Assembly: GCF_009663685.2 (NCBI RefSeq)
Contig: NZ_RCOG02000002.1
Location: forward strand, 248,001 to 312,000
Origin: Cupriavidus sp. U2
GTDB taxonomy: Bacteria > Pseudomonadota > Gammaproteobacteria > Burkholderiales > Burkholderiaceae
Length of the DNA stretch: 64,000 bases
Direction of reading: 5' to 3'
The translations under genes and the position numbers were made by a program. The notes beneath the pieces were generated by a model. The model did not search any database, was not told the DNA's origin, and saw nothing but the letters and a program-made list of their open reading frames with translations. Shown here piece after piece: positions 1 through 64,000 of the stretch (position 1 is the stretch's first letter; each line of letters starts with the position of its first letter).

Positions 1-1039
1 AGGCATCGTCCTGTCCCGCAATTACACCGAGGGCGGCGAGGTCAAGGCCGGCCAGGTGCTGTTCCGCATCGATCCGGCCCCGTACCAGGCGCAGCTGGCC
101 TCGGCCAAGGCGCAACTGGAGCGCGCCGAAGCCAATGCGGTCTCGGCGCGCCAGAAGGCCGAACGCTACAAGCCGCTGGTGGCCGTGAACGCGGTCAGCA
201 AGCAGGAATATGACGAGGCCGTGGCCGCCGCAGGCCAGGCCAATGCCGACATCGCCGCCGCCAAGGCCGCCGTGACCACGGCCCAGATCAACCTTGGCTA
301 CACGACCGTGACGTCGCCGATCTCGGGCCGCGTAGGCCGGGCACTGGTGACCGAAGGGGCGCTGGTCGGCAAGGGAGAAGCCACCAAGCTGACCACCGTC
401 GAGCAGGTTGACCCGATCTGGGTGACTTTTACGCAGCCGGCTTCGGAAGTGGCGCGCCTGCGTGCCGCCATCGAATCGGGCAAGGTCAAGGGGGTGAACG
501 GCGGGGCCAAGGTGCATCTGTACCCGGAAGCTGGCGACAAGGAATACGCCGCGACGGGCAAGCTGCTGTTCTCGGACATGACCGTCGACCCGACGACCGG
601 CGCCATCACGCTGCGGGCCGAATTCCCGAATCCGAAGCGTGAACTGCTGTCGGGCACGTTCGTGCGCGTGAAGATCGAGCAGGGTGTCGACGAGAACGCG
701 CTGACCGTGCCGCAGCGCGCGCTGATCCGCAGCGCCCAGGGCGCCAGCGTGCTGGTGGTGGGCGCCGACGGCAACGTGGCCGCACTGCCGGTCAAGGCGC
801 CGCAGGCCATCGGCGACCGCTGGGTCGTGACCGAAGGCCTGAAGGGCGGCGAAAAGGTGATCGTGGAAGGCCTGCAGAAGGTGCGCCCGGGCGCGCCGGC
901 CAAGGCCGTGCCGTTCCAGGCCCCGAAGACGGCCGATGCCCCGGCATCGGCGCCGGCCGCCACCGCGCAGGGCGACAAGCCCGCCGCGGACGGCAAGGAC
1001 GCCAAGGCCGACGACAAGTCGGCCGCCAAGCAGGGCTGA
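1..1039 (+). CDS. RND efflux periplasmic adaptor (AcrA/MexA type), 5' truncated
   Basis: The reading frame is already open at the left edge (frame beginning at base 2), so the N-terminus with its signal peptide or lipobox lies outside the window. The visible protein starts inside the biotinyl-lipoyl-like domain (EGGEVKAGQVLFRIDPAPYQ), runs through an alpha-helical hairpin rich in Ala/Gln/Lys, returns to the lipoyl half (TVTSPISGRVGRALVTEGALV) and has the beta-barrel and membrane-proximal domains (LTVPQRALI). The tail is Ala/Lys/Pro-rich. This is the canonical membrane-fusion protein layout linking an RND pump to its outer-membrane channel. It precedes the pump gene by 39 bases, with the channel gene beyond that, forming a three-gene operon. 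The substrate range cannot be read from the sequence. Confidence 0.95.
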   Translation, partial: GIVLSRNYTEGGEVKAGQVLFRIDPAPYQAQLASAKAQLERAEANAVSARQKAERYKPLVAVNAVSKQEYDEAVAAAGQANADIAAAKAAVTTAQINLGYTTVTSPISGRVGRALVTEGALVGKGEATKLTTVEQVDPIWVTFTQPASEVARLRAAIESGKVKGVNGGAKVHLYPEAGDKEYAATGKLLFSDMTVDPTTGAITLRAEFPNPKRELLSGTFVRVKIEQGVDENALTVPQRALIRSAQGASVLVVGADGNVAALPVKAPQAIGDRWVVTEGLKGGEKVIVEGLQKVRPGAPAKAVPFQAPKTADAPASAPAATAQGDKPAADGKDAKADDKSAAKQG

Positions 1040-1078
1040 TCGGGCCCTCGACCAAAGCCATAAAAGGGAGCCAGTTTC

Positions 1079-4000
1079 ATGGCGAAGTTTTTTATCGACC
1101 GGCCGGTGTTCGCGTGGGTGCTCGCGCTGATCATCGCGCTGGGCGGTCTGTTGTCGATCGTGCAGTTGCCGATTGCGCAGTACCCCAATATCGCCCCGCC
1201 GATCATCACGGTGACCACCACCTACCCCGGTGCGTCGGCCAAGACGATCGAGGACTCGGTGATCACGCCGATCGAGCAGGAGCTCAACGGCGCACCCAAC
1301 CTGCTCTATTACGAATCGCAAAGCGAATCGTCGGGGCTGGCCACGATCAACATCTCGTTCGCGCCGGGCTCGAACGCCGACCTGAACTCCGTGGAAGTGC
1401 AGAACCGCCTGAAGCGCGTGGAAGCGCGTCTGCCGGCGGAGGTGCGCCAGCAGGGCGTGCGGGTCGACAAGGCCGGCAACAACTACATGATGTTCATCAC
1501 GGTCTCGTCGAAGTCGGGTAAATCCGACGCGATCGAGCTCGGCAACTTCGTGTCGGCGCAGGTGGTGGATTCGATCCGCCGCGTGCCCGGCGTGGGTGCC
1601 GCCGACCTGTTCGGCACCGAGTACGCGATGCGGATCTGGCTGGACCCGGCCAAGCTGACGGGCTACAACCTGACGCCGCTGGACGTGACCGCTGCCGTGT
1701 CGGAGCAGAACATCCAGGTGGCCGTGGGCGAACTTGGCGGCACGCCGTCGCCGCGCGGCACCGAGCTGAACGCCACGGTCAACACCGAAAGCCGGCTGAC
1801 CACGCCCGAACAGTTCGCCAACATCCTGCTGCGCGTGAATCCGGACGGCTCGTCGGTACGCATCAAGGACGTGGGCCGCGTGGAACTGGGCGGCGCCGAC
1901 TATTCGACGCTGGCCCGCATCAACGGCAAGCCGGCTTCGGCCATCGCCATCAAGCTGTCGCCCACGGGCAACGCGCTGGCCACGGCCACCGCCGTGCGCG
2001 CGAAGATGGACGAGCTGCAGCGATTCTTCCCGCCCGACTACGAATTCAGCGTTCCCTACGACACGTCCGCGTTCGTGAAGATCTCGATCGAGGAAGTGGT
2101 CAAGACGCTGCTCGAAGCCGTGGTGCTGGTGTTCCTGGTGATGTACCTGTTCCTGCAGAACTTCCGGGCCACGCTGATTCCGACGCTGGTGGTGCCGGTG
2201 GCGCTGCTGGGGACGTTCGGCGCCATGCTGGCGTTCGGCTTCTCGATCAACGTGCTGACCATGTTCGGCATGGTGTTGGCCATCGGTATTCTGGTGGACG
2301 ATGCCATCGTGGTGGTCGAGAACGTCGAGCGGATCATGAGCGAGGAAGGTCTCTCGCCACGCGAGGCAACCCGCAAGGCCATGAGCCAGATCACGGGCGC
2401 CATCGTCGGCATCACGCTGGTGCTGACCGCCGTGTTCATCCCGATGGCCTTCTTCTCGGGCTCGGTCGGCAACATCTACCGCCAGTTCTCGCTGTCGCTG
2501 ATCTCGTCGATGGTGTTCTCGGCCATCCTGGCCCTGACGCTGACCCCGGCCCTGTGCGCAACGCTGCTCAAGCCGGTCGAGGCAGGCCATCATCACGAGA
2601 AGAAGGGTTTCTTCGGCTGGTTCAACCGGACGTTCGCCACGGCGTCGACCGGCTACCAGGGCATCGTGGCGCGCATCCTCAGGCGCTCGGGCCGCTACCT
2701 GATCGTGTACGCGGTGATCATCGCCGGCGTGGTCCTGCTGTTCCAGCGCCTGCCGTCGTCGTTCCTGCCTGACGAAGACCAGGGCTACATGATCACGGTG
2801 GTGCAGCTGCCCACGGGCGCCACGCAAGAGCGCACGATCGGCGTGCTCAAGCAGATCGAGGACTACTACCTGCAGAAGGAATCGAAGGTGGTGGACCAGA
2901 TGATCACCGTGGCGGGCTTCTCGTTCTTCGGCCGTGGCCAGAACGGCGGCATTGCGTTCGTGCGGCTGAAGGACTGGAAGGAGCGTCCGGGTGCGGACCA
3001 GACCGCGCAGGCCCTGGTGGGCCGTGCATTCGGCGCGCTGTCGTTCATCAAGGACGCGATCATCTTCCCGCTGAACCCGCCGGCCATTTCCGAGCTGGGC
3101 AACTCGTCGGGCTTTGACTTCCGCCTGCAGGACCGGACTGGCCAGGGCCACGCGAAGCTGATGGAAGCGCGCAACATGATGCTCGGCATGGCCGCGCAAT
3201 CGCCGGCCCTGGTGGGCGTGCGTCCGGAAGGCCAGGAAGACGCGCCGCAGCTGCGCATCGACATCGACCGCGAAAAGGCGCGTGCGCTGGGCGTGGCGGT
3301 GGCGGACATCAACCAGACGCTGTCGATCTCGTTCGGCTCGTCGTACGTGAACGACTTTATCTACGAAGGCCGTGTGCGCCGCGTGATCGTGCAGGCCCAG
3401 GGGTCTGACCGCCTGCTGCCCGACGACCTGGGCAAGCTGCGCGTGCGCAATGCCAACGGCGACATGGTGGCGTTCTCGGCGTTCTCCACGTCGCAGTGGG
3501 TGATGGGCTCGCCGCGCCTGGAACGCTACAACGGCATGCCGGCCGTGAAGCTGGCAGGTCAGGCCGCACCCGGCAAGTCCACGGGCGAGGCGATGCGCGT
3601 GATGGAAGAGAACTTCGCCAAGCTGCCGCCTGGCTTCGGTTTCGAGTGGTCGGGCCAGTCTTATGAGGAACGCCTGGCCGGATCGCAGGAACCGATCCTG
3701 TACACGCTGTCGCTGATCATCGTGTTCCTGTGCCTGGCGGCCCTTTACGAGAGCTGGTCGATCCCGGTATCGGTGCTGCTGGTGGTGCCGCTGGGTGTGA
3801 TCGGTGCGCTGCTGGGCGTGACGCTGCGCGGCATGCCCAACGACGTGTACTTCAAGGTGGGCCTGATCGCCACGATCGGTCTGTCGGCCAAGAACGCCAT
3901 CCTGATCGTGGAATTCGCCAAGGACCTGCAGGCGCAGGGCCGCAGCCTGGTCGATGCCACGCTGGAAGCGGTGCACCTGCGGTTCCGCCCGATCCTGATG

Positions 4001-4234
4001 ACGTCGATGGCGTTCATCCTGGGCGTGCTGCCGCTGGCCATCTCCACGGGGGCGGGCTCGGGCAGCCAGCGCGCCATCGGTACCGGCGTGATGGGCGGCA
4101 TGATCACGGCCACGTTGCTGGCCATCTTCCTGGTGCCGGTATTCTTCGTCGTGGTGCGCAGCCGGTTCAAGGGCAGCCGCGCCCAGCACGAACGTGAGCA
4201 GGCGCGCCTGGAAAGCAGCCAGAGGGAAATCTGA
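1079..4234 (+). CDS. RND multidrug efflux permease, HAE1 family (AcrB/MexB-like)
   Basis: The 1051-residue protein matches the usual AcrB length. It is an inner-membrane proton/drug antiporter that takes substrates from the periplasm and outer leaflet and passes them to the outer-membrane channel. It opens with [13 protein letters not shown] as in AcrB. The proton-relay aspartates lie in [14 protein letters not shown] at residues 407 and 408, the same numbers as in E. coli AcrB, and the relay lysine is in the [14 protein letters not shown] segment. Two large periplasmic loops follow TM1 and TM7. The ATG at 1079 has an AAAAGGGAG ribosome site 8 bases upstream. The stop is 2 bases before the channel gene, so the operon is tightly coupled. 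Confidence 0.97.
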
Positions 4235-4236
4235 CA

Positions 4237-5715
4237 ATGACCAAGACTTTGACCACATTGCTGCTGGTGGCCGGGGTGATGAGCGGCTGTACGCTGGCGC
4301 CGCACTATGACCGCCCCGCCGCCCCCGTGGCTGGCAGCTATCCGGCTGCGCCGGAGGGTTATGCCACGGCCGAGGTGAAGAGCGGCGAAACACGCCAGGC
4401 CACCGATATCGGCTGGCGCGAGTTCTTCACCGATCCGCGCCTGCAGACGCTGATTGCCACGGCGCTGGAAAACAACCGCGACCTGCGCACGGCCGCGCTG
4501 CGCATCGAGGAAGCGCGCGCGCAGTACCAGATCCAGCGCGCCGACCTGCTGCCGACCATCAACGGCAACGCGAGCTTCCAGCGCGGGCGGTTCTCGGGCA
4601 CGACCTCGGGCGTATCCCAGTCGTTCACGGGCAACATCTACCAGGTGGGCCTGTCGGTGACGCAGTGGGAGCTGGACTTCTTCGGCCGCGTGCGCAGCCT
4701 GTCGAATGCCGCGCTGGCACAGTACTTCTCCACCGAGGAAGCACATCGGGCCGCCTATATCTCGCTGGTGTCGGAAGTGGCCAAGTCCTATCTGGCCGAA
4801 CGCGCCGCCGCCGAGCAGTACGACCTGGCGCGCGAGACGCTGGAGGCGCGCCAGAGCACGTACGAACTGTCGAAGAAGCGTTTCGATGCCGGTGCCACTT
4901 CGGCGCTGGACCTGCGCGACAACGAATCGCTGGTGGCCCAGGCGCGCGTTTCTGCCGCGCAGCTGGCGCGCCAGCGTGCGCAGGCGCAGAACGCGCTCGA
5001 AGTGCTGGTGGGCAAGCCGATCGCCGAGATCCCGAACCTGCCGGCGCCAATGCGCCTGTCCGACGAGCGCATCATCAGCGACATTCCCGAGGGCCTGCCC
5101 TCGGAACTGCTGACGCAGCGTCCCGATATCCGCCAGGCCGAACAGGCGCTGCTGTCCGCCAACGCGAACATCGGGGCGGCACGCGCGGCGTTCTTCCCGC
5201 GGATCACGATGACGGCCAGCGCCGGGAACATCAGCACGTCGTTCACCAGCCTGTTCGACAACGGTGCCGGCGTGTGGTCGTTCTCGCCGCAACTGGTGCT
5301 GCCGATCTTCGACTACGGCCGTAACCTGTCGAACCTGGATCTGGCCAACGTGCGCAAGAACATCCAGGTTGCCAACTACGAGAAGACGATCCAGACCGCG
5401 TTTGCCGAAGTGGCCGATGCACTGGTGGCGCGCGGCACGCTCGAAGAGCAGGTGGCGGGCCAGGAGGCGCAACGCAATGCGGAAGCCGCGCGCTACGAGC
5501 TGTCGCGTCTGCGTTTCCGCAGCGGCGTGGCCAGCTACCTGGACGAACTCGATGCACAGCGCCAGCTGTTCTCGGCCGAGCAGGCACTGGTGCAGGCACG
5601 GCAGCTGCGCCTGACCAATGCCATCGACCTGTATCGCGCACTGGGCGGCGGGCTGAAGGAAACCGGCGCGGTGGCCCAGGCGGCGCCGCAGCCGGCGACG
5701 CAGACCACGCAGTAA
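4237..5715 (+). CDS. Outer-membrane efflux lipoprotein channel (OprM/NodT family)
   Basis: This 492-residue protein is the outer-membrane factor of the tripartite pump. It has a lipoprotein signal peptide ending at Cys18 (VMSGC), followed by the typical TLAPHYDRP start of mature NodT-type channels. Two repeats of the OEP domain follow, rich in long alpha helices (ALRIEEARAQYQIQRADLLP and SNLDLANVRKNIQVANYEKT). The C-terminal residues are Gln/Thr/Ala-rich and probably unstructured. It is expected to form a trimeric beta-barrel and alpha-tunnel reaching the adaptor. It starts 2 bases after the pump gene and is followed by a strong intrinsic terminator, so it is the last gene of the operon. No regulator lies within the visible part. 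Confidence 0.95.
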   Translation: MTKTLTTLLLVAGVMSGCTLAPHYDRPAAPVAGSYPAAPEGYATAEVKSGETRQATDIGWREFFTDPRLQTLIATALENNRDLRTAALRIEEARAQYQIQRADLLPTINGNASFQRGRFSGTTSGVSQSFTGNIYQVGLSVTQWELDFFGRVRSLSNAALAQYFSTEEAHRAAYISLVSEVAKSYLAERAAAEQYDLARETLEARQSTYELSKKRFDAGATSALDLRDNESLVAQARVSAAQLARQRAQAQNALEVLVGKPIAEIPNLPAPMRLSDERIISDIPEGLPSELLTQRPDIRQAEQALLSANANIGAARAAFFPRITMTASAGNISTSFTSLFDNGAGVWSFSPQLVLPIFDYGRNLSNLDLANVRKNIQVANYEKTIQTAFAEVADALVARGTLEEQVAGQEAQRNAEAARYELSRLRFRSGVASYLDELDAQRQLFSAEQALVQARQLRLTNAIDLYRALGGGLKETGAVAQAAPQPATQTTQ

Positions 5716-5743
5716 CGGATCGATCCGGAAGCAGACGCAAACA

Positions 5744-5776
5744 GGGCGAGGCCGCGATGGCCTCGCCCTTTTTCTT
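5744..5776 (+). terminator. Intrinsic terminator of the efflux operon
   Basis: A perfect 10-bp stem (GGGCGAGGCC / GGCCTCGCCC) with a 5-base loop is followed by TTTTTC. It lies 28 bases after the channel stop codon and separates this operon from the convergent porin gene. Confidence 0.9.
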
Positions 5777-5793
5777 GCGCGCGTGACAGCCGC

Positions 5794-6645
5794 TCAGAAC
5801 TTGTATGTCGCCGCCAGGAAGAAGACCAGCGGATTGGGCCGCAGCGTGGTCTTCGATGTTGACAGCACGGTGCCGTCCGATGCCTTGATCGTCATCGTGG
5901 ATTCCGATTTCAGCGGAATGTAAGTCACCGCGCCGGTCACGCCCCAGTGCTCGTTGACGTTGTACGTGCCGCCGACGTTGAAAACCGGCGCCCATGACGA
6001 CGAGGCATCGGCGCTGACCGAAGTCTGCCCCGGGATGCCGGCCCCCGCCGCCAGGATGGCGCCCAGGTTGTTGTTGACCGACTGGGCGAAGGCCGGATTC
6101 ACCTTGATATCGGTGAAGAAGTTATACGACACGCCGACGCCGACGAACGGCCGGAACGTCACCCCGGGCGAACGGAAGTGATACTGCACCATGGCGGCGG
6201 GGCTCCATTGCCGCGCCTGCGTGATGATCGGATTCAGCGACGGGTCTCCCAGGCTCTGGTGGCCCAGTGCGCCGGCCGGTCCCGGCGGAATCAGCTCGCC
6301 ATGGCCGTAGATCTTGAAGGTCGGCGGAATGCCGCCCACGGCGGTAATGGCGATGTGGTCGGTCACGAAGTGACTAAACGTGAGACCCAGCGTGTCGGCG
6401 TTCGACGACGACAGGCCGCTGCCCGGGGCCGAGAACGTCGACGGCAGTCCCAGCGGATAGTTGATTGGCACATCCACCACGTTGGTGGTCAGCGGCCCGC
6501 TGGTGCCAAAGGTCTGGATATGGAACCAGCCGGCCGACACCACGTTGTCGCCTGCCTTCTGGGCGTGGGCGGGCGCGGCAAGGCACGCGGCAACGGTGGC
6601 GCCCAGGGCAAGAAGGTGCTTCACGGCAAGTCGCTTGTTCTGCAT
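5794..6645 (-). CDS. OmpW family outer-membrane protein
   Basis: About 283 residues with a Sec signal peptide (cleavage expected after APAHA) and a mature part of alternating beta strands ending in YKF, as expected for an outer-membrane beta-barrel. The segments DTLGLTFSHFVTDHIAI, PFVGVGVSYNFF and NEHWGVTGAVTYIPL are typical of the OmpW family of small eight-stranded barrels that pass hydrophobic compounds. The second ATG (6645) was chosen over the one at 6651 because the GGGAGAC ribosome site is then 7-8 bases away rather than 2. A long central insertion makes it larger than E. coli OmpW (about 210 residues). It lies just downstream of a lipoprotein gene with a 22-base gap and may be co-transcribed with it. 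Confidence 0.88.
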   Translation of the reverse strand: MQNKRLAVKHLLALGATVAACLAAPAHAQKAGDNVVSAGWFHIQTFGTSGPLTTNVVDVPINYPLGLPSTFSAPGSGLSSSNADTLGLTFSHFVTDHIAITAVGGIPPTFKIYGHGELIPPGPAGALGHQSLGDPSLNPIITQARQWSPAAMVQYHFRSPGVTFRPFVGVGVSYNFFTDIKVNPAFAQSVNNNLGAILAAGAGIPGQTSVSADASSSWAPVFNVGGTYNVNEHWGVTGAVTYIPLKSESTMTIKASDGTVLSTSKTTLRPNPLVFFLAATYKF

Positions 6646-6667
6646 GGTCATGTCTCCCTGGTTCCTG

Positions 6668-7951
6668 TTATTCGACGAACGCGCCGATCGTGAAGTACGG
6701 GCTGCCGTTGCGGTTTTCCAGGAATCCGAACACGCCGCCAGTGAACATCAGCTTGCCGGTGATGCCGGGTGTGCCCTCCTTGCGCGTGGTGGTGATCACG
6801 CCTGCAGTGGTCTGCGAGAAGTCGAGCTTCAGCGCAACGGCGCGCGTGGCGTCCGAGGGGTGGAACGGGTCGAGCATGGCGGCATCCGCGCCCACCAGTG
6901 CCGTGGTCTTGTAGTCGAAGTTGCTGTCCACGCCGACGTACTCGCCATTGACGGTGCCCTGCGTGGCGGCCACGGCAGGCGCCATCATGCCGATGCCGAT
7001 CTCGTCGTCGGCGCCCAGCGGCAGCTTGTCGGCGCTGGCATAGCCCACGCGGATCATCACCGGCACCAGTTGTCCGCGCAGCTTGCCGACAATCAGGTAC
7101 GCGCGGCCCATCACATTGCCCAGCGTCGGCGGCTGTTCGCCTTCATAGTTGGTCGACACCAGTGCGCCATCCGATTGCGCCACGAACTTGTTGCCCTTCT
7201 GCTTGCAGGTGCCGCCCGCCTTGTTGTCGCAGACCGTGAACGAGCCATCGGCAGCCAGCGACATCCTGTAGTCCTGCGCCACCTGGGCGAAGTTCTTCGA
7301 CGGGATCTCGTGGAAGCCCGATCCGTTGTAGAGCCCGGCGATCTTGCCCAGGTCGGTCTCGGTCTGCGCGAAGCCGATGAACTGGAAGTACGGGAACGTG
7401 GTGTCGGGTACCGCGCCCGCACCGAGCAGGCCGTTGAACTGGATGCGGGCGCCCGGGATGGTGCCGCCCATCACGCCCTCGCCCAGGAACAGCTTGGCCG
7501 GGCGGGCCGGGTCCAGGCTCGCACCCTGCAGCACGAAGGCGCACTGGTTCAGCTTCTGCGTCGGCAGTCCGGTTTCCTGCGCCAGCGTGCCGGTCATCAC
7601 GTTCTTGCCGCCGGTGGGGTCCGAGCGCGTCGGCGACACGGTGCCCGTGGTGCGCGGCACCGACGAATCCAGGAACGTCACGGCCCAGGTCTTCTGGGTA
7701 GTGTCGATCTGCACCTTGACCAGCTCGCCGGAGCCGGTGCCGCCGATATACGGCGTCGAGTAATCGACCGATGCAGGGCACAGGCGCGGCGTCACCGCGG
7801 CGGGCGTGCTGCCGCCGCCGCCATCGCCGCCCCCGCCGCCGCAGGCGGCCAGCAAGGCGGTGGTGACGAGCGCCAGCGCCAGGCGCGGCATCCAGGTCCG
7901 CTGCGAGGGGGCGCCGGCGGTGCGCGGCGAATGCGATTGCGGCAGCTGCAT
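6668..7951 (-). CDS. Secreted lipoprotein, probable DUF2957 family (paralogue 1)
   Basis: The 427-residue protein has a lipoprotein signal with LLAAC, lipidated Cys37, followed by a Gly-rich linker. The start at 7951 has a good AAGGAGA site; an internal Met21 would give a more ordinary signal length. The mature region is rich in small-residue beta segments (LCPASVDYSTPYIGGTGSGELVKVQ, GRAYLIVGKLRGQLVPVMIRVGYA). It is clearly homologous along its whole length to the next gene (8012-9400), so the two are tandem paralogues. I recognise the pattern as the DUF2957 lipoproteins seen in Cupriavidus and Ralstonia. That family name is from memory and the function is unknown. Confidence 0.75.
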   Translation of the reverse strand: MQLPQSHSPRTAGAPSQRTWMPRLALALVTTALLAACGGGGGDGGGGSTPAAVTPRLCPASVDYSTPYIGGTGSGELVKVQIDTTQKTWAVTFLDSSVPRTTGTVSPTRSDPTGGKNVMTGTLAQETGLPTQKLNQCAFVLQGASLDPARPAKLFLGEGVMGGTIPGARIQFNGLLGAGAVPDTTFPYFQFIGFAQTETDLGKIAGLYNGSGFHEIPSKNFAQVAQDYRMSLAADGSFTVCDNKAGGTCKQKGNKFVAQSDGALVSTNYEGEQPPTLGNVMGRAYLIVGKLRGQLVPVMIRVGYASADKLPLGADDEIGIGMMAPAVAATQGTVNGEYVGVDSNFDYKTTALVGADAAMLDPFHPSDATRAVALKLDFSQTTAGVITTTRKEGTPGITGKLMFTGGVFGFLENRNGSPYFTIGAFVE

Positions 7952-8011
7952 GATGATGTCTCCTTGGTGCTTTCTTATGTGTGAGGCAGGGTTCTGGATA
8001 CGCGGCGCGCG

Positions 8012-9400
8012 CTAGCGGTTGGCCACCGCGCTGACGCGGAAGGTCGGATCGGAGGCGTCGCCGAACAGGTGGGCGTACACGGGGCCGGTGGTGATCAGCG
8101 CACCGGCCTTGCCGCTGTTGTCGACCGTGCTCACCACGCCGGGCCGCGTGGCCTGCGTGAGATCCATCTGGAAGCCGCCGATCGGCGTGAGTGACGGGTC
8201 TTGCGGATCGAGCCAGGCACCGACGTTGTCGTGCAGCGACGACGCCACGTACTTGAAGTCGCTGCCCGCTCCGATGTAGCCGCCCTTGAGGGCTGCGGCG
8301 CTGGTCGCCGTGGTCGGCGACAGCAGCGCGATGCCCGATTCGTCGTCGACGCTGAGGATGATGTTGGAAATGTCGGAGAAGTCGACGCGCGCGTAGCCCA
8401 CGCGTACCAGCAGCGGCACCAGCTTGCCTTCGAGCTTGCCCACGATCAGCACGCCTTTGGCCAGCGTCTGGTTGCCGGCCGCGAACGTCTGGGTGAAGAA
8501 GAACGGATACGGTTTCAGGCCGCTGGAGTCGAAGCTCTCGAAGGCGCCGTCGGTGTCTGCACGCAGCTTCCAGGCCTTGCCGGTGGTCACGCAGTTGCCC
8601 GAAGCCACCATGCAGGTGCCGTCCGGGTTGAGGGTCTCCACCTTGTTGGCGACCGTGGGCACGAAGTGGTTCGTCGAGAGCGGATTGCCCCCTGACGGAA
8701 TCAGGTGGTAGCCCAGCACGTTGTAGCTGCCGGCCACCTTGCTGAAATCGGTCTCGGTTTCGGCAAAGGCCAGCACCGGATACATCGCGAAGGTCGTGGC
8801 GGGGATGGCGCCAAAGCCGGGGACGGCGTCGGTGCCGCCGAGGCCGTTGTACTTGATCGTGGCACCCGGAATGCCGCCGCCGGCCACGCCATTGCCGACG
8901 AACAGGATGGGAGGATGGGCCGGATCGATGAGCGCCTGCGACGTGCCGTCTGATGCCGTCGCGGTCTTCAGTTCGAATGCGCAGTGGTTCTGGGCTTCAG
9001 TGGGCAATGGCCGGGTGGGATGGGACATCGTCCCGGTGATGGTGACGCCGGCGCGCGTCGGGTAGATGTCGGCAGTGGTCTTCGGCACCGGCGATTCCAG
9101 AAACTGGATGCGATACGTGCCCTTGGTGCTGTCGAGCTGGATCTTCACGAACTCGCCTGCGCCCGATCCGCCGGTGTACGTGGTGCGGTAGTCCAGCACG
9201 CTCGGGCAGATGGCGGCCACGGGCTGGTTGACCGTGGGGCCCGACTGGCTGCACGTTCCATTGGTGGCGCATTGCTGCGCGGTGGCTTGTGGCGTGCTGC
9301 TGCCGGGGTCTCCGTCGCCGCCGCCGCAGGCGGACAGCGCGATCGTCAGGCTTACCCCAGCCAGGCAAAAGGCGGTGCGTCGAAAGTTCGACAGTTTCAT
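8012..9400 (-). CDS. Secreted lipoprotein, probable DUF2957 family (paralogue 2)
   Basis: About 462 residues. The open frame extends far upstream, but the real start is the ATG at 9400: it has an AAGGAGA site 6-7 bases upstream and begins a clear lipoprotein signal (MKLSNFRRTAFC...) with LSAC, Cys25. Shared blocks with its neighbour include ICPSVLDYRTTYTGGSGAGEF, the VGKLEGKLVPLLVRVGYA segment and a C-terminal strand-rich part. Four cysteines in the middle may pair after export. The two copies suggest an ancestral tandem duplication with divergence. No enzymatic motif is visible. Confidence 0.75.
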   Translation of the reverse strand: MKLSNFRRTAFCLAGVSLTIALSACGGGDGDPGSSTPQATAQQCATNGTCSQSGPTVNQPVAAICPSVLDYRTTYTGGSGAGEFVKIQLDSTKGTYRIQFLESPVPKTTADIYPTRAGVTITGTMSHPTRPLPTEAQNHCAFELKTATASDGTSQALIDPAHPPILFVGNGVAGGGIPGATIKYNGLGGTDAVPGFGAIPATTFAMYPVLAFAETETDFSKVAGSYNVLGYHLIPSGGNPLSTNHFVPTVANKVETLNPDGTCMVASGNCVTTGKAWKLRADTDGAFESFDSSGLKPYPFFFTQTFAAGNQTLAKGVLIVGKLEGKLVPLLVRVGYARVDFSDISNIILSVDDESGIALLSPTTATSAAALKGGYIGAGSDFKYVASSLHDNVGAWLDPQDPSLTPIGGFQMDLTQATRPGVVSTVDNSGKAGALITTGPVYAHLFGDASDPTFRVSAVANR

Positions 9401-9627
9401 GGTGGTCTCCTTGTTCTTATGACGGGCGCACCGGCACTGGCCGAGGTGTCGCACGGTGGTCGGAATCTCGCGTTTCAAGCGCCTGCGCGCAATAGAGCGC
9501 ATGTTCCAAACATTGCCGCTGTGCCGTCTGCCGTTGTCCGCCAAGCGCCTCGCGCCGTTGTTCAAACCGTGTGCACGGCCCGACGTGCGCATATTCAAAC
9601 GGGGGGTGGCGCCTGGTGCCGGCGGTG

Positions 9628-10524
9628 TCAGAACTTGTATTCGCTGTTGGCGGGGTCGAATGCCGAGGCATCGAAGGTCTTCTTCACAGCCTTTTCGAAG
9701 ACGATCTTCTCGACCATGTTGCCGTCGGTGTCCCAGGCCGTTTCCATGCGCGGCCACGGATGCTTGAGGTCGAACATCAGCTGCACCTTCTTGGCGTAAT
9801 ACCTGGGCGCGCCTTCGGGCAGGTCCCAGGTCAGCGCCACCATGCGCGTGCCCTGCTCCTGCACGATCTCGGTGCGGGTGTACTTCTCGGACAGGCCCGC
9901 GGCGCGCAGCGTCTTGGCGTCGCGCTCCAGCATCGACAGCACGAACTGGAAGCCCAGGTCGCGCACGGTATGGTTCGATTGCGATTTCGCCAGCGTGCCG
10001 TCGATGGCCGTCCAGATCGACGTGAAGCCCATGATGCCGCCCAGGTGGCCGTACATCTCTTCCTTGCGCCGGGTCTCGTCGTAGATGATTTCCTGTCCGG
10101 CCTGCACGCCGTTGGGCAGCCACTTCGCATAGAGCTGGCGCGGCATATGGCGGTAGCGGATCATCATGCGCGCGGGCTTGTCCTGCCACTGGCCGTTGAG
10201 CCGCTCCTGGCGCGTCATCCAGTATTCGTACTCGGGATAGCGGTTGATTTCCTGCCGCGCCCACGTCAGCAGCGCCTCGGGCTGCAGGGCGTCGAACACG
10301 GCCAGCACCTGCGCATCGGTCATCGCCGCCAGTTCACCGCTGGCAATCTGCTTGCCGAGCAGCGCGGTCTGTTGCGATGTGGGCAGGCCGTCGTACGGCG
10401 TGGGCGTACGGGCCGATTGCGCGGCCGGCGCGCCCTGCGCGTGGGCTTCGAACAGGCTGCCGGGCGGCGTGGCCACGAATCCGAGGATGCCGCCGAACGC
10501 GGCGATCACGAACATCTGCTTCAT
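9628..10524 (-). CDS. Exported protein, DUF1571-like
   Basis: About 298 residues from the ATG at 10524, which has GGAG 7 bases upstream; the open frame continues further upstream without support. A hydrophobic N-terminus ending near EAHAQG indicates Sec export. The centre contains a lipid-binding-like strand pattern (MMIRYRHMPRQLYAKWL, GQEIIYDE), which resembles DUF1571 proteins; this assignment is from memory. It is the first of four minus-strand genes for exported proteins (with both lipoproteins and the OmpW porin), all preceded by GGAGAC-like sites. Functions may be linked at the cell envelope, but this is inferred only from position. Confidence 0.65.
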   Translation of the reverse strand: MKQMFVIAAFGGILGFVATPPGSLFEAHAQGAPAAQSARTPTPYDGLPTSQQTALLGKQIASGELAAMTDAQVLAVFDALQPEALLTWARQEINRYPEYEYWMTRQERLNGQWQDKPARMMIRYRHMPRQLYAKWLPNGVQAGQEIIYDETRRKEEMYGHLGGIMGFTSIWTAIDGTLAKSQSNHTVRDLGFQFVLSMLERDAKTLRAAGLSEKYTRTEIVQEQGTRMVALTWDLPEGAPRYYAKKVQLMFDLKHPWPRMETAWDTDGNMVEKIVFEKAVKKTFDASAFDPANSEYKF

Positions 10525-10744
10525 TGCGAGTCTCCAGTGTGTTTTGCTTTCTTCAGGCAAGACGGGGCCCCTCCGGCCGCGCGGAACACGGCAGGCTGGA
10601 TGCGCACCGGAACCGCGGCGCGCAGCGGGTCACGCCTCGCGGTGGGCGTGGCGGATCGACAGGTCGGTGGTGAAGGCGACGGTTACCGTCGCGGCTCGCC
10701 GCAGCGCGCGCCGCGGTCCCGGTGGAGACCGCGGCGGCGTGCCG

Positions 10745-11686
10745 CTATGTCCTGGGGCGGGTACGCATCCAGTCGTCGAGCGGATTGCTGGGGAAGGTGG
10801 CGCAATGCTCGCGGCGCACCGTCATGCTGGCGGTGGGCGGGCGCGTTGCGGATTCGCTGCGCGCGGCCCGTGCGCTGCGTCGTGCGCGGCCCATGGCGGC
10901 AGCCGTCGCGGCAGCAAGCTCCTGGGCCTCGTTTTCGGCCGTGGCGGCCATCGCCGCAATGCTGGCCTGCTCGTCGGCCTGCTGGGCCTCGCCGATCTCG
11001 AATACTTCCTGCAGGGCGCCAAGCTCCTGCACCGCCGGCGATGGCGCCTTGAGGGCGGCCACCACCATCGATGTCAGTTGCGCCAGCACCTGCGCATCGC
11101 TCATCCGCTTGCCTTGCGTGAACGCAGGCATCAGGTTGCCGAGCTCGTCGCCGGCCAGCACACCGGCCAGCGCCTTGAGGGCGAAGTGCAGCCGCCAGCC
11201 AAGCTCCTGCCGTGGCACGTCGGGCAGCGCGCGCGCAAACGCTTCGAAGAAGCGTCCGAACACGGGTGCGTAGTGCCCCATCAGCCAGGACTGGATGAAC
11301 GGTGAGGTATCGGAATACACGCGCCCAAGCAGGCGCAGGAATGAGGGGCCGCCAATGTCGGGCTCGCGCGCCATCTGCAGCGCGGGCACGAACAGGGCGC
11401 CCATCACATGTTCGCAGCGGATGGCGTTGCCGGGCCAGCGTGCCTCGCAGGCATCCAGCAATGCAAGCCGCCGCGTGTTGAGCGGATCCAGTCGGCGGCT
11501 CAACACCGACTGCATCATGATTTCCTTGCTGCGGAAGTGATAGTTGACGGCGGCCAGATTGACGATCGCTCGGGACGTTACCTGCCTGAGCGAAGTCGCT
11601 TCATAGCCAACCTCAATGAACAACTTCTCGGTCGCATCGAGGATGCGAGCCTTGGTATCTCCTGCCGTGGTTTTCCCGGTCTTCAT
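10745..11686 (-). CDS. TetR/AcrR family transcriptional regulator
   Basis: The 313-residue protein carries an N-terminal TetR helix-turn-helix (ARILDATEKLFIEVGYEATSLRQV ... NLAAVNYHFRSKE, about residues 12-55) and an alpha-helical ligand-binding domain to about residue 210. It then has an unusual Ala/Glu/Arg-rich extension of about 100 residues, making it much longer than the usual 190-220. It sits between the exported-protein group and the GMC oxidoreductase gene (11902-13497), all on the minus strand. The control of the neighbouring oxidation cluster is plausible but unproven. The 215 bases upstream contain no other gene and would hold its promoter. Confidence 0.9.
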   Translation of the reverse strand: MKTGKTTAGDTKARILDATEKLFIEVGYEATSLRQVTSRAIVNLAAVNYHFRSKEIMMQSVLSRRLDPLNTRRLALLDACEARWPGNAIRCEHVMGALFVPALQMAREPDIGGPSFLRLLGRVYSDTSPFIQSWLMGHYAPVFGRFFEAFARALPDVPRQELGWRLHFALKALAGVLAGDELGNLMPAFTQGKRMSDAQVLAQLTSMVVAALKAPSPAVQELGALQEVFEIGEAQQADEQASIAAMAATAENEAQELAAATAAAMGRARRSARAARSESATRPPTASMTVRREHCATFPSNPLDDWMRTRPRT

Positions 11687-11901
11687 GGGGGCGTCTCTCG
11701 CTGAAAAACCGCTGTGGACCCCTGCAAAAAAAAACTACAAATCCACAACCGTCCGCTCCTTGCTCTGTTGGCATACGGATGCTTCAAACGGTTGTAGGGA
11801 GCCTATCCAGCGCCCCGAGCGTTTCACAAGACCATTTTTCGAAGACATGCTCTAAATTGCAAGTCCCTGCCACGCACCGCGTTTGCCTGGCAGTCCTCCG
11901 G

Positions 11902-13497
11902 TCACGCCATGATGGTCTTGCGCAACACAGAGGCATTCTGCGCCGTCAATGCGAAGACTGACAACTGGGGGTTGGCCCCGATGCTTGTCGGAAACACCGA
12001 GCCGTCGAACACGTACAGATTCTGCAGATGATGGTGGCGGCCGGCACTGTTCACCACACCGCGGGCAGGGTCTTCGCTCATCGCGCAGCCGCCCATCAGG
12101 TGGGCGCTGAACAGCAGCACGCGGAATTTCTTCAGCGGCAACTGGCCGATGGCGTCGCGGGCCTGCGCCCACGTCGTGTAGTCGCTGCCATCGAGGTGGG
12201 CCGGCCGTACGCGAACGGCGCCGGCCGCGAACTGGGACTCGGCCATGCTGAGGTACGCGCGCCGGACACCATCCCATAGGTAGTCGCTCACTTCGTAATC
12301 CAGGATGGGGCTGCCGTCGTCGGCAATTCTGACGCGGCCGCCCGAGCTGTCGGGTACGAACCCGTCGCGCAGCAGGGCCAGCATGGCGTTGGTATGCGGC
12401 AACGCGGCCATTTCGCGCTGCAGCGCCCGCCCCATGCCATTGAACACACCCGCGCTGATGCCCGGAAACATCGGCGGTACTTCCAGCTTGTACCCCATCG
12501 GCCCCGTTGCGCCGTCACGCCACTGGAAATGGTCGGAAGCCACCGATTGCGGTGCGCCATAATATGGATCGATTTTCTCCGGCATTTCGGCAATGCTTAA
12601 ATTCACTGGATGAATAAAAGTGCGCTGCCCGACCCGGTCGTGTGGATCGGGAACGCGCGAGCGCAGCAGCAGCGCCGGCGTGTTGATGGCCCCGCCGGCG
12701 GCGATCACGTACCGGGCCCGTACGCTGACACTGACGCCGGTCGGGGTGTAGCCGTCCTGCCCCAGGGCGTCGCCAGTCAGCCCGCTTGCGACCTTGCCGT
12801 CGTGGTCGATGGTCCGTACGCGCAGCCGGTGCACCAGTGTGGCGCCGCGCGCCAGCGCGCTCGGCAGGGTCGACACCAGCATCGATTGCTTGGCGTTGAC
12901 CGGGCAGCCGAGCCCGCAATAGCCGGAATTCCAGCAGCCCTTCACGTTGCGCGGAATCACGTGCCATTCCCAGCCCAGCTTTTCGCAGCCACGCCGCAGC
13001 ACTGCGTTGTTCGGGTTCGGATCCATCGCCCACGGCGCCATGCCCAGGCGTTCCTCGATCTGCGCGAACCAGGGCGCCATGTCGGCCTGGCCGTGGCCTG
13101 CCACCGCGTGCTCGGCGGCCCAGTGCGCCAGCGTCTGCGGCGGCGTGCGGAAGCTGGACGACCAGTTCACCGTGGTGCTGCCGCCCACGGCACGGCCCTG
13201 CAGGATCGAGATCGCGCCATCTGACGTGGCGCGGGCGGCGGCCTCCTGGTACAGGTCGCGATAGGCGCGCGCTTCGTCCATGTCCCGGAAGCTGTCCGAA
13301 GTATGCAGGCCACCCTCCTCGAGCAGCAGCACGGTCAGCCCGGCGTCGCTGAGCACCTCGGCGGCGATGCCGCCGCCCGCGCCGGTGCCGACGATGGCGA
13401 CGTCGGCGTCAAACGTACGGGGCGCGGTGAACGTGGCGGCGTCGAGCACCTTCCAGCCGGACGCGATGCCGGCGCTGTAGATATCGTTGATCGGCAT
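11902..13497 (-). CDS. GMC family FAD-dependent oxidoreductase (alcohol oxidase/dehydrogenase type)
   Basis: The 531-residue protein has a dinucleotide-binding GTGAGG motif at residues 37-42 (DVAIVGTGAGGGIAAEVL), the GMC signature around VGGSTTVNW, and a CGLGCPVNAKQSM segment. The C-terminal block HLMGGCAMSEDP...VFDGSVFPTSIGANPQ has the catalytic His and Asn expected of GMC enzymes. This form resembles long-chain alcohol oxidases and membrane-linked dehydrogenases. The gene upstream in the same direction (20-base gap) encodes a Tat-exported small protein, a pairing typical of two-subunit periplasmic GMC dehydrogenases, although this subunit has no signal of its own and may be carried along by its partner. 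The substrate is unknown; the neighbouring genes suggest an alcohol or lipid derivative. Confidence 0.9.
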   Translation of the reverse strand: MPINDIYSAGIASGWKVLDAATFTAPRTFDADVAIVGTGAGGGIAAEVLSDAGLTVLLLEEGGLHTSDSFRDMDEARAYRDLYQEAAARATSDGAISILQGRAVGGSTTVNWSSSFRTPPQTLAHWAAEHAVAGHGQADMAPWFAQIEERLGMAPWAMDPNPNNAVLRRGCEKLGWEWHVIPRNVKGCWNSGYCGLGCPVNAKQSMLVSTLPSALARGATLVHRLRVRTIDHDGKVASGLTGDALGQDGYTPTGVSVSVRARYVIAAGGAINTPALLLRSRVPDPHDRVGQRTFIHPVNLSIAEMPEKIDPYYGAPQSVASDHFQWRDGATGPMGYKLEVPPMFPGISAGVFNGMGRALQREMAALPHTNAMLALLRDGFVPDSSGGRVRIADDGSPILDYEVSDYLWDGVRRAYLSMAESQFAAGAVRVRPAHLDGSDYTTWAQARDAIGQLPLKKFRVLLFSAHLMGGCAMSEDPARGVVNSAGRHHHLQNLYVFDGSVFPTSIGANPQLSVFALTAQNASVLRKTIMA

Positions 13498-13516
13498 GTG
13501 GAAATCCGCTGGAAAC

Positions 13517-14137
13517 TCAGCTGTGAAGGGCGCGATAGATCGCGGGATTGGGGCCGGGGTAGCCGCTGGCCGTCCAGGTATCGGGCAGCACGAAATAGGC
13601 GACGCTGGCCAGCTTCACCAGCACCACGCCGCCGGCATTCAGCGTGGCGAAGCGGCTGCCGCGCCAGCGCGCCAGAAAGGCTGTCATCTGTTCGGGCGTG
13701 GCCTGGTCCCAGGGCGCCCGCACGCCTGCCAGCGCCCATCGCAGCGGCGTGCTCGCCAGCAGATCCAGCAGCTTGCGCAGTTCGCGCTGGCCGTTCTGGC
13801 CCATGGCGGCGATCGTGCCGTCGATGTTCTTCATGGCTGCATCGACGCGCCGGCCGCGCGCGGCGGCGTCGAGCGTCTGCAGGTCGATCGCCACGGCCGG
13901 CAGCAGCGCGCGAAACAGCGCGATATCGGCGGGCCGCAGAAAGGCCATGTCGGGCGGCGGCGGCGTGTTGGCCGCCGAGCAGCCAGTCAGCGCGGGCAAT
14001 AGCGTCGAGCACGCGATGGCCGCCGAAAAGCCTGCCCCCACCTTCAGGAACAGGCGGCGGGATGCGTCATGCGGTTCGTGCGAATCGGGCAAATCGGGCG
14101 AAGCGGACGGTGCGGTCGCGCGGGCAGGTGTGGGCAT
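13517..14137 (-). CDS. Tat-exported accessory subunit of the GMC oxidoreductase
   Basis: About 206 residues from the ATG at 14137 (GGAGAC 4-6 bases upstream). The open frame runs further up but without a ribosome site. Residues about 29-60 form a twin-arginine signal (ASRRLFLKVGAGFSAAIA), ending in a possible lipobox ALTGC. The rest is alpha-helical with no cofactor motif (FRALLPAVAID, YFVLPDTW), like the gluconate 2-dehydrogenase subunit 3 type partners of GMC enzymes. Its 20-base spacing to the GMC gene supports a complex, in which the folded flavoprotein could hitch-hike through Tat. It is divergent from the monooxygenase operon, so the 318-base gap between them is likely a shared regulatory region. 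Confidence 0.8.
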   Translation of the reverse strand: MPTPARATAPSASPDLPDSHEPHDASRRLFLKVGAGFSAAIACSTLLPALTGCSAANTPPPPDMAFLRPADIALFRALLPAVAIDLQTLDAAARGRRVDAAMKNIDGTIAAMGQNGQRELRKLLDLLASTPLRWALAGVRAPWDQATPEQMTAFLARWRGSRFATLNAGGVVLVKLASVAYFVLPDTWTASGYPGPNPAIYRALHS

Positions 14138-14455
14138 CGTGTCTCCGTGATGGGTTTCTTGTGGTGGCGGCGTTGCGATTCTGCCGAAGCGCCGGAAAAT
14201 ATTTCGCCCTGGTGCACGGGTTTCAAACGCACGACTGAGCCGGGCGCCCGAGGCGGGTCTTGCGGCACGAACGTCGTTTAATGTGATGCCAACGACGCTG
14301 GAAAACCGCCAAAAATAGAACGATTCTTCAAACCACCGCATTGACCGGCCCATATTCGGTGCCTACGATGACATCGTTCAATGTCACGATCAACGGTGTC
14401 GACGACGTCCCGCCAACCGGCCATGACCCGTCGCGCCGCACCGGAAAGCCGCCCC
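14138..14455. other. Divergent intergenic region between the GMC pair and the monooxygenase operon
   Basis: About 318 bases with no convincing gene. The region must hold the two divergent promoters, but I could not pick out a confident promoter pair or operator. The start of the monooxygenase is uncertain and may take up to 75 bases of it. Confidence 0.5.
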
Positions 14456-16030
14456 ATGAATGCACCTCTGGACCTGCAGGCTCATCTTCCGACCGAAGCG
14501 GAGCAGGCCTGCGACATCGCCATCATCGGCAGCGGGTTTGCCGGGCTCGGCATGGGTATCCGTCTCAAGCAGTCGGGCGTGGATGACTTCCTGATCTTCG
14601 AGAAGGCCGATGCAGTGGGCGGCACGTGGCGCGACAACCACTACCCTAGGTGCGCCTGCGACGTGCAATCGCATCTCTATTCGTTCTCGTTTGCACCGAA
14701 TCCCGACTGGTCGCGCATGTTCTCGACGCAGCCCGAGATTCGCCGCTACCTGGAACATTGCACCGACCGCTTCGCGCTGCGCCCGCATCTGCGGCTGGGC
14801 CACGAACTGGCGCACGCCGAATGGGACGCGCCCGCCGCGCTCTGGCGCCTGCGGATGCGCGATGGCCGCAGGGTGCGTGCCCGCGTGCTGATCGCCGGCA
14901 TGGGTGGTCTGAGCCGGCCATCGATTCCGGATATCCCCGGGCTGGATCGCTTCGCCGGCACCGTGTTCCATTCGCAGCAGTGGCGCCATGACTATCCGCT
15001 GGCCGGCAAGCGCGTAGCCGTGATCGGCACCGGCGCCAGCGCCATCCAGTTCGTGCCGCAGATCGCGCCGCAGGTGGCGAAGCTCGACCTGTACCAGCGC
15101 ACGCCGCCGTGGATCATGCCCAAGCCCGACCGTCAGGTGACGGCCGCCGAGCGATGGCTGTTTCGCCATCTGCCCTTCACGCAGGCGCTGGTGCGCACCA
15201 GCCTGTACTGGATGCTGGAATCGCGCGTGCTTGGCTTCGTGGTGCACCCCAAGTTGATGAAGGCCGTGGAACGCGTGGCGCGCCGCCATCTGAAGAAGCA
15301 GGTGCGAGACCCTGCGCTGCGGCGGACGCTGACCCCGAACTACACCATCGGCTGCAAGCGCGTGCTGATCTCCAACGACTATTACCCGGCGCTGACGCGC
15401 AGCAATGTCGATGTGGTGACGACGGGCATCGACCACGTCGCGCCCGACGCCGTGGTGCTGCGCGACGGCACGCGCCGGCCCGCCGACGCGATCATCCTTG
15501 GCACCGGCTTCCATGCCACCGATCCGCTGCCGCGCGGCGTGATCGTCGGCCGGGACCGGCGCGACCTGCTGGATGCCTGGCGCGATGGCGCCGAGGCGTA
15601 CCTGGGCACCACGGTGGCCGGCTTTCCGAACCTGTTCATGATCGTCGGCCCCAACACCGGCCTGGGTCATAGCTCGATGGTCTTCATGATCGAGTCGCAG
15701 GTGAACTACGTGCTCGATGCGCTGCGCCAGATGCGCCAGGAGCGCGTGCAGGCCGTAGACGTGCGCCCGGCCGTGCAGGCCGCGTTCAACCGTGGCATCC
15801 AGCAGAAGCTCGGTCACGCGATCTGGGCCGCCGGCGGCTGCGCAAGCTGGTACATCGACCCCCGCAGCAAGAAGAACACCACCCTGTGGCCGGGCTTCAC
15901 GTTCCAGTTCCGCCGTGCCACGCAATCGTTCCGCATGAGCGACTACGAACGCTGGCCCGTGCGCCACGCCAGCGTCGAACCGCTGGCGGAGACCGATCCG
16001 ACCGGACAGGCTGCGCCGATCCGCGCCTGA
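14456..16030 (+). CDS. Flavin-containing (Baeyer-Villiger type) monooxygenase
   Basis: About 524 residues from the ATG at 14456; the frame is open from 14381, and upstream starts (14381, 14423) cannot be excluded because none has a strong ribosome site. An FAD-binding GSGFAG lies at residues 25-30. The Baeyer-Villiger fingerprint F-x-G-x3-H-x3-W is present as FAGTVFHSQQW (about 166-176), followed by the NADPH-binding GTGASA motif. Such enzymes insert oxygen into ketones or oxidise lipophilic substrates at the expense of NADPH. Three downstream genes (SDR, alpha/beta hydrolase, metal-dependent hydrolase) follow in the same direction. A ketone made by the dehydrogenase, an ester made here and cleavage by the hydrolase would be a coherent pathway. 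Confidence 0.9.
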   Translation: MNAPLDLQAHLPTEAEQACDIAIIGSGFAGLGMGIRLKQSGVDDFLIFEKADAVGGTWRDNHYPRCACDVQSHLYSFSFAPNPDWSRMFSTQPEIRRYLEHCTDRFALRPHLRLGHELAHAEWDAPAALWRLRMRDGRRVRARVLIAGMGGLSRPSIPDIPGLDRFAGTVFHSQQWRHDYPLAGKRVAVIGTGASAIQFVPQIAPQVAKLDLYQRTPPWIMPKPDRQVTAAERWLFRHLPFTQALVRTSLYWMLESRVLGFVVHPKLMKAVERVARRHLKKQVRDPALRRTLTPNYTIGCKRVLISNDYYPALTRSNVDVVTTGIDHVAPDAVVLRDGTRRPADAIILGTGFHATDPLPRGVIVGRDRRDLLDAWRDGAEAYLGTTVAGFPNLFMIVGPNTGLGHSSMVFMIESQVNYVLDALRQMRQERVQAVDVRPAVQAAFNRGIQQKLGHAIWAAGGCASWYIDPRSKKNTTLWPGFTFQFRRATQSFRMSDYERWPVRHASVEPLAETDPTGQAAPIRA

Positions 16031-16099
16031 CAGGGGCGCCCCGCGCACCCGCAGGACACTACGCATCCGAACCCGACACAAGAACTCAGGAGGCAAGGC

Positions 16100-16993
16100 A
16101 TGAAGGATTTCCGCAACAGGGTGGCCGCGATCACCGGCGCCGGCTCCGGCATGGGCCGCTGCCTGGCGGTGCAGCTCGCGCAGGCAGGCTGCCACGTGGC
16201 GCTGTCCGACTGCAACGAAGCCGGGCTGGCGCAGACGCTGGCCGACGTGCAGCGTGCCGCGCCCGGTGTACGCGCCACGATCGCGCCGGTAGACGTGGCC
16301 GATCGTGCGGCCGTCTACGCCTGGGCCGACGCGGTGGCGCGCGACCACGGCCGCGTGAACCTGATCTTCAACAACGCCGGCGTGGCGCTGTCGAGCACGG
16401 TCGAGGGCATGAGCTACGACGACCTCGAATGGATCATCGGCATCAATTTCTGGGGCGTGGTGTACGGCACCAAGGCGTTCCTGCCGTACCTGAAGGCCAG
16501 CGGCGAAGGCCACGTGGTCAATACGTCCAGCGTATTCGGCCTGTTCGCACAGCCCGGCATGGGCGCCTACAACGCCAGCAAGTACGCGGTGCGTGGCTTC
16601 ACCGAGGCGCTGCGCCAGGAACTGGACCTAATGGACTGCGGCGTGTCGGCCACCACCGTTCATCCTGGCGGCATCAAGACCAATATCGCGCGGGCCAGCC
16701 GGGTATCGCCGAGCGTCAACGGCCTGCTGGTGCGCGACGCGCAACAGGGCCGCGAGGAATTCGAGAAGTTCTTCATCACCACGGCCGACAAGGCCGCGCG
16801 CGTGATCCTGGACGGCGTGCGTGCCAACAGGCGTCGCGTGCTGATCGGCCCCGACGCGGTGGCCGCCGACGCGATGGCGCGCCTGCTGCCGGCCGCATAC
16901 CAGTCGCTGGTGGTGCGCGAGACGCGGCGCAAGCGCAAGCAGCTCGTGCCGGATGCCGCCACGGCACCCGCGCGCGGCGGAGAGCGCGCATGA
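16100..16993 (+). CDS. SDR family NAD(P)-dependent oxidoreductase
   Basis: The 297-residue classical short-chain dehydrogenase has TGAGSGMG (cofactor binding, about residues 12-19), NNAG, the catalytic Ser in the NTSSV block and Y-N-A-S-K (Tyr/Lys). A strong AGGAGG site precedes the ATG. Its last codons overlap the start of the hydrolase gene in ATGA, so translation is coupled. It likely interconverts an alcohol and a ketone that feeds or follows the neighbouring Baeyer-Villiger-type monooxygenase. The C-terminal basic tail (RKRKQ) is unusual for a soluble SDR and might bind membrane lipids; this is a guess. Confidence 0.93.
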   Translation: MKDFRNRVAAITGAGSGMGRCLAVQLAQAGCHVALSDCNEAGLAQTLADVQRAAPGVRATIAPVDVADRAAVYAWADAVARDHGRVNLIFNNAGVALSSTVEGMSYDDLEWIIGINFWGVVYGTKAFLPYLKASGEGHVVNTSSVFGLFAQPGMGAYNASKYAVRGFTEALRQELDLMDCGVSATTVHPGGIKTNIARASRVSPSVNGLLVRDAQQGREEFEKFFITTADKAARVILDGVRANRRRVLIGPDAVAADAMARLLPAAYQSLVVRETRRKRKQLVPDAATAPARGGERA

Positions 16994-17991
16994 CACGCGC
17001 CACGCTGTCCCGCGAGGCCGCGCTGCAGTCGCCACCGGGCACGTTCACGCGCTGGTTCGGCCAGGGCCGCCTGGGCCTGGTCAGCCTGTCGCGCGATACG
17101 CTGGCGCGCCGCTACGCACTGCCCGCTTCGCGCTGGATCCAGGTGATGGGCGCGCTCGTGCACTACACCGAGGAAGGCGTGCCGGAGGGTGAGCCGCTGG
17201 TGCTGATCCACGGTTTCGGCGCGTCGTTGCACACGTGGGAAGGGCTGATGCCCGCGCTGCGCCAGCAATACCGGGTAATTCGCCTGGACCTGGCGCCGTT
17301 CGGCCTGACCGGGCCGCTGCGCGACGCATATGGCCGTATCGCCACGATGGATATCGACGTCTACCGCCGCTTCATCGATGGCTTCCTGGCCGCGCTGAAC
17401 CTGTCGCGCGCCACCTTCATCGGCAACTCGCTGGGCGGCCTGATCGCCTGGGATCTGGCGGCGCGCCGGCCGGCCATGGTGAACCGGCTGGTGCTGATCG
17501 ACGCCGCAGGCTTTCCGATGAAGCTGCCGATCTACATCGACCTGTTCCGTCACGCCGCGGTGCGCTGGTCGGCGCCGTGGCTGCTGCCCGAATGGATCAT
17601 CCGCGCGGCCACGCGCGATGTGTATGGCGATGCCGCGCGCGTGCCCGAGGCCACGTTCCGCCGCTACGTCGATTTCTTTTACGCAGCAGGCAGCCGCGAA
17701 GCCGTGGGCCGCATGGTGCCGAAGCTCGATTTCGATCAGCTCGACACCGAGCGGCTGCGCGGCGTGCGTCAACCCACGCTGGTGCTGTGGGGCGACCGCG
17801 ACCGCTGGATCCCGCCCGCGCATGCCGCGGAGTTCGCGGCACGTATCCCCGACGTGACGCTGCACCGCTATGCGGGTCTTGGCCATGTGCCGATGGAAGA
17901 AGACCCGCAGCGCGTGGCGGCCGACCTGCTGCGCTTCCTGCACGGCGCCCGCGCGGCGCCAGCCACCCAGCAACCGGAGCCCACACCATGA
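16990..17991 (+). CDS. Alpha/beta hydrolase (probable esterase)
   Basis: About 333 residues starting at the ATG that overlaps the SDR stop by 4 bases. It has the oxyanion HGFG loop, the nucleophile elbow GNSLGG (G-x-S-x-G), the acid in VLWGDRDRWIP and the catalytic His in GLGHVPMEEDP, so the triad is complete. A cap region between about residues 160 and 230 has aromatic residues suited to a hydrophobic substrate. Its end overlaps the start of the following gene in ATGA. It is positioned to hydrolyse an ester produced by the monooxygenase two genes upstream. The open frame extends far upstream into the SDR gene, but that part is not coding in this frame. Confidence 0.92.
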   Translation: MTRATLSREAALQSPPGTFTRWFGQGRLGLVSLSRDTLARRYALPASRWIQVMGALVHYTEEGVPEGEPLVLIHGFGASLHTWEGLMPALRQQYRVIRLDLAPFGLTGPLRDAYGRIATMDIDVYRRFIDGFLAALNLSRATFIGNSLGGLIAWDLAARRPAMVNRLVLIDAAGFPMKLPIYIDLFRHAAVRWSAPWLLPEWIIRAATRDVYGDAARVPEATFRRYVDFFYAAGSREAVGRMVPKLDFDQLDTERLRGVRQPTLVLWGDRDRWIPPAHAAEFAARIPDVTLHRYAGLGHVPMEEDPQRVAADLLRFLHGARAAPATQQPEPTP

Positions 17992-18860
17992 TGCCAGTCC
18001 GCCGCGACGTGCATCCCCACCTCCCGCCGGAACGCATCTGCGACTGGCACGAGCGCGGGCAGCACGTGACCCACTTCATCAACGCGCTGTCGATCTTCTT
18101 CCCGGCCGGCGAACGCTTCTTCATGGACAGCGTGCGCAACTACCGCGACCGCGTGACCGACCCCGAACTCAAGCAGGCCGTGGCCGGCTTCATCGGGCAG
18201 GAAGCGATGCACACGCGCGAGCACATCCTCTACAACAGGCTGCTCGACGATGCCGGCCTGCCCGCGTCAAAGCTCGACCGCGCGGTGGCGAAGCTGCTGA
18301 ACCTGCTGCGCAGGGTGCTGCCAAAGTCGTGGCAGCTGGCGCACACCATCGCGCTGGAGCACTACACGGCGATGCTGGCCGGCGGCATGCTGTCCGACCC
18401 CCGCCACATGGGCGAATCGGAACCCGGCTACCGGCAGGTGTGGACGTGGCATGCGCTGGAGGAAACCGAGCACAAGGCCGTGGCCTACGACGTCTGGAAT
18501 ACGGTGATGAAGCCGGGGCCGTATCGCTACCTGCTGCGCACGTTCACGATGCTGACGACCACCGTCACGTTCTGGGCGCTGGTGTTCGTGTTCCACGTGC
18601 GGCTGGTGATGGCCGACAAGACGTGCCGCAACAAGCTGCTGGGCTTCGGCCGCGTGGTGAACTTCCTGTGGGGTTCGCCCGGCGTGCTGCGCAAGATGAT
18701 TCCGGAGTGGTTCGACTACTTCCGCCCGGGCTTTCATCCGTGGGACCAGGACAACCGCGCCGAACTGCATCGGATCGTGCCGTTGATCGCAGAAATTGAA
18801 GATACGGCGATTCGCGCAGGGGCCAGTACGCGCGCGCCGTCGATCCGGAGCGCGGTGTGA
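17988..18860 (+). CDS. Predicted metal-dependent hydrolase (PF10118-like)
   Basis: About 290 residues, coupled by an ATGA overlap to the alpha/beta hydrolase. It is alpha-helical with many conserved His/Glu residues in ferritin-like arrangement (GQEAMHTREH, IALEHYTAML, WHALEETEHKAVAYD), which can hold a di-metal centre, and a hydrophobic segment around TTTVTFWALVFVFHV. I recognise this as the family called predicted metal-dependent hydrolase; the Glu-x2-His pattern also recalls di-iron oxygenases, so the true reaction is open. As the last gene of the operon, it is followed by a repeat-rich region and then a convergent MerR gene. Confidence 0.82.
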   Translation: MMPVRRDVHPHLPPERICDWHERGQHVTHFINALSIFFPAGERFFMDSVRNYRDRVTDPELKQAVAGFIGQEAMHTREHILYNRLLDDAGLPASKLDRAVAKLLNLLRRVLPKSWQLAHTIALEHYTAMLAGGMLSDPRHMGESEPGYRQVWTWHALEETEHKAVAYDVWNTVMKPGPYRYLLRTFTMLTTTVTFWALVFVFHVRLVMADKTCRNKLLGFGRVVNFLWGSPGVLRKMIPEWFDYFRPGFHPWDQDNRAELHRIVPLIAEIEDTAIRAGASTRAPSIRSAV

Positions 18861-18900
18861 GGCGGTAGTGCCTCAGGCGCATGCCCCCTCCCCCAGCCCC

Positions 18901-19051
18901 TCTCCCGCTGGCGGGAGAGGGGAGACAACCACAGGTGGTTGAAATGCGGCGGGTTTGCTAGCCTTCTCCCGCTGGCGGGAGAGGGGAGACAACCACAGGT
19001 GGTTGAAAATGCAGCGGGTCTGCTCCCCTCTCCCGCAAGGCGGGAGAGGGG
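18901..19051. repeat. Palindromic repeat block: two direct copies plus a third hairpin
   Basis: Two near-identical 53-54 bp units lie at 18901-18953 and 18965-19018. Each contains two palindromes: TCTCCCGC / GCGGGAGA, and CAACCACAGGTGGTTG. A third hairpin at 19025-19051 shares the first palindrome with longer arms (CCCCTCTCCCGC / GCGGGAGAGGGG). The block lies between convergent genes and may act as a bidirectional terminator. The arrangement resembles dispersed REP-like elements. Confidence 0.9.
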
Positions 19052-19072
19052 TCGGGGGAGAGGGCCGGCGCA

Positions 19073-19912
19073 TCAATCGCCTGCCACGCGATCCTTGTCG
19101 TGCAGATGTTCCAGAATCGCCGCCACCCGGTCCCCGAGATACTTGTTCGCCGAAATCTCCAGCGATCGCATCATCTCGGTCTCCAGCGCCACCAGCGCCA
19201 GCGGGCGAATGCGCCAGAGCACATCGACGATGCGCGGCACTTCCGATGGCGGCGGCAACTGCCCTTCCCCGAACTTGTCGAGTTCGCGCACCACCATGCC
19301 GACGATACGGTCCGACACGGCCTGGAAGTGGCCGCGTGCGTGGTCGATGATGTCCAGCACGTCTTCGAGCGGAAAGCCGGCGCGGGCCATTTCCGCGCCG
19401 GCCGCCAGCGCGCGCGGGCTGCGCGCCAGGTAGCCGATGCCGTCGGGCTCCAGCAATCCCAGCGAAATGGCCTTGGCCAGCGCCGGGCGCGAGATCGCGC
19501 GACCAAACAGCCGGGCCAGTGCCAGATACGAATAGTGGCGCGGCGCCTCGCTGTTCCATGGGCTGCTGATGGCCGTTTCCAGGCCCAGGATCGAGCGCAG
19601 GTCGTGGCCTTCGACGATGGCCTTGAGCAGCTCCATGATGTTGGCCAGCGTGTAGCCGCGTGCCAGCAGATGATGGATCAGCCGCAGCCGGCCCAGGTGG
19701 GTCTGGGTGTAGATGCCCACCCGGCCGCGCCGTTCGGGCGGGTCGATCAGACCACGGTCCTGGTACGAACGGATGTTGCGCACCGTGGTGCCGGCCGCGC
19801 GTGCCAGTTCGTCGATCGTGTATTCGGGAAAGGCGGCGCGGTCCGATGGCGTCGCATCGGACGGGCCTGCAGCGGAGGAGGATGGGCTGGCGCCGCGTTT
19901 GGGTGGAGGCAT
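19073..19912 (-). CDS. MerR family transcriptional regulator
   Basis: About 279 residues from the ATG at 19912; the open frame reaches 20260 but that part overlaps the divergent LysR gene and has no protein-like character. The MerR helix-turn-helix and wing are clear (YTIDELARAAGTTVRNIRSYQDRGLIDPP... IYTQTHLGRLRLIHHLL, about residues 35-90). There is no Cys cluster for a metal. The C-terminal domain is long and helical, as in MerR proteins of catabolic regulation. It is convergent to the monooxygenase operon and divergent from the LysR gene, so its targets could be either. Confidence 0.88.
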   Translation of the reverse strand: MPPPKRGASPSSSAAGPSDATPSDRAAFPEYTIDELARAAGTTVRNIRSYQDRGLIDPPERRGRVGIYTQTHLGRLRLIHHLLARGYTLANIMELLKAIVEGHDLRSILGLETAISSPWNSEAPRHYSYLALARLFGRAISRPALAKAISLGLLEPDGIGYLARSPRALAAGAEMARAGFPLEDVLDIIDHARGHFQAVSDRIVGMVVRELDKFGEGQLPPPSEVPRIVDVLWRIRPLALVALETEMMRSLEISANKYLGDRVAAILEHLHDKDRVAGD

Positions 19913-20002
19913 GGCGAAAATTCTAACCGAGCGGGTGGCGGCATGACCGGCGGCACATCGTGACAGCGACGTTACAATGCGCCCACAACATTCCCGGTCC
20001 CC

Positions 20003-20938
20003 ATGCATATCCGTTGGCTCGAAGATTTCGTCTGTCTGGCCCAGGCTGGCAGCCTTGCGCGTGCGGCGGAGCTGCGCAACGTTACGCCGCCGGCGTTCGG
20101 GCGCCGCATGCAGGCACTGGAGGTGTGGGCCGGCGCGCCGCTGATCGACCGTAGCGTATTTCCGGTGCGCCTCACGCACGAGGGGCGGCAGTTTCTTGAG
20201 GCTGCCCAGTCCGCGCTGCGCACCCTTGACGACACGCGTGTGGCGCTGCGGGCTGCGCACCGGGCCGACGCCAGCACCATCACCATCGCTACGGGCAAGA
20301 CGCTGGCGCGGTCGATGGTGCCGGCGTGGCTGGCTGGCCTGCGCGACGCATTGCGCGATGATCCTGTCGGCGCGGGCTTTCGCACGCGGCTATCCACGCA
20401 CGCCACGCACGACGCGCTGGAAATGTTCACCGAAGGCGACGCCGACTTCCTGCTCTGCTACAGCCCGCACGACCTGCCGATCATGCTCGATGACGCGCGC
20501 TACCGTTTCCACGCCGTGGGTGTGGAGCGGCTGGTCTGCGTGTCGGCCGCCACTGCACGCGGCGCGCCCGCGTTCCGGCTGCAGAAGCCCAAGGCCGGGG
20601 CGCGTCCGGTGCCGGTGCAGATGATTGCCTATGCCGAGACGTTGACCATGGGCCGCATGGTCAACCAGGAGATCGCACGGCGCAAGCTGGCAAGCTGGCT
20701 CGATGTGATTGCCGTGAGCGATTTCGCGGAGTCGGTTCACGAGATGGTGCGCCAGCGGATGGGCCTGGCCTGGCTGCCGGCGCGGCTGATTGCCGACGAC
20801 CTGCATGCCGGCCGCCTGGTGCGGGCCGACCTGCACGGTGGCGACAGCGCCGACCTGGCGCTGGACATCCGCCTGTACCGGCCGCGCGCGGCGATGCGTC
20901 CGCTGGCCGAAGCGTTCTGGCGGGCCGCCTCGAAGTAG
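20003..20938 (+). CDS. LysR family transcriptional regulator
   Basis: The 311-residue protein has an N-terminal winged helix (FVCLAQAGSLARAAELRNVTPPAFGRRMQALE, about residues 9-40) and the two-part substrate-binding domain. In the DNA-reading helix PPAFGRRM differs from the frequent QPAVSRQI but keeps the shape. It is followed in the same direction, after 137 bases, by a Bug receptor and then a deacylase, so the three are likely one functional unit: the regulator senses a carboxylate or N-acyl amino acid taken up and cleaved by its neighbours. The 90 bases between it and the divergent MerR gene hold both promoters. Confidence 0.9.
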   Translation: MHIRWLEDFVCLAQAGSLARAAELRNVTPPAFGRRMQALEVWAGAPLIDRSVFPVRLTHEGRQFLEAAQSALRTLDDTRVALRAAHRADASTITIATGKTLARSMVPAWLAGLRDALRDDPVGAGFRTRLSTHATHDALEMFTEGDADFLLCYSPHDLPIMLDDARYRFHAVGVERLVCVSAATARGAPAFRLQKPKAGARPVPVQMIAYAETLTMGRMVNQEIARRKLASWLDVIAVSDFAESVHEMVRQRMGLAWLPARLIADDLHAGRLVRADLHGGDSADLALDIRLYRPRAAMRPLAEAFWRAASK

Positions 20939-21075
20939 TGCGTGTGCGCCGGCGCGCACCATTTTCGTCCTTGCCGAAATGGCAATCCGGATTGCCAAAG
21001 CCGCATGCCGCAGCAGTGCGCGCTCTCTACCATCGCCGGAAAACATTCATAGACCATAGACCTGCCGGAGAAATC

Positions 21076-22056
21076 ATGAACCCGATGCTGCGCGCGCTTG
21101 CCGCCGTTTCCCTTGCCAGTAGTGCCCTCGTCCCGGCCAGCGCCGGGGCGGCCGGCGGCTATCCGACCAAGCCGATCACGCTGGTGGTGGGCTACACCGC
21201 TGGCGGCAGCGTCGACCTCGTGGCGCGTACCGTCGCGCCCGAACTGGGCAAGCGCCTGGGCCAGAGCGTGGTGATCGAGAATCTGGGCGGCGCCGGCGGC
21301 ACCATCGGCGCGCAGAAGGTGGTCAAGGCCGAAGCCGATGGCTACACGCTGCTGATGGGTTCGGGCAGCGAGGTGTCGATTGCCCGCCTGACCAATCCGG
21401 CGGTGCGCTACGACGGCGAGAAAGACCTGGCGCCGATCACCTTCGTCGGCACCCAGCCGATGGTGCTGGTCGGCAAGCTGCAGCTGCCGGCCAAGGACGC
21501 CAATGAACTGATTGCACTGGCCAAGGCCAAGCCGGGCGCGCTGTCGTACGCGTCGTCGGGCGTGGGCACGCCGCTGAACCTGGCCGGCGAACTGATCAAG
21601 CAACAGGGCAAGGTCAACATTACCCATGTGCCGTACAAGGGCGCCTCGGCCATGGCCACCGACCTGCTCGGCGGCCAGATCGACCTGGCCGTAATGGTGC
21701 TGTCGTCGGCCCTGCCCCATATCCAGGCCGGGCGCGTGCGTGCTTATGGCGTGACCGAGTCCAAGCGCGCCAGCGTGGCGCCCAACGTGCCGGCCCTGGC
21801 AGAGACCTCGGCGCTCAAGGGCGTGGATATGGGAGTATGGTTCGGATTGATGGCACCCAGCGCCACGCCTAAGCCTGTTATCGATCGGCTGAATACTGAA
21901 ATGCAGGCCGTGCTGGCGCTGCCGGACGTGCGCAAGAAGCTGGCCGAGGCCGGTGTGGAAGTGCAACCGGCCAATCCGGCCCAGTTCGGCAGCTTCGTGA
22001 AGCGCGAGACGGCCAAGTACAAGACGATCGTGCAGGCCGCCGACATCCGGGAATAA
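21076..22056 (+). CDS. Bug family tripartite tricarboxylate transporter substrate-binding protein
   Basis: The 326-residue periplasmic receptor has a Sec signal (cleavage expected after SAGA) followed by YPTKPITLVVGYTAGGSVDLVAR, the classic Bug start with the ligand-binding first loop. Further family blocks are VVIENLGGAGGTIGAQKV, THVPYKGASAMATDLLGGQID and MAPSATPKPVIDRLN. The ATG at 21076 has GGAG 5 bases upstream. No membrane components (TctA/TctB) are nearby, as is common for the many orphan Bug receptors in Cupriavidus, Bordetella and relatives. Its ligand is probably a carboxylate, perhaps one cleaved by the following deacylase. Confidence 0.95.
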   Translation: MNPMLRALAAVSLASSALVPASAGAAGGYPTKPITLVVGYTAGGSVDLVARTVAPELGKRLGQSVVIENLGGAGGTIGAQKVVKAEADGYTLLMGSGSEVSIARLTNPAVRYDGEKDLAPITFVGTQPMVLVGKLQLPAKDANELIALAKAKPGALSYASSGVGTPLNLAGELIKQQGKVNITHVPYKGASAMATDLLGGQIDLAVMVLSSALPHIQAGRVRAYGVTESKRASVAPNVPALAETSALKGVDMGVWFGLMAPSATPKPVIDRLNTEMQAVLALPDVRKKLAEAGVEVQPANPAQFGSFVKRETAKYKTIVQAADIRE

Positions 22057-22144
22057 ACGCGAAGAATAACGACTTGGCGTAATAGCCAAGTATGATAGGT
22101 GATAACAATAGTTGCCCTGCGCGAGGGCAGCCAAGGAAGTCCAG

Positions 22145-23119
22145 ATGACACAGAGTGCCCCCGCCTTCGACGCTTATCCGGTCGAAGTCGAGTTTCCCGA
22201 TATCCGCCCTTATGCCCAAGGCAACACCGGCATCGCCTACGTGCATACGTTCAACAGCGGCCGGCCTGGTCCGCATGTGATGATCAATGCTCTAACGCAC
22301 GGCAACGAGGTGTGCGGCGCAATTACCGTGGCCGGCCTGCTGGACCACGGCCTGCGTCCTCGGCGCGGCCGGCTGACGCTGGCCTTTGCCAATGTCGACG
22401 CGTATGCCACCTTCGACGCGGCCCGGCCCGACGCCTCGCGCTTTGTCGACCAGGATTTCAACCGCGTGTGGACGGCTGCCGTGCTGGACGACCTGTCGCG
22501 CGATTCGTCCGAACTGCGCCGGGCGCGCGCCATGCGTCCGGTGGTCGACACGGTGGATCTGCTGCTCGACCTGCATTCGATGCACGAGAAAAGCCGCCCG
22601 CTGATCGTATCGGGCCCGCTGGACAAGGGCATCGCGCTGGCGCGTGCCGTGGGCGCGCCGGCCGACATCATCGTCGACGAAGGCCACCCCGAAGGCCGCC
22701 GCATGCGCGACTACGCCGATTTTGGCGATGCCGCCAGCCCGCGCAATGCGCTGCTGATCGAATGCGGCCAGCACTGGGAGACCGCTGCCGTGGACGTGGC
22801 GCGCGACAGCACCGCGCGCTTCCTGCTCCATGCCGGCATCATCGACGAAGCCGACCTGCCGGCCGGCTGGCTGCGGCCGCTGCCAGCCGCGCAACGTGTG
22901 GTGCGAGTGACCGAGCCCGTGGTCGCCAGCAGCATGGACTTCCGGTTTGCGGGCCCCTACACCGGGCTCGAAACCTTTGCCGACGCCGGTACCGTGATCG
23001 GCTGGCGCGATGGCCAGCCGGTGACCACGCCGTACGCCAACTGCGTGCTGGTCATGCCGTCGCTGCGCCAGCTGCGTCCCGGCGTCACGGTCGTACGCCT
23101 GGGGCAGCTTGAAAGCTGA
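22145..23119 (+). CDS. Succinylglutamate desuccinylase/aspartoacylase (AstE/AspA) family protein
   Basis: About 324 residues of the M14-like zinc deacylase family. Zinc ligands are visible as H-x2-E in THGNEVCG and the later His in LLLDLHSMHEK; the catalytic Glu is probably in LLIECGQHW. The start at 22145 follows an AAGGAAG site. Members release the acyl group from N-acyl amino acids such as N-acetylaspartate or succinylglutamate. It is 88 bases after the Bug receptor gene and followed by a strong terminator, so it ends the LysR/Bug unit. The specific substrate is not predictable here. Confidence 0.88.
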   Translation: MTQSAPAFDAYPVEVEFPDIRPYAQGNTGIAYVHTFNSGRPGPHVMINALTHGNEVCGAITVAGLLDHGLRPRRGRLTLAFANVDAYATFDAARPDASRFVDQDFNRVWTAAVLDDLSRDSSELRRARAMRPVVDTVDLLLDLHSMHEKSRPLIVSGPLDKGIALARAVGAPADIIVDEGHPEGRRMRDYADFGDAASPRNALLIECGQHWETAAVDVARDSTARFLLHAGIIDEADLPAGWLRPLPAAQRVVRVTEPVVASSMDFRFAGPYTGLETFADAGTVIGWRDGQPVTTPYANCVLVMPSLRQLRPGVTVVRLGQLES

Positions 23120-23207
23120 ACCACGGCGCGCGACAGGAAAAAATCGAAAAACCAAGCCCACGATAGAAGCACTGAAACGGGTTGCATAGCGGTGTTTCAG
23201 CGGTCAG

Positions 23208-23254
23208 CACCGGCAAGCGGCCCCCACAAGAGGCCGCGCCCGGTGCCCGTTTTT
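23208..23254 (+). terminator. Intrinsic terminator after the Bug/deacylase genes
   Basis: Nested stem: outer arms CACCGG / CCGGTG and inner arms GCGGCC / GGCCGC, then TTTTT at 23250-23254. It lies about 90 bases after the deacylase stop. Confidence 0.8.
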
Positions 23255-23390
23255 CCTGTCATGCCGTGATATGTGTGGCGACGGCTAGATTAAGCATTTC
23301 TTTAATTCAAGGGTGTTGTCTCGTCATCCGATAACAGCGATGTGACGATCTGCCGTCAGAGCGGACGTCGCCCGTGCGTCACAACGGCGC

Positions 23391-25427
23391 ATGGCGTTAT
23401 TCACGGAGCGCCCCTTGTCTTCTACCTCATCCCTTACCCTGCCCCGGCAGGCTGCGGCGGACCGCGTGCGCGCGGTTGCCGGCAGTTGGAGCATCGGCAC
23501 GCGCATTGCGCTGGTTGTGCTGGCTGTTCAGATCATTGCCTTCTGCGCGTTCTCGCTGGCGCTGTCGCTGAGCAGCATGAACCAGCTCGAATCGCAGTCC
23601 CGCGACGCCATCGGCGCCGAAAGCCAGACCCTGCGCGAACTGGTGGCCCAGCTCGATGACACCATGCTGCAGGAGGCGGACCGCTTCATGCTGAATTTTG
23701 CGTCGGTGCTGCCCGGCCCGTACGCGGTGGACCCGTCCCAGACCATCGAAGTGTCGGGCAAGGCCACGCCGGCCTTCCGAAGCGGCGACCTGCTGCTGAA
23801 CAACAGCTTCGAGGTGCCGGATCGCTTTTTCGCCAATACCGGTGGCGTCGTGGCCACCGTGTTCGCCCGCACCGGCGACGACTACGTTCGCGTGACCACG
23901 TCGCTCAAGAAGCAGGACGGACAGCGCGCGGTGGGCACGCTGCTGGACCGCACCAGCCCGGCCTACGCCGCGGTGGCGTCGGGCAAGTCGTACCGATCGC
24001 TGGCGTGGCTGTTCGGCAAGCCCTATATGAGCAAGTACGAGCCCGTGCGCGACGCCGGAGGCAAGATCGTTGGCGCGCTGTTCGTGGGCGTGAACGTCGA
24101 GGCCGAACTGGCCGCGCTGAAGAACCGCATCCGCCGCAAGACGATTGGCGCCGACGGCCAGTTCATCGTCATCGATGCCAAGGCCGGCGCCGACCAGGGC
24201 AAGATCCTGGTGGACCGCTCGGGCTCGGAAGGTACGGTGCAGATCGACGCCAGGGACGCCGACGGCAAACCGTGGATTCGCGACATGATCGCCGCCAGGG
24301 ACGGTGCCGTGGTCGGCACGGTGGCCATCGGCAACAGCGCGCCCGCCGAACGGCTGACCGCCTTCGTGACCTACCCCGAATGGCAATGGCTGATCGCGGG
24401 CACGGTGCCGATGGCTTCGCTGCGCGATGGACTCGTGGCCAGCCGCAACCGCTTTCTGGCGTTTGGCTTGCTGGTGGCGCTGGCCGTGTCGGCCGCGTTC
24501 TGGTGGTTGCTGCGCCGGATGGTCAGCCATCCGCTCGGCGAGGCCGCCGATGCGGCGGGCCGGCTGGCGTCGGGCGACCTGACCGCGCGACTGGATACGC
24601 GCCGCAACGACGAGATCGGCCAGCTGATGCGTGCCATCGACGGCGTGGGCCAGGGCCTGACCGGCATCGTCGACAAGGTACGCAGCAGCATTGGCGCCAT
24701 CGCCGGCAGCACCAGCCAGATTGCCAGCGGCAATGCCGATCTGTCCGCGCGGACGGCGTCGCAGGCCGGCAGCCTGGAACGCACGGTGGCCAGCATCGAG
24801 CAGCTGTCCGCCACGGTGAAGCAGAACGCCGACAACGCGCACGACGCCAACGCGGCCGTGGCCAGTGCCGCCGATGCAGCACGCGCGGGCGGCAGCACGG
24901 TGGGCCGCGTGGTGGGCACCATGGCCGACATTCATCGCAATGCGCAGCAGGTGGTGGACATCATCGGCATGATCGACGGCATCGCGTTCCAGACCAATAT
25001 CCTGGCGCTCAACGCCGCCGTGGAAGCCGCGCGTGCGGGCGAGCACGGGCGCGGCTTTGCCGTGGTGGCTGGCGAGGTGCGCGGCCTGGCGCAACGCAGT
25101 GCCAGTGCGGCGGGCGAGATCAAGCAGCTGATCGAACGGACCGTGGCCGACCTGAAGAGCGGTAACGAGGCCGTGCAGCAGGCCGGAACGGCCATCGACG
25201 ACGTGGTGCGCCGCGTGGAAGGCATTGCGGCGCTGATGGGCGATATCAGCGTGGCATCGCGCGAGCAGTCACAGGGGCTGGCTCAGGTCAGCGGTGCCGT
25301 GGCCGAGATGGACGGGGTCACGCAGCAGAACGCGGCCCTGGTCGAAGAGGCGGCCGCTGCGGCCGAAAGCCTGCATCACCAGGCGCAGGAACTGCGCCAG
25401 GCGGTGGAGGTATTCCGGCTGGCCTGA
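23391..25427 (+). CDS. Methyl-accepting chemotaxis protein with Cache sensor
   Basis: The 678-residue protein has a TM helix at about 37-60, a periplasmic sensor of about 290 residues of Cache type (KSYRSLAWLFGKPYMSKYEPV...GKIVGALFVGVN), a second TM (FLAFGLLVALAVSAAFWWLL, about 355-375), HAMP and a cytoplasmic signalling domain. The signalling hairpin tip (VDIIGMIDGIAFQTNILALNAAVEAAR) is standard. The Cache_3/Cache_2 fusion found in Burkholderiales chemoreceptors fits best. The ATG at 23391 has no good ribosome site; a TTG at 23415 with GGAG 6-7 bases upstream is an alternative start. The C-terminus lacks a CheR-tethering pentapeptide. Confidence 0.93.
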   Translation: MALFTERPLSSTSSLTLPRQAAADRVRAVAGSWSIGTRIALVVLAVQIIAFCAFSLALSLSSMNQLESQSRDAIGAESQTLRELVAQLDDTMLQEADRFMLNFASVLPGPYAVDPSQTIEVSGKATPAFRSGDLLLNNSFEVPDRFFANTGGVVATVFARTGDDYVRVTTSLKKQDGQRAVGTLLDRTSPAYAAVASGKSYRSLAWLFGKPYMSKYEPVRDAGGKIVGALFVGVNVEAELAALKNRIRRKTIGADGQFIVIDAKAGADQGKILVDRSGSEGTVQIDARDADGKPWIRDMIAARDGAVVGTVAIGNSAPAERLTAFVTYPEWQWLIAGTVPMASLRDGLVASRNRFLAFGLLVALAVSAAFWWLLRRMVSHPLGEAADAAGRLASGDLTARLDTRRNDEIGQLMRAIDGVGQGLTGIVDKVRSSIGAIAGSTSQIASGNADLSARTASQAGSLERTVASIEQLSATVKQNADNAHDANAAVASAADAARAGGSTVGRVVGTMADIHRNAQQVVDIIGMIDGIAFQTNILALNAAVEAARAGEHGRGFAVVAGEVRGLAQRSASAAGEIKQLIERTVADLKSGNEAVQQAGTAIDDVVRRVEGIAALMGDISVASREQSQGLAQVSGAVAEMDGVTQQNAALVEEAAAAAESLHHQAQELRQAVEVFRLA

Positions 25428-25458
25428 CCAGCCAGAGCTTCCCGGCACCCCCTCGGCG

Positions 25459-26040
25459 TCAGGCCGCGGGGGCCGCTGCCGGTGCCGGTGCGGGCGACGC
25501 CTGGGCCGGCGCCGGCTGGGGTTTCAGGCCCGGGAACAGCCGGTCGACCAGTTCCTCGATCTTGGCATCGGGCTGGATCAGATGGCTCAGGTTGATGCCG
25601 CCCGCGCTGCGGTTGGCATTGAAGACGGCCTTGCCCACGCGCTCGCCGTTGCGGAACACGGTGATGTCGGCCGATACCAGGAACGGCGTGATGTAGGTCT
25701 GGCGCTGGGCCGTGTAGACGGCCGTCATCGGGCACGACGCCACCGACGAATACGGCGGCAGCATCTTCACCTCGAAGTTGCGCGCCCGCAGCGAGTTGGC
25801 AAACTCTTCCACATACGCGTTGCCATTGACCTGGTGGGTGATCACGCAGAACAGCGCGCCATCGGCGCCCACCACGCGATTGCCGTCCACGCGAAACTGC
25901 GCCGGACCGCCATAGGCGCCGTTCTGGTAGCCGGCGATCGGGTCGACCTGGTCTGCGCGGTCGACCGGCGTCACGCTCTGGTAGGTGGAACAGCCCGTGG
26001 CCAGCAGGGCCAGCGTGGCGGCTATCGTTGCTCTCTTCAT
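25459..26040 (-). CDS. Small lipoprotein of unknown function
   Basis: 193 residues starting at the ATG at 26040, with lipobox LLATGC (Cys17). The mature part has beta-rich blocks (AQFRVDGNRVVGADGALFCVITHQVNG, PFLVSADITVFRNGERVGKAVFNANRSAGG) and a Pro/Ala tail. It is likely anchored in the inner leaflet of the outer membrane. I do not recognise the family with certainty. Its neighbours (chemoreceptor and another small membrane protein) give no clear lead. Confidence 0.75.
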   Translation of the reverse strand: MKRATIAATLALLATGCSTYQSVTPVDRADQVDPIAGYQNGAYGGPAQFRVDGNRVVGADGALFCVITHQVNGNAYVEEFANSLRARNFEVKMLPPYSSVASCPMTAVYTAQRQTYITPFLVSADITVFRNGERVGKAVFNANRSAGGINLSHLIQPDAKIEELVDRLFPGLKPQPAPAQASPAPAPAAAPAA

Positions 26041-26266
26041 CTTGGATCCTGGATGCGCGTCGGCGAGGGTGCCGGCCGTCCGGGTCCGCTTCAGACTTCG
26101 AGCGAGGCGGTTCAGGGACGCATTGCCGGCAGCATGCCTGCGTAATGTAGGCGTGCAGGCGGGCAATCAATGCGGGGAACAGCGGGCGACAGATGCCGCA
26201 AATCGCAAAAGTGCGTCGCAAACCATGCGTGGGGCACGGCCTGATGCGGAGGGCCGGGCCGTTGGG

Positions 26267-26827
26267 TCAGTTCGCGCCGCCCCGGAGCAGGCACTCGGAC
26301 AGCAACGGGGTGCCGCCTTCGCCCTGGCCCGCCCCCGTGCATTCGACGGCCACCTTCTGGCCGCGCCGGACCATCGTGGCACGGGCTTCGACTTCGCAGG
26401 CGCGCGTGCCCGGGCCGCAGATCTGCTGGCGCAGCAGCGCCGCGCGGACCACCTGGCCGGGGTTGTCGGTACGGATTTCCAGCACCAGGTTGTCGCCGTC
26501 GCGGCGCACGCCACTGGCTACGCCTTCGACGATGAAATAGCGGCCGCGATAGCGGTCGTCCGCCGCGGCGGCGTCGCTGCGATAGTCGTCGGCCAGACCG
26601 TCTGCCTGGTACTGGGGCAGCAAATCGGCGGGGCGGTTGGGATCGATGCTGATCGGATCGAGCGTGCCGTTGCGCGGAATGCCGCGCGGCACGCTGGCGG
26701 GCGCGTCGGGAGCGGAGACGGAGGCAAGCGGCGCGGTGTCGTGCTTCTCATTGCCCACGAACCACAGCAGGAAAAGGACGACGACAGCAACAACGGCGAT
26801 CAGGATTTGTCTGGTGCGGCTCAACAT
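26267..26827 (-). CDS. Membrane-anchored OB-fold protein (tRNA_anti-like)
   Basis: About 186 residues from the ATG at 26827. A single N-terminal TM helix (ILIAVVAVVVLFLLWFVG, residues about 7-24) is followed by a Pro/Ala linker and an OB-fold of the tRNA_anti-like type (RYFIVEGVASGVRRDG ... VVRAALLR ... GQKVAVECTGAG ... PLLSECLL). This family is usually exported or membrane-anchored and has no defined role. Four cysteines are present in the outer part and may pair. The start at 26887 is possible but adds a Pro-rich stretch without a ribosome site. Confidence 0.75.
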   Translation of the reverse strand: MLSRTRQILIAVVAVVVLFLLWFVGNEKHDTAPLASVSAPDAPASVPRGIPRNGTLDPISIDPNRPADLLPQYQADGLADDYRSDAAAADDRYRGRYFIVEGVASGVRRDGDNLVLEIRTDNPGQVVRAALLRQQICGPGTRACEVEARATMVRRGQKVAVECTGAGQGEGGTPLLSECLLRGGAN

Positions 26828-26924
26828 CGGGCGGGCTTCAGGGGGGACTTCAGGGGGCTTCAGGGGCGCCGGACCGGAATGCGGCACGGCGAAGTCCGCC
26901 AGTGTAGCGCGCCCCGGCGCCGCG

Positions 26925-27512
26925 TCAGCCTTCCGCCAGCAGCCATGCGCGGGTGGCGGCGAGAATCTCGTTGGAAAGCGGCGTGCCTTGCGTGGCCCGC
27001 GACAGGATCAACGCGCCGGCCAGCGTGGCCATCTGCGCCAGGGCCGCACTGCGGCGTGAGTCGGCATCGGCATCGGGCTGCACCTCGGCCAGGATGTGGA
27101 TCAACGTCTCCAGCCCTTCGTGGAAGGCGGCTCGCACGGGCTTGTCGTCGGCCTCGCGGGCCACGTCGTTGGCCAGCGCCGCCACCGCGCAGCCGGTGCC
27201 CGCGTTGTTCCGGTTGCGCGTGGAAAGGTAGGCCTCGATCAGCGACGACAGCGCCGTGGCGTGGTCCGGCGCCTCATTGACGCGCTTGCGCCAGCGCGCT
27301 TCGGATTCCTCGAACGCCCGGGTACAGGCGATGGCCGCGAGCGCGTCCTTCGATTCGAAATGGCCGTAGAAGCCACCATGCGTGAGCCCGGCGGCGCCCA
27401 TCAGGTCTGCCACGCTGATGCCGTGGAAGCCCTGCTCGCGAAACAGCCGCGACGACACCTGCTCAATGATGGCGCGGTTCTTCTCCGCTTCCGCTTTCGA
27501 TACGCGGGGCAT
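26925..27512 (-). CDS. TetR/AcrR family transcriptional regulator
   Basis: The 195-residue protein has a normal TetR length. The helix-turn-helix (FREQGFHGISVADLMGAAGLTHGGFYGHFESKDAL) is of the type that often represses its own divergent or adjacent genes. A GGAG site lies 7 bases before the ATG. It has a central Cys in the NNAGTGCAVAALANDVARE helix, reminiscent of the electrophile-sensing NemR-like group. No divergent target gene is next to it, so its regulon is unknown. Confidence 0.9.
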   Translation of the reverse strand: MPRVSKAEAEKNRAIIEQVSSRLFREQGFHGISVADLMGAAGLTHGGFYGHFESKDALAAIACTRAFEESEARWRKRVNEAPDHATALSSLIEAYLSTRNRNNAGTGCAVAALANDVAREADDKPVRAAFHEGLETLIHILAEVQPDADADSRRSAALAQMATLAGALILSRATQGTPLSNEILAATRAWLLAEG

Positions 27513-27655
27513 GATCTACTCCAGATGGCAATGGGGACGATGGTCCGCCACATCGCCATGCAAGTCAACGCGACGGCATGGAGGCTGCCTTCACTCACGA
27601 TGCCATCGACGCATCACACGATGGTCGGCCCCCCACTACCCAGCGCGGCCAGGTA

Positions 27656-28123
27656 CTACCCGGCGGTGTACGGCGTGGGCTGGCCCTGTCGGGCCAAAAA
27701 GACATGCCGCAGGATCTCGCCCTGCTGTTCCAGCTTGTACTGGTCCAGCGCCTTGCCCGATTCCAGCCGGTACCGGTACTGATTGAAACCGCAGAAATGC
27801 CGCATCTGCTCCAGCCCGCCGCGCACCAGCACGTTGATGCCCCGCTGGTGCTGCCACACGTGCGCCATCTCGTGGATGAACAGCCCCTGCATCGCCAGGC
27901 CCGCCGCACTGAAGTCGGTCAGCCCGCGCAGGTTGCGGCCCAGATAGATGTGACCATCGGGCGTGATGATGTAGTGCGCGCCCTGCCAGAAGACAAAGTT
28001 GCGATGGTGAACGCGGACAGCAGCGTAGTCGATGGCATCGCCGAAGACAGAGCGGGCGAGGGATTGTTCGCCGGGGGTGAGGGGGCGAGACATGTTGGTG
28101 GGTCGCGGAGGCATGACTGACAC
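27656..28123 (-). CDS. Small HExxH-like putative metalloprotease (vgr-related type)
   Basis: Up to 155 residues. The motif HEMAHVWQHQRG is a zinc-metallopeptidase-like HExxH, preceded by ALYIITPDGHIYLGRNL-type strands. I recall similar small proteins being labelled vgr-related in Ralstonia, which may mean a link to type VI secretion cargo, but no T6SS gene is nearby. Three starts are possible (GTG 28123, ATG 28114, ATG 28093) and none has a good ribosome site. It lies close to a toxin-antitoxin pair on the same strand. Confidence 0.7.
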   Translation of the reverse strand: MSVMPPRPTNMSRPLTPGEQSLARSVFGDAIDYAAVRVHHRNFVFWQGAHYIITPDGHIYLGRNLRGLTDFSAAGLAMQGLFIHEMAHVWQHQRGINVLVRGGLEQMRHFCGFNQYRYRLESGKALDQYKLEQQGEILRHVFLARQGQPTPYTAG

Positions 28124-28141
28124 GTATGCGGCCAGCGTGTG

Positions 28142-28546
28142 TTAAAGCACAACCTGTTCGAACTGCCCTTTTCCGGAAAAATTGTAAGGAACCTTGAAGG
28201 CAGCCCCGCCCCGCATGCCGCCAGATTGATCGATGATCCGCGGCCACCACCGCACAAGGTTATGCGCCTTATCCCAGAACGTGTGATTTGACCATCCTCT
28301 GTCCAGCAAAAACACGATCAAGCCCGCTCTGCGCAGTGCTTCCCGCTCCAGGCCCTTGTTGAGCTTGTCGTGTGTAACGATCGACCAGCCGCCTTGCTTG
28401 GACAGAGTTTCGATCCACGCCTCGTCGGTAGTGTTGGGTGGAAACATGTCCTTCAGATGAGCAGCCGAGTGTCCATGTGGCTCGGACAGTGCGTGAAGTG
28501 CTTTTGCCAAGGCTGGAGGGAGATTGTTGTCGACGAAGAACTTCAC
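28142..28546 (-). CDS. PIN-like (DUF5615-type) toxin
   Basis: The 134-residue protein starts with a GTG at 28546 and begins KFFVDNNLPPALAKAL, where the Asp of FVDNNL is the first acidic residue of PIN-like nucleases. Further acidic sites include TTDEAWIETL and VTHDKLNKG. This matches the VapC45-type PIN-like domain (DUF5615). Its start overlaps the stop of the upstream DUF433 gene (TAGTG), the hallmark of a coupled antitoxin-toxin operon. It would cleave RNA when free. It lies just before mnmE, so a small toxin-antitoxin unit sits in the otherwise conserved core region. Confidence 0.8.
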   Translation of the reverse strand: MKFFVDNNLPPALAKALHALSEPHGHSAAHLKDMFPPNTTDEAWIETLSKQGGWSIVTHDKLNKGLEREALRRAGLIVFLLDRGWSNHTFWDKAHNLVRWWPRIIDQSGGMRGGAAFKVPYNFSGKGQFEQVVL

Positions 28547-29229
28547 TATGCCAACCCTTCCTCAAAGGCGATGGCTGCATCGACTGCGGCAACAGGTACG
28601 TCGTAGAGCTTTGCAACGAGACCCTTGTCGCCTTCCGCGAGGTAGGCCTCATGAAGGATTGAGGTTTTGACGGCGCCGTCGGTCACGACCGGCTTGCCGA
28701 AGGCAATCTGGGGATCCAGAACGACTGCCTTGCTACGCGGGGACGGATACCAGCGTGCGGCACATTCGTCGGGACCGAACTCGATACCCCGATACAACGA
28801 TGGCTCGATGACCTTGCGGAATGCGTACTGTTGCCTTACCAGGTCCAGCAGTTCCGTCTCGCCTGTTTCGCGCATGGCGGACGCAAAGATCGTGCGTCCA
28901 TCCGTCCTGAATTGCCGGGACGTGAATGGATAGTCGCTTGCGAACAATTCACGTGCACGCACACTAGCCACGCGGATTGTCTGCAGGCTTACGCCATGCT
29001 GTCGGAATGCCTTTACGAAACGGACCTCCAGGAGATCATGGAAACTGATGCCATCGAGTTCCGCGTGCGAAAGCTCTGTATCCCAGAGCGGCGGGACAGC
29101 GGCGGTTGTCTGGCTTCGCTTGTCCTTGTACGCGTAGCCGTCGAGCCAACGGCGAAGATCGCGGATGGGAATCCTCGTCAGCCGGGCGGCTTCTGGAAAG
29201 GTATACAGGCCGATGCCTGTCAGCTTCAT
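28546..29229 (-). CDS. DUF433 antitoxin with MerR-like N-terminus
   Basis: The 227-residue protein has an N-terminal winged-helix-like part (YTFPEAARLTRIPIRDLRRWLDG) and a C-terminal DUF433 domain (LDPQIAFGKPVVTDGAVKTSILHEAYLAEGDKGLVAKLYDVPVAAVDAAIAFEEGL). DUF433 proteins partner PIN-like/DUF5615 toxins. The gene stop overlaps the toxin start by 1 base. The longer N-terminal part is expected to bind the operon promoter and autoregulate, leaving the DUF433 part to block the toxin. Length is about twice that of the simplest DUF433 antitoxins, consistent with the fusion. Confidence 0.82.
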   Translation of the reverse strand: MKLTGIGLYTFPEAARLTRIPIRDLRRWLDGYAYKDKRSQTTAAVPPLWDTELSHAELDGISFHDLLEVRFVKAFRQHGVSLQTIRVASVRARELFASDYPFTSRQFRTDGRTIFASAMRETGETELLDLVRQQYAFRKVIEPSLYRGIEFGPDECAARWYPSPRSKAVVLDPQIAFGKPVVTDGAVKTSILHEAYLAEGDKGLVAKLYDVPVAAVDAAIAFEEGLA

Positions 29230-29388
29230 AAATCCTCCCCATTAAAATGCGCCGTTGTGACTTGAGTTCGACCGATGCCGATTCTACCGAAATCGGCGAT
29301 GGCGCAGCGGGCGTTGCGCGGGATACCCGCTTGACCCTGCTCAGTGATCGCGCAGGTTCTGCCCACGGCTTGGACCACTGACCTGCAC

Positions 29389-30816
29389 TCACTTCCCAAT
29401 ACAGAACCGTGTAAAGATCGTCCCCAGCAAATCGTCGCTGGTGAACTCGCCGGTGATGCTGTTCAGGTGGTCCTGCGCGAGCCGGAGTTCTTCGGCGAAG
29501 AGGTCCAGGGCCTGGGCGTTTTGCTCGGCGCGTTCGACGGCGCAGTCCAGGTGCGACTGGGCATTGCGCAGCGCGGTCAGGTGGCGTTCGCGGGCCAGGA
29601 AGGTGCCTTCGTTGCCCGACTGCCAGCCGATCAGGCGCAGCAGTTCGCGGCGCATCAGGTCGATGCCGGCGCCGGTGCGCGCCGAGATCCAGATCTCGGT
29701 GGGATTGGGGCCGTTGGCGGCCACCACGTGCGGGCGGTTGCCGCCGAAGCCCATCTGGCCGGCCGCCGGCGCCACGTCGATCTTGTTGACCACGCGCACG
29801 ATCGGCGATCCCGGCGGCAGCTGGCCGCTCAGGCGGTCGTCGATGTGATCGTCGATTTCCGAAATGCCGTGTTCCAGGTAGTCGGCCGCGTCCACCAGGT
29901 GCAGCACGATGTCGGCGCGGCGGATCGCGTCCCAGGTGCGTTCGATGCCGATGCGTTCCACCTCGTCGGCGGCATCGTCGCGCAGGCCGGCGGTGTCGAT
30001 GATATGCAGTGGGATGCCGTCGATCTGGATGGTTTCGCGCACCCGGTCTCGCGTGGTGCCGGCGATCGGCGTGACGATGGCCAGCTCCGCACCCGCCAGC
30101 GCATTGAGCAGCGACGACTTGCCGACGTTCGGCTGCCCGGCCAGCACCACCGACAGCCCTTCACGCAGCAGCGACCCCTGCCGCGCCTGCTTGAGCACGC
30201 CAGCGAGGCTTTCGCGAATGCGCGTGAGCTGGCCGCGTGCGTCGGACGCTTCCAGGAAGTCGATTTCTTCCTCGGGAAAGTCGAGCGTGGCTTCCACCAG
30301 CATGCGCAGGTGGATGACCTGTTCGACCAGCGCGTGGATGGCCCGCGAGAACTCGCCCTCCATCGAGCGCGCTGCCGAACGGGCGGCGGCCGCGGTGCTG
30401 GCTTCGATCAGGTCGGCCACGGCCTCGGCCTGCGCCAGGTCGAGTTTGTCGTTCAGGAACGCGCGGCGCGTGAATTCGCCAGGCTCGGCCACGCGCAGTC
30501 CGATGTCCTTGCCGGCTTCCAGGCAGCGCGCCAGCAGCATCTGCATCACCACGGGTCCGCCGTGGCCCTGCAGTTCCAGCACTTCCTCGCCGGTGTAGGA
30601 ATTGGGTGCCGGGAAGTACAGCGCCAGGCCGTGGTCGATGACCTTGCCGTGGCCGTCCAGGAACGGCAGGTAGGTGGCATGGCGCGGCTGCAGCGCGCGG
30701 CCGCAGACGGCGCGCATGACGCTGCCAACATCGGGGCCGGATACGCGCACGACGCCGATGCCGCCGCGGCCCGGTGCGGTGGCGATGGCGGCGATGGGAA
30801 GCTGGGTTGCTGTCAT
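29389..30816 (-). CDS. mnmE: tRNA uridine-5-carboxymethylaminomethyl(34) synthesis GTPase MnmE
   Basis: 475 residues from the ATG at 30816 ([26 protein letters not shown]). It has the N-terminal formyl-THF-binding domain, helical domain, G domain with P-loop [14 protein letters not shown] and GTTRD switch, DTAGLRD, NKID, and the family-defining C-terminal CIGK. With MnmG it modifies the wobble uridine of several tRNAs. An open frame extends to 30930 but lacks support. Position is the expected one downstream of yidC near oriC, though two extra genes (CHAD, tam) come between here. Confidence 0.97.
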
Positions 30817-30862
30817 GTGCGGTATTGTCGCAGATCGCCCAGCCGGCAGGATGGGCCGCGGC

Positions 30863-31636
30863 TCATGCCGGCGAGTCGCCCGGGGGGTCGACGGACAGGC
30901 ACTCGCACAGCAGCCGCCGCGCCACGGCACCGTCGATCACGGCGCCAAGTTCCGACTGCCGCGCCACGAGCTTCTTGCGCAGGCGTTTGCGGTAGCGGCC
31001 GGGCAAGACGTCCGACAGCGCCTCGATCGCATAGCGCAGCCGCTTGTTGCCGATGCGCAGCTTGTGGACGTGTTCGGTCTTCCCGTCCCGGGCGATGCGA
31101 GCCCGCTCGCGAACCTTGTCGCGCGCCTTGCGGATCCGCTTGGACGCGAAATTCTCCAGCCTGCCCTTGGCATCCTGTTCCGACAGATGCAGCAGGTCGC
31201 GTTTCAACGTCGGTAGCGGGGATTGCCGGTAACGTGACAGTTTTGTCATCATCTCGGCGTGGGCGATCGTGCGTCTGGCCTGGGCGGTGTCGATCAGTGC
31301 CACCAGCATGGCGTCTTCCGGCTGCTTCACCAGGGCCGGGGCCAGGGTCTCGGCGATAAAGACGTCCCAGTCGCGTACATTGCCGGCGGCGTCGGCGACA
31401 TCGTGCAGCACCTGTTTCCAGCGGGCCTTTACCTGGCCCTGCAGCACGGGCCCGAACGCCCATGCCACGGCACGAAGATGACGAACGGCGACGCGCAGCG
31501 CGTGGACATCCTCGACCTCGTCGCGATGCTGCAGTGCGTCCAGACGATCGTGAACGGCCCTCAGGCCCGCTTCGCCCAACGCAACGAACGCGGCGGCGGG
31601 ACGCATTTTCCGGTGCAGCACAGGCTGACGGCTCAT
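30863..31636 (-). CDS. CHAD domain-containing protein
   Basis: The 257-residue protein is almost entirely a CHAD domain: conserved basic/His residues in [15 protein letters not shown] and [19 protein letters not shown], on a helical-repeat frame. CHAD proteins bind polyphosphate, and many locate to polyphosphate granules. It ends 46 bases before the mnmE start and may be in one transcript with it. No CYTH or polyphosphate kinase gene is beside it. Confidence 0.9.
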
Positions 31637-31730
31637 TGCGATGTCTCTGAAGTGGAAAGAGAGTTACTGCGCAACGTCCGTCTAGTGTAGGCGATGGCGC
31701 ACGCCGCCGCCGTCCGCCGCCGTCTGATTC

Positions 31731-32501
31731 CTAACGCGTCGCCACGATGAACACGCGCGGAAACGGCAGCAGCACGGTGCCGTCGGGCATGGCGGGAAAT
31801 ACCTTGGCCAGCGCGGCTTCGTACTGCCGCAGATATTCGGCGCGCTCGGCTTCGTCCAGCGGCGCCAGGAAGGGCCGCAGGCCGCTGCCCTTGAACCATT
31901 CGACAACCGCGGCCGCGCCGCCCTTGAGCGGATGCTGGTAGATCGTGCGCCAGATATCCACGCGCGAGCAGTGCGGCTTGAGCTGTTCGTAATACCAGCG
32001 TTCCGATGCCAGTGCGGTGCGGGCATCGGCGGCGGCGGCCAGCTTGGGCGCCCAGGGGCCGTTCAGCGCCGTTTCGCGCATCAGCAGGTGCGGCGGCTCG
32101 TTGAGGTTGTCCGGCATCTGCACGGCCAGGCTGCCGCCCGGCGCAAGCTTGCGGACCAGCGACGGAAACAGCGTGGCGTGATCGGGCACCCACTGGAACA
32201 CCGCATTGGCCAGGATCACGTCCCAGGGGCCGCCATCAGCCCATTGCGTGACGTCGGCGATCTCGAAGCGCAGGTTTGGCAGCCGCTTGCGCGCGGCGGC
32301 GATCATGTCGGCGTCGCTGTCCAGGCCGGTGACCTCGGCGCTGCCGTAGCGGGCCGCCAGGACCTCGGTCGAGTTGCCGGGCCCGCAGCCGACGTCGACC
32401 ACGCGCGCGGCGTTGGCGGTGGGGATGGCCCCGACCAGATCCCGCACCGGGCGGGTCCGTTCATCCTCGAATTGCACGTACTGGCTGGCCGACCACGTCA
32501 T
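31731..32501 (-). CDS. tam: Trans-aconitate 2-methyltransferase
   Basis: The 256-residue SAM-dependent methyltransferase has motif I VVDVGCGPGNSTEVL and starts WSASQYVQFEDERTRPVRDL, as in Tam, with AVFQWVPDH. It methyl-esterifies trans-aconitate, a spontaneous inhibitor of the TCA cycle. The ATG at 32501 has an AAGGGGA site 7 bases upstream. A cluster of ATAAGAC direct/inverted repeats 32-54 bases upstream may control it. It is separated from yidC by the yidC terminator. Confidence 0.9.
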   Translation of the reverse strand: MTWSASQYVQFEDERTRPVRDLVGAIPTANAARVVDVGCGPGNSTEVLAARYGSAEVTGLDSDADMIAAARKRLPNLRFEIADVTQWADGGPWDVILANAVFQWVPDHATLFPSLVRKLAPGGSLAVQMPDNLNEPPHLLMRETALNGPWAPKLAAAADARTALASERWYYEQLKPHCSRVDIWRTIYQHPLKGGAAAVVEWFKGSGLRPFLAPLDEAERAEYLRQYEAALAKVFPAMPDGTVLLPFPRVFIVATR

Positions 32502-32532
32502 GGCGTATCCCCTTGTCCGGTTAATGGGCTCA

Positions 32533-32555
32533 AGTCTTATATAAGACATAAGACT
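32533..32555 (-). promoter_or_regulatory. Inverted/direct repeat upstream of tam (candidate operator)
   Basis: Arms AGTCTTAT (32533-32540) and ATAAGACT (32548-32555) form an inverted repeat, and ATAAGAC also occurs as tandem copies at 32541 and 32548. It lies 32-54 bases before the tam start, AT-rich in a GC-rich context, so it may be the promoter core with an overlapping operator. Confidence 0.55.
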
Positions 32556-32575
32556 GGAAGCATACGCCGAAAAAG

Positions 32576-32602
32576 AAAAACCCGGCTGGCAGCCGGGTTT
32601 TT
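32576..32602 (-). terminator. Bidirectional intrinsic terminator after yidC
   Basis: AAAAA - CCCGGCT - GGC - AGCCGGG - TTTTT: a perfect 7-bp GC stem with A and T runs on each side. It lies 27 bases beyond the yidC stop codon. Confidence 0.9.
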
Positions 32603-32628
32603 CGTGGATAGGGTTTGCAACCGCCGGA

Positions 32629-34305
32629 TCAGCTCTTGGCCACTGCCGCGGTCTTGCCCTTGCCGAGCATGCGGTTGATCTGCCACTGCTGGGCGATCGA
32701 CAGGATGTTGTTCACAACCCAGTACAGCACCAGGCCGGCCGGGAAGAAGAAGAACATGAACGAGAACACCAGCGGCATGATCATCATGACCTTGGCCTGG
32801 ACGGGGTCCGGCGGCGTCGGGTTCAGCTTGGTCTGCACGAACATCGACACGGCCATCACGATCGGCAGGATGTAGAACGGATCCGGCACCGACAGGTCAT
32901 GGATCCAGCCCAGCCACGGCGCACCGCGCATTTCCACCGACGACAGCAGCACCCAGTACAGCGCGATGAACACCGGGATCTGGATCACGATGGGCAAGCA
33001 GCCGCCGAGCGGATTGACCTTCTCGGTGCGGTACAGCGCCATCATTTCCTGGTTCATCTTCTGCGGATCGCCCTTGTAGCGTTCGCGGATGGCCGTCATG
33101 CGCGGCTGCAGGTCCTTCATCTTGCCCATCGACTTGTAGCTGGCAGCCGACAGCGGGAAGAACACCAGCTTGATCAGCACGGTCAGCGCGATGATCGACC
33201 AGCCCCAGTTGTTCAGGAAGCCGTGGAGCTTTTCCAGCAGCCAGAACAGCGGCTTGGCCAGGATGGTCAGCCAGCCGTAGTCCTTCACCAGTTCCAGGCC
33301 CGGCGTGATCTGCTCGAGCATGCGCTCTTCCTGCGGGCCGGCGAACAGGCGGGCATCGGTGCTCACCGTTGCGCCCGGCGCCAGCTGGCCCAGCGGCTGC
33401 TGGATACCCACGCGGTACAGGTTCGGGTCGATCTGCTCGGCGTAGAAGCTGTGCTGCTTGCCGTTCTGCGGAATCCAGGCCGACGCGAAGTAGTGCTGCA
33501 CCATCGCCACCCAGCCGTTGTCGGTGGCGGCCGGCACGGAGGCCTTGCCCTTGGCGATGTCGTCGAACGTGATCTTGTGGTACTTGTCGGCGTTCGTGTA
33601 GATGGCCGGGCCCGTGAACGTGCTGTAGAACTGCGACTGTTCCACCTTGGTGCCGTCACGCGCCAGTTCCAGATACAGCGTCGGCGAAACCGGGGCGGTA
33701 CCGGTGTTCGTCACGTCGAAGCGGGCGTCGACCACGTAGCTGCCCTTGCGGAACGTGTAGGTCTTCACGAACTTGACGCCGCTCTTCTCGGCGGTCAGCA
33801 CGAGGTCGAGCTTGTCCTGGCCCGGTGCCAGCGAGCGGGCACCCGGGGCGGCGGTGAACACCGTGGTGTGGTTCGGCAGGTCGCCGCCGATCAGGCCGGA
33901 ACGCGCCAGATAGGTGCGCTGTGCATCACGTTCGAACAATACAACGGGCTTGCCGTCCTTCTCGTGCTCGTTGAGCAGTTCCAGCCGCGACAGGATGCCG
34001 CCTGCGGTGTCGATCTCGGCACGCACTTCGTCAGTGGTGACGATGACCTTCTCGCCAGTGGGCTGGACAGCCGCCTGCGGCGCGCCCGGCACGGCGCCCG
34101 GGGCCGACGCGCTGGTGGCCTTGGCCTTGGGCACGTCACCCTGCGCCGTGGCGCCGCTTGCGCCAGCGGCCGGGGCGGCCTGCTGTTGCGTGTTGGCGCT
34201 CGGGAAGAACATCGACGCGTGGCCGTTGGCGCGCTGCCAGTTGTCGTAGAGCAGCACGAGGGACATCGAGAAGATGACCCACAGGATGGTGCGTTTGATA
34301 TCCAT
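32629..34305 (-). CDS. yidC: Membrane protein insertase YidC
   Basis: 558 residues, the usual size for Gram-negative YidC. N-terminal TM ([18 protein letters not shown]), a large periplasmic beta-supersandwich domain to about residue 350, then the conserved insertase core with TM2-TM6 ([67 protein letters not shown]). The core arginine of the hydrophilic groove is expected in the first of these. It inserts membrane proteins with or without SecYEG. It is the last gene of the rpmH-rnpA-yidD-yidC operon. Confidence 0.98.
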
Positions 34306-34327
34306 GTCTCGCTATGGTCTGGGGGAA

Positions 34328-34627
34328 TCAGGGTCTGGGAAGCCGGACCGTGATGGACGGGCGGGCGGATGCGGTGGCTGCGGGAGGCACCGCGGAGGCC
34401 TTTCCGTGTACTACAGGCTCGGGCACGGGATCATACCCGCCCTTTGCGAAAGGATGGCAACGGCAGAGTCTGCACGCGGTCATCCACGTGCCACGCGCGG
34501 GGCCATGGCTGATGATGGCGTCGCGGGCATAGTCGGAACACGTTGGCAGGAAGCGGCACTGCGAGCCCAGGTAAGGACTCAGGGCGATCTTGTAGACGCG
34601 CAGCAGGGCAAGCAGGATTCGCTTCAT
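34328..34627 (-). CDS. yidD: Membrane protein insertion efficiency factor YidD
   Basis: 99 residues beginning [33 protein letters not shown], with the conserved Cys pattern C-x4-T-C-S-x-Y-A and the later [18 protein letters not shown]. The C-terminal 25 residues are Pro/Ala-rich and family-specific. It lies 8 bases after rnpA and 22 before yidC in a tight operon. Confidence 0.96.
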
Positions 34628-34635
34628 GATGATGA

Positions 34636-35172
34636 TCAGGCAGGCGCGGGTGGCGCGGCAGGTGCGGCCGACGCAGGCGGCTCGCCGGATGCCGGGACAC
34701 TTGGCGCAGGTGGCAGCGGCCGGGCGGCCACATCCAGCAAGCTGCCGAGTTCGGCCTGGCAGGCTCGCCGTATGGCCGACCGGCTGGCAAAGTCCGCACG
34801 CGGAAACTTTGCCTGCAGCCGCAACAGGATATCGCGGCCCGCGAATTGGTCCTGCCGGCTGCGAAACAGTTCCCGCACCATGCGCTTCACCAGGTTGCGC
34901 TCCGCGGCCCGCGGCGCGAACTTCTTGCCTACGACGATGCCCAGCCGGGCCTGCGGCTGGCCATTGGCCCGCACATACAGCACGAAATGCGTACTGCGAC
35001 GCCGGGGCCGCAAAGCAAAAACGGATGAAAATTCATCCGTCTTTGTCAGCCTCGCGGCTTTGGGAAAGGCATGGGTCGACACGCTGGTCAAAGCTAGCGG
35101 ACAAGCCGGGCTTCGGCGGCGGCGGTCCTGGCCATCCTGAGTGCGAGGCGCTGGACCGGACGACGGATGCAA
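34636..35172 (-). CDS. rnpA: Ribonuclease P protein component
   Basis: RnpA is recognised by [19 protein letters not shown], the [28 protein letters not shown] signature (RNR motif) and KFPRADF. It is the protein subunit that helps RNase P RNA cut tRNA leaders. The open frame gives 178 residues, longer than the usual 115-145. The start is uncertain: a GTG at 35082 gives 148 residues beginning close to HAFPKA, which fits better. A C-terminal Pro/Ala tail of about 30 residues is typical for Cupriavidus-like species. It follows rpmH. Confidence 0.93.
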
Positions 35173-35224
35173 CGCGGACGACGAACCGTCACGCTGCCTG
35201 CCATCCGGGCCGGTCGCCCGGCCC

Positions 35225-35359
35225 TCAGATTGCCAGGCGCTTGCGGCCCTTGGCGCGGCGGGCGTTGATCACGGCACGGCCGCCGCGGGTCTTCATGCGC
35301 ACGCGGAAACCATGGGTACGCTTGCGGCGGGTAACGGAAGGTTGGTAGGTACGTTTCAT
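35225..35359 (-). CDS. rpmH: Ribosomal protein bL34
   Basis: 44 residues, [20 protein letters not shown]... ending in RKRLAI, an almost invariant protein of the large ribosomal subunit. It heads the rpmH-rnpA-yidD-yidC operon and faces dnaA across the origin region. An AGAGAG ribosome site precedes the ATG. Confidence 0.98.
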
Positions 35360-36221
35360 GTTGCACTCTCTGGTTGATCCGGGCTTTCCGGGCGTCGGCC
35401 GTTGCCGGGACGCCTTGGCCGCCGCGTATGGTTCGCATGGGGCTGCCGCAATGCAGACGCTCGGTATCCGTTGAGGTTGCTGCGGCGATGCCGACGATTC
35501 TGGTTCTGTCTTGCTGCCGGCCGCCGCTGGCCCTTGGCCGTATGGGCCGGAGGCGCTGGCGGGGATCAGGCCGCTTGCCTGATGCCGCACATGTTTGACA
35601 TGTGGCGGTACGGGCCAGACCCGGCGATGCGCATACGTGATCCCCTGCCGCATCGCAGAACCCGCCATTTAACCGATTTTCGACGCGAGTGTCAAGGCGC
35701 TGGACGGCCACTTCCGGCATGCGCGCGACATGTGCGGTGCAAGCCCCTGTCCACCGCAGTGCTCCATTGTCCACAACGGTCGGTGGGTAACTCTGTGGGT
35801 ATTCCCGGTCACCTATTGGTGGTAGCGCAGCGGGTCAAGTCCTTGTTTCCGATGGATTATCGGGTGCGTAAGGCCTTTGTGTGGCGCGGCTTGCGCGTCG
35901 GTTGTGCACACAAATCCACTGAATTTTCACAACTTGTCCACAGGGTTATCCTTTGTGGATAACTTGGGGCGGGGGGTACAATCCGGGTCCAAACACTACA
36001 CGGGCCGCGTGGCGCACGCGCAACCCGGGTCTGCCTGCCTCGGTATACCGTGACGTATACCCGATCGAGCTGCCGTTTCGATGCACTGCATTCGTGGACG
36101 GCTTATTGCCTTTCGCCGTCGAGACATGACGCGCAAGGCACGTGCAGGGGCCCGGAACGCAAGCGCCGCGTCCACCCGTGACGTGGCATCGGCACGATGG
36201 CACGGTCACTCAGAAGAACAC
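35360..36221. other. rpmH-dnaA intergenic region: candidate oriC with DnaA boxes
   Basis: 862 bases without a gene. DnaA-box-like 9-mers cluster in the dnaA-proximal part: TTGTCCACA at 35767-35775 and 35934-35942, a perfect TTATCCACA on the minus strand at 35954-35962, and a looser TTGTGCACA at 35902-35910. The last boxes form an inverted GTTATCC / GGATAAC pair. The surrounding stretch 35915-35965 is locally AT-rich. This is the usual oriC location in Burkholderiales. The first 400 bases carry the rpmH promoter but no further structure I could support. Confidence 0.8.
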
Positions 36222-37943
36222 ATGCAAGATTTCTGGCAGGCTGCAGCCGCGCAACTCGAGCGCGAACTGACGCCCCAACAATTCAAAACCTGGATCAAGC
36301 CGTTGGCGCCCGTCGCCTTCGACGAGGAAGCGCATGCGCTGCGGATTGCCGCGCCCAACCGCTTCAAGCTCGACTGGGTCAAGAGCCAGTTTTCGGGACG
36401 GATCACCGCGCTTGCGTGCGAATACTGGGAAACGCAGGTCAGCGTTCACTTCGTTCTGGATCCCGCGGCCTCGGGCCGTGCGGCCACTTATACGCAACAA
36501 GCCATGCAGCAGGGCGGCCACGATGGCATGACGTCCGCTGCAATGGGTACGGGCGGCGGCGCCTATCCCGGGGCCTCGGCCGGCATGCCGGGCCAGGCCT
36601 ATGGTCACGCGCCGGCGCCGCATCCGCAGTCGCTCCAGGCGGGCGGCTATCACGAGCACGCCGGCCAGCCGAACGGCGGCCAGCCCGGCTATGGTGCGCC
36701 GGCCGGCCAGGTGCCCTACCCGGCCGGCCCTGGCGGCATGCCGCATCGCGGCGCGGCGCCGACCGGGCATCCGCTGCAGGCGGCCTCCAATATGCCGATG
36801 CAGGACATGGGCGACATCGACGTGGCCCAGATGGATGCGTCCGAAGCCAGCGCGCGTTCCTATCGCGTGCCGGCCCAGCAGCCGGCCGCGGCCGGCACGC
36901 AGCCGACCGACACGGTGCACGAGCGTTCGCGCCTGAACCCGATCCTGACGTTCGACAACTTCGTGACCGGCAAGGCCAACCAGCTGGCCCGCGCCGCAGC
37001 CATCCAGGTGGCCAACAACCCGGGCAAGTCGTACAACCCGCTCTACCTGTATGGCGGCGTCGGCCTGGGCAAGACCCACCTGATCCATGCCATCGGCAAC
37101 TTCATGCTGATGGAGAACCCGCGCGCGCGCATCCGCTATATCCATGCCGAGCAATACGTGTCGGACGTGGTGAAGGCCTATCAGCGTAAGGCGTTCGACG
37201 AGTTCAAGCGGTATTACCACTCGCTCGACCTGCTGCTGATCGACGATATTCAGTTTTTCTCGGGCAAGAACCGCACGCAGGAAGAATTCTTCTACGCGTT
37301 CGAGGCGCTGATCGCCAACCGCGCGCAGGTGATCATCACCAGCGATACGTATCCGAAGGAAATCACCGGCATCGATGACCGGCTGATCTCGCGCTTCGAC
37401 TCCGGCCTGACCGTGGCGATCGAGCCGCCCGAGCTGGAAATGCGCGTGGCCATCCTGATGAAGAAGGCCGCCGCCGAGAACGTGAGCGTGCCGGAAGAAG
37501 TGGCATTTTTCGTCGCCAAGCACCTGCGCTCCAACGTGCGCGAACTGGAAGGCGCGCTGCGCAAGATCCTGGCGTTCTCGAACTTCCACGGCAAGGACAT
37601 CACGATCGAGGTTACGCGCGAGGCGCTCAAGGACCTGCTGACCGTGCAGAACCGCCAGATCTCGGTGGAGAACATCCAGAAGACCTGCGCCGACTTCTAC
37701 AACATCAAGGTCGCGGACATGTACTCGAAGAAGCGGCCGGCCAATATTGCGCGGCCGCGCCAGATCGCGATGTACCTGGCCAAGGAACTGACGCAGAAGA
37801 GCCTGCCGGAAATCGGCGAGCTGTTCGGCGGACGCGACCACACCACGGTGCTGCACGCCGTGCGCAAGATCGCCGACGAGCGTGGCAAGGACGCGCAGCT
37901 GAATCACGAACTGCACGTGCTGGAACAGACGCTCAAGGGCTGA
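36222..37943 (+). CDS. dnaA: Chromosomal replication initiator protein DnaA
   Basis: 573 residues from the ATG at 36222 ([27 protein letters not shown], the standard domain I start); the frame is open from 36081 but without family similarity. Domain II is a long Gly/Pro/His/Gln-rich linker (about residues 90-230). The AAA+ domain has P-loop [10 protein letters not shown] (about 278-287), Walker [10 protein letters not shown] and sensor II. The C-terminal DnaA-box-binding signature [15 protein letters not shown] is intact. It initiates replication at the adjacent DnaA-box cluster and probably autoregulates. Confidence 0.98.
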
Positions 37944-38273
37944 TTCGCGGGAATTGCAGGGCGGCCTTGCCGGGCTGGCATACTACTGGGTGCGCGTCCG
38001 GCGGCAAGCGGGCGCCAGAGCAACTGTTGCATCGCGGGAAACCGGCCTCAGATAAGGCTTTGCGGTGAGTCGGGACGAATTGGCGGACGTAGGCGCCCGG
38101 AGCGTGGCTTTTTGTGCACAGCCCGGCGCCCTGCCGGATTCGCCCCGCTTCACCGCAGCGGCTTATCCTTGGTACAATCCGGCATTAACTCTTTGATTCC
38201 AAAGTGGAAATTGGATATCGGAGTTTTACCTGATTCCGCGGTCGCCGACGACAAACGACGAAGGATAAATTCA
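37944..38273. other. dnaA-dnaN intergenic region
   Basis: 330 bases with no gene. It holds one DnaA-box-like 9-mer (TTGTGCACA, 38112-38120) and must contain the dnaN promoter. Nothing else could be supported. Confidence 0.5.
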
Positions 38274-39389
38274 ATGCAATTGGTCAAAACCTCGCGAGAC
38301 AACCTGCTGCGTCCGCTGCAAATCGTGAGCGGCATCGTGGAGCGCCGCCACACCCTCCCGATCCTGGCCAACCTGCTGATTCGCAAGTCCGGCTCGAACG
38401 TGTCCTTCCTCTCGACCGACATCGAGATCCAGATCACCACGCACGCCGAGTGCGGCGTGGGCAGCGACGACGTGGCCACCACCGTGGCCGCGCGCAAGCT
38501 GCTGGACATCCTGCGCGCGATGCCTGACGGCGACGTGGCGCTGTCGCTGAACGACAAGCGCATGACCGTGCAATCGGGCAAGAGCCGCTTTGCACTGCAG
38601 ACGCTGGCCGCGGAAGAATTCCCGACCGTTGCAGAGGCCGCCGAATTCAATGCGAGCGTGAGCCTGCCGCAGAAGACGTTCAAGCATCTGCTGGCGATGG
38701 TGCACTTCGCGATGGCCCAGCAGGATATCCGCTACTACCTGAACGGCATGCTGCTGGTGGTGGACGGCAAGAAGGTCATGGCCGTGGCCACCGATGGCCA
38801 CCGCCTGGCGTATTGTGGCGTGGAACTGGAAAACGAGGCGACTGGCGTGGGTTCGCGCCAGGAAGTCATCATCCCGCGCAAGACCATCCTGGAACTGCAG
38901 CGCCTGCTGGAAGACAACGACGATCCGGTTCAGGTGCAGCTGGCTGCCAACCAGGTCAAGTTCTCGTTTGCCAACGTGGAACTGATCAGCAAGCTGGTGG
39001 AGGGCAAGTTCCCGGACTTCCAGCGCGTGATCCCGAAGGGCTACAAGAATGCGTTCGCGATCGACCGCGTGCAGCTGCAGCAGGCGCTGCAGCGTACCGC
39101 GATCCTGACGACCGACAAGTTCAAGGGCGTGCGCTGCATTCTCGACACGCACGTGCTGAAGATCAGCTCGACCAACGCCGACCAGGAAGAGGCGCAGGAA
39201 GAACTGGAACTCGATTATTCGGGCGACGCGCTCGATATCGGCTTTAACGTGACCTACCTGCTCGACGTACTCGGCAATCTCAAGAGCGAGCAGGTGCAGG
39301 TCAGCCTCGGCGACTCCAATTCGAGTGCGCTGATTACCGTGCCGGAAGACGACAACTTCAAGTACGTCGTGATGCCGATGCGCATTTGA
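38274..39389 (+). CDS. dnaN: DNA polymerase III subunit beta (sliding clamp)
   Basis: 371 residues starting MQLVKTSRDNLLRPLQIVSGIVERRHTLPILAN at the ATG with an AAGGA site 8 bases upstream; the longer open frame is not used. Three clamp domains of about 120 residues are visible; the end KYVVMPMRI is the family C-terminus. It forms the ring that tethers polymerase and other clamp-binding proteins to DNA. It sits between dnaA and gyrB as in most proteobacteria. Confidence 0.98.
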   Translation: MQLVKTSRDNLLRPLQIVSGIVERRHTLPILANLLIRKSGSNVSFLSTDIEIQITTHAECGVGSDDVATTVAARKLLDILRAMPDGDVALSLNDKRMTVQSGKSRFALQTLAAEEFPTVAEAAEFNASVSLPQKTFKHLLAMVHFAMAQQDIRYYLNGMLLVVDGKKVMAVATDGHRLAYCGVELENEATGVGSRQEVIIPRKTILELQRLLEDNDDPVQVQLAANQVKFSFANVELISKLVEGKFPDFQRVIPKGYKNAFAIDRVQLQQALQRTAILTTDKFKGVRCILDTHVLKISSTNADQEEAQEELELDYSGDALDIGFNVTYLLDVLGNLKSEQVQVSLGDSNSSALITVPEDDNFKYVVMPMRI

Positions 39390-39567
39390 TGGCCAGCACC
39401 GAGTCGCCATCCATACACAATCGGGCACACACCGCAGCAGGGGCCGGGTCCACGGGATCCGCCCCTTTTGCCGTTTTTAAGTAACCCGCGAATGCGGATG
39501 TTCTGCACCCGTCGCCGTCCGGCGCAGGTTCGGATTTCTCCGCATTTGCCGTGAGTATCGTGAGTAG

Positions 39568-42099
<2,532 letters not shown>

Positions 42100-42101
42100 T
42101 G

Positions 42102-42106
42102 GGTTG
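42102..42106. other. Predicted 5-bp target site duplication (GGTTG)
   Basis: Tn7-type insertions duplicate 5 bp of target. The five bases directly before the TGT terminus are GGTTG; the partner copy would lie past the right edge. This is a prediction from the family mechanism. Confidence 0.5.
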
Positions 42107-42160
42107 TGTAGATAGACACGTAAGCTGAGAAATTGGGACCCATAAGTTGAGAAATTTATG
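42107..42160 (+). repeat. Tn7-like transposon terminus with two TnsB-site-like repeats
   Basis: The terminus starts TGTAGATAGACAC (42107). Two repeats follow: TAAGCTGAGAAATT (42121-42134) and CATAAGTTGAGAAATT (42141-42156), in the same orientation and about 20 bases apart. The layout is very similar to ends of TnsABC elements that I remember, which start TGTTGATAC and carry repeats of CCCATAAATTGATAATT. By Tn7 analogy this is the target-proximal (right) end, which has its repeats pointing inward. Confidence 0.8.
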
Positions 42161-42170
42161 GGTCTTTTTT
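42137..42170 (+). terminator. Intrinsic terminator embedded in the transposon end
   Basis: GACCCATAA / TTATGGGTC form a perfect 9-bp stem with a 10-base loop, followed by TTTTTT. The stem includes the second TnsB-site-like repeat. It lies 38 bases after the gyrB stop, so it would end gyrB transcription and insulate the element. Confidence 0.85.
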
Positions 42171-42633
42171 ATTGATAGTCCGGGTCTGTGGGCGATTCGT
42201 CGATGAACACCGGTGCCTCTGACCATCGATGTCTTCTAGTTCGATGTAGACAAGACGTGGAATCTCGCGAAGTTGGCGCAAGTGGAGTGAGTGCGCCGCT
42301 ACCCCCCGCACTGCCAACACATCTCGACGCCCACGACGAGCCTCGCTACTGCGCGTTGCTCCCGCGACCGTCTTCCGCCGCGTCCGACGTCCACCCCGAA
42401 CCCTTCCGCCAAGGGCTCATTTGAGACCAGAGTTCCCCTTCCGCAGGCGCCGCATCGCGATACTAGGCTAATTTGCAGAAGCAACTGCGTGCACGGCGAG
42501 GTAGGTGTCGATTTCAACGATTTTCGCCTTGCAGAGCATTGCGTTGCGTTCCCATATATAGGAAGGGATAATTTGGGCACATCCTAGATTACTCGCTGCC
42601 TGTATCTCAAATGCGGACTTACAGTGCACGATT
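42171..42633. other. Gene-free stretch between the transposon end and cargo A
   Basis: About 460 bases. No protein-like frame or RNA gene could be supported, and no further copy of the end repeat. The last 100 bases turn AT-rich and probably include the promoter of the methyltransferase operon. Confidence 0.5.
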
Positions 42634-43920
42634 ATGAGGAACGGGGCCCTTGCTCGTGCCAACGAGTCCCAAGAGCTTGGACAAATTCAAAGAGCAATAT
42701 TTGGAATGCATAAAGGCACCACCAAACGATACTCTGACCCCCTGGGCCGCTATTTCACTCGTGAAGCTGTCGGAGCAATCTTGGTGGAAGCGATGGGCAT
42801 TGCTCAACCCAACACCATCCTCGACTTGGGCGCGGGGGATGGCGCTCTGACGCTCGCCGCAGCGAAAGTATGGAGTGACTGCAACTTCATCACTGTCGAC
42901 ATCGACGAGAGTGCCACTTGCGCGAGCCTTCCAACGAAGGAGGGGCCAAGGTTTCAGCATTGTTTCGCAGATGCCTTGTCGTTGGACTTGGACCAACGGC
43001 TTGGGGTAGCGCTCGGTACCGTAGATGGTACCGTTTGCAATCCACCCTATATCCGTTCCAGATGGAGAAAGCGCTTTGGCGAGCTGCTTGAAGATGTTGG
43101 ATTAAGTGGCGTGATGCCGCAGATACAGGACGTAGGTGCTGACTTGCTCTTTTTGGCGCAGAGCCTTCGGTTTGCCCGAGACGGCGCAAGACTAGGCTTC
43201 ATACTCCCAGATGGGTTTGTCGCCGGTGAGCGACATGCCGCAGCAAGGAGGGCGCTTATGGCCCAGCATCGAATCGAGAGAGTTATCGAACTGCCAAGAG
43301 GAATTTTCCAGCGTACTGATGCAAAAGCTCATGTACTTGTCCTGGAGAAGAATCGCCCAGGACAGGAGTTCGTAGTCATTGAAGGCCTCGATGCTGGCGG
43401 TAAGCGTACTCCGACTTCACTACGAGTTCCTAAGGACCACGCCGAGAGTAGGCTCGACTATTCGCACTATCTACAAGGCGGCGGAAGGAGCCTCAGTGGA
43501 AAGCTTGGAGATTTGCTCGCCGAAATAAAGCGAGGGAACATTTCATCTTCCGAACGGAAGGCAAAGCAGTACCCAGTATTCCATACCACCGACTTTCCGG
43601 GGATTGGTAGCGCGGTTCCTAGAGAATTTCGACTACCAAGGGCGCTTGCTACAAGCAATGAGGGTGCAATTGTTGCATCCAAGGGCGACATCCTTATCGC
43701 CCGAGTTGGTAGAAATCTGGAGCAAAAAGTTGCCGTGGTCGCGTCGGGAAAGATAGTGCTATCTGACTGTGTGTTTCGTTTGAAGCCAAAGTCAGGGAAG
43801 TATACAGAACTAATTGAATTTCTTTGCAGTGATGCCGGCCGTAATCAACTCAGCGCGCTGTCGCACGGGGTTAGCGCAAAATTTATAACTAAGAAGGCAC
43901 TACTGAATCTGAGTCTATGA
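42634..43920 (+). CDS. N6-adenine DNA methyltransferase fused to a specificity-like domain
   Basis: Up to 428 residues. SAM-binding motif I is LDLGAGDGAL (Asp64) and catalytic motif IV is NPPY (136-139), so it should methylate adenine N6. From about residue 285 the C-terminus reads like a single target-recognition domain of type I/IIG systems (KLGDLLAEIKRGNISSSERKA ... KGDILIARVGRNLEQKVAVV ... SDCVFRLKP), so recognition and methylation are in one chain. The start is uncertain: ATG 42634 lacks a ribosome site and ATG 42706 is possible. The stop overlaps the start of the ATPase gene in ATGA. No nuclease domain is fused. The gene is visibly more AT-rich than the core. Confidence 0.85.
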   Translation: MRNGALARANESQELGQIQRAIFGMHKGTTKRYSDPLGRYFTREAVGAILVEAMGIAQPNTILDLGAGDGALTLAAAKVWSDCNFITVDIDESATCASLPTKEGPRFQHCFADALSLDLDQRLGVALGTVDGTVCNPPYIRSRWRKRFGELLEDVGLSGVMPQIQDVGADLLFLAQSLRFARDGARLGFILPDGFVAGERHAAARRALMAQHRIERVIELPRGIFQRTDAKAHVLVLEKNRPGQEFVVIEGLDAGGKRTPTSLRVPKDHAESRLDYSHYLQGGGRSLSGKLGDLLAEIKRGNISSSERKAKQYPVFHTTDFPGIGSAVPREFRLPRALATSNEGAIVASKGDILIARVGRNLEQKVAVVASGKIVLSDCVFRLKPKSGKYTELIEFLCSDAGRNQLSALSHGVSAKFITKKALLNLSL

Positions 43921-45662
43921 ATGCTTTGATAGATAAGAAGGCTTCCAGCGAGGAACTGGAGTCAACTCTTCAGCAGAGGGCGGACTTTATTCCAATTGAG
44001 GACCTCGCTGCGGAGACTGCGCAAGTGGGGGACCTCTTTGGTTTAGTGCAGAAGGAACTCACTAACCGTGGGCTCAGAACCATTGTCGGGCCACGTGGAT
44101 GCGGAAAAACGCATCTGATGCGCTTTGCTTGGCTTAGTTGCCGCGACACCCCGACAAAACCTTTCGCCGTATATGCGTCATTCCTGCGCTATTTCAGGCT
44201 GGAGCCATTGCTTTCAAGTCGAGCAGGTGCGCTGCAATACTTTCATTCATGGGTTTTAGCCAGAGTCTTATTGGCCGCCGTTGAAAGCGCTAAGGCATGG
44301 AAAGAATTCCAGCCAGATTGGAAAAATGTCTTTCTAGAGGCTGGCTTACATGTGGACCAGCTGGCAGAGCTTGTTAGTCGAATCGAGCGGCAAACTCCGT
44401 TGGGCGAGGAGATGGAGGTCCTTTCCACCGCACTATCCATTGATAAGACACTTTCAATATTGGACGCCTTACGCGTTCAGTCAGGTCGAAAGTTTACTGT
44501 TCTCCTGATGGATGATGCGGCTCTGTCGCTAACTCCAGAATATTTGGTCGAATTCCTGGACATTGTGCGTTCGTTGAAGAGCATCACGGTCGCACCAAAG
44601 GCCTCGGTGTATCCTGGAACAACCGAGGTAAGCCCGCGCTTTCATGAGGGGCAAGACACCGTATCGACGTCGGTCTGGATTTCTGTGGAGAGCGACCAGT
44701 ATCACGATGCAATGCGGGCGATTGCACAGACTAGAGTGTCACAACTTAGTGAGGTTCCAGCAGATGTTCAGGAGTTGCTAAGATTTGCTGCATTTGGCAT
44801 CCCGCGAGCCTACCTAACGATGTTGGAGGAGTATCTTCGGGGAGCGCATAGGACTACTCAGCAACGAGCAAATAGTGTTGTGAGCGAACATCTCGAGGCA
44901 AGGCGAGCGGAGTTTCGCTCAATTGCAAAAAAAGTACCGAAGCTTGAGCGGCTAATAGAAACGGGAGAGAAGGTCCTAGATGGAATGTGCCGCGAACTCA
45001 AGCTGCAGAATCAGCTTATCGCTGGCCGAGACGAGAAGCAATGGGTTGTCGGCGTAGAGTCTTCGGAGCTAACCCCGATGGTGGAGCGCATGTTCAAGCT
45101 CCTAGTAGAGGCCGGATTAGTCTTTGATGAAGGGAGAGTAAAACATGGTACTCCGGAGCGAATTTATCAACGCTACATTCCGCACTTGGCGGTCTTGCTA
45201 GGTGTAAGGGCATTTTCGTCCGATGGAAAAGGTGGTTCCATCAAGCAATCTCTGGCGGGTTTGGCCCGCAAACGAACAAAACATCCGCTTCGAAAATCGC
45301 TAAGCAAGTTTGCGCCGAAAGACGAGCTTGCAGCACTGCAATTTGCATTACCGCGATGTGCAAATTGTCACGAGCGTAGACTTGCCGACAACCAGAAATT
45401 TTGTCATCACTGTGGCCATCAATTGGTTGATGCCTCGGCATTCAATGAGTGTCTGAAGACTCCAATTATAAGTGTACCAGGCCTCACTGCATGGCAGAAG
45501 GAGCGAATTTCTAAAGAACTGCCGGCTATGAAGACACTGGGCGATTACGCTGCGAAGCAGGACCCGGCTGCTGACCTCTTGAAGATTTTTGGATTTGGAG
45601 ATAAGCGTACGGCAAAGGTTGTAGACGTTCTCGAAAGCTTCATGGATGACTATTTGTCTTGA
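43917..45662 (+). CDS. ORC/CDC6-like AAA+ ATPase with zinc ribbon and helix-hairpin-helix-like tail
   Basis: The 581-residue protein has P-loop GPRGCGKT (residues 58-65), Walker B VLLMDDAA (Asp199/Asp200) and an AAA+ body resembling ORC/CDC6 or STAND-like ATPases. After a helical region (about 280-470) there is a zinc ribbon C481-x2-C484-x11-C496-x2-C499. The final 70 residues (VPGLTAWQKERISKELPAMKTLGDYAAKQDPAADLLKIFGFGDKRTAKVVDVLESF) look like helix-hairpin-helix DNA-binding units. It is coupled to the methyltransferase (ATGA) and to the HEPN gene (2-base gap). It may be a DNA-state sensor that licenses the effector; this is inference. Confidence 0.8.
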   Translation: MNALIDKKASSEELESTLQQRADFIPIEDLAAETAQVGDLFGLVQKELTNRGLRTIVGPRGCGKTHLMRFAWLSCRDTPTKPFAVYASFLRYFRLEPLLSSRAGALQYFHSWVLARVLLAAVESAKAWKEFQPDWKNVFLEAGLHVDQLAELVSRIERQTPLGEEMEVLSTALSIDKTLSILDALRVQSGRKFTVLLMDDAALSLTPEYLVEFLDIVRSLKSITVAPKASVYPGTTEVSPRFHEGQDTVSTSVWISVESDQYHDAMRAIAQTRVSQLSEVPADVQELLRFAAFGIPRAYLTMLEEYLRGAHRTTQQRANSVVSEHLEARRAEFRSIAKKVPKLERLIETGEKVLDGMCRELKLQNQLIAGRDEKQWVVGVESSELTPMVERMFKLLVEAGLVFDEGRVKHGTPERIYQRYIPHLAVLLGVRAFSSDGKGGSIKQSLAGLARKRTKHPLRKSLSKFAPKDELAALQFALPRCANCHERRLADNQKFCHHCGHQLVDASAFNECLKTPIISVPGLTAWQKERISKELPAMKTLGDYAAKQDPAADLLKIFGFGDKRTAKVVDVLESFMDDYLS

Positions 45663-45664
45663 CT

Positions 45665-46558
45665 ATGGCCACAGTTTCTCGCGACTATGGTGCGGTCTGC
45701 ACTATTCCAGAACGTACAGCTACGCTTGACACGACGTTATTCTTTGACCAAAGCGAGGTGGCGGAAACTCATTCACCACTCGACCAGTTCTTGAGTAACT
45801 GCTTGCGTTTGAACGCTCTATGGCTTAAGGCCACCCCAGGTAGCCCTCTTGGCGATATATTGCCGGAGTTTGCGAATCTTCTCCTGCTGGGTTACGTTTC
45901 GGCCGTCGAGGGATATATGCGTAGTCTCATAAGGCGACTTATCCGCATTGACCCCTTCATGCAGCAGACGTGTGAAAGTTTTCAAGTATCGTTTGCGGCC
46001 GCTATCCATCACTCTAAAGACCAACTTCCTGAGGCACTACTCGAGGAGACAGCATTTTCGAGTAAGAAGGAACTCAGCAGCGGTCTAACTAAATTCATTG
46101 GTTTTCAAAGCATACCAAAATCGCTAGTTCCCCACTTGGACCAGTACGAACAAATATGCCAACTACGCCACTGCTGCGTCCATAGATTTGGAAGATTAGG
46201 TGCGAAGAATGCAGTGGCGCTGGGATTGGGGAGGCACAGCGGAGCTTTAGGGAGGTCAATCACTATTCGGCGAGCTCATCTCGAGGATATAACTGATGTT
46301 CTCTTTACATTGGTAAAGGCGGTAAATAACGAAGTATGTGGCTTTATATTGGAGCGAGCTGCAACAGCACAGTTGACACCTGTTTCTGAGAAGGGGGTGG
46401 GTTGGACGTGGAAATGGGCGAGCGATAAAAGGCGATTTTCAGCCTACTATGATGTATTTGCGACTACGTTGGATGCGCAAAAAACGCCGGCGGTACGCGA
46501 GCTATATTCACGCTATGCTTCGACTTTCAGTGCGGTTGGCAAGAAAGTAAAGGCATAA
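45665..46558 (+). CDS. HEPN-domain protein (R-x4-H), putative effector RNase
   Basis: About 297 residues starting at the ATG 2 bases after the ATPase stop. Mostly helical; it has R168-H-C-C-V-H173, an R-x4-H motif in a helix (QICQLRHCCVHRFGRLG), the hallmark of HEPN ribonucleases. The segment FANLLLLGYVSAVEGYMRSLIRRLI is the matching first helix of MAE_28990-like or RiboL-PSP-like HEPN domains. HEPN proteins are common toxic effectors in prokaryotic defence. The tight coupling to ATPase and methyltransferase suggests that it is silenced until infection or loss of methylation. Family name is my reading and was not searched. Confidence 0.7.
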   Translation: MATVSRDYGAVCTIPERTATLDTTLFFDQSEVAETHSPLDQFLSNCLRLNALWLKATPGSPLGDILPEFANLLLLGYVSAVEGYMRSLIRRLIRIDPFMQQTCESFQVSFAAAIHHSKDQLPEALLEETAFSSKKELSSGLTKFIGFQSIPKSLVPHLDQYEQICQLRHCCVHRFGRLGAKNAVALGLGRHSGALGRSITIRRAHLEDITDVLFTLVKAVNNEVCGFILERAATAQLTPVSEKGVGWTWKWASDKRRFSAYYDVFATTLDAQKTPAVRELYSRYASTFSAVGKKVKA

Positions 46559-46673
46559 GAGTTCGATGCAAATCGTCAGCCGTAGGCTTGCAGGTCAGGC
46601 AGTAAGACCACTGAAGGAAACGGACTGACTAATGGGTTGAGCTGGTTTCAAAAATTACAAAGCGAAAAATAGA

Positions 46674-48392
46674 ATGAAAAAAAGCCTTGAGGCGCATGAG
46701 CAGTCCATCTTGAGCGTGTTCAGCAATGCGTACGTATTCAAAATCCCCGATTTCCAGCGACCATATGCATGGGGTACGGAGCAGGCACAGGAGCTTATCG
46801 ATGACCTGCTCGGAGCAATGCCCTCTGAGCATGAGTCTTTGGAAGATGCTCCCGCGTATTTTCTCGGAAGCGTGGTTCTTATCAAGGGCGAGGGTCCAGT
46901 TGCCGATGTAGTGGATGGTCAGCAACGACTTACTACGTTGACACTATTGCTGGCCGCAATACGAGAGAATGTAGGGGAAGATTTCAAACGAAAGATTACT
47001 TCTCGTCTATATGAGGCGGGTGACGAGCTTGCTGGCACGAAGGCGAGGTATCGTTTGACTCTTAGGGCGAGAGACGAGGAATTTTTTCGACACTACGTGC
47101 AGAGAGAAGAAGGATTTTCGGAGTTAATAAAACTCAAAACTGAACTTAGCGATAGCGAGTTGAATCTTCGAGCCAATGCTCAACTCTTCAGGAAGGTGCT
47201 TTCTGGAATCTCGGTAACGCGGCAAGTCGAGTTGGTGAAATTCGTGTTGCAAAAATGTTTCTTGGTCGTCGTGTCAACTCCTGACCAAGAATCGGCTGTT
47301 AGAATTTTTTCCGTACTGAATAGCCGCGGGTTGGACCTTGCGCCTACGGACATATTGAAAGCAAGCATTGTCGGGGCTATAGATGGGTTGGAGCGCAATT
47401 CCTACAATGTAAAGTGGGAGGATGCAGAGGAGGATTTGGGGCGCGATGATTTTAATACACTATTTGGACATATTAGAACTGTTTACAGAAAAGCCAAGGC
47501 GAAAGAGAGTTTGGTAAAGGAGTTTCAACAGTACGTACCTGGGCTTTCTGACTCGAAAAAATTCATCGATGAAGTGCTCTTGCCAATGTCGCAGGCATTT
47601 TCGGATGTCGTAGCGGCTTCATATTCTGCGCCAACGCATTCGGAGATGATAAATGAGCATTTGCGGTGTCTCAATCGGCTAGAGTATAACGATTGGGTGC
47701 CGCCAACCCTTGCATTCTTTGTCCGATATAGGCAGGAGCCCGAGGCACTTCTTAACTTCGTTCGAGATATGGAAAGGCTCGCATATTTCCTGCTGGTGAC
47801 TAGAGCAGGAATTAACGAGCGCATCGACCGGTTTGCAAAGGTAACTCGGGAAATTGACGATGACAGCAATCTAAGTTTGGAGCGTTCGTCATTGCAGTTG
47901 ACGCCTGTCGAGCAGATGGGATTCTTCACAGCATTGAACGGAAATCTGTACGACGACCTGCCGAAGGCCCGACTTCCCGTGCTGCTTCGTCTCGATAGTC
48001 TGATTTCGGGCGGAGGGGCGAGCTATGACTACAGCGTTGTGTCCATTGAGCATGTTTTGCCTCAGAGCCCACCGGCCGGTAGCCAGTGGCTTAGCTGGTT
48101 TTCGGAGCCGGCGCAGCGGGCCGCGCTTGTTCACAAGCTCGGAAACTTGGCACTACTGACGCGTCGGAAGAATAGTTCAGCGCGCAATTGGGACTTCGAT
48201 AAAAAAAAGAAAGCTTATTTTTTTCATAAAGGGGTTTCGCCCTTCGCTCTTACTACAGAAGTACTGAGCCAGACAGATTGGACTGTGAACGTCCTCAATG
48301 CACGGCAGGACCGACTCATCGAAATTCTATGCAAGCACTGGAGGCTACAAGATAGGTGCACGGCCGACGAGTGGCTTCTAAAGCAGCTATAA
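46674..48392 (+). CDS. DUF262/HNH (GmrSD-like) endonuclease
   Basis: The 572-residue protein has the DUF262 ParB-like NTPase motifs IPDFQRPYAW (about 24-33), VVDGQQRLTTLTLL (Asp81-Arg85) and FSVLNSRGLDLAPTDILK, then a C-terminal HNH-type half with SIEHVLPQ (Glu459-His460) and LGNLALLTRRKNSSARNWDF. GmrSD and relatives cleave modified or phosphorothioated phage DNA. It follows the HEPN gene by 115 bases with a separate start, so it may be an independent defence gene or part of the same system. Base composition is AT-rich like the three genes before it. Confidence 0.88.
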   Translation: MKKSLEAHEQSILSVFSNAYVFKIPDFQRPYAWGTEQAQELIDDLLGAMPSEHESLEDAPAYFLGSVVLIKGEGPVADVVDGQQRLTTLTLLLAAIRENVGEDFKRKITSRLYEAGDELAGTKARYRLTLRARDEEFFRHYVQREEGFSELIKLKTELSDSELNLRANAQLFRKVLSGISVTRQVELVKFVLQKCFLVVVSTPDQESAVRIFSVLNSRGLDLAPTDILKASIVGAIDGLERNSYNVKWEDAEEDLGRDDFNTLFGHIRTVYRKAKAKESLVKEFQQYVPGLSDSKKFIDEVLLPMSQAFSDVVAASYSAPTHSEMINEHLRCLNRLEYNDWVPPTLAFFVRYRQEPEALLNFVRDMERLAYFLLVTRAGINERIDRFAKVTREIDDDSNLSLERSSLQLTPVEQMGFFTALNGNLYDDLPKARLPVLLRLDSLISGGGASYDYSVVSIEHVLPQSPPAGSQWLSWFSEPAQRAALVHKLGNLALLTRRKNSSARNWDFDKKKKAYFFHKGVSPFALTTEVLSQTDWTVNVLNARQDRLIEILCKHWRLQDRCTADEWLLKQL

Positions 48393-49462
48393 CAATGTAC
48401 GGGGAGTATATTTTGGATGGCTTTTCGTTGACAACGGCCGGGACGAACTTAGTGGTTGTTGCGCGGGAGGGCGAGCTGCCTGCTGGGAGGGAGGGCCTTG
48501 CTCGGCAGGCTTGTTGTGCGTGATTTGGATTCCATTATGGAATGCGTCCCCATCTCCTACGACGGTATTCCAGCAGTGAGTTGATTAGCTATGGATTTAG
48601 CAGATAGCCGTATATCGTGCTTTGAGCAAAAAGCACATGGGCGACGTGTTCGAATTCTGGCCACAGCTAAGGCGTGGAGCTGAGCAGGCGGAGGACGAAT
48701 CCGAAACGCGTTCCATCCGGCTTGAAAATCTTCCCAACGTTGACTACGGTAAACCGGCGTCGGTGCAATGCCGTCGTGCAGCACAGAGAATGGACCTGAA
48801 CTCGCCGATATGACCCGCTAACGCGGTCGAGCCCCCTTTTTATGAGAGGGTACGACGCGGGAGCGAGCGATGAAACAGGTCATCTGCAGTTCGCAGTCAG
48901 GTGTAGTTTGGGCGAAGGTGAGGGCGCGCATTTATGCCTTCGGTGGCTGGGTTCTCCATGCTGCAAGCCCTAGACAGCCAGGTGTCGCTTGTGAGCGACT
49001 GAGGCGGTCGGCCCGGGGCGCTGGATATTTCTTTCTCCCTCATCCCCAGGATTCAGGTCGTTGTTGCCAGCGCCCAGACTTTCCAGTCAGCAACGTCACC
49101 CGCCGTTCCCCCCAGCGTATTCTGGCCATCGGAAGCCACGATTTTTGGCGTCACGTCACGTCATCACTACACGGCGTAACGATGGCGTTACACGCGCGTA
49201 ACGCGAAAAAAAATCTCGGTAGAGGAAACTGCGTCGAATCAAGCGTTGTCTACGCCTTTGCGTGTAACGCCGGTCAACACCCCTCTATTTTTCGCGAAAA
49301 CACTTCCGTAAGCTATGCGGCTGATAGCCCTATTGACCGCATGATGAACAGGAACAGCATCCCAGATTTTCCGTACCGGCAGACCCTCACGGGCATGCTC
49401 ACGCGCAACGTGACACGCGGCCAGAGCGCTCTGTTTTGCCGAGCAGGCAATGGAGACGCGTC
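48393..49462. other. 1.07-kb region between cargo A and tnsA, with inverted-repeat cluster
   Basis: No convincing gene: the longest frame (48870-49466) has no domain-like pattern. A hairpin with a C/T-rich tail near 48811-48840 may be a terminator. The tnsA-proximal part holds repeats built on GGCGTTAC: GGCGTTACACG (49184-49194) and its exact inverse CGTGTAACGCC (49261-49271), with two partial copies at 49173-49180 and 49195-49205, plus the palindrome TTTTCGCGAAAA (49289-49300). These are likely the tns promoter/operator region or additional TnsB sites. Confidence 0.6.
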
Positions 49463-50236
49463 ATGAGCAAAGCGCCCCCTTCCTATGGCCGTCGTGGCCG
49501 TCAGAACGCAGCCAATACCGGCATCCGCCGTACAGCATCAACGTACGGCAAGGCGAAATTTGGCACGTACAGCGAGAAGGCGAGCGGTCACCTCAACGTC
49601 GAGTCCGATGCCGAACGATTCGTGTCCCATCTGCTGGAGATTGACCCACGTGTCAGGGCTTTTCAACCGCAACCATTCTGTGTCGACCTGATTGACCAGC
49701 GTCTGCTGTTCACGCGTCAAGCGATGGGGGAAGCCTGGCACAAGCACCGCAATGTCGCGGGCCCGAAGTTCTATACGGTGGACTTCAGGGTGGACTGGCA
49801 AGACGGACTGCATCACGCAGTCGAGGTCAAAGCTGAAGGCTTCGAGGGAGATGAGGTCTACTGGGAAAAGGTCGCGGATGCTCGTCCGATTCTGGCCGCC
49901 AACGGCTATCCTCTGCGCACTCTGGTCCTGCCTGCTAGCACCAGCCATCCCATTCGGATGAATTCTCGGGCGCTCAAGCAGGCGTCACACCAAGTCCGCG
50001 CCTATCGGACAGACGAGCTCGTCGACCGTGTCACACGCCGCTGTGGCGATGGCCCTGTCTCGGTGCGCGCACTATGCGAGGACCTGCAAATTTTGCCTGG
50101 GTTGATACCGGTCTTGCTCGTCAGCGGCGTCCTTGGCGGCGACCTTACCCATCGTTCCATCTGCGGCACGCTGGAATTGTCCTTGGCGTATGGTGACCTC
50201 GGCCACCTCTGTCTGCTTGAAGGGGTTGAGCAATGA
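49463..50236 (+). CDS. tnsA: TnsA-type heteromeric transposase endonuclease subunit
   Basis: The 257-residue protein starts at the ATG at 49463 with GGAGA 6 bases upstream. It has the TnsA nuclease arrangement: Glu51 in VESDAERFVSHLL, Asp107 in YTVDFRVDW and E121-V-K123 in AVEVKAEG, matching the restriction-endonuclease-like active site (E, D, Q/E-x-K) of Tn7 TnsA. TnsA cuts the 5' strands at the ends, giving cut-and-paste transposition. A C-terminal helical domain should contact TnsC. It is coupled to tnsB by ATGA. Confidence 0.93.
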   Translation: MSKAPPSYGRRGRQNAANTGIRRTASTYGKAKFGTYSEKASGHLNVESDAERFVSHLLEIDPRVRAFQPQPFCVDLIDQRLLFTRQAMGEAWHKHRNVAGPKFYTVDFRVDWQDGLHHAVEVKAEGFEGDEVYWEKVADARPILAANGYPLRTLVLPASTSHPIRMNSRALKQASHQVRAYRTDELVDRVTRRCGDGPVSVRALCEDLQILPGLIPVLLVSGVLGGDLTHRSICGTLELSLAYGDLGHLCLLEGVEQ

Positions 50237-52254
50237 TTCGCTCCCTCCTCGCTCGCGACCGACTCGCCCCTCCTGGGAACCACGACGCCTACCTGGAGGT
50301 ACTCGACCCCCACCCGCGCAGTGGATGCATCAAGGTATTTGATGCCAGTAAGCGCGAGGACAGGTACATGGAGATGGCAAGCATTCTTGCGGACCTTCAC
50401 GCAGGAAAACTTGCCGTGCTTCGCAAGGGCAAACCTCTTTTCAGCCATGCAGCGCAACCAGACGACAAGGCGCTTCACGAGCGGAGCACATTCGTTCGAG
50501 AGGCTATCTTGCGCGTCCGGGACATGCAGAAACGGCAACGTGTGAGTTTTCGCCAGGCGTACCGTCTCGCGGCGGAAGAGTATAGGCAGGAGGCCTTGCC
50601 TGACGCGCGGCCATTTCCACCACAATCGACCATGTATCGGTACCGGAAGTGCGACATGGCTGGCCTTCCGGTTTTGCGTGGGGATAGGAACAAGGGCAAT
50701 CGCCTCCCACGCTATCCGCGGGAAGTCGTCAACATCATTCGCTCGGTCGCCGAGCAGCATTTCCTGGTTCCACACTCCCGCTGGTCACTCAAGAGGGTCA
50801 CCGCAGAGGTAAATCGCTCGGTGTTGGGAACGCTTCTCCCCGCAACATCCCGTCCGGTAAGCGCCAGGTACGTGAACAACACTATCCTGAACGTTGTCAG
50901 CGCCGACCCCGAACTTGAGCGGATGCTTCCCACAGACGCAGTAGCCGCGAAGTCCCTTGCGAAGAAGCGCATTCGCGCTGAAGCGCCATTCGAGCGCGTC
51001 GAACAGGATGCGCTGCATTTGCCATTTGAGGTCGATACACCGAGCGGCATCAGCAGTCAGGTCTGGCTCGTCCACGCCATCGACTGCTGTACAAGCTATC
51101 CCCTCGGCTGGCAATTGGTTGTGGGAGCTCCCACCGATACCGACTCTCTCGCATGCGCGGAGATGTATATGGCTCCCCTCAAAAAGAAGCGCTTCGAGGA
51201 GCTAGGCATCGACCACGACATGAACGTGTGTGGCACGCCGGGACAGCTCGTTTTTGATAACGGCGCCGAAGCCAAAGGCGGCCGCATCCAGAATCTAGAG
51301 CGACTCGGCGTTGACGTTAAGCACTGTAGAGCCCGTGCCGGCCAGGAGAAGCCATTTGTCGAGCGTTTCAACCGCTCGCTCAAGGAGGCTCTGGAAGGGC
51401 TCGCGGGTTGCACACGTGTAGACGGCAAAGATGGGCAGCGCGACCCCATTGCGCTAGGCGACCAACTTCCGACACTGGAGGAGCTGCAGCGCTGGATTGT
51501 CCGTTGGTACTACGAAAAGTGGATTCACACCCCGCTTGAGCGTTTGCAATGGGACGTGGTCCTCACGGATTCGCTTAAGGGGAACACCCCAGCCGAGCGC
51601 TGGAAGCATTTCGAGGAGTCGTGCTTCGCAATCTCCCTTCCACCATCACGTGCCGAGTGGCTAGCAGCGCTTTACGAGCACAAGGAGCGCAGCGTGAGCC
51701 GAAAGACAGGCATCACCATAGACGGCCTGCACTACAAGAGCGATGACATTGAGGCTCTGATAAATAAGTATGGTGAACAGAGGCAGCTTCGTGTGTTGTT
51801 CAACCCGGACGATTTTCGGCATGTTCATGTCTACGAGGGCGATGACTTCCCACTCGTCACGCTGCCGCACGAGCACCTGAGACCCGAGACGCCAGCGTGG
51901 TCGTTCGCCGAAGCGAAGGAGCGGCTCAAGAGCCAGAAGGCCAGCGCAAAACCAGCGCCTCAAGCAGAAAAATTCGACCGCGACTTGCATGAGCAGGTCG
52001 TCGCGGACTCGCTTGCCCCGAAGCGCAGAAAGCAGAGCAAGCATGAGCGAAACCGTGAAACCGCACGTCGGGAGAAGGAGCAGCAAGCCGTAGTGCGCGC
52101 ATCAAGGAACCCGAGTCCACGGGCGCCCTCGCAGACGTGCAGGCCCAACAAAGCTTCGGAAGAAGCGCCTATCGTCGCGCAATCTAATAGCTCGATATTT
52201 GATGATGCGGGCCTGCTCCCGGTCCTGGACCGAGCCAATGGTGTTGAGATATGA
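50233..52254 (+). CDS. tnsB: TnsB-type DDE transposase
   Basis: The 673-residue integrase-fold transposase makes the 3' cuts and strand transfer. Catalytic residues read as Asp259 (EQDALHLPF), Asp342 (VFDNGAE) and Glu377 (PFVERFNR), giving D-D-35-E spacing. N-terminal helical DNA-binding domains recognise the end repeats; the C-terminal tail is Arg/Lys/Glu-rich, then acidic, as expected for TnsC contact. It overlaps tnsA and tnsC by ATGA. All catalytic residues are present, so it should be active. Confidence 0.95.
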   Translation: MIRSLLARDRLAPPGNHDAYLEVLDPHPRSGCIKVFDASKREDRYMEMASILADLHAGKLAVLRKGKPLFSHAAQPDDKALHERSTFVREAILRVRDMQKRQRVSFRQAYRLAAEEYRQEALPDARPFPPQSTMYRYRKCDMAGLPVLRGDRNKGNRLPRYPREVVNIIRSVAEQHFLVPHSRWSLKRVTAEVNRSVLGTLLPATSRPVSARYVNNTILNVVSADPELERMLPTDAVAAKSLAKKRIRAEAPFERVEQDALHLPFEVDTPSGISSQVWLVHAIDCCTSYPLGWQLVVGAPTDTDSLACAEMYMAPLKKKRFEELGIDHDMNVCGTPGQLVFDNGAEAKGGRIQNLERLGVDVKHCRARAGQEKPFVERFNRSLKEALEGLAGCTRVDGKDGQRDPIALGDQLPTLEELQRWIVRWYYEKWIHTPLERLQWDVVLTDSLKGNTPAERWKHFEESCFAISLPPSRAEWLAALYEHKERSVSRKTGITIDGLHYKSDDIEALINKYGEQRQLRVLFNPDDFRHVHVYEGDDFPLVTLPHEHLRPETPAWSFAEAKERLKSQKASAKPAPQAEKFDRDLHEQVVADSLAPKRRKQSKHERNRETARREKEQQAVVRASRNPSPRAPSQTCRPNKASEEAPIVAQSNSSIFDDAGLLPVLDRANGVEI

Positions 52255-53234
52255 CAGCCGCGAAGCAACTACGTGTAGCGATTGAAAGCTGCGAGCTTCC
52301 TCATCCGCTGTTCCTTCAGCAGTTCAACCCGCTCAAGCAGCGCATTGCGGATGCATTGGACGGAGCCGCAAGCCGCATTGAGCGCGTGATGGGGCCATCG
52401 CGCGCCGGTAAGTCGATGCTAATCAATGCGCTCAAGCGCACATTCCCGGAAACTAAGATTAATGGGCGTCGCCATGTGCCAGTCCTAGTGGTGCCGGTGC
52501 CGTCGCCGGTGTCACCACTGCTGCTGCCCTCGAGCGTGCTCGACGCACTTGGCTTACCTGTGCAAGGCAGTACCACATCCCGCACCATCGGACCACGCAT
52601 GCTGAAGCAACTGGAGCTTACTGGTACGCGTGCCGTGCTTTTTGAGGAAGCCAGTCACCTGGTTGAACTGGGCGCGCGCGTGCCACAGCGCTCGGCCGGC
52701 GACTGGTTCAAGACCCTGGCAGATTCGCACAACCTGACGCTGTTTCTATTCGGCGTGCCGCGTCTCCAGCGTTTGTTCGACAGCAATGAGCAATTGCGCC
52801 TACGGTCGTCGGCCGCCCGCTATTTCTTGCCTTACGACTCCCGTATTCCAGAGAACATGAAAGCATTTCATACCTGCGTGGCGACCTATGCGAATCTTTT
52901 TCGCGAATCCGGCTATCCGATTGACCTACCGGCGCCAGCGCTCACGTTCCAGTGCTACCTCCTGACTGGGGGGCTGATTGGCGTGTTGAGTCGGTTCATG
53001 CAGGAGCTGGCCAGTCAGCTAGCGTATGAGGCACCGCGTACCGTGACCTTCGCGGACTGTCAGGCAGCGGCGAATGCAATCGAGGCCGGAGGTTCTCGTC
53101 ACTTCCGAGCGTTTGGGTCTGCCGAAGCTTTGCAAGCCGACGTCGCCCCCGCAGCCCTTCATCAAGCCTTTGTTCAGGTGATGAATGACAATGACATTGC
53201 GGTTCCTGTTCTGCATGAGGGAGGCGCCCAATGA
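52251..53234 (+). CDS. tnsC: TnsC-type AAA+ regulator (TniB family)
   Basis: The 327-residue AAA+ ATPase has Walker A GPSRAGKS (residues 48-55, Lys54) and Walker B AVLFEEASHL (Glu132/Glu133). The short length fits the TniB/CAST group better than the 555-residue Tn7 TnsC. It assembles on DNA and bridges the target selector (TniQ/TnsD) and the TnsAB transposase. It is coupled to both neighbours by ATGA overlaps. Confidence 0.92.
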   Translation: MTAAKQLRVAIESCELPHPLFLQQFNPLKQRIADALDGAASRIERVMGPSRAGKSMLINALKRTFPETKINGRRHVPVLVVPVPSPVSPLLLPSSVLDALGLPVQGSTTSRTIGPRMLKQLELTGTRAVLFEEASHLVELGARVPQRSAGDWFKTLADSHNLTLFLFGVPRLQRLFDSNEQLRLRSSAARYFLPYDSRIPENMKAFHTCVATYANLFRESGYPIDLPAPALTFQCYLLTGGLIGVLSRFMQELASQLAYEAPRTVTFADCQAAANAIEAGGSRHFRAFGSAEALQADVAPAALHQAFVQVMNDNDIAVPVLHEGGAQ

Positions 53235-55090
53235 GTCTCGTCGTAACTTGTGCGCCTCGGGACGACGAATCGGGATTCGGCTACTACCGAGCGCTTGCCG
53301 CAGCAAACGTACTATCCGGCTGGCGGGAATTGGCCGGACTCGCCGGCGTGCAGCGCAATCGCGGTGCGCTGTTCGCACACTCGGAGTTTGTGGCTGGACA
53401 GCTTGGTCTCGAAAGTGAGTGGGCGCACTTTGCAGGGCAGCAGGAAGCAGTCTGCAGGAGCTGGGGTCGGCTACATCGCGTACAAACTGACGCCGTCTGC
53501 CCTGCCTGTCTGGCTGCTGCTGAATACATGCGCCACTACTGGGGGCACGCCTATGTGACCACGTGTGCCGACCATCGAATCTTGCTCATCGACAGATGCA
53601 GTGACTGTGGAGCATTTCTATCGCCTAATCGCTATCACATTGGCCAATGCGACTGTGGTCAAGACCTCCGCATGCTTCCTCGCATTGCCTCAACTCGCGC
53701 TCAGCACTGGCTTTCTACACTTATTGCGAGTGCTGGTAAGCAGTCGGGCGGCGTCGAGCCCATGCTGCGCAGCGTGGATATCAACGCTCTGTGCCAGGTT
53801 GTCCGGACACTTTGTCTGCATGCCGACCCGACAATGCCAGCTCCCCGTCGAGGAGCTGCGTTGCCGACGTCCATCGCTGAAGCTATCGATTTGCTCGCAC
53901 CTCTCGACAGTCTGCTCGGTGACTGGCCTGCGGGATTCCAGTCGCATGTCGAGAAGCGCATTGCCGCAGGCAAGCCCGATGCACGAACCCTAAACACATT
54001 GCTCGGCTCTTGGTATATCGGACTGCGGAAGCTTTGCCAAGGCACGGCACTTGAGCCATTCCTCAAAATCGTCATCGAAGTCGCGGCAGTCCAATTTGAC
54101 GGAGCACTCGGTTTGGATTCGGCCAAAGCCTTGGCCGAGGACGTGACCGAGTACATGCGACTGGCTGAGGCCGCAAAAGCCATCGGTGTCAGTGTTTCCA
54201 ATATGCACGACGCCGTCCAGGCTGGAAAGTGCAGCTACCGCACGCGTCGCGCAGGTACTCTTGGGCTCCTATACGAACTCCCACGGGCGGAGGTCGCGCG
54301 CATCCAGGAGCAGCGCAGTGAATGGATGACGGGCCCAGACGCCTGCGAGTTGGCAGGTGTGTCGCCGTCAGTGCTTGAGCACATGATGGCAGCTGGTGTG
54401 ATTCGGTCCGACGTGAAATGGCGCCACGACATCCTCAAGGGAGGCGTGGTTGAGCGCCGGTCCATTCTGGAACTCGTCGAGCGAATCCGGGAGGCGGCAG
54501 ACCCTGTCGGGCCCCCGGAAGACGAGAGAGTCGTGTGGGCGGGGCTGACCAGTCGACGCATGGGTGACCGGCAGGCCATCCAGTCCCTGATGCAGGCAAT
54601 CGCTGAAGGCAAGGTGAAGGCTGTCGTGCGCGGTCGCAAGCTCGGGGACATGGCATTCCTACGGGCCGATGTTGCATCGTACTTCGGCACGCCGTTGCTC
54701 GAAGCCGGCATGTCGATTCAACAACTGTCGAAGGTCACTGGTTGGAAATGGGAAAGCATCTCACACTGGATTGCCGCGGGGCTGCTGGATTCGCACTCCA
54801 TTGTGCTGCGAGGCCAGCCGTGCCGAGTCGTGCTTCCTCATCAGTTGTTGGCGTTCCGTCAAACCTATGTCCCCCTTGCAGATTTGGCGCGCGGCATGGG
54901 CACCAAGTCGTCTGCTTTGTCGCGATTGCTCTCGGGGATTGAGCTGGTTGGTGCGCAGCAGTTACCAAGTGGAGGCGCTCGTGGCGGGCTGATTCGCATC
55001 GCAGAATTGGGCCGGCTCGCAGTTCTGGGTGCAAGGGCCGGACATGACCTGTTCGTATCCGCATCGCCGGTGCAATGGACGGGCGCGTGA
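53231..55090 (+). CDS. tnsD: TniQ-family target selector (TnsD-like)
   Basis: The 619-residue protein has the N-terminal TniQ domain: zinc motif C90-x2-C93, W104, C112-x2-H115 and C123-x2-C126 (CPACL ... HYWGH ... CADH ... CSDCG). The C-terminal half holds repeated helix-turn-helix-like segments (LAEAAKAIGVSVSNMHDAVQAG, LSKVTGWKWESISHWIAAG), as expected of a sequence-specific DNA-binding selector. Its size is TnsD-like, longer than the roughly 400 residues of CAST TniQ proteins. Insertion directly beyond gyrB suggests it recognises the gyrB 3' end. Confidence 0.88.
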   Translation: MSLVVTCAPRDDESGFGYYRALAAANVLSGWRELAGLAGVQRNRGALFAHSEFVAGQLGLESEWAHFAGQQEAVCRSWGRLHRVQTDAVCPACLAAAEYMRHYWGHAYVTTCADHRILLIDRCSDCGAFLSPNRYHIGQCDCGQDLRMLPRIASTRAQHWLSTLIASAGKQSGGVEPMLRSVDINALCQVVRTLCLHADPTMPAPRRGAALPTSIAEAIDLLAPLDSLLGDWPAGFQSHVEKRIAAGKPDARTLNTLLGSWYIGLRKLCQGTALEPFLKIVIEVAAVQFDGALGLDSAKALAEDVTEYMRLAEAAKAIGVSVSNMHDAVQAGKCSYRTRRAGTLGLLYELPRAEVARIQEQRSEWMTGPDACELAGVSPSVLEHMMAAGVIRSDVKWRHDILKGGVVERRSILELVERIREAADPVGPPEDERVVWAGLTSRRMGDRQAIQSLMQAIAEGKVKAVVRGRKLGDMAFLRADVASYFGTPLLEAGMSIQQLSKVTGWKWESISHWIAAGLLDSHSIVLRGQPCRVVLPHQLLAFRQTYVPLADLARGMGTKSSALSRLLSGIELVGAQQLPSGGARGGLIRIAELGRLAVLGARAGHDLFVSASPVQWTGA

Positions 55091-55279
55091 GACGTAGCTG
55101 CTTAGGGGCGAGTATGTAGAAGACTTGGCAAACCTTCGTGCAGCTCACGCACCAGGAGCGCGGCAGGCTTGCAGTTACCGCAAACCTGACGCGCATTGAC
55201 GTGCTCGTTACACGAGCCGGCCGCCAGGCACATCCAAAGGTCAATGTGCGACGGTCATGCAAACAATTCGGAGAGGATG

Positions 55280-55648
55280 ATGACTCAGCGCGTAATTCCC
55301 GATGATTTCCCCAGAGAGCAGCCCCTTGGTGCGGTCACAGGCGCACAGCCAAAACTCCTGGTACGTTTGATTGACGGACAGTACGACGCAGGTCTCACTG
55401 AGGACGAGCTGTGGGGGCGTTACGACATATGCGAGGACCTGGCTCAGCAGCTCGCGGGCTACGCCGCGCGCAAGATGACCGAGCACGGCTGGCTGTTGGA
55501 CGACGTACTTCGCCGAGTTGAAACGAGTGTGAATAAGAAAGTTAGTACGAGAAGTTGGGAATTCTCTCCTGCCGAAGTAGCGTGGACGATGAAGCGGACG
55601 CGTGAGCTGCTGTCAAGTCCAGCGAGCAGCGACGGAGGCGAAGGATGA
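55280..55648 (+). CDS. Small protein coupled to the tns operon, unknown function
   Basis: 122 residues from the ATG at 55280 (or 55277), with GGAG 6 bases upstream. It reads TQRVIPDDFPREQPLGAVTGAQPKLLVRLIDGQYDAGLTEDELWGRYDICEDLAQQLAGYAARK, a pattern I have seen near mobile elements without a known role. Its stop overlaps the start of the phosphatase-like gene in ATGA. It is separated from tnsD by 189 bases. Confidence 0.75.
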   Translation: MTQRVIPDDFPREQPLGAVTGAQPKLLVRLIDGQYDAGLTEDELWGRYDICEDLAQQLAGYAARKMTEHGWLLDDVLRRVETSVNKKVSTRSWEFSPAEVAWTMKRTRELLSSPASSDGGEG

Positions 55649-56301
55649 CGAACGCCTGTTCTGATGGGCGTGCGTTTACTCTCGCGCTGGAACGAGCGGG
55701 GAGCGCGGCTTGGTTTGGGGGAAGGCTTGGTGCGAACTGTGGCGATGACCATAAGCAGTCTGCGCCCCTGTCGAGAGCGACCATTGCGAGAGACGAGATG
55801 CCACAGCGACTCCAGGACGTCATTGGAAAGTTGTACAAGCCTTCGTCGGATGGGGCGCGCCAGGTGATTGCGCTGTCTCGCTCAGACGCGGAGAGGCTGC
55901 CGCCACTGCCATCGATTGCGGTCATCTCAGTTGTGGCCCCTGAGCGCCCGCCAGCGAGCCTCGGGAGCTTCGCCCATGTGCTGCGTCTGAGTTTCGCTGA
56001 TGTAGATTTCCTGAGTCCGAATCTATCGAGCCGGGCACAGGCGAAACTTGTCCATGCGTTCACCGAGGCTCACGCTCAGGCTATCCGTTCGTTCATTGAA
56101 GCCCTGCCTGATGAAATCGCATCGGTGGTCGTTCACTGTGAGGGTGGATACTCGCGCTCATGTGCAATTGCCTTAGCGCTGCATCGGCTATATGGTTACC
56201 ACGCGGAATTGCAGCAGCTCTCGCAGGCGAACCCGTCAATCGTTCGCGTGATGATGGGCGATGACTGCGGACATCATAAGCTGAGAAAAGTCCGCCAATG
56301 A
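55645..56301 (+). CDS. Cysteine-based (dual-specificity-like) protein phosphatase
   Basis: Up to 218 residues; a start at 55798 (MPQRLQDVIGKLY) would remove an N-terminal stretch without family character. The P-loop is HC165-EGGYS-R171-S, the C-x5-R active site of dual-specificity/tyrosine phosphatases, preceded by IASVVVHC. The upstream Asp general acid may be in SFADVDF. It is translationally coupled to the preceding small gene. A phosphatase of this type next to tns genes could act in host or phage signalling; this is inference. Confidence 0.75.
   Translation: MTNACSDGRAFTLALERAGSAAWFGGRLGANCGDDHKQSAPLSRATIARDEMPQRLQDVIGKLYKPSSDGARQVIALSRSDAERLPPLPSIAVISVVAPERPPASLGSFAHVLRLSFADVDFLSPNLSSRAQAKLVHAFTEAHAQAIRSFIEALPDEIASVVVHCEGGYSRSCAIALALHRLYGYHAELQQLSQANPSIVRVMMGDDCGHHKLRKVRQ
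56274..56288 (+). repeat. Isolated copy of the transposon-end repeat
   Basis: CATAAGCTGAGAAA at the 3' end of the phosphatase gene shares 12 consecutive bases (TAAGCTGAGAAA) with the terminus repeat at 42121, in the same orientation, and is preceded by GACAT like the GACAC of the terminus. It may be an internal TnsB site, an old end, or chance. Confidence 0.45.
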
Positions 56302-57069
56302 TGCGTAATCCGGGAGACGTCAATCGGCAAGGAGTCGGCCGCCCAGCACATGGGGGAGGCAGGGCGCTTACCGGCATATCGATGTTCGATGATTGTCGTA
56401 ATCGTGGCTTTCCTCAGGCGTAGGCCAAACTGGACGATGTTCCGTATTTCTCTCGCTTACCTATTTGGCTCAGCCAAAAAGCAGGTGAACACCTTCGTCG
56501 CTTACCTACGGGTGGTGAGGCTGAGCCTAGCCCTCCCTGGCAAGTTTGCCCGGGATGCGCCTTCACTCAGCCGCCACCCAAACCACTACGGTATGGAGCC
56601 GGCCTCGCCCGACAGACTTTCGCCTCGCGCCTCTATCTTCGCCAGCGCGTCGAGCTTCTCAAGGCATCCCCCCAGTGCTCGATTTCCCTCGCGCCCTGGC
56701 GGTTGAAACCCCGTCTGCGCAAGCGGCAATTACGACATCACCGAAGCCCGTCATCCGTGACGGGGCGGCCCTCACCACCCGGCGGCGTTGCGCGCGGCGG
56801 ATGGCATGTACGTCCCTGCATGTGAGTATATGTACGGTCGGTGAGCATGAAACTGCTTCTGCAAAGTGTTCAAGCGCAGTCGACATTACAGCGTCCATTG
56901 TCAGTGACTGAGCTAGGGCGCGCCAGCCAGATATCGCGCATGTGGGGTGGTTGATTCGGACGGTCGATGAGCCGAGCGGGATGGGGAGAGGTCTAGACAA
57001 CTATGAAGCGAGTGTCGCCACTCACGGCAATCGCAGGAAGGAGCCTGGCGCGCGGGCAAAAGGAGCACG
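56302..57069. other. 768-bp gene-poor region with short repeats
   Basis: Short frames on both strands do not look like proteins. It contains two direct copies of TCGCTTACCTA (56453-56463, 56498-56508) flanking the palindrome TTGGCTCAGCCAA (56465-56477). That palindrome recurs at 58657-58669. Confidence 0.55.
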
Positions 57070-57282
57070 ATGATGTCGTCAGAAAATCAAATTGACCTAG
57101 ACATCGCACTGCGCAAGTTGCACGAACTTGCCTTAGCCGATGGCGATTTGGGCTACGAGTATTGGTATCGGGTTAGTCAACTGCTCAAACGGGCTGCCAA
57201 CATGCAGTCCGAAATCGATGCGCTGTCGCGAGAGCTCGAAAAATGCCGTTCGCAGCGGAGCAAGCCACATCGGCGCAGATGA
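57070..57282 (+). CDS. Small coiled-coil protein
   Basis: 70 residues with an AGGAG site directly upstream of tandem ATGs (57070, 57073; the second has better spacing). The sequence SQLLKRAANMQSEIDALSRELEKCR has a leucine/isoleucine heptad pattern, and the tail is Arg/Lys-rich. It may be a small DNA-binding or adaptor protein. Unknown function. Confidence 0.6.
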   Translation: MMSSENQIDLDIALRKLHELALADGDLGYEYWYRVSQLLKRAANMQSEIDALSRELEKCRSQRSKPHRRR

Positions 57283-57354
57283 AGAATTGAGCGGACGAAG
57301 CTAGGTCGGTCCAAGCTCGATAGCGGCGACACGGGCATGTCGAAGACCCCCTTA

Positions 57355-58584
57355 TCACCATCCGAAGCCCGGGCGTTTCGGTTCCGGAGCATCCAGAATC
57401 GGGTCGGACACGTGAATGAGTGGGTCGAGCCAATCAGCTTTCGCCCGTGCCCAGGAAAGCCAGTCGACTTGTTCAGCAGACGGGCCTCCCGTAGCGGCCG
57501 CGTGCTCTTCAACCGCATTCGCATATAGGCGAAGCCGGGCAGCGCGTTCCCAGTCGGTTGCCTGCGTCTCCAGTTGCTTGAAGCGCTCGGCCTCATCAGT
57601 GTGCCGTTTCGTCAGAAATTCATAGTGGACGACGGCGCGTTGGTGAGCGTCTTTGCGGCGAGTCTCCTCTAGTTGATGCGCATGAGTCTGCCGTGCCAGG
57701 TCCACGATGCCAGCGACAACGGCATTCAGCCGCTGTTCAAGCCGGGTTTTGGGGGTGTCCTTCCACGACGACCGCGAAGGCCAGCGTCCAACTTCGATTG
57801 CCAAGACCTCTGTTGGGGTGAAGTCATATCTGGGGATGGTTGGGTACTCCACGGAGCTATCCCACCGAGACCTCCCCCAATAGCGCTTTTGTGCACGTTC
57901 CTCTGCCGGTGTATTTACATGGGGGAGTCTCTTCACATGCTCCGTGAGTGAGAAGACCATTGTCGCGCCGGTTTCCAGCCATCGGATGAGCGTCTCGCCA
58001 CCGCTTGGATTGACTTCGAACTCGAAGCCCTGCGTAACTAGTGACCTAATCAGAGCATCGACGATGCCGAGAGCCCTATCGAGGGAAGCCTTTGTCACGG
58101 AAAGGTTAAGGACTTCCTTCGGCGCAGACCGTAGCAAAGTATCCTCTGGCCAGCCGTCTCGTCGGCGCAAGCGCTCTGAGGCTGCGCGAACAAGCGGGTG
58201 CAGCGAAGCAGGTGTTTGTACTGGAAAAGGCGCTACATTGAGTTCCTTGCGGAGTTGTGCGGACGCCTTTCTCGTGGCCTCTCGGATTTCGGCTTGCTCC
58301 GGAGGTAACTTAATCAGGCCTGTGTTCGACAACGCTTCCTGATTCAGTTGAGGAAGCGGAGCGCGGTGCATGATTTTCCCGGCCTTCACTTTTGCCCAGT
58401 ACCCTCGGCTCGGTAGGGGTATTGCCAACGTCCGGCAAATTTTGGCAAGTCCGACATCCGACAGACCGTAGCGCGGAGCCACAACGGTCACCGGCTCCGT
58501 CCAGACTTCTTCGTACAGCGTCTCACGGTCAACCGCTTTTTTCGGTTCAGTCACAGATGTCTCCCATGGTTTAGGCCGTGACAT
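57355..58584 (-). CDS. Hypothetical protein conserved in mobile islands
   Basis: About 409 residues from the ATG at 58584. The open frame runs to 59286 but there it overlaps the HAD gene and lacks protein character. The N-terminus has a helix-turn-helix-like segment (VDRETLYEEVWTEPVTVVAPRYGLSDVGLAKICRTLAIPLPSRGYWAKVKAGK), which I recall from many hypothetical proteins in proteobacterial islands. The middle is mixed; the C-terminal 120 residues are helical, perhaps coiled-coil (HQLEETRRKDAHQRAVVHYEFL). It is divergent from the HAD gene. Function unknown; a DNA-binding role is possible. Confidence 0.7.
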   Translation of the reverse strand: MSRPKPWETSVTEPKKAVDRETLYEEVWTEPVTVVAPRYGLSDVGLAKICRTLAIPLPSRGYWAKVKAGKIMHRAPLPQLNQEALSNTGLIKLPPEQAEIREATRKASAQLRKELNVAPFPVQTPASLHPLVRAASERLRRRDGWPEDTLLRSAPKEVLNLSVTKASLDRALGIVDALIRSLVTQGFEFEVNPSGGETLIRWLETGATMVFSLTEHVKRLPHVNTPAEERAQKRYWGRSRWDSSVEYPTIPRYDFTPTEVLAIEVGRWPSRSSWKDTPKTRLEQRLNAVVAGIVDLARQTHAHQLEETRRKDAHQRAVVHYEFLTKRHTDEAERFKQLETQATDWERAARLRLYANAVEEHAAATGGPSAEQVDWLSWARAKADWLDPLIHVSDPILDAPEPKRPGFGW

Positions 58585-58656
58585 TAGTTTGTCAGCTAAG
58601 ACCCTGCGAGCTCTGAATGTTTTGCATATTGCCGGAGCCCGGCTCGGCAGGGATAA

Positions 58657-58669
58657 TTGGCTCAGCCAA
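58657..58669. promoter_or_regulatory. Palindrome in the divergent promoter region (candidate operator)
   Basis: TTGGCTCAGCCAA, arms TTGGCT / AGCCAA around one base, lies between the divergent hypothetical gene (start 58584) and HAD gene (start 58753). The same 13 bases occur at 56465-56477. Confidence 0.5.
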
Positions 58670-58752
58670 GGCCGGGAGACGCGGACGAAGGTGAGTAACT
58701 GAGCGGATTCTTTTCGATATGTAGCGCATGTGGTCCAAAACGAGCGATAGTC

Positions 58753-59271
58753 ATGGACAAAGATGCTTTCGACAGGTCTCTGCAGGTGCTCTACCTCGAT
58801 TTCGACGGCGTCCTCCACCCTGACTCTGTTTTTCGAACGAGGAACGGTATTGAGCTGCTTCATTATCCAGGGCGCAGCTTGTTCGAGCACGTGCCTTTGC
58901 TCGATGATGCATTGAAGCCATATCCCGAAGTGAGGATAGTTCTGTCTACCTCGTGGCAGCTCATCGAAGGCGGCTACGAGGGCGCAAAATCGAGGCTTTC
59001 CGCAGGTCTGCAGGCGCGGTGCATAGGTGGGACTTATAACCGCCGCGTCAATCGCAAGACTTGGTTCGAAGGTATGTCGCGTCCCGAGCAGGTCGTTTTG
59101 GACGTCAAAAGGAGACAGCCTGAGAAGTGGATTGCCGTCGATGACTGGCCTGGCGAGTGGCCTACATGGGCTTCGCAGAACGTTGTGCGGGCTGACCCCG
59201 TGCTTGGCATTGCCGACGTCACGGTTTTTGAGGACCTGAAAACGAAGTTGGAGTGCGAGTTCGGCTTCTGA
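58753..59271 (+). CDS. HAD-domain protein (RNA-repair-associated HAD type)
   Basis: The 172-residue protein has the HAD nucleophile motif YLDFDGVLHPD (Asp16/Asp18), motif II VLSTSW and a final acidic motif WIAVDDWP. This compact form without a cap matches the HAD domain named for Swiss-army-knife RNA-repair proteins, often found in defence islands as a stand-alone phosphatase. Possible role: removal of end phosphates from nucleic acid or a small nucleotide. Divergent from the hypothetical gene on its left. Confidence 0.82.
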   Translation: MDKDAFDRSLQVLYLDFDGVLHPDSVFRTRNGIELLHYPGRSLFEHVPLLDDALKPYPEVRIVLSTSWQLIEGGYEGAKSRLSAGLQARCIGGTYNRRVNRKTWFEGMSRPEQVVLDVKRRQPEKWIAVDDWPGEWPTWASQNVVRADPVLGIADVTVFEDLKTKLECEFGF

Positions 59272-59441
59272 AAGGTTCGCTTTCACCGGGAGTTCATGCG
59301 CAGCGAAAACATGACGCCGAACTAGTCCGGATTGCTGTCCGTGGCTGGCCGGCGTTGCGCTAGAGTCGAGCCGACAATCAAATGTAGCCGCAGCGCCTCT
59401 GAGCGGTGCATTCCCATCTTGCTGCCCGACAACAGTCTTGC

Positions 59442-59771
59442 CTAAAGTGACGGCGGTTTTGGACGCCGCGCAATTGCTTCAATACGCTCCTCTAGCGACA
59501 GTTTCCGAGTCGGTAGTGGCAGCGGAAACAGTAAGAACAGGTTGCGGGTGTGACCAAGGGCTTTGAGCGCCCGCAGAAACGTCTCCAAGGTTCCCTGCCC
59601 GTGCGTCTCAAATCGCTTGTAGGTTCTCAGCGCGATACCCGCGGCGACCGCAAATTCTGCCTGAGAGAGTCCCGCCTTCTTTCTCTCGCGTCTTACTCTC
59701 ATGGCGAGATATCCACAGAGGCCTGTTTCATCCAGGGTCTGAAGTAACGCAAATTCTTGTTCTGGCGTCAT
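59442..59771 (-). CDS. XRE family transcriptional regulator
   Basis: 109 residues from the ATG at 59771. The Cro/C1-type helix-turn-helix is clear (MRVRRERKKAGLSQAEFAVAAGIALRTYKRFETHGQGTLETFLRALKALG). The frame extends upstream across the divergent promoter region, but those residues are not protein-like. It is divergent from the large gene at 59943 and most likely represses it and itself through the inverted repeat at 59781-59805. HTH proteins of this type often guard the expression of toxic defence loci. Confidence 0.88.
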   Translation of the reverse strand: MTPEQEFALLQTLDETGLCGYLAMRVRRERKKAGLSQAEFAVAAGIALRTYKRFETHGQGTLETFLRALKALGHTRNLFLLFPLPLPTRKLSLEERIEAIARRPKPPSL

Positions 59772-59780
59772 GATTGACCA

Positions 59781-59805
59781 TTTTAGGCCAAATCTGGCAC
59801 CAAAA
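59781..59805. promoter_or_regulatory. Imperfect inverted repeat, candidate XRE operator
   Basis: Arms TTTTAGGCCA and TGGCACCAAAA flank a short AT-rich centre. It lies 10 bases before the XRE start and about 140 bases before the large gene. A possible promoter for the large gene (TTGCCT at 59827, TATATT at 59852) has a long 19-base spacer. Confidence 0.5.
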
Positions 59806-59942
59806 TTGTGGATAGTTTGTGAGTTGTTGCCTCGAAACAAAAGCCTGTTGTTATATTGGGAGCACTTAACCCTGAAACCACCCCCCAGATAGGTCGTCTG
59901 GTCGGGTGAAGTGGCGTAGCTAGCCAATAAAGGAGCCGACCA

Positions 59943-62900
59943 ATGACATCCTCGCGCCCGCAAGGCGGCTCGAGCGTTTCCGCTCGTGACCGGTCCCCCT
60001 CCCTTCAACTGGCAAAAGTTGCAGACCTGCTTGCCCGAAGTATTCGTGATAGCAAGGCAGCGTCTACCTCTTCTATTGTTCATCTCGATGGCCCGCGCAT
60101 TCGGGTTAATACCCGTGCGGTGCTCCAGCCGTTCTTGAATAGCGACTTCAAAAATGCTTTTACGCCCGGTCTTGAGACAGGATTCGTGCGGGACATGGAA
60201 ATGCCTCCATTCGGCTCGACGGCGCGCGTCGGTGGCCGACTGCTTGATGGTTCGGCCGCCGCTACCTCAAAGGCAATTACCTCTCTGCACGAGGCAATTT
60301 CTAGTGAGTTAGACGCAGCGTTGGCCGCCGCGAACCTGAGTGAATTGACGGTCTCATCCATGGAGCAGCTGCTTGGGACATTGGCTGCCTCAATCAGCGA
60401 GCGTATGCCGGACCTTCCGGCATCAGCCAGCATGGTGCCGGTTGCCTTCGGTCAGCCTGGGCGGAACGCGGACGAACGCGGCCAAGATTTAGCGCGCGTG
60501 CTGTCAGCAATTGAAACTGTGGATGGCAAAGACTGGCTTGATGCGCTTCTGAATGGCATTGCGACGCGATTGCGCAACAACGACGTCGAGCCAGAAGAAA
60601 TCGACGACATCCTGGTTGCCATCCGAACGCAACGCAGCCAGCCTGGGAGTCAAATAGCGCGGTTCCTGGATTTCCTCGACGATGAAGCGCTGTCGAGGGT
60701 GCGACTTCAGGTAACTATGCGACTGATGGAGGCGGTTGCCGCGCAATCAACCAAAGAGGGCTTGAAGGCTTATGTAAGCCGTACTGTCACATGCTTCAAT
60801 GCATTTGCCGGCATCGACGGCAGTGCGCTCACCCTTGACATTAGTGCACTGTACGGCCAGCACAACTGCCCTCAGTTTCATGAACACCTGCGCACGGTTG
60901 GCTTCTACAGTTGCCTTCCCGCATGGCCGGAGTGGTCGGTACAACTTTTCGAAGGGCGCGCTGACGCTTCACAAGGCTTCAAGACTAAACGCGAAGTTTC
61001 GTATTGCTTCCGCGTTAACGGCACCAATCCACAAACCGGGAAGGCTGCGTTCGATTCGCGACTCGATAACATTTACGCGCGCGTACTGGACGAGCCGAAT
61101 GCCGACATCAACGTTAAATGGAAAGTGGCGGAATTGGTGTTCCTCTGGCTTGTTGTTCCCGACTCGCTCACGAATCCTTCTTCTTTGGATGTGGTTCAAG
61201 CAGCGGCGGATGTTGCTGCTGGATTGAAACGAAATCCGTTGGGTACCTTGCGCAAATTGCACGCGGACCTGATGGAACGATGCAAGGCAATGGATGATGT
61301 TGCCACCGAAATGGTGGAGGTCTTGAAGACTAAGTCGACCAACCTCATCCAGTTTGCCGGCCGTAGTGCCGACAAATTTACTGTTGCTGTGTCGCGAAGC
61401 ATCGTGAACTGGGAAGCTGTGGAATCGATGTCGTCTTCGTCGACCGACATTCTGGTTAGCCGAGAGCGCGGCTCCGACTCCGTTGAGTGGTTCAACCATT
61501 TGACCGTGGCAGACAGTGCCATGGTGCCAGGCAGCATTGCATCGTACTGCGTTGAGATTGCGCTGCAGGAGCGCTCGCTGACTGCGGCGGGTCGTGCTGT
61601 GGAAGTTCAATTGCGGCGTGAGCTTCAGCATCCGGTCCTTCCAATTAGGTATCTGCCGTACACGCGAAACAACGCCGGCGAATGGGTGCCACATAGTGTC
61701 GATACGCGTGTGATGGATGCCGGTGTGGGAGTCGACATCGAATACTCTCTCAAGTATCTGCAACTTTCTCGAACGAAAGACGATGAAAAGGCAGCTTCCG
61801 AGCAGCTACGTGCGGCGACAGTAACTGCATTCGCGCTGTTTGTGTACATCACGCTCTGGGAGCTGTCGCGTCGCGTTCGAACTGCGACAGGCGCAGCCCT
61901 GTCGATGACGATGGTGCGGCTCCAGCATACCGGCAAACAAAACAGCCGTGAGGCCGACGCGCACGATGCCAACACGGTGGTGTTTGCGATTAGCCAGGCA
62001 ATAGAAAAGGCGTTGACGCGGGAAATGCCGGTCAAGCTTCAAGGACTTACGACTCAAACCAAGGACCAGAACGAAAGCCTGCGCTGGAAGCGACGGGGTG
62101 CGCTCAATGCTCTGCTCGGCGGACAACCGCTTAACTTTCGGATGGAGGGGTTACTCGATAAGGTTGCATTGGTGACCTATGTAACGCGCCCATGTGATAC
62201 GCACCCCTCGTTTCCTGATGCAGATGGATTCCTCTTCCAAAGTCGCACCTATCGTGCCGTGCGCGAGAACGGAGTAGCTACTCTTAGAGTGCATTCGATG
62301 CAGTCACGCCTCGTCGAGAGCCGGAAGGATTTTCAGGCACCGCAGCTTATCCTCGAGGAAATCGCGAGGCTTGAGAAAGACGGCTTCGAGCACATAATGC
62401 TGCTGTCTCATCATTTCGGTAACCGGCATATCGGCCGCGCAGCGGAACGACACGCCCCGCATGGCACGCTGCAGTTCCTAGATGAGGCAGGGAAGCGCTT
62501 TCCCGGGGTTCATGTCTATCCATTGCGACGAGATGTCTTTAAGGCAACAAGGCTGCGAAAGCGTGGAACAATGGAAAGTGGCTTTGAGGTCGTCAATTTT
62601 GCAGACCATCAAGCCATGTACGACCAGTTCGAGGGTAGCGACCTTCGCACTCTTATGCCGATTTACACCTTCGCGACGCTTGTGGTCGTCGGTGAAGAAT
62701 CAAGACCGCAGTCTGGTTTCTGCACATACTTTTTTGACGCGGAACAGCGACTTAGCAACATCGAGCTGAAAGAGACAGTTCGTCAGAATATTTTGGGCAT
62801 CGGGAAAGGGGAAGCCCAGAACACACGAGCCTCTCTTATTAGCGTGCTTCGCGCCATTCATTTCATGGAAAGCGAGAAGCCTGCTTTCAAGACCCAACTG

Positions 62901-63059
62901 CTGCCTGTGCTGGACCCGTTTGACTGGGCGAGTCCCACACGCACCTCAGCAGCGGGCGAAGTTGAAATCATGACCCGCCGAGGGTCTCGCTCCGTTTTGC
63001 TGTCTGTGCCAGCGGTACTGGCGCACGTCACCAAAGTTCTGCACAAGGATGCGGAATGA
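59943..63059 (+). CDS. Large protein of unknown family (1038 residues), candidate defence protein
   Basis: 1038 residues with an AAAGGAG site 5-7 bases before the ATG. I do not recognise the family. There is no P-loop, no signal peptide and no clear TM. The N-terminus (SLQLAKVADLLARSIRDS) is helical; the middle mixes helical and beta segments; residues about 700-1038 look like an alpha/beta domain (FEHIMLLSHHFGNRHIGRAAERHAPHGTLQFLDEAGKRFPGVHVYPL, TFATLVVVGEES), possibly nuclease-like. The stop overlaps the start of the next gene in ATGA, so the two products are probably made together. An XRE gene is divergent. The context (transposon cargo, regulator, coupled partner) suggests defence. Confidence 0.8.
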   Translation: MTSSRPQGGSSVSARDRSPSLQLAKVADLLARSIRDSKAASTSSIVHLDGPRIRVNTRAVLQPFLNSDFKNAFTPGLETGFVRDMEMPPFGSTARVGGRLLDGSAAATSKAITSLHEAISSELDAALAAANLSELTVSSMEQLLGTLAASISERMPDLPASASMVPVAFGQPGRNADERGQDLARVLSAIETVDGKDWLDALLNGIATRLRNNDVEPEEIDDILVAIRTQRSQPGSQIARFLDFLDDEALSRVRLQVTMRLMEAVAAQSTKEGLKAYVSRTVTCFNAFAGIDGSALTLDISALYGQHNCPQFHEHLRTVGFYSCLPAWPEWSVQLFEGRADASQGFKTKREVSYCFRVNGTNPQTGKAAFDSRLDNIYARVLDEPNADINVKWKVAELVFLWLVVPDSLTNPSSLDVVQAAADVAAGLKRNPLGTLRKLHADLMERCKAMDDVATEMVEVLKTKSTNLIQFAGRSADKFTVAVSRSIVNWEAVESMSSSSTDILVSRERGSDSVEWFNHLTVADSAMVPGSIASYCVEIALQERSLTAAGRAVEVQLRRELQHPVLPIRYLPYTRNNAGEWVPHSVDTRVMDAGVGVDIEYSLKYLQLSRTKDDEKAASEQLRAATVTAFALFVYITLWELSRRVRTATGAALSMTMVRLQHTGKQNSREADAHDANTVVFAISQAIEKALTREMPVKLQGLTTQTKDQNESLRWKRRGALNALLGGQPLNFRMEGLLDKVALVTYVTRPCDTHPSFPDADGFLFQSRTYRAVRENGVATLRVHSMQSRLVESRKDFQAPQLILEEIARLEKDGFEHIMLLSHHFGNRHIGRAAERHAPHGTLQFLDEAGKRFPGVHVYPLRRDVFKATRLRKRGTMESGFEVVNFADHQAMYDQFEGSDLRTLMPIYTFATLVVVGEESRPQSGFCTYFFDAEQRLSNIELKETVRQNILGIGKGEAQNTRASLISVLRAIHFMESEKPAFKTQLLPVLDPFDWASPTRTSAAGEVEIMTRRGSRSVLLSVPAVLAHVTKVLHKDAE

Positions 63060-64000
63060 GTGAGTTCACTTCGACATTGCCTTTTCAGAAGCAGGCTGAA
63101 CTGTGGGGGCAGGCGTATGAAATTCTGGTCAAGCGTGGGGTGCTCGCATGCCTGCTTGAGCGCAAGTTGCTAAGCGATGGGCATCCGGCACTTCAGCCTT
63201 GGCGTGAGATACGTCTGACCAAGGTTTCTGCGACTCTCGCAAAGCACCTCGACGTTATCGACGAGAACGCACGTGAACTCATCAAAGCGGCCGTCGACCA
63301 TATCGCATTGACAGCTTACGGGGTCGGCTATACGGCCATGCGCGAGTATCTCAAGCACGTCGGGAAGCCGGTAACAAACGGGAAACTCAAGGTGCGCGCG
63401 CTATGGTGTCCGTTGACGTTGCCAGGAGAGTCGACGGCGGCGCCTGAAATGCGCCAGGAGGCGCGGGAACAACTCCATGCGGAACTAGGGCTACTCGGGC
63501 CGGTCGACCCAGCTTTATCAGCAAAGGGGCAGCCGGCAAATGCCGACTTCATGCTTTGGCTATCGGGCACTCATCGGGAAGACTATCTGCTAGTGCAGGA
63601 GTACTCGTTTGACATGCCCGGCGATATAGGGGACTTTCGGCACCAGCAGGCCCACCTTGACGAACTACTACGGTATCGGCGGTTGGTCGACTCGCGCAGC
63701 GTGTTCGCCCGGGTGGCAGCAGAGATTGATGGCGAAGCGTTCGATATTTCGGACGACATCCGCCAGCACCTGACCGCCTTGACGAGCGAGAACAAGCCTT
63801 TCTTCAAGCTTTGCCAGGCCTGCGGTTATGGCGAATCCACTGCAGGCTTCCTGACCCGTGCGGGCCTACTGAAAAAGCCCGCTATTGTTCGAGCGCTTGC
63901 CATCACTCCGAATGGGCTGGAGAGTCTCGCAGCGCGATTTGACGATGAAGGACCAAAAGAACCTCGGCGTAGGTTGATGGAGCAGATGGGCGAAGCCTAC
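63056..64000 (+). CDS. Partner protein of the 1038-residue gene, 3' truncated by the window
   Basis: The frame starts at the ATG overlapping the upstream stop (ATGA) and is open to the last base: 315 codons without a stop. It reads SEFTSTLPFQKQAELWGQAYEILVKRG ... ALWCPLTLPGE ... ANADFMLWLSGTHREDYLLVQEYSFDMPGD ... FFKLCQACGYGESTAGFLTRAGLLKKP. The D-x-n-L-V-Q-E-Y block could be the core of a PD-(D/E)XK-like nuclease, but the Lys is not in the usual place, so I do not claim it. It probably continues as a longer protein, perhaps with a helicase or nuclease domain. Confidence 0.75.
   Translation, partial: MSEFTSTLPFQKQAELWGQAYEILVKRGVLACLLERKLLSDGHPALQPWREIRLTKVSATLAKHLDVIDENARELIKAAVDHIALTAYGVGYTAMREYLKHVGKPVTNGKLKVRALWCPLTLPGESTAAPEMRQEAREQLHAELGLLGPVDPALSAKGQPANADFMLWLSGTHREDYLLVQEYSFDMPGDIGDFRHQQAHLDELLRYRRLVDSRSVFARVAAEIDGEAFDISDDIRQHLTALTSENKPFFKLCQACGYGESTAGFLTRAGLLKKPAIVRALAITPNGLESLAARFDDEGPKEPRRRLMEQMGEAY

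Follow-up and report, generated by a model that had tools for sequence, protein, structure and literature searches.

What kind of system is encoded by a small XRE regulator gene that stands back to back with two coupled, large genes of no recognised family? The question is raised by the end of a 64,000-nucleotide stretch of DNA (the window, positions 248001-312000 of one contig of a 6.45 Mb genome), where an earlier note had seen a candidate defence locus. Our analysis points to a two-gene module of an Argonaute-like protein (A) and a helicase (B), located in a Tn7-like element and probably serving defence. The genes are laid out as follows:

59442-59771, minus strand: XRE-family regulator, 109 residues with the likely start (Pfam HTH_31/HTH_3; start of the copy in genome G055)
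59772-59942, no strand: divergent XRE/A intergenic region of 171 bp, presumed regulatory
59943-63059, plus strand: gene A, Argonaute-like protein of 1038 residues (reading frame, predicted fold)
63056 onwards, plus strand: gene B, SF2 helicase of 1289 residues, the first 315 of them in the window, to 64000 (reading frame, helicase motifs)

The XRE gene and the divergent 1038-residue protein described in the earlier note are real reading frames, with the start of the former corrected. An alternative XRE frame of 213 residues begins at an ATG at 60083 and overlaps A; because this ATG lies inside A and 59771 matches the start of the G055 copy, 59771 is the likely start. The regulator matches HTH_31 (4.9e-06) and HTH_3 (3.2e-05), both barely over the cut-off. 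A and B share an ATGA overlap (B start 63056, A end 63059), and the coupled partner of at least 315 residues that had been proposed is confirmed: its frame is open at the window end and, read on in the same contig, closes at window-equivalent 66925 (L002:4056-7925). The helicase that had been sought beyond 64,000 is B itself. Repression of the divergent A-B operon is the probable role of the XRE protein. A candidate operator over the promoter region, also claimed earlier, had to be rejected, as the XRE/A gap holds neither an inverted repeat nor a detectable sigma-70-like promoter and shows a single 16-nt imperfect direct repeat. Of the earlier defence reading, the idea of a locus of defence type within a Tn7-like element fits the findings and stands, and the operator falls.

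The Tn7-like setting was borne out by empty sites in two relatives (G053 and G041), which lack everything from 42107 to about 69907. The element and its transposition genes are:

42107 to window-equivalent 69907 (right end past the window), no strand: Tn7-like element carrying XRE-A-B (empty sites, TGT...ACA ends, GGTTG)
49436-55090, plus strand: transposition genes, namely TnsA-like (weak), Mu-type transposase, TniB and TniQ (profile matches)

The element is about 27.8 kb long. Its ends, TGTAGATAGACAC... on the left and ...CTGTCTACA on the right, are of the TGT...ACA type, and the 5-bp target duplication GGTTG is found on both flanks. Matches to TnsA and TniQ remained under cut-off, that to TniQ only just. 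Given the empty sites, the ends, the GGTTG repeat and the Tns/Tni genes inside, XRE-A-B is cargo of this element. Insertion took place a few bases past the gyrB stop codon (42099-42107), a gene not mentioned in the excerpts of two surveys of Tn7-like elements (PMC8649781, PMC10293859). Further cargo comprises genes matching a type II methyltransferase and an Orf5/HEC-06 protein as well as an Mrr-type restriction endonuclease. Within the element the module is also flanked by a HAD_SAK_2 gene of the Swiss Army Knife RNA repair type (58753-59271, plus strand) and by a cREC_REC (cyclic-phosphate receiver) gene (L002:9127-9579, plus strand). An Rfam search for an RNA partner at gathering threshold over 42000-64000 returned a single small RNA, Betaproteobacteria-1 (56607-56725, minus strand, 81.3 bits), which belongs to the element cargo and lies away from A-B.

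A second copy of the genes in G055 indicates what moves. Compared with 119 kb around the window, the sole matching DNA in that genome is XRE+A+B (59420-66931; 84.7 and 85.5 % identity), and the shared DNA stops 6 bp past B. Host genes of the gyrB region are 84-87 % identical to those of G055, so that XRE-A-B at about 85 % is not higher. Its neighbours in G055 are genes matching HmaA, HmaB, HmaC and dCTPase; these Hma/dCTPase-like surroundings extend over L092:4493-15957 and L093:4304-7707. On the opposite side are a VWA gene and a gene whose protein weakly resembles PD-T4-6. Since G055 shares XRE+A+B alone, the mobile unit seems to be XRE-A-B without the Mrr-type gene. That gene (Mrr_cat 3.5e-30) lies 366 bp downstream of B on the same strand in the window, and one could imagine a larger functional unit in which A, B and the Mrr-type nuclease act together. 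We consider this very improbable: besides the end of the shared DNA just past B, a relative of Mrr was detected in no more than 4 of the compared loci, at unlike positions. Mrr was not counted as core, as no third gene recurs across lineages in the loci compared.

The earlier note had been unable to place either large protein, and neither Pfam, NCBIfam and PADLOC nor profile comparisons place them in a known pathway or named system. For A, neither Pfam (its Piwi and PAZ families included) nor PADLOC gave a row at E<=1, and NCBIfam gave one chance-level row (0.086); for B, PADLOC and NCBIfam returned nothing and the Pfam matches to AAA_16 and Helicase_C (0.0012 for the latter) were weak and under cut-off. 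The A-B pair is not described in the published titles and abstract openings searched. Near-full-length homologues outside the window were collected for both proteins (64 rows for A, 63 for B), of which 59 entered alignment A3 and 53 alignment A4, respectively.

The fold of A was more telling. An AlphaFold2 model built from 60 aligned rows reached a pLDDT of 87.1 and a pTM of 0.88. When compared with the PDB using Foldseek, all 24 matches with E<=0.001 were Argonaute-family chains, 22 of them by title; the two remaining chains, from 4kpy, which ranked first (1.6e-07), we take to be Argonaute-family as well. These alignments have 8-12 % identity, and TM-scores are low (best row 0.20 by query, 0.28 by target); hexokinases rank after the Argonautes with probabilities of at most 0.38. 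VIA-align gave a similar picture, with 47 of 50 rows titled Argonaute, PIWI or SPARTA and the others being Med13, 4kpy and a protein-DNA complex. The A. fulgidus Argonaute, which consists of MID and PIWI, was aligned with model residues 554-1027 (Z 10.4, 316 residues, rmsd 4.8), and the best row was Med13 (Z 10.5, 357 residues, rmsd 6.2). A is therefore predicted to adopt an Argonaute fold in which a MID-PIWI (RNase H-like) module makes up the C-terminal half; this would account for the alpha/beta nuclease-like C-terminus suspected earlier. Two parts of A are of interest here:

61602-63044, plus strand: MID-PIWI-like part of A, approximately residues 554-1034 (extent from the VIA-align comparison with the A. 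fulgidus Argonaute)
61983-62093, plus strand: MID-like signature of A, residues 681-717 (Y/F681, Q685, Q700-G701, R717; 60-row alignment A3)

The candidate signature, which was read from the rows of A3 and may correspond to the Y, K, Q and K residues that bind the 5' end in Argonaute MID domains, consists of Y681 (56/60), Q/H/K685 (58/60), Q700 and G701 (60/60 each) and K/R717 (48/60), and its residues fall on a helix, a strand and a helix of the model. A pocket of this kind may bind a guide, and that A-B uses guides is a tentative reading, somewhat short of probable. It competes with a somewhat unlikely alternative in which A is a guide-free Argonaute fold that senses DNA structure or a protein, A-B being restriction-like or abortive. 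Such a role would suit the first rank of Med13, an Argonaute fold that is not known to bind guides and whose guide-binding surface has diverged (PMC12477606), as well as the variation at positions 681, 685 and 717; at the first and last of these, where Y and K are commoner, the A of the window itself has F681 and R717. On the other hand, Q700-G701 is invariant in all 60 rows, and signature residues and secondary-structure elements follow one another in the order of a MID pocket. At the positions expected for the aspartates of the PIWI catalytic DEDX residues, aligned by eye to known motifs, Y746 (57/60) and H824 (H in 31 and A in 22 of 60 rows) are found. The usual aspartates thus look replaced, and the PIWI domain of A is probably without cutting residues of its own.

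By its motifs, B is an SF2 helicase. All 54 rows agree on the key residues of the Walker A, DE..GD, DAS and Q..YRGRG motifs and 51-53 rows on other helicase-motif residues, and a PDB profile search matched DEAD-box proteins to the C-terminal RecA lobe (4.9e-06). For the N-terminus, where a PD-(D/E)XK-like patch had been pointed out, the fold was taken from the homologue L012 (435 residues, 62 % identity in the best segment; pLDDT 85.8, pTM 0.75). The residues concerned are:

63545-63601, plus strand: acidic residues D164 to E182 of B, candidates for a PD-(D/E)XK-like site (alignment, homologue fold)

Foldseek found no match for the L012 N-terminus at E<=0.001. In VIA-align, the top two rows were Argonaute-associated Cas4-family proteins (Z 6.4 and 6.3), followed by MGME1, Cas4, RecE and BsmI interleaved with unrelated proteins such as carbonic anhydrases, all with Z below 8. 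D164 is conserved in 54/54 and E182 in 52/54 rows; in place of the motif lysine, S184 is found in 53/54 rows, while K247 and K251 are invariant elsewhere. Taken together, the VIA-align rows and the conservation of D164 and E182 weakly suggest a PD-(D/E)XK-like domain, in line with the patch seen before, and B may accordingly possess nuclease activity.

To follow the pair across bacteria, 84,980 species genomes were scanned with the alignment of B. This pattern-limited scan found relatives of B in 242 stretches, a spread that has yet to be reflected in Pfam, NCBIfam or PADLOC, and the best 80 of the 242 stretches were kept as 77 loci. By title, 35 of these are cyanobacterial and 39 from Pseudomonadota, with one bin each labelled planctomycete, Propionibacterium and Chlorobiaceae; the set also contains near-duplicates (L014/L015; L017-L019) and metagenome bins whose names are doubtful. 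Together with seven plasmid loci, 84 B loci were compared. Gene A precedes B in 78 of them, at a distance of at most 103 nt in 76 and of 698 and 1209 nt in the other two. Of the six loci without A upstream, two are contigs starting within B and two hold B fragments; the remaining two (L068, L074) have a full-length B with no A detected, and B may act alone or with another partner there. The frequency of the upstream A and the limitation of the G055 match to XRE+A+B argue that the coupling is not due to chance. In Acetobacter persici (L006:12076-16058), the annotation divides the homologue of B between two overlapping genes, a split or broken frame. An XRE-like divergent gene accompanies the module in the window, in six beta-proteobacterial loci and in G055. 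In a scan of ten upstream ORFs, for which the L020 frame differed from the one resembling XRE and L025 was left out, four, each from one of those six loci, matched an HTH family. A quick tree of B keeps Cyanobacteria and Pseudomonadota mostly separate, places Allochromatium and others in a mainly beta-proteobacterial group and contains several long branches of unsure position.

This distribution also bears on the question of whether A-B is an immune system at all. Nine cyanobacterial loci have the same downstream genes, as would be seen for a long-settled chromosomal gene, which counts against an immune role. It is what one would expect if A-B had a housekeeping function in DNA repair or replication and were at times taken up by mobile elements, and a role of this type has a parallel in Pseudomonas stutzeri, where cell division is affected when a PIWI-RE gene is lost (PMC10991935). 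We nevertheless regard it as improbable. B is present in only 3/60 genomes of the genus, and copies are found on plasmids, in the Tn7-like element and beside the Hma-like genes of G055; the first of these points, the Tn7-like cargo and the Hma-/dCTPase-like neighbours likewise speak for mobility. Among 72,556 plasmid records, four contain relatives of A and 11 relatives of B. No relative of A was found in 50,697 phage records, and a pattern-limited scan of viral contigs gave one relative. Also counted against the reading favored below are the low TM-scores and best Med13 row for A, F681 and R717, the weak nuclease fold, the absence of A at L068 and L074, and an identity to G055 not above that of host genes.

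On balance, we favor an immune role, and XRE-A-B would then be a self-contained, mobile two-protein module. The MID pocket of A would hold a nucleic acid end, probably that of a short guide, and foreign DNA would be recognized in this way; A would then recruit or unleash B, which would track along the DNA and degrade it via its N-terminal PD-(D/E)XK-like nuclease. By analogy with ApsAB, the target would most likely be a plasmid or other invading DNA. Plasmids are put first because ApsAB of E. coli removes plasmids and showed no activity against eight phages (PMC11096173). With two genes, a regulator and a set of invariant residues, A-B lends itself directly to testing. If A does bind guides, Argonaute immunity would reach wider, and A-B would be a second case of a non-cutting Argonaute that works through a separate helicase-nuclease.

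Among known systems, ApsAB is the closest in design. Both are two-gene operons that combine an Argonaute-like protein carrying a Y..QG..K MID-like motif with a helicase bearing a PD-(D/E)XK-type domain, which is weakly predicted in B. For ApsB, the motif is given as Y[X]3K[X]nQG[X]nK, and a K413A mutant is inactive (PMC11096173). Differences exist at several levels. The helicase gene apsA precedes apsB, whereas A precedes B in 78/78 loci holding both; the nuclease is C-terminal in ApsA (D...DVK) and predicted to be N-terminal in B; the helicase motifs of the two proteins are unlike; and ApsB is reported to lack a typical PIWI domain (PMC11096173), while A has a predicted PIWI-like fold. Using the published motif, ApsAB-type pairs were recovered from two genomes of the window's class (L168:1806-8767 and L169:3814-10759), with motif positions a few residues from those printed and a gene order that is the reverse of A-B. 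Comparison by hhalign gave 0.32 % for A against ApsB and 1.1 % for B against ApsA, the latter confined to the Walker A stretch, both with two-row profiles, and membership of ApsAB is rejected at this level. ApsB was found in 0/40 A-B genomes in a search run without a positive control. The profiles of ApsA and ApsB themselves found no PDB chain, so that a missing DdmD match to B is uninformative, and the VIA-align lists for A and the B N-terminus contain no row titled DdmD, DdmE, ApsA or ApsB, which excludes nothing (8xih carries no telling title). ApsAB-like systems are mentioned in beta-proteobacteria and cyanobacteria in the same paper (PMC11096173) and may overlap with the A-B loci. By this analogy A-B probably works like ApsAB, and we think it fairly likely that A is an Argonaute-like sensor, perhaps guide-bound, by which a helicase-nuclease is turned on invading DNA.

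The pPIWI-RE/DinG/REase triad likewise joins a divergent PIWI protein, an SF2 helicase and a restriction-type nuclease, in the order REase-DinG-PIWI (PMC3702460), whereas A-B has only two genes. Membership is rejected here too: A yields no PF13032 row at E<=1, its HMM matched no ORF in 20 pPIWI-RE loci, and hhalign gave 0.4 % (13 rows). A weak hhalign stretch spans an R-rich strand, a candidate counterpart of the family's conserved R and E. B has no DinG-family match in Pfam, and pPIWI-RE genes occur in 10/34 cyanobacterial genomes with B. DdmDE, a plasmid defence system named in PMC11096173, resembles A-B by description, as an Argonaute-like protein with a helicase-nuclease. Compared with solved Argonaute and PIWI proteins, A shares the predicted fold of the MID-PIWI-like part and differs in escaping the Pfam Piwi and PAZ profiles and in apparently lacking the catalytic aspartates. 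Med13 of the Mediator kinase module, structurally the best VIA-align row, is a eukaryotic transcription regulator and is not known to have a helicase partner of the kind of B. A-B could represent a new lineage of guided bacterial immunity. In it, an Argonaute branch that loads short guides, does not cut and has neither a Pfam Piwi match nor a sequence relationship to pPIWI-RE or ApsB detected in these comparisons would pass DNA targets on to a helicase that has co-evolved with it and bears a Cas4-like nuclease at its N-terminus, a proposal that we consider plausible rather than probable. If true, A-B would join ApsAB, DdmDE and pPIWI-RE/DinG as another, independently assembled combination of an Argonaute fold and a helicase-nuclease.
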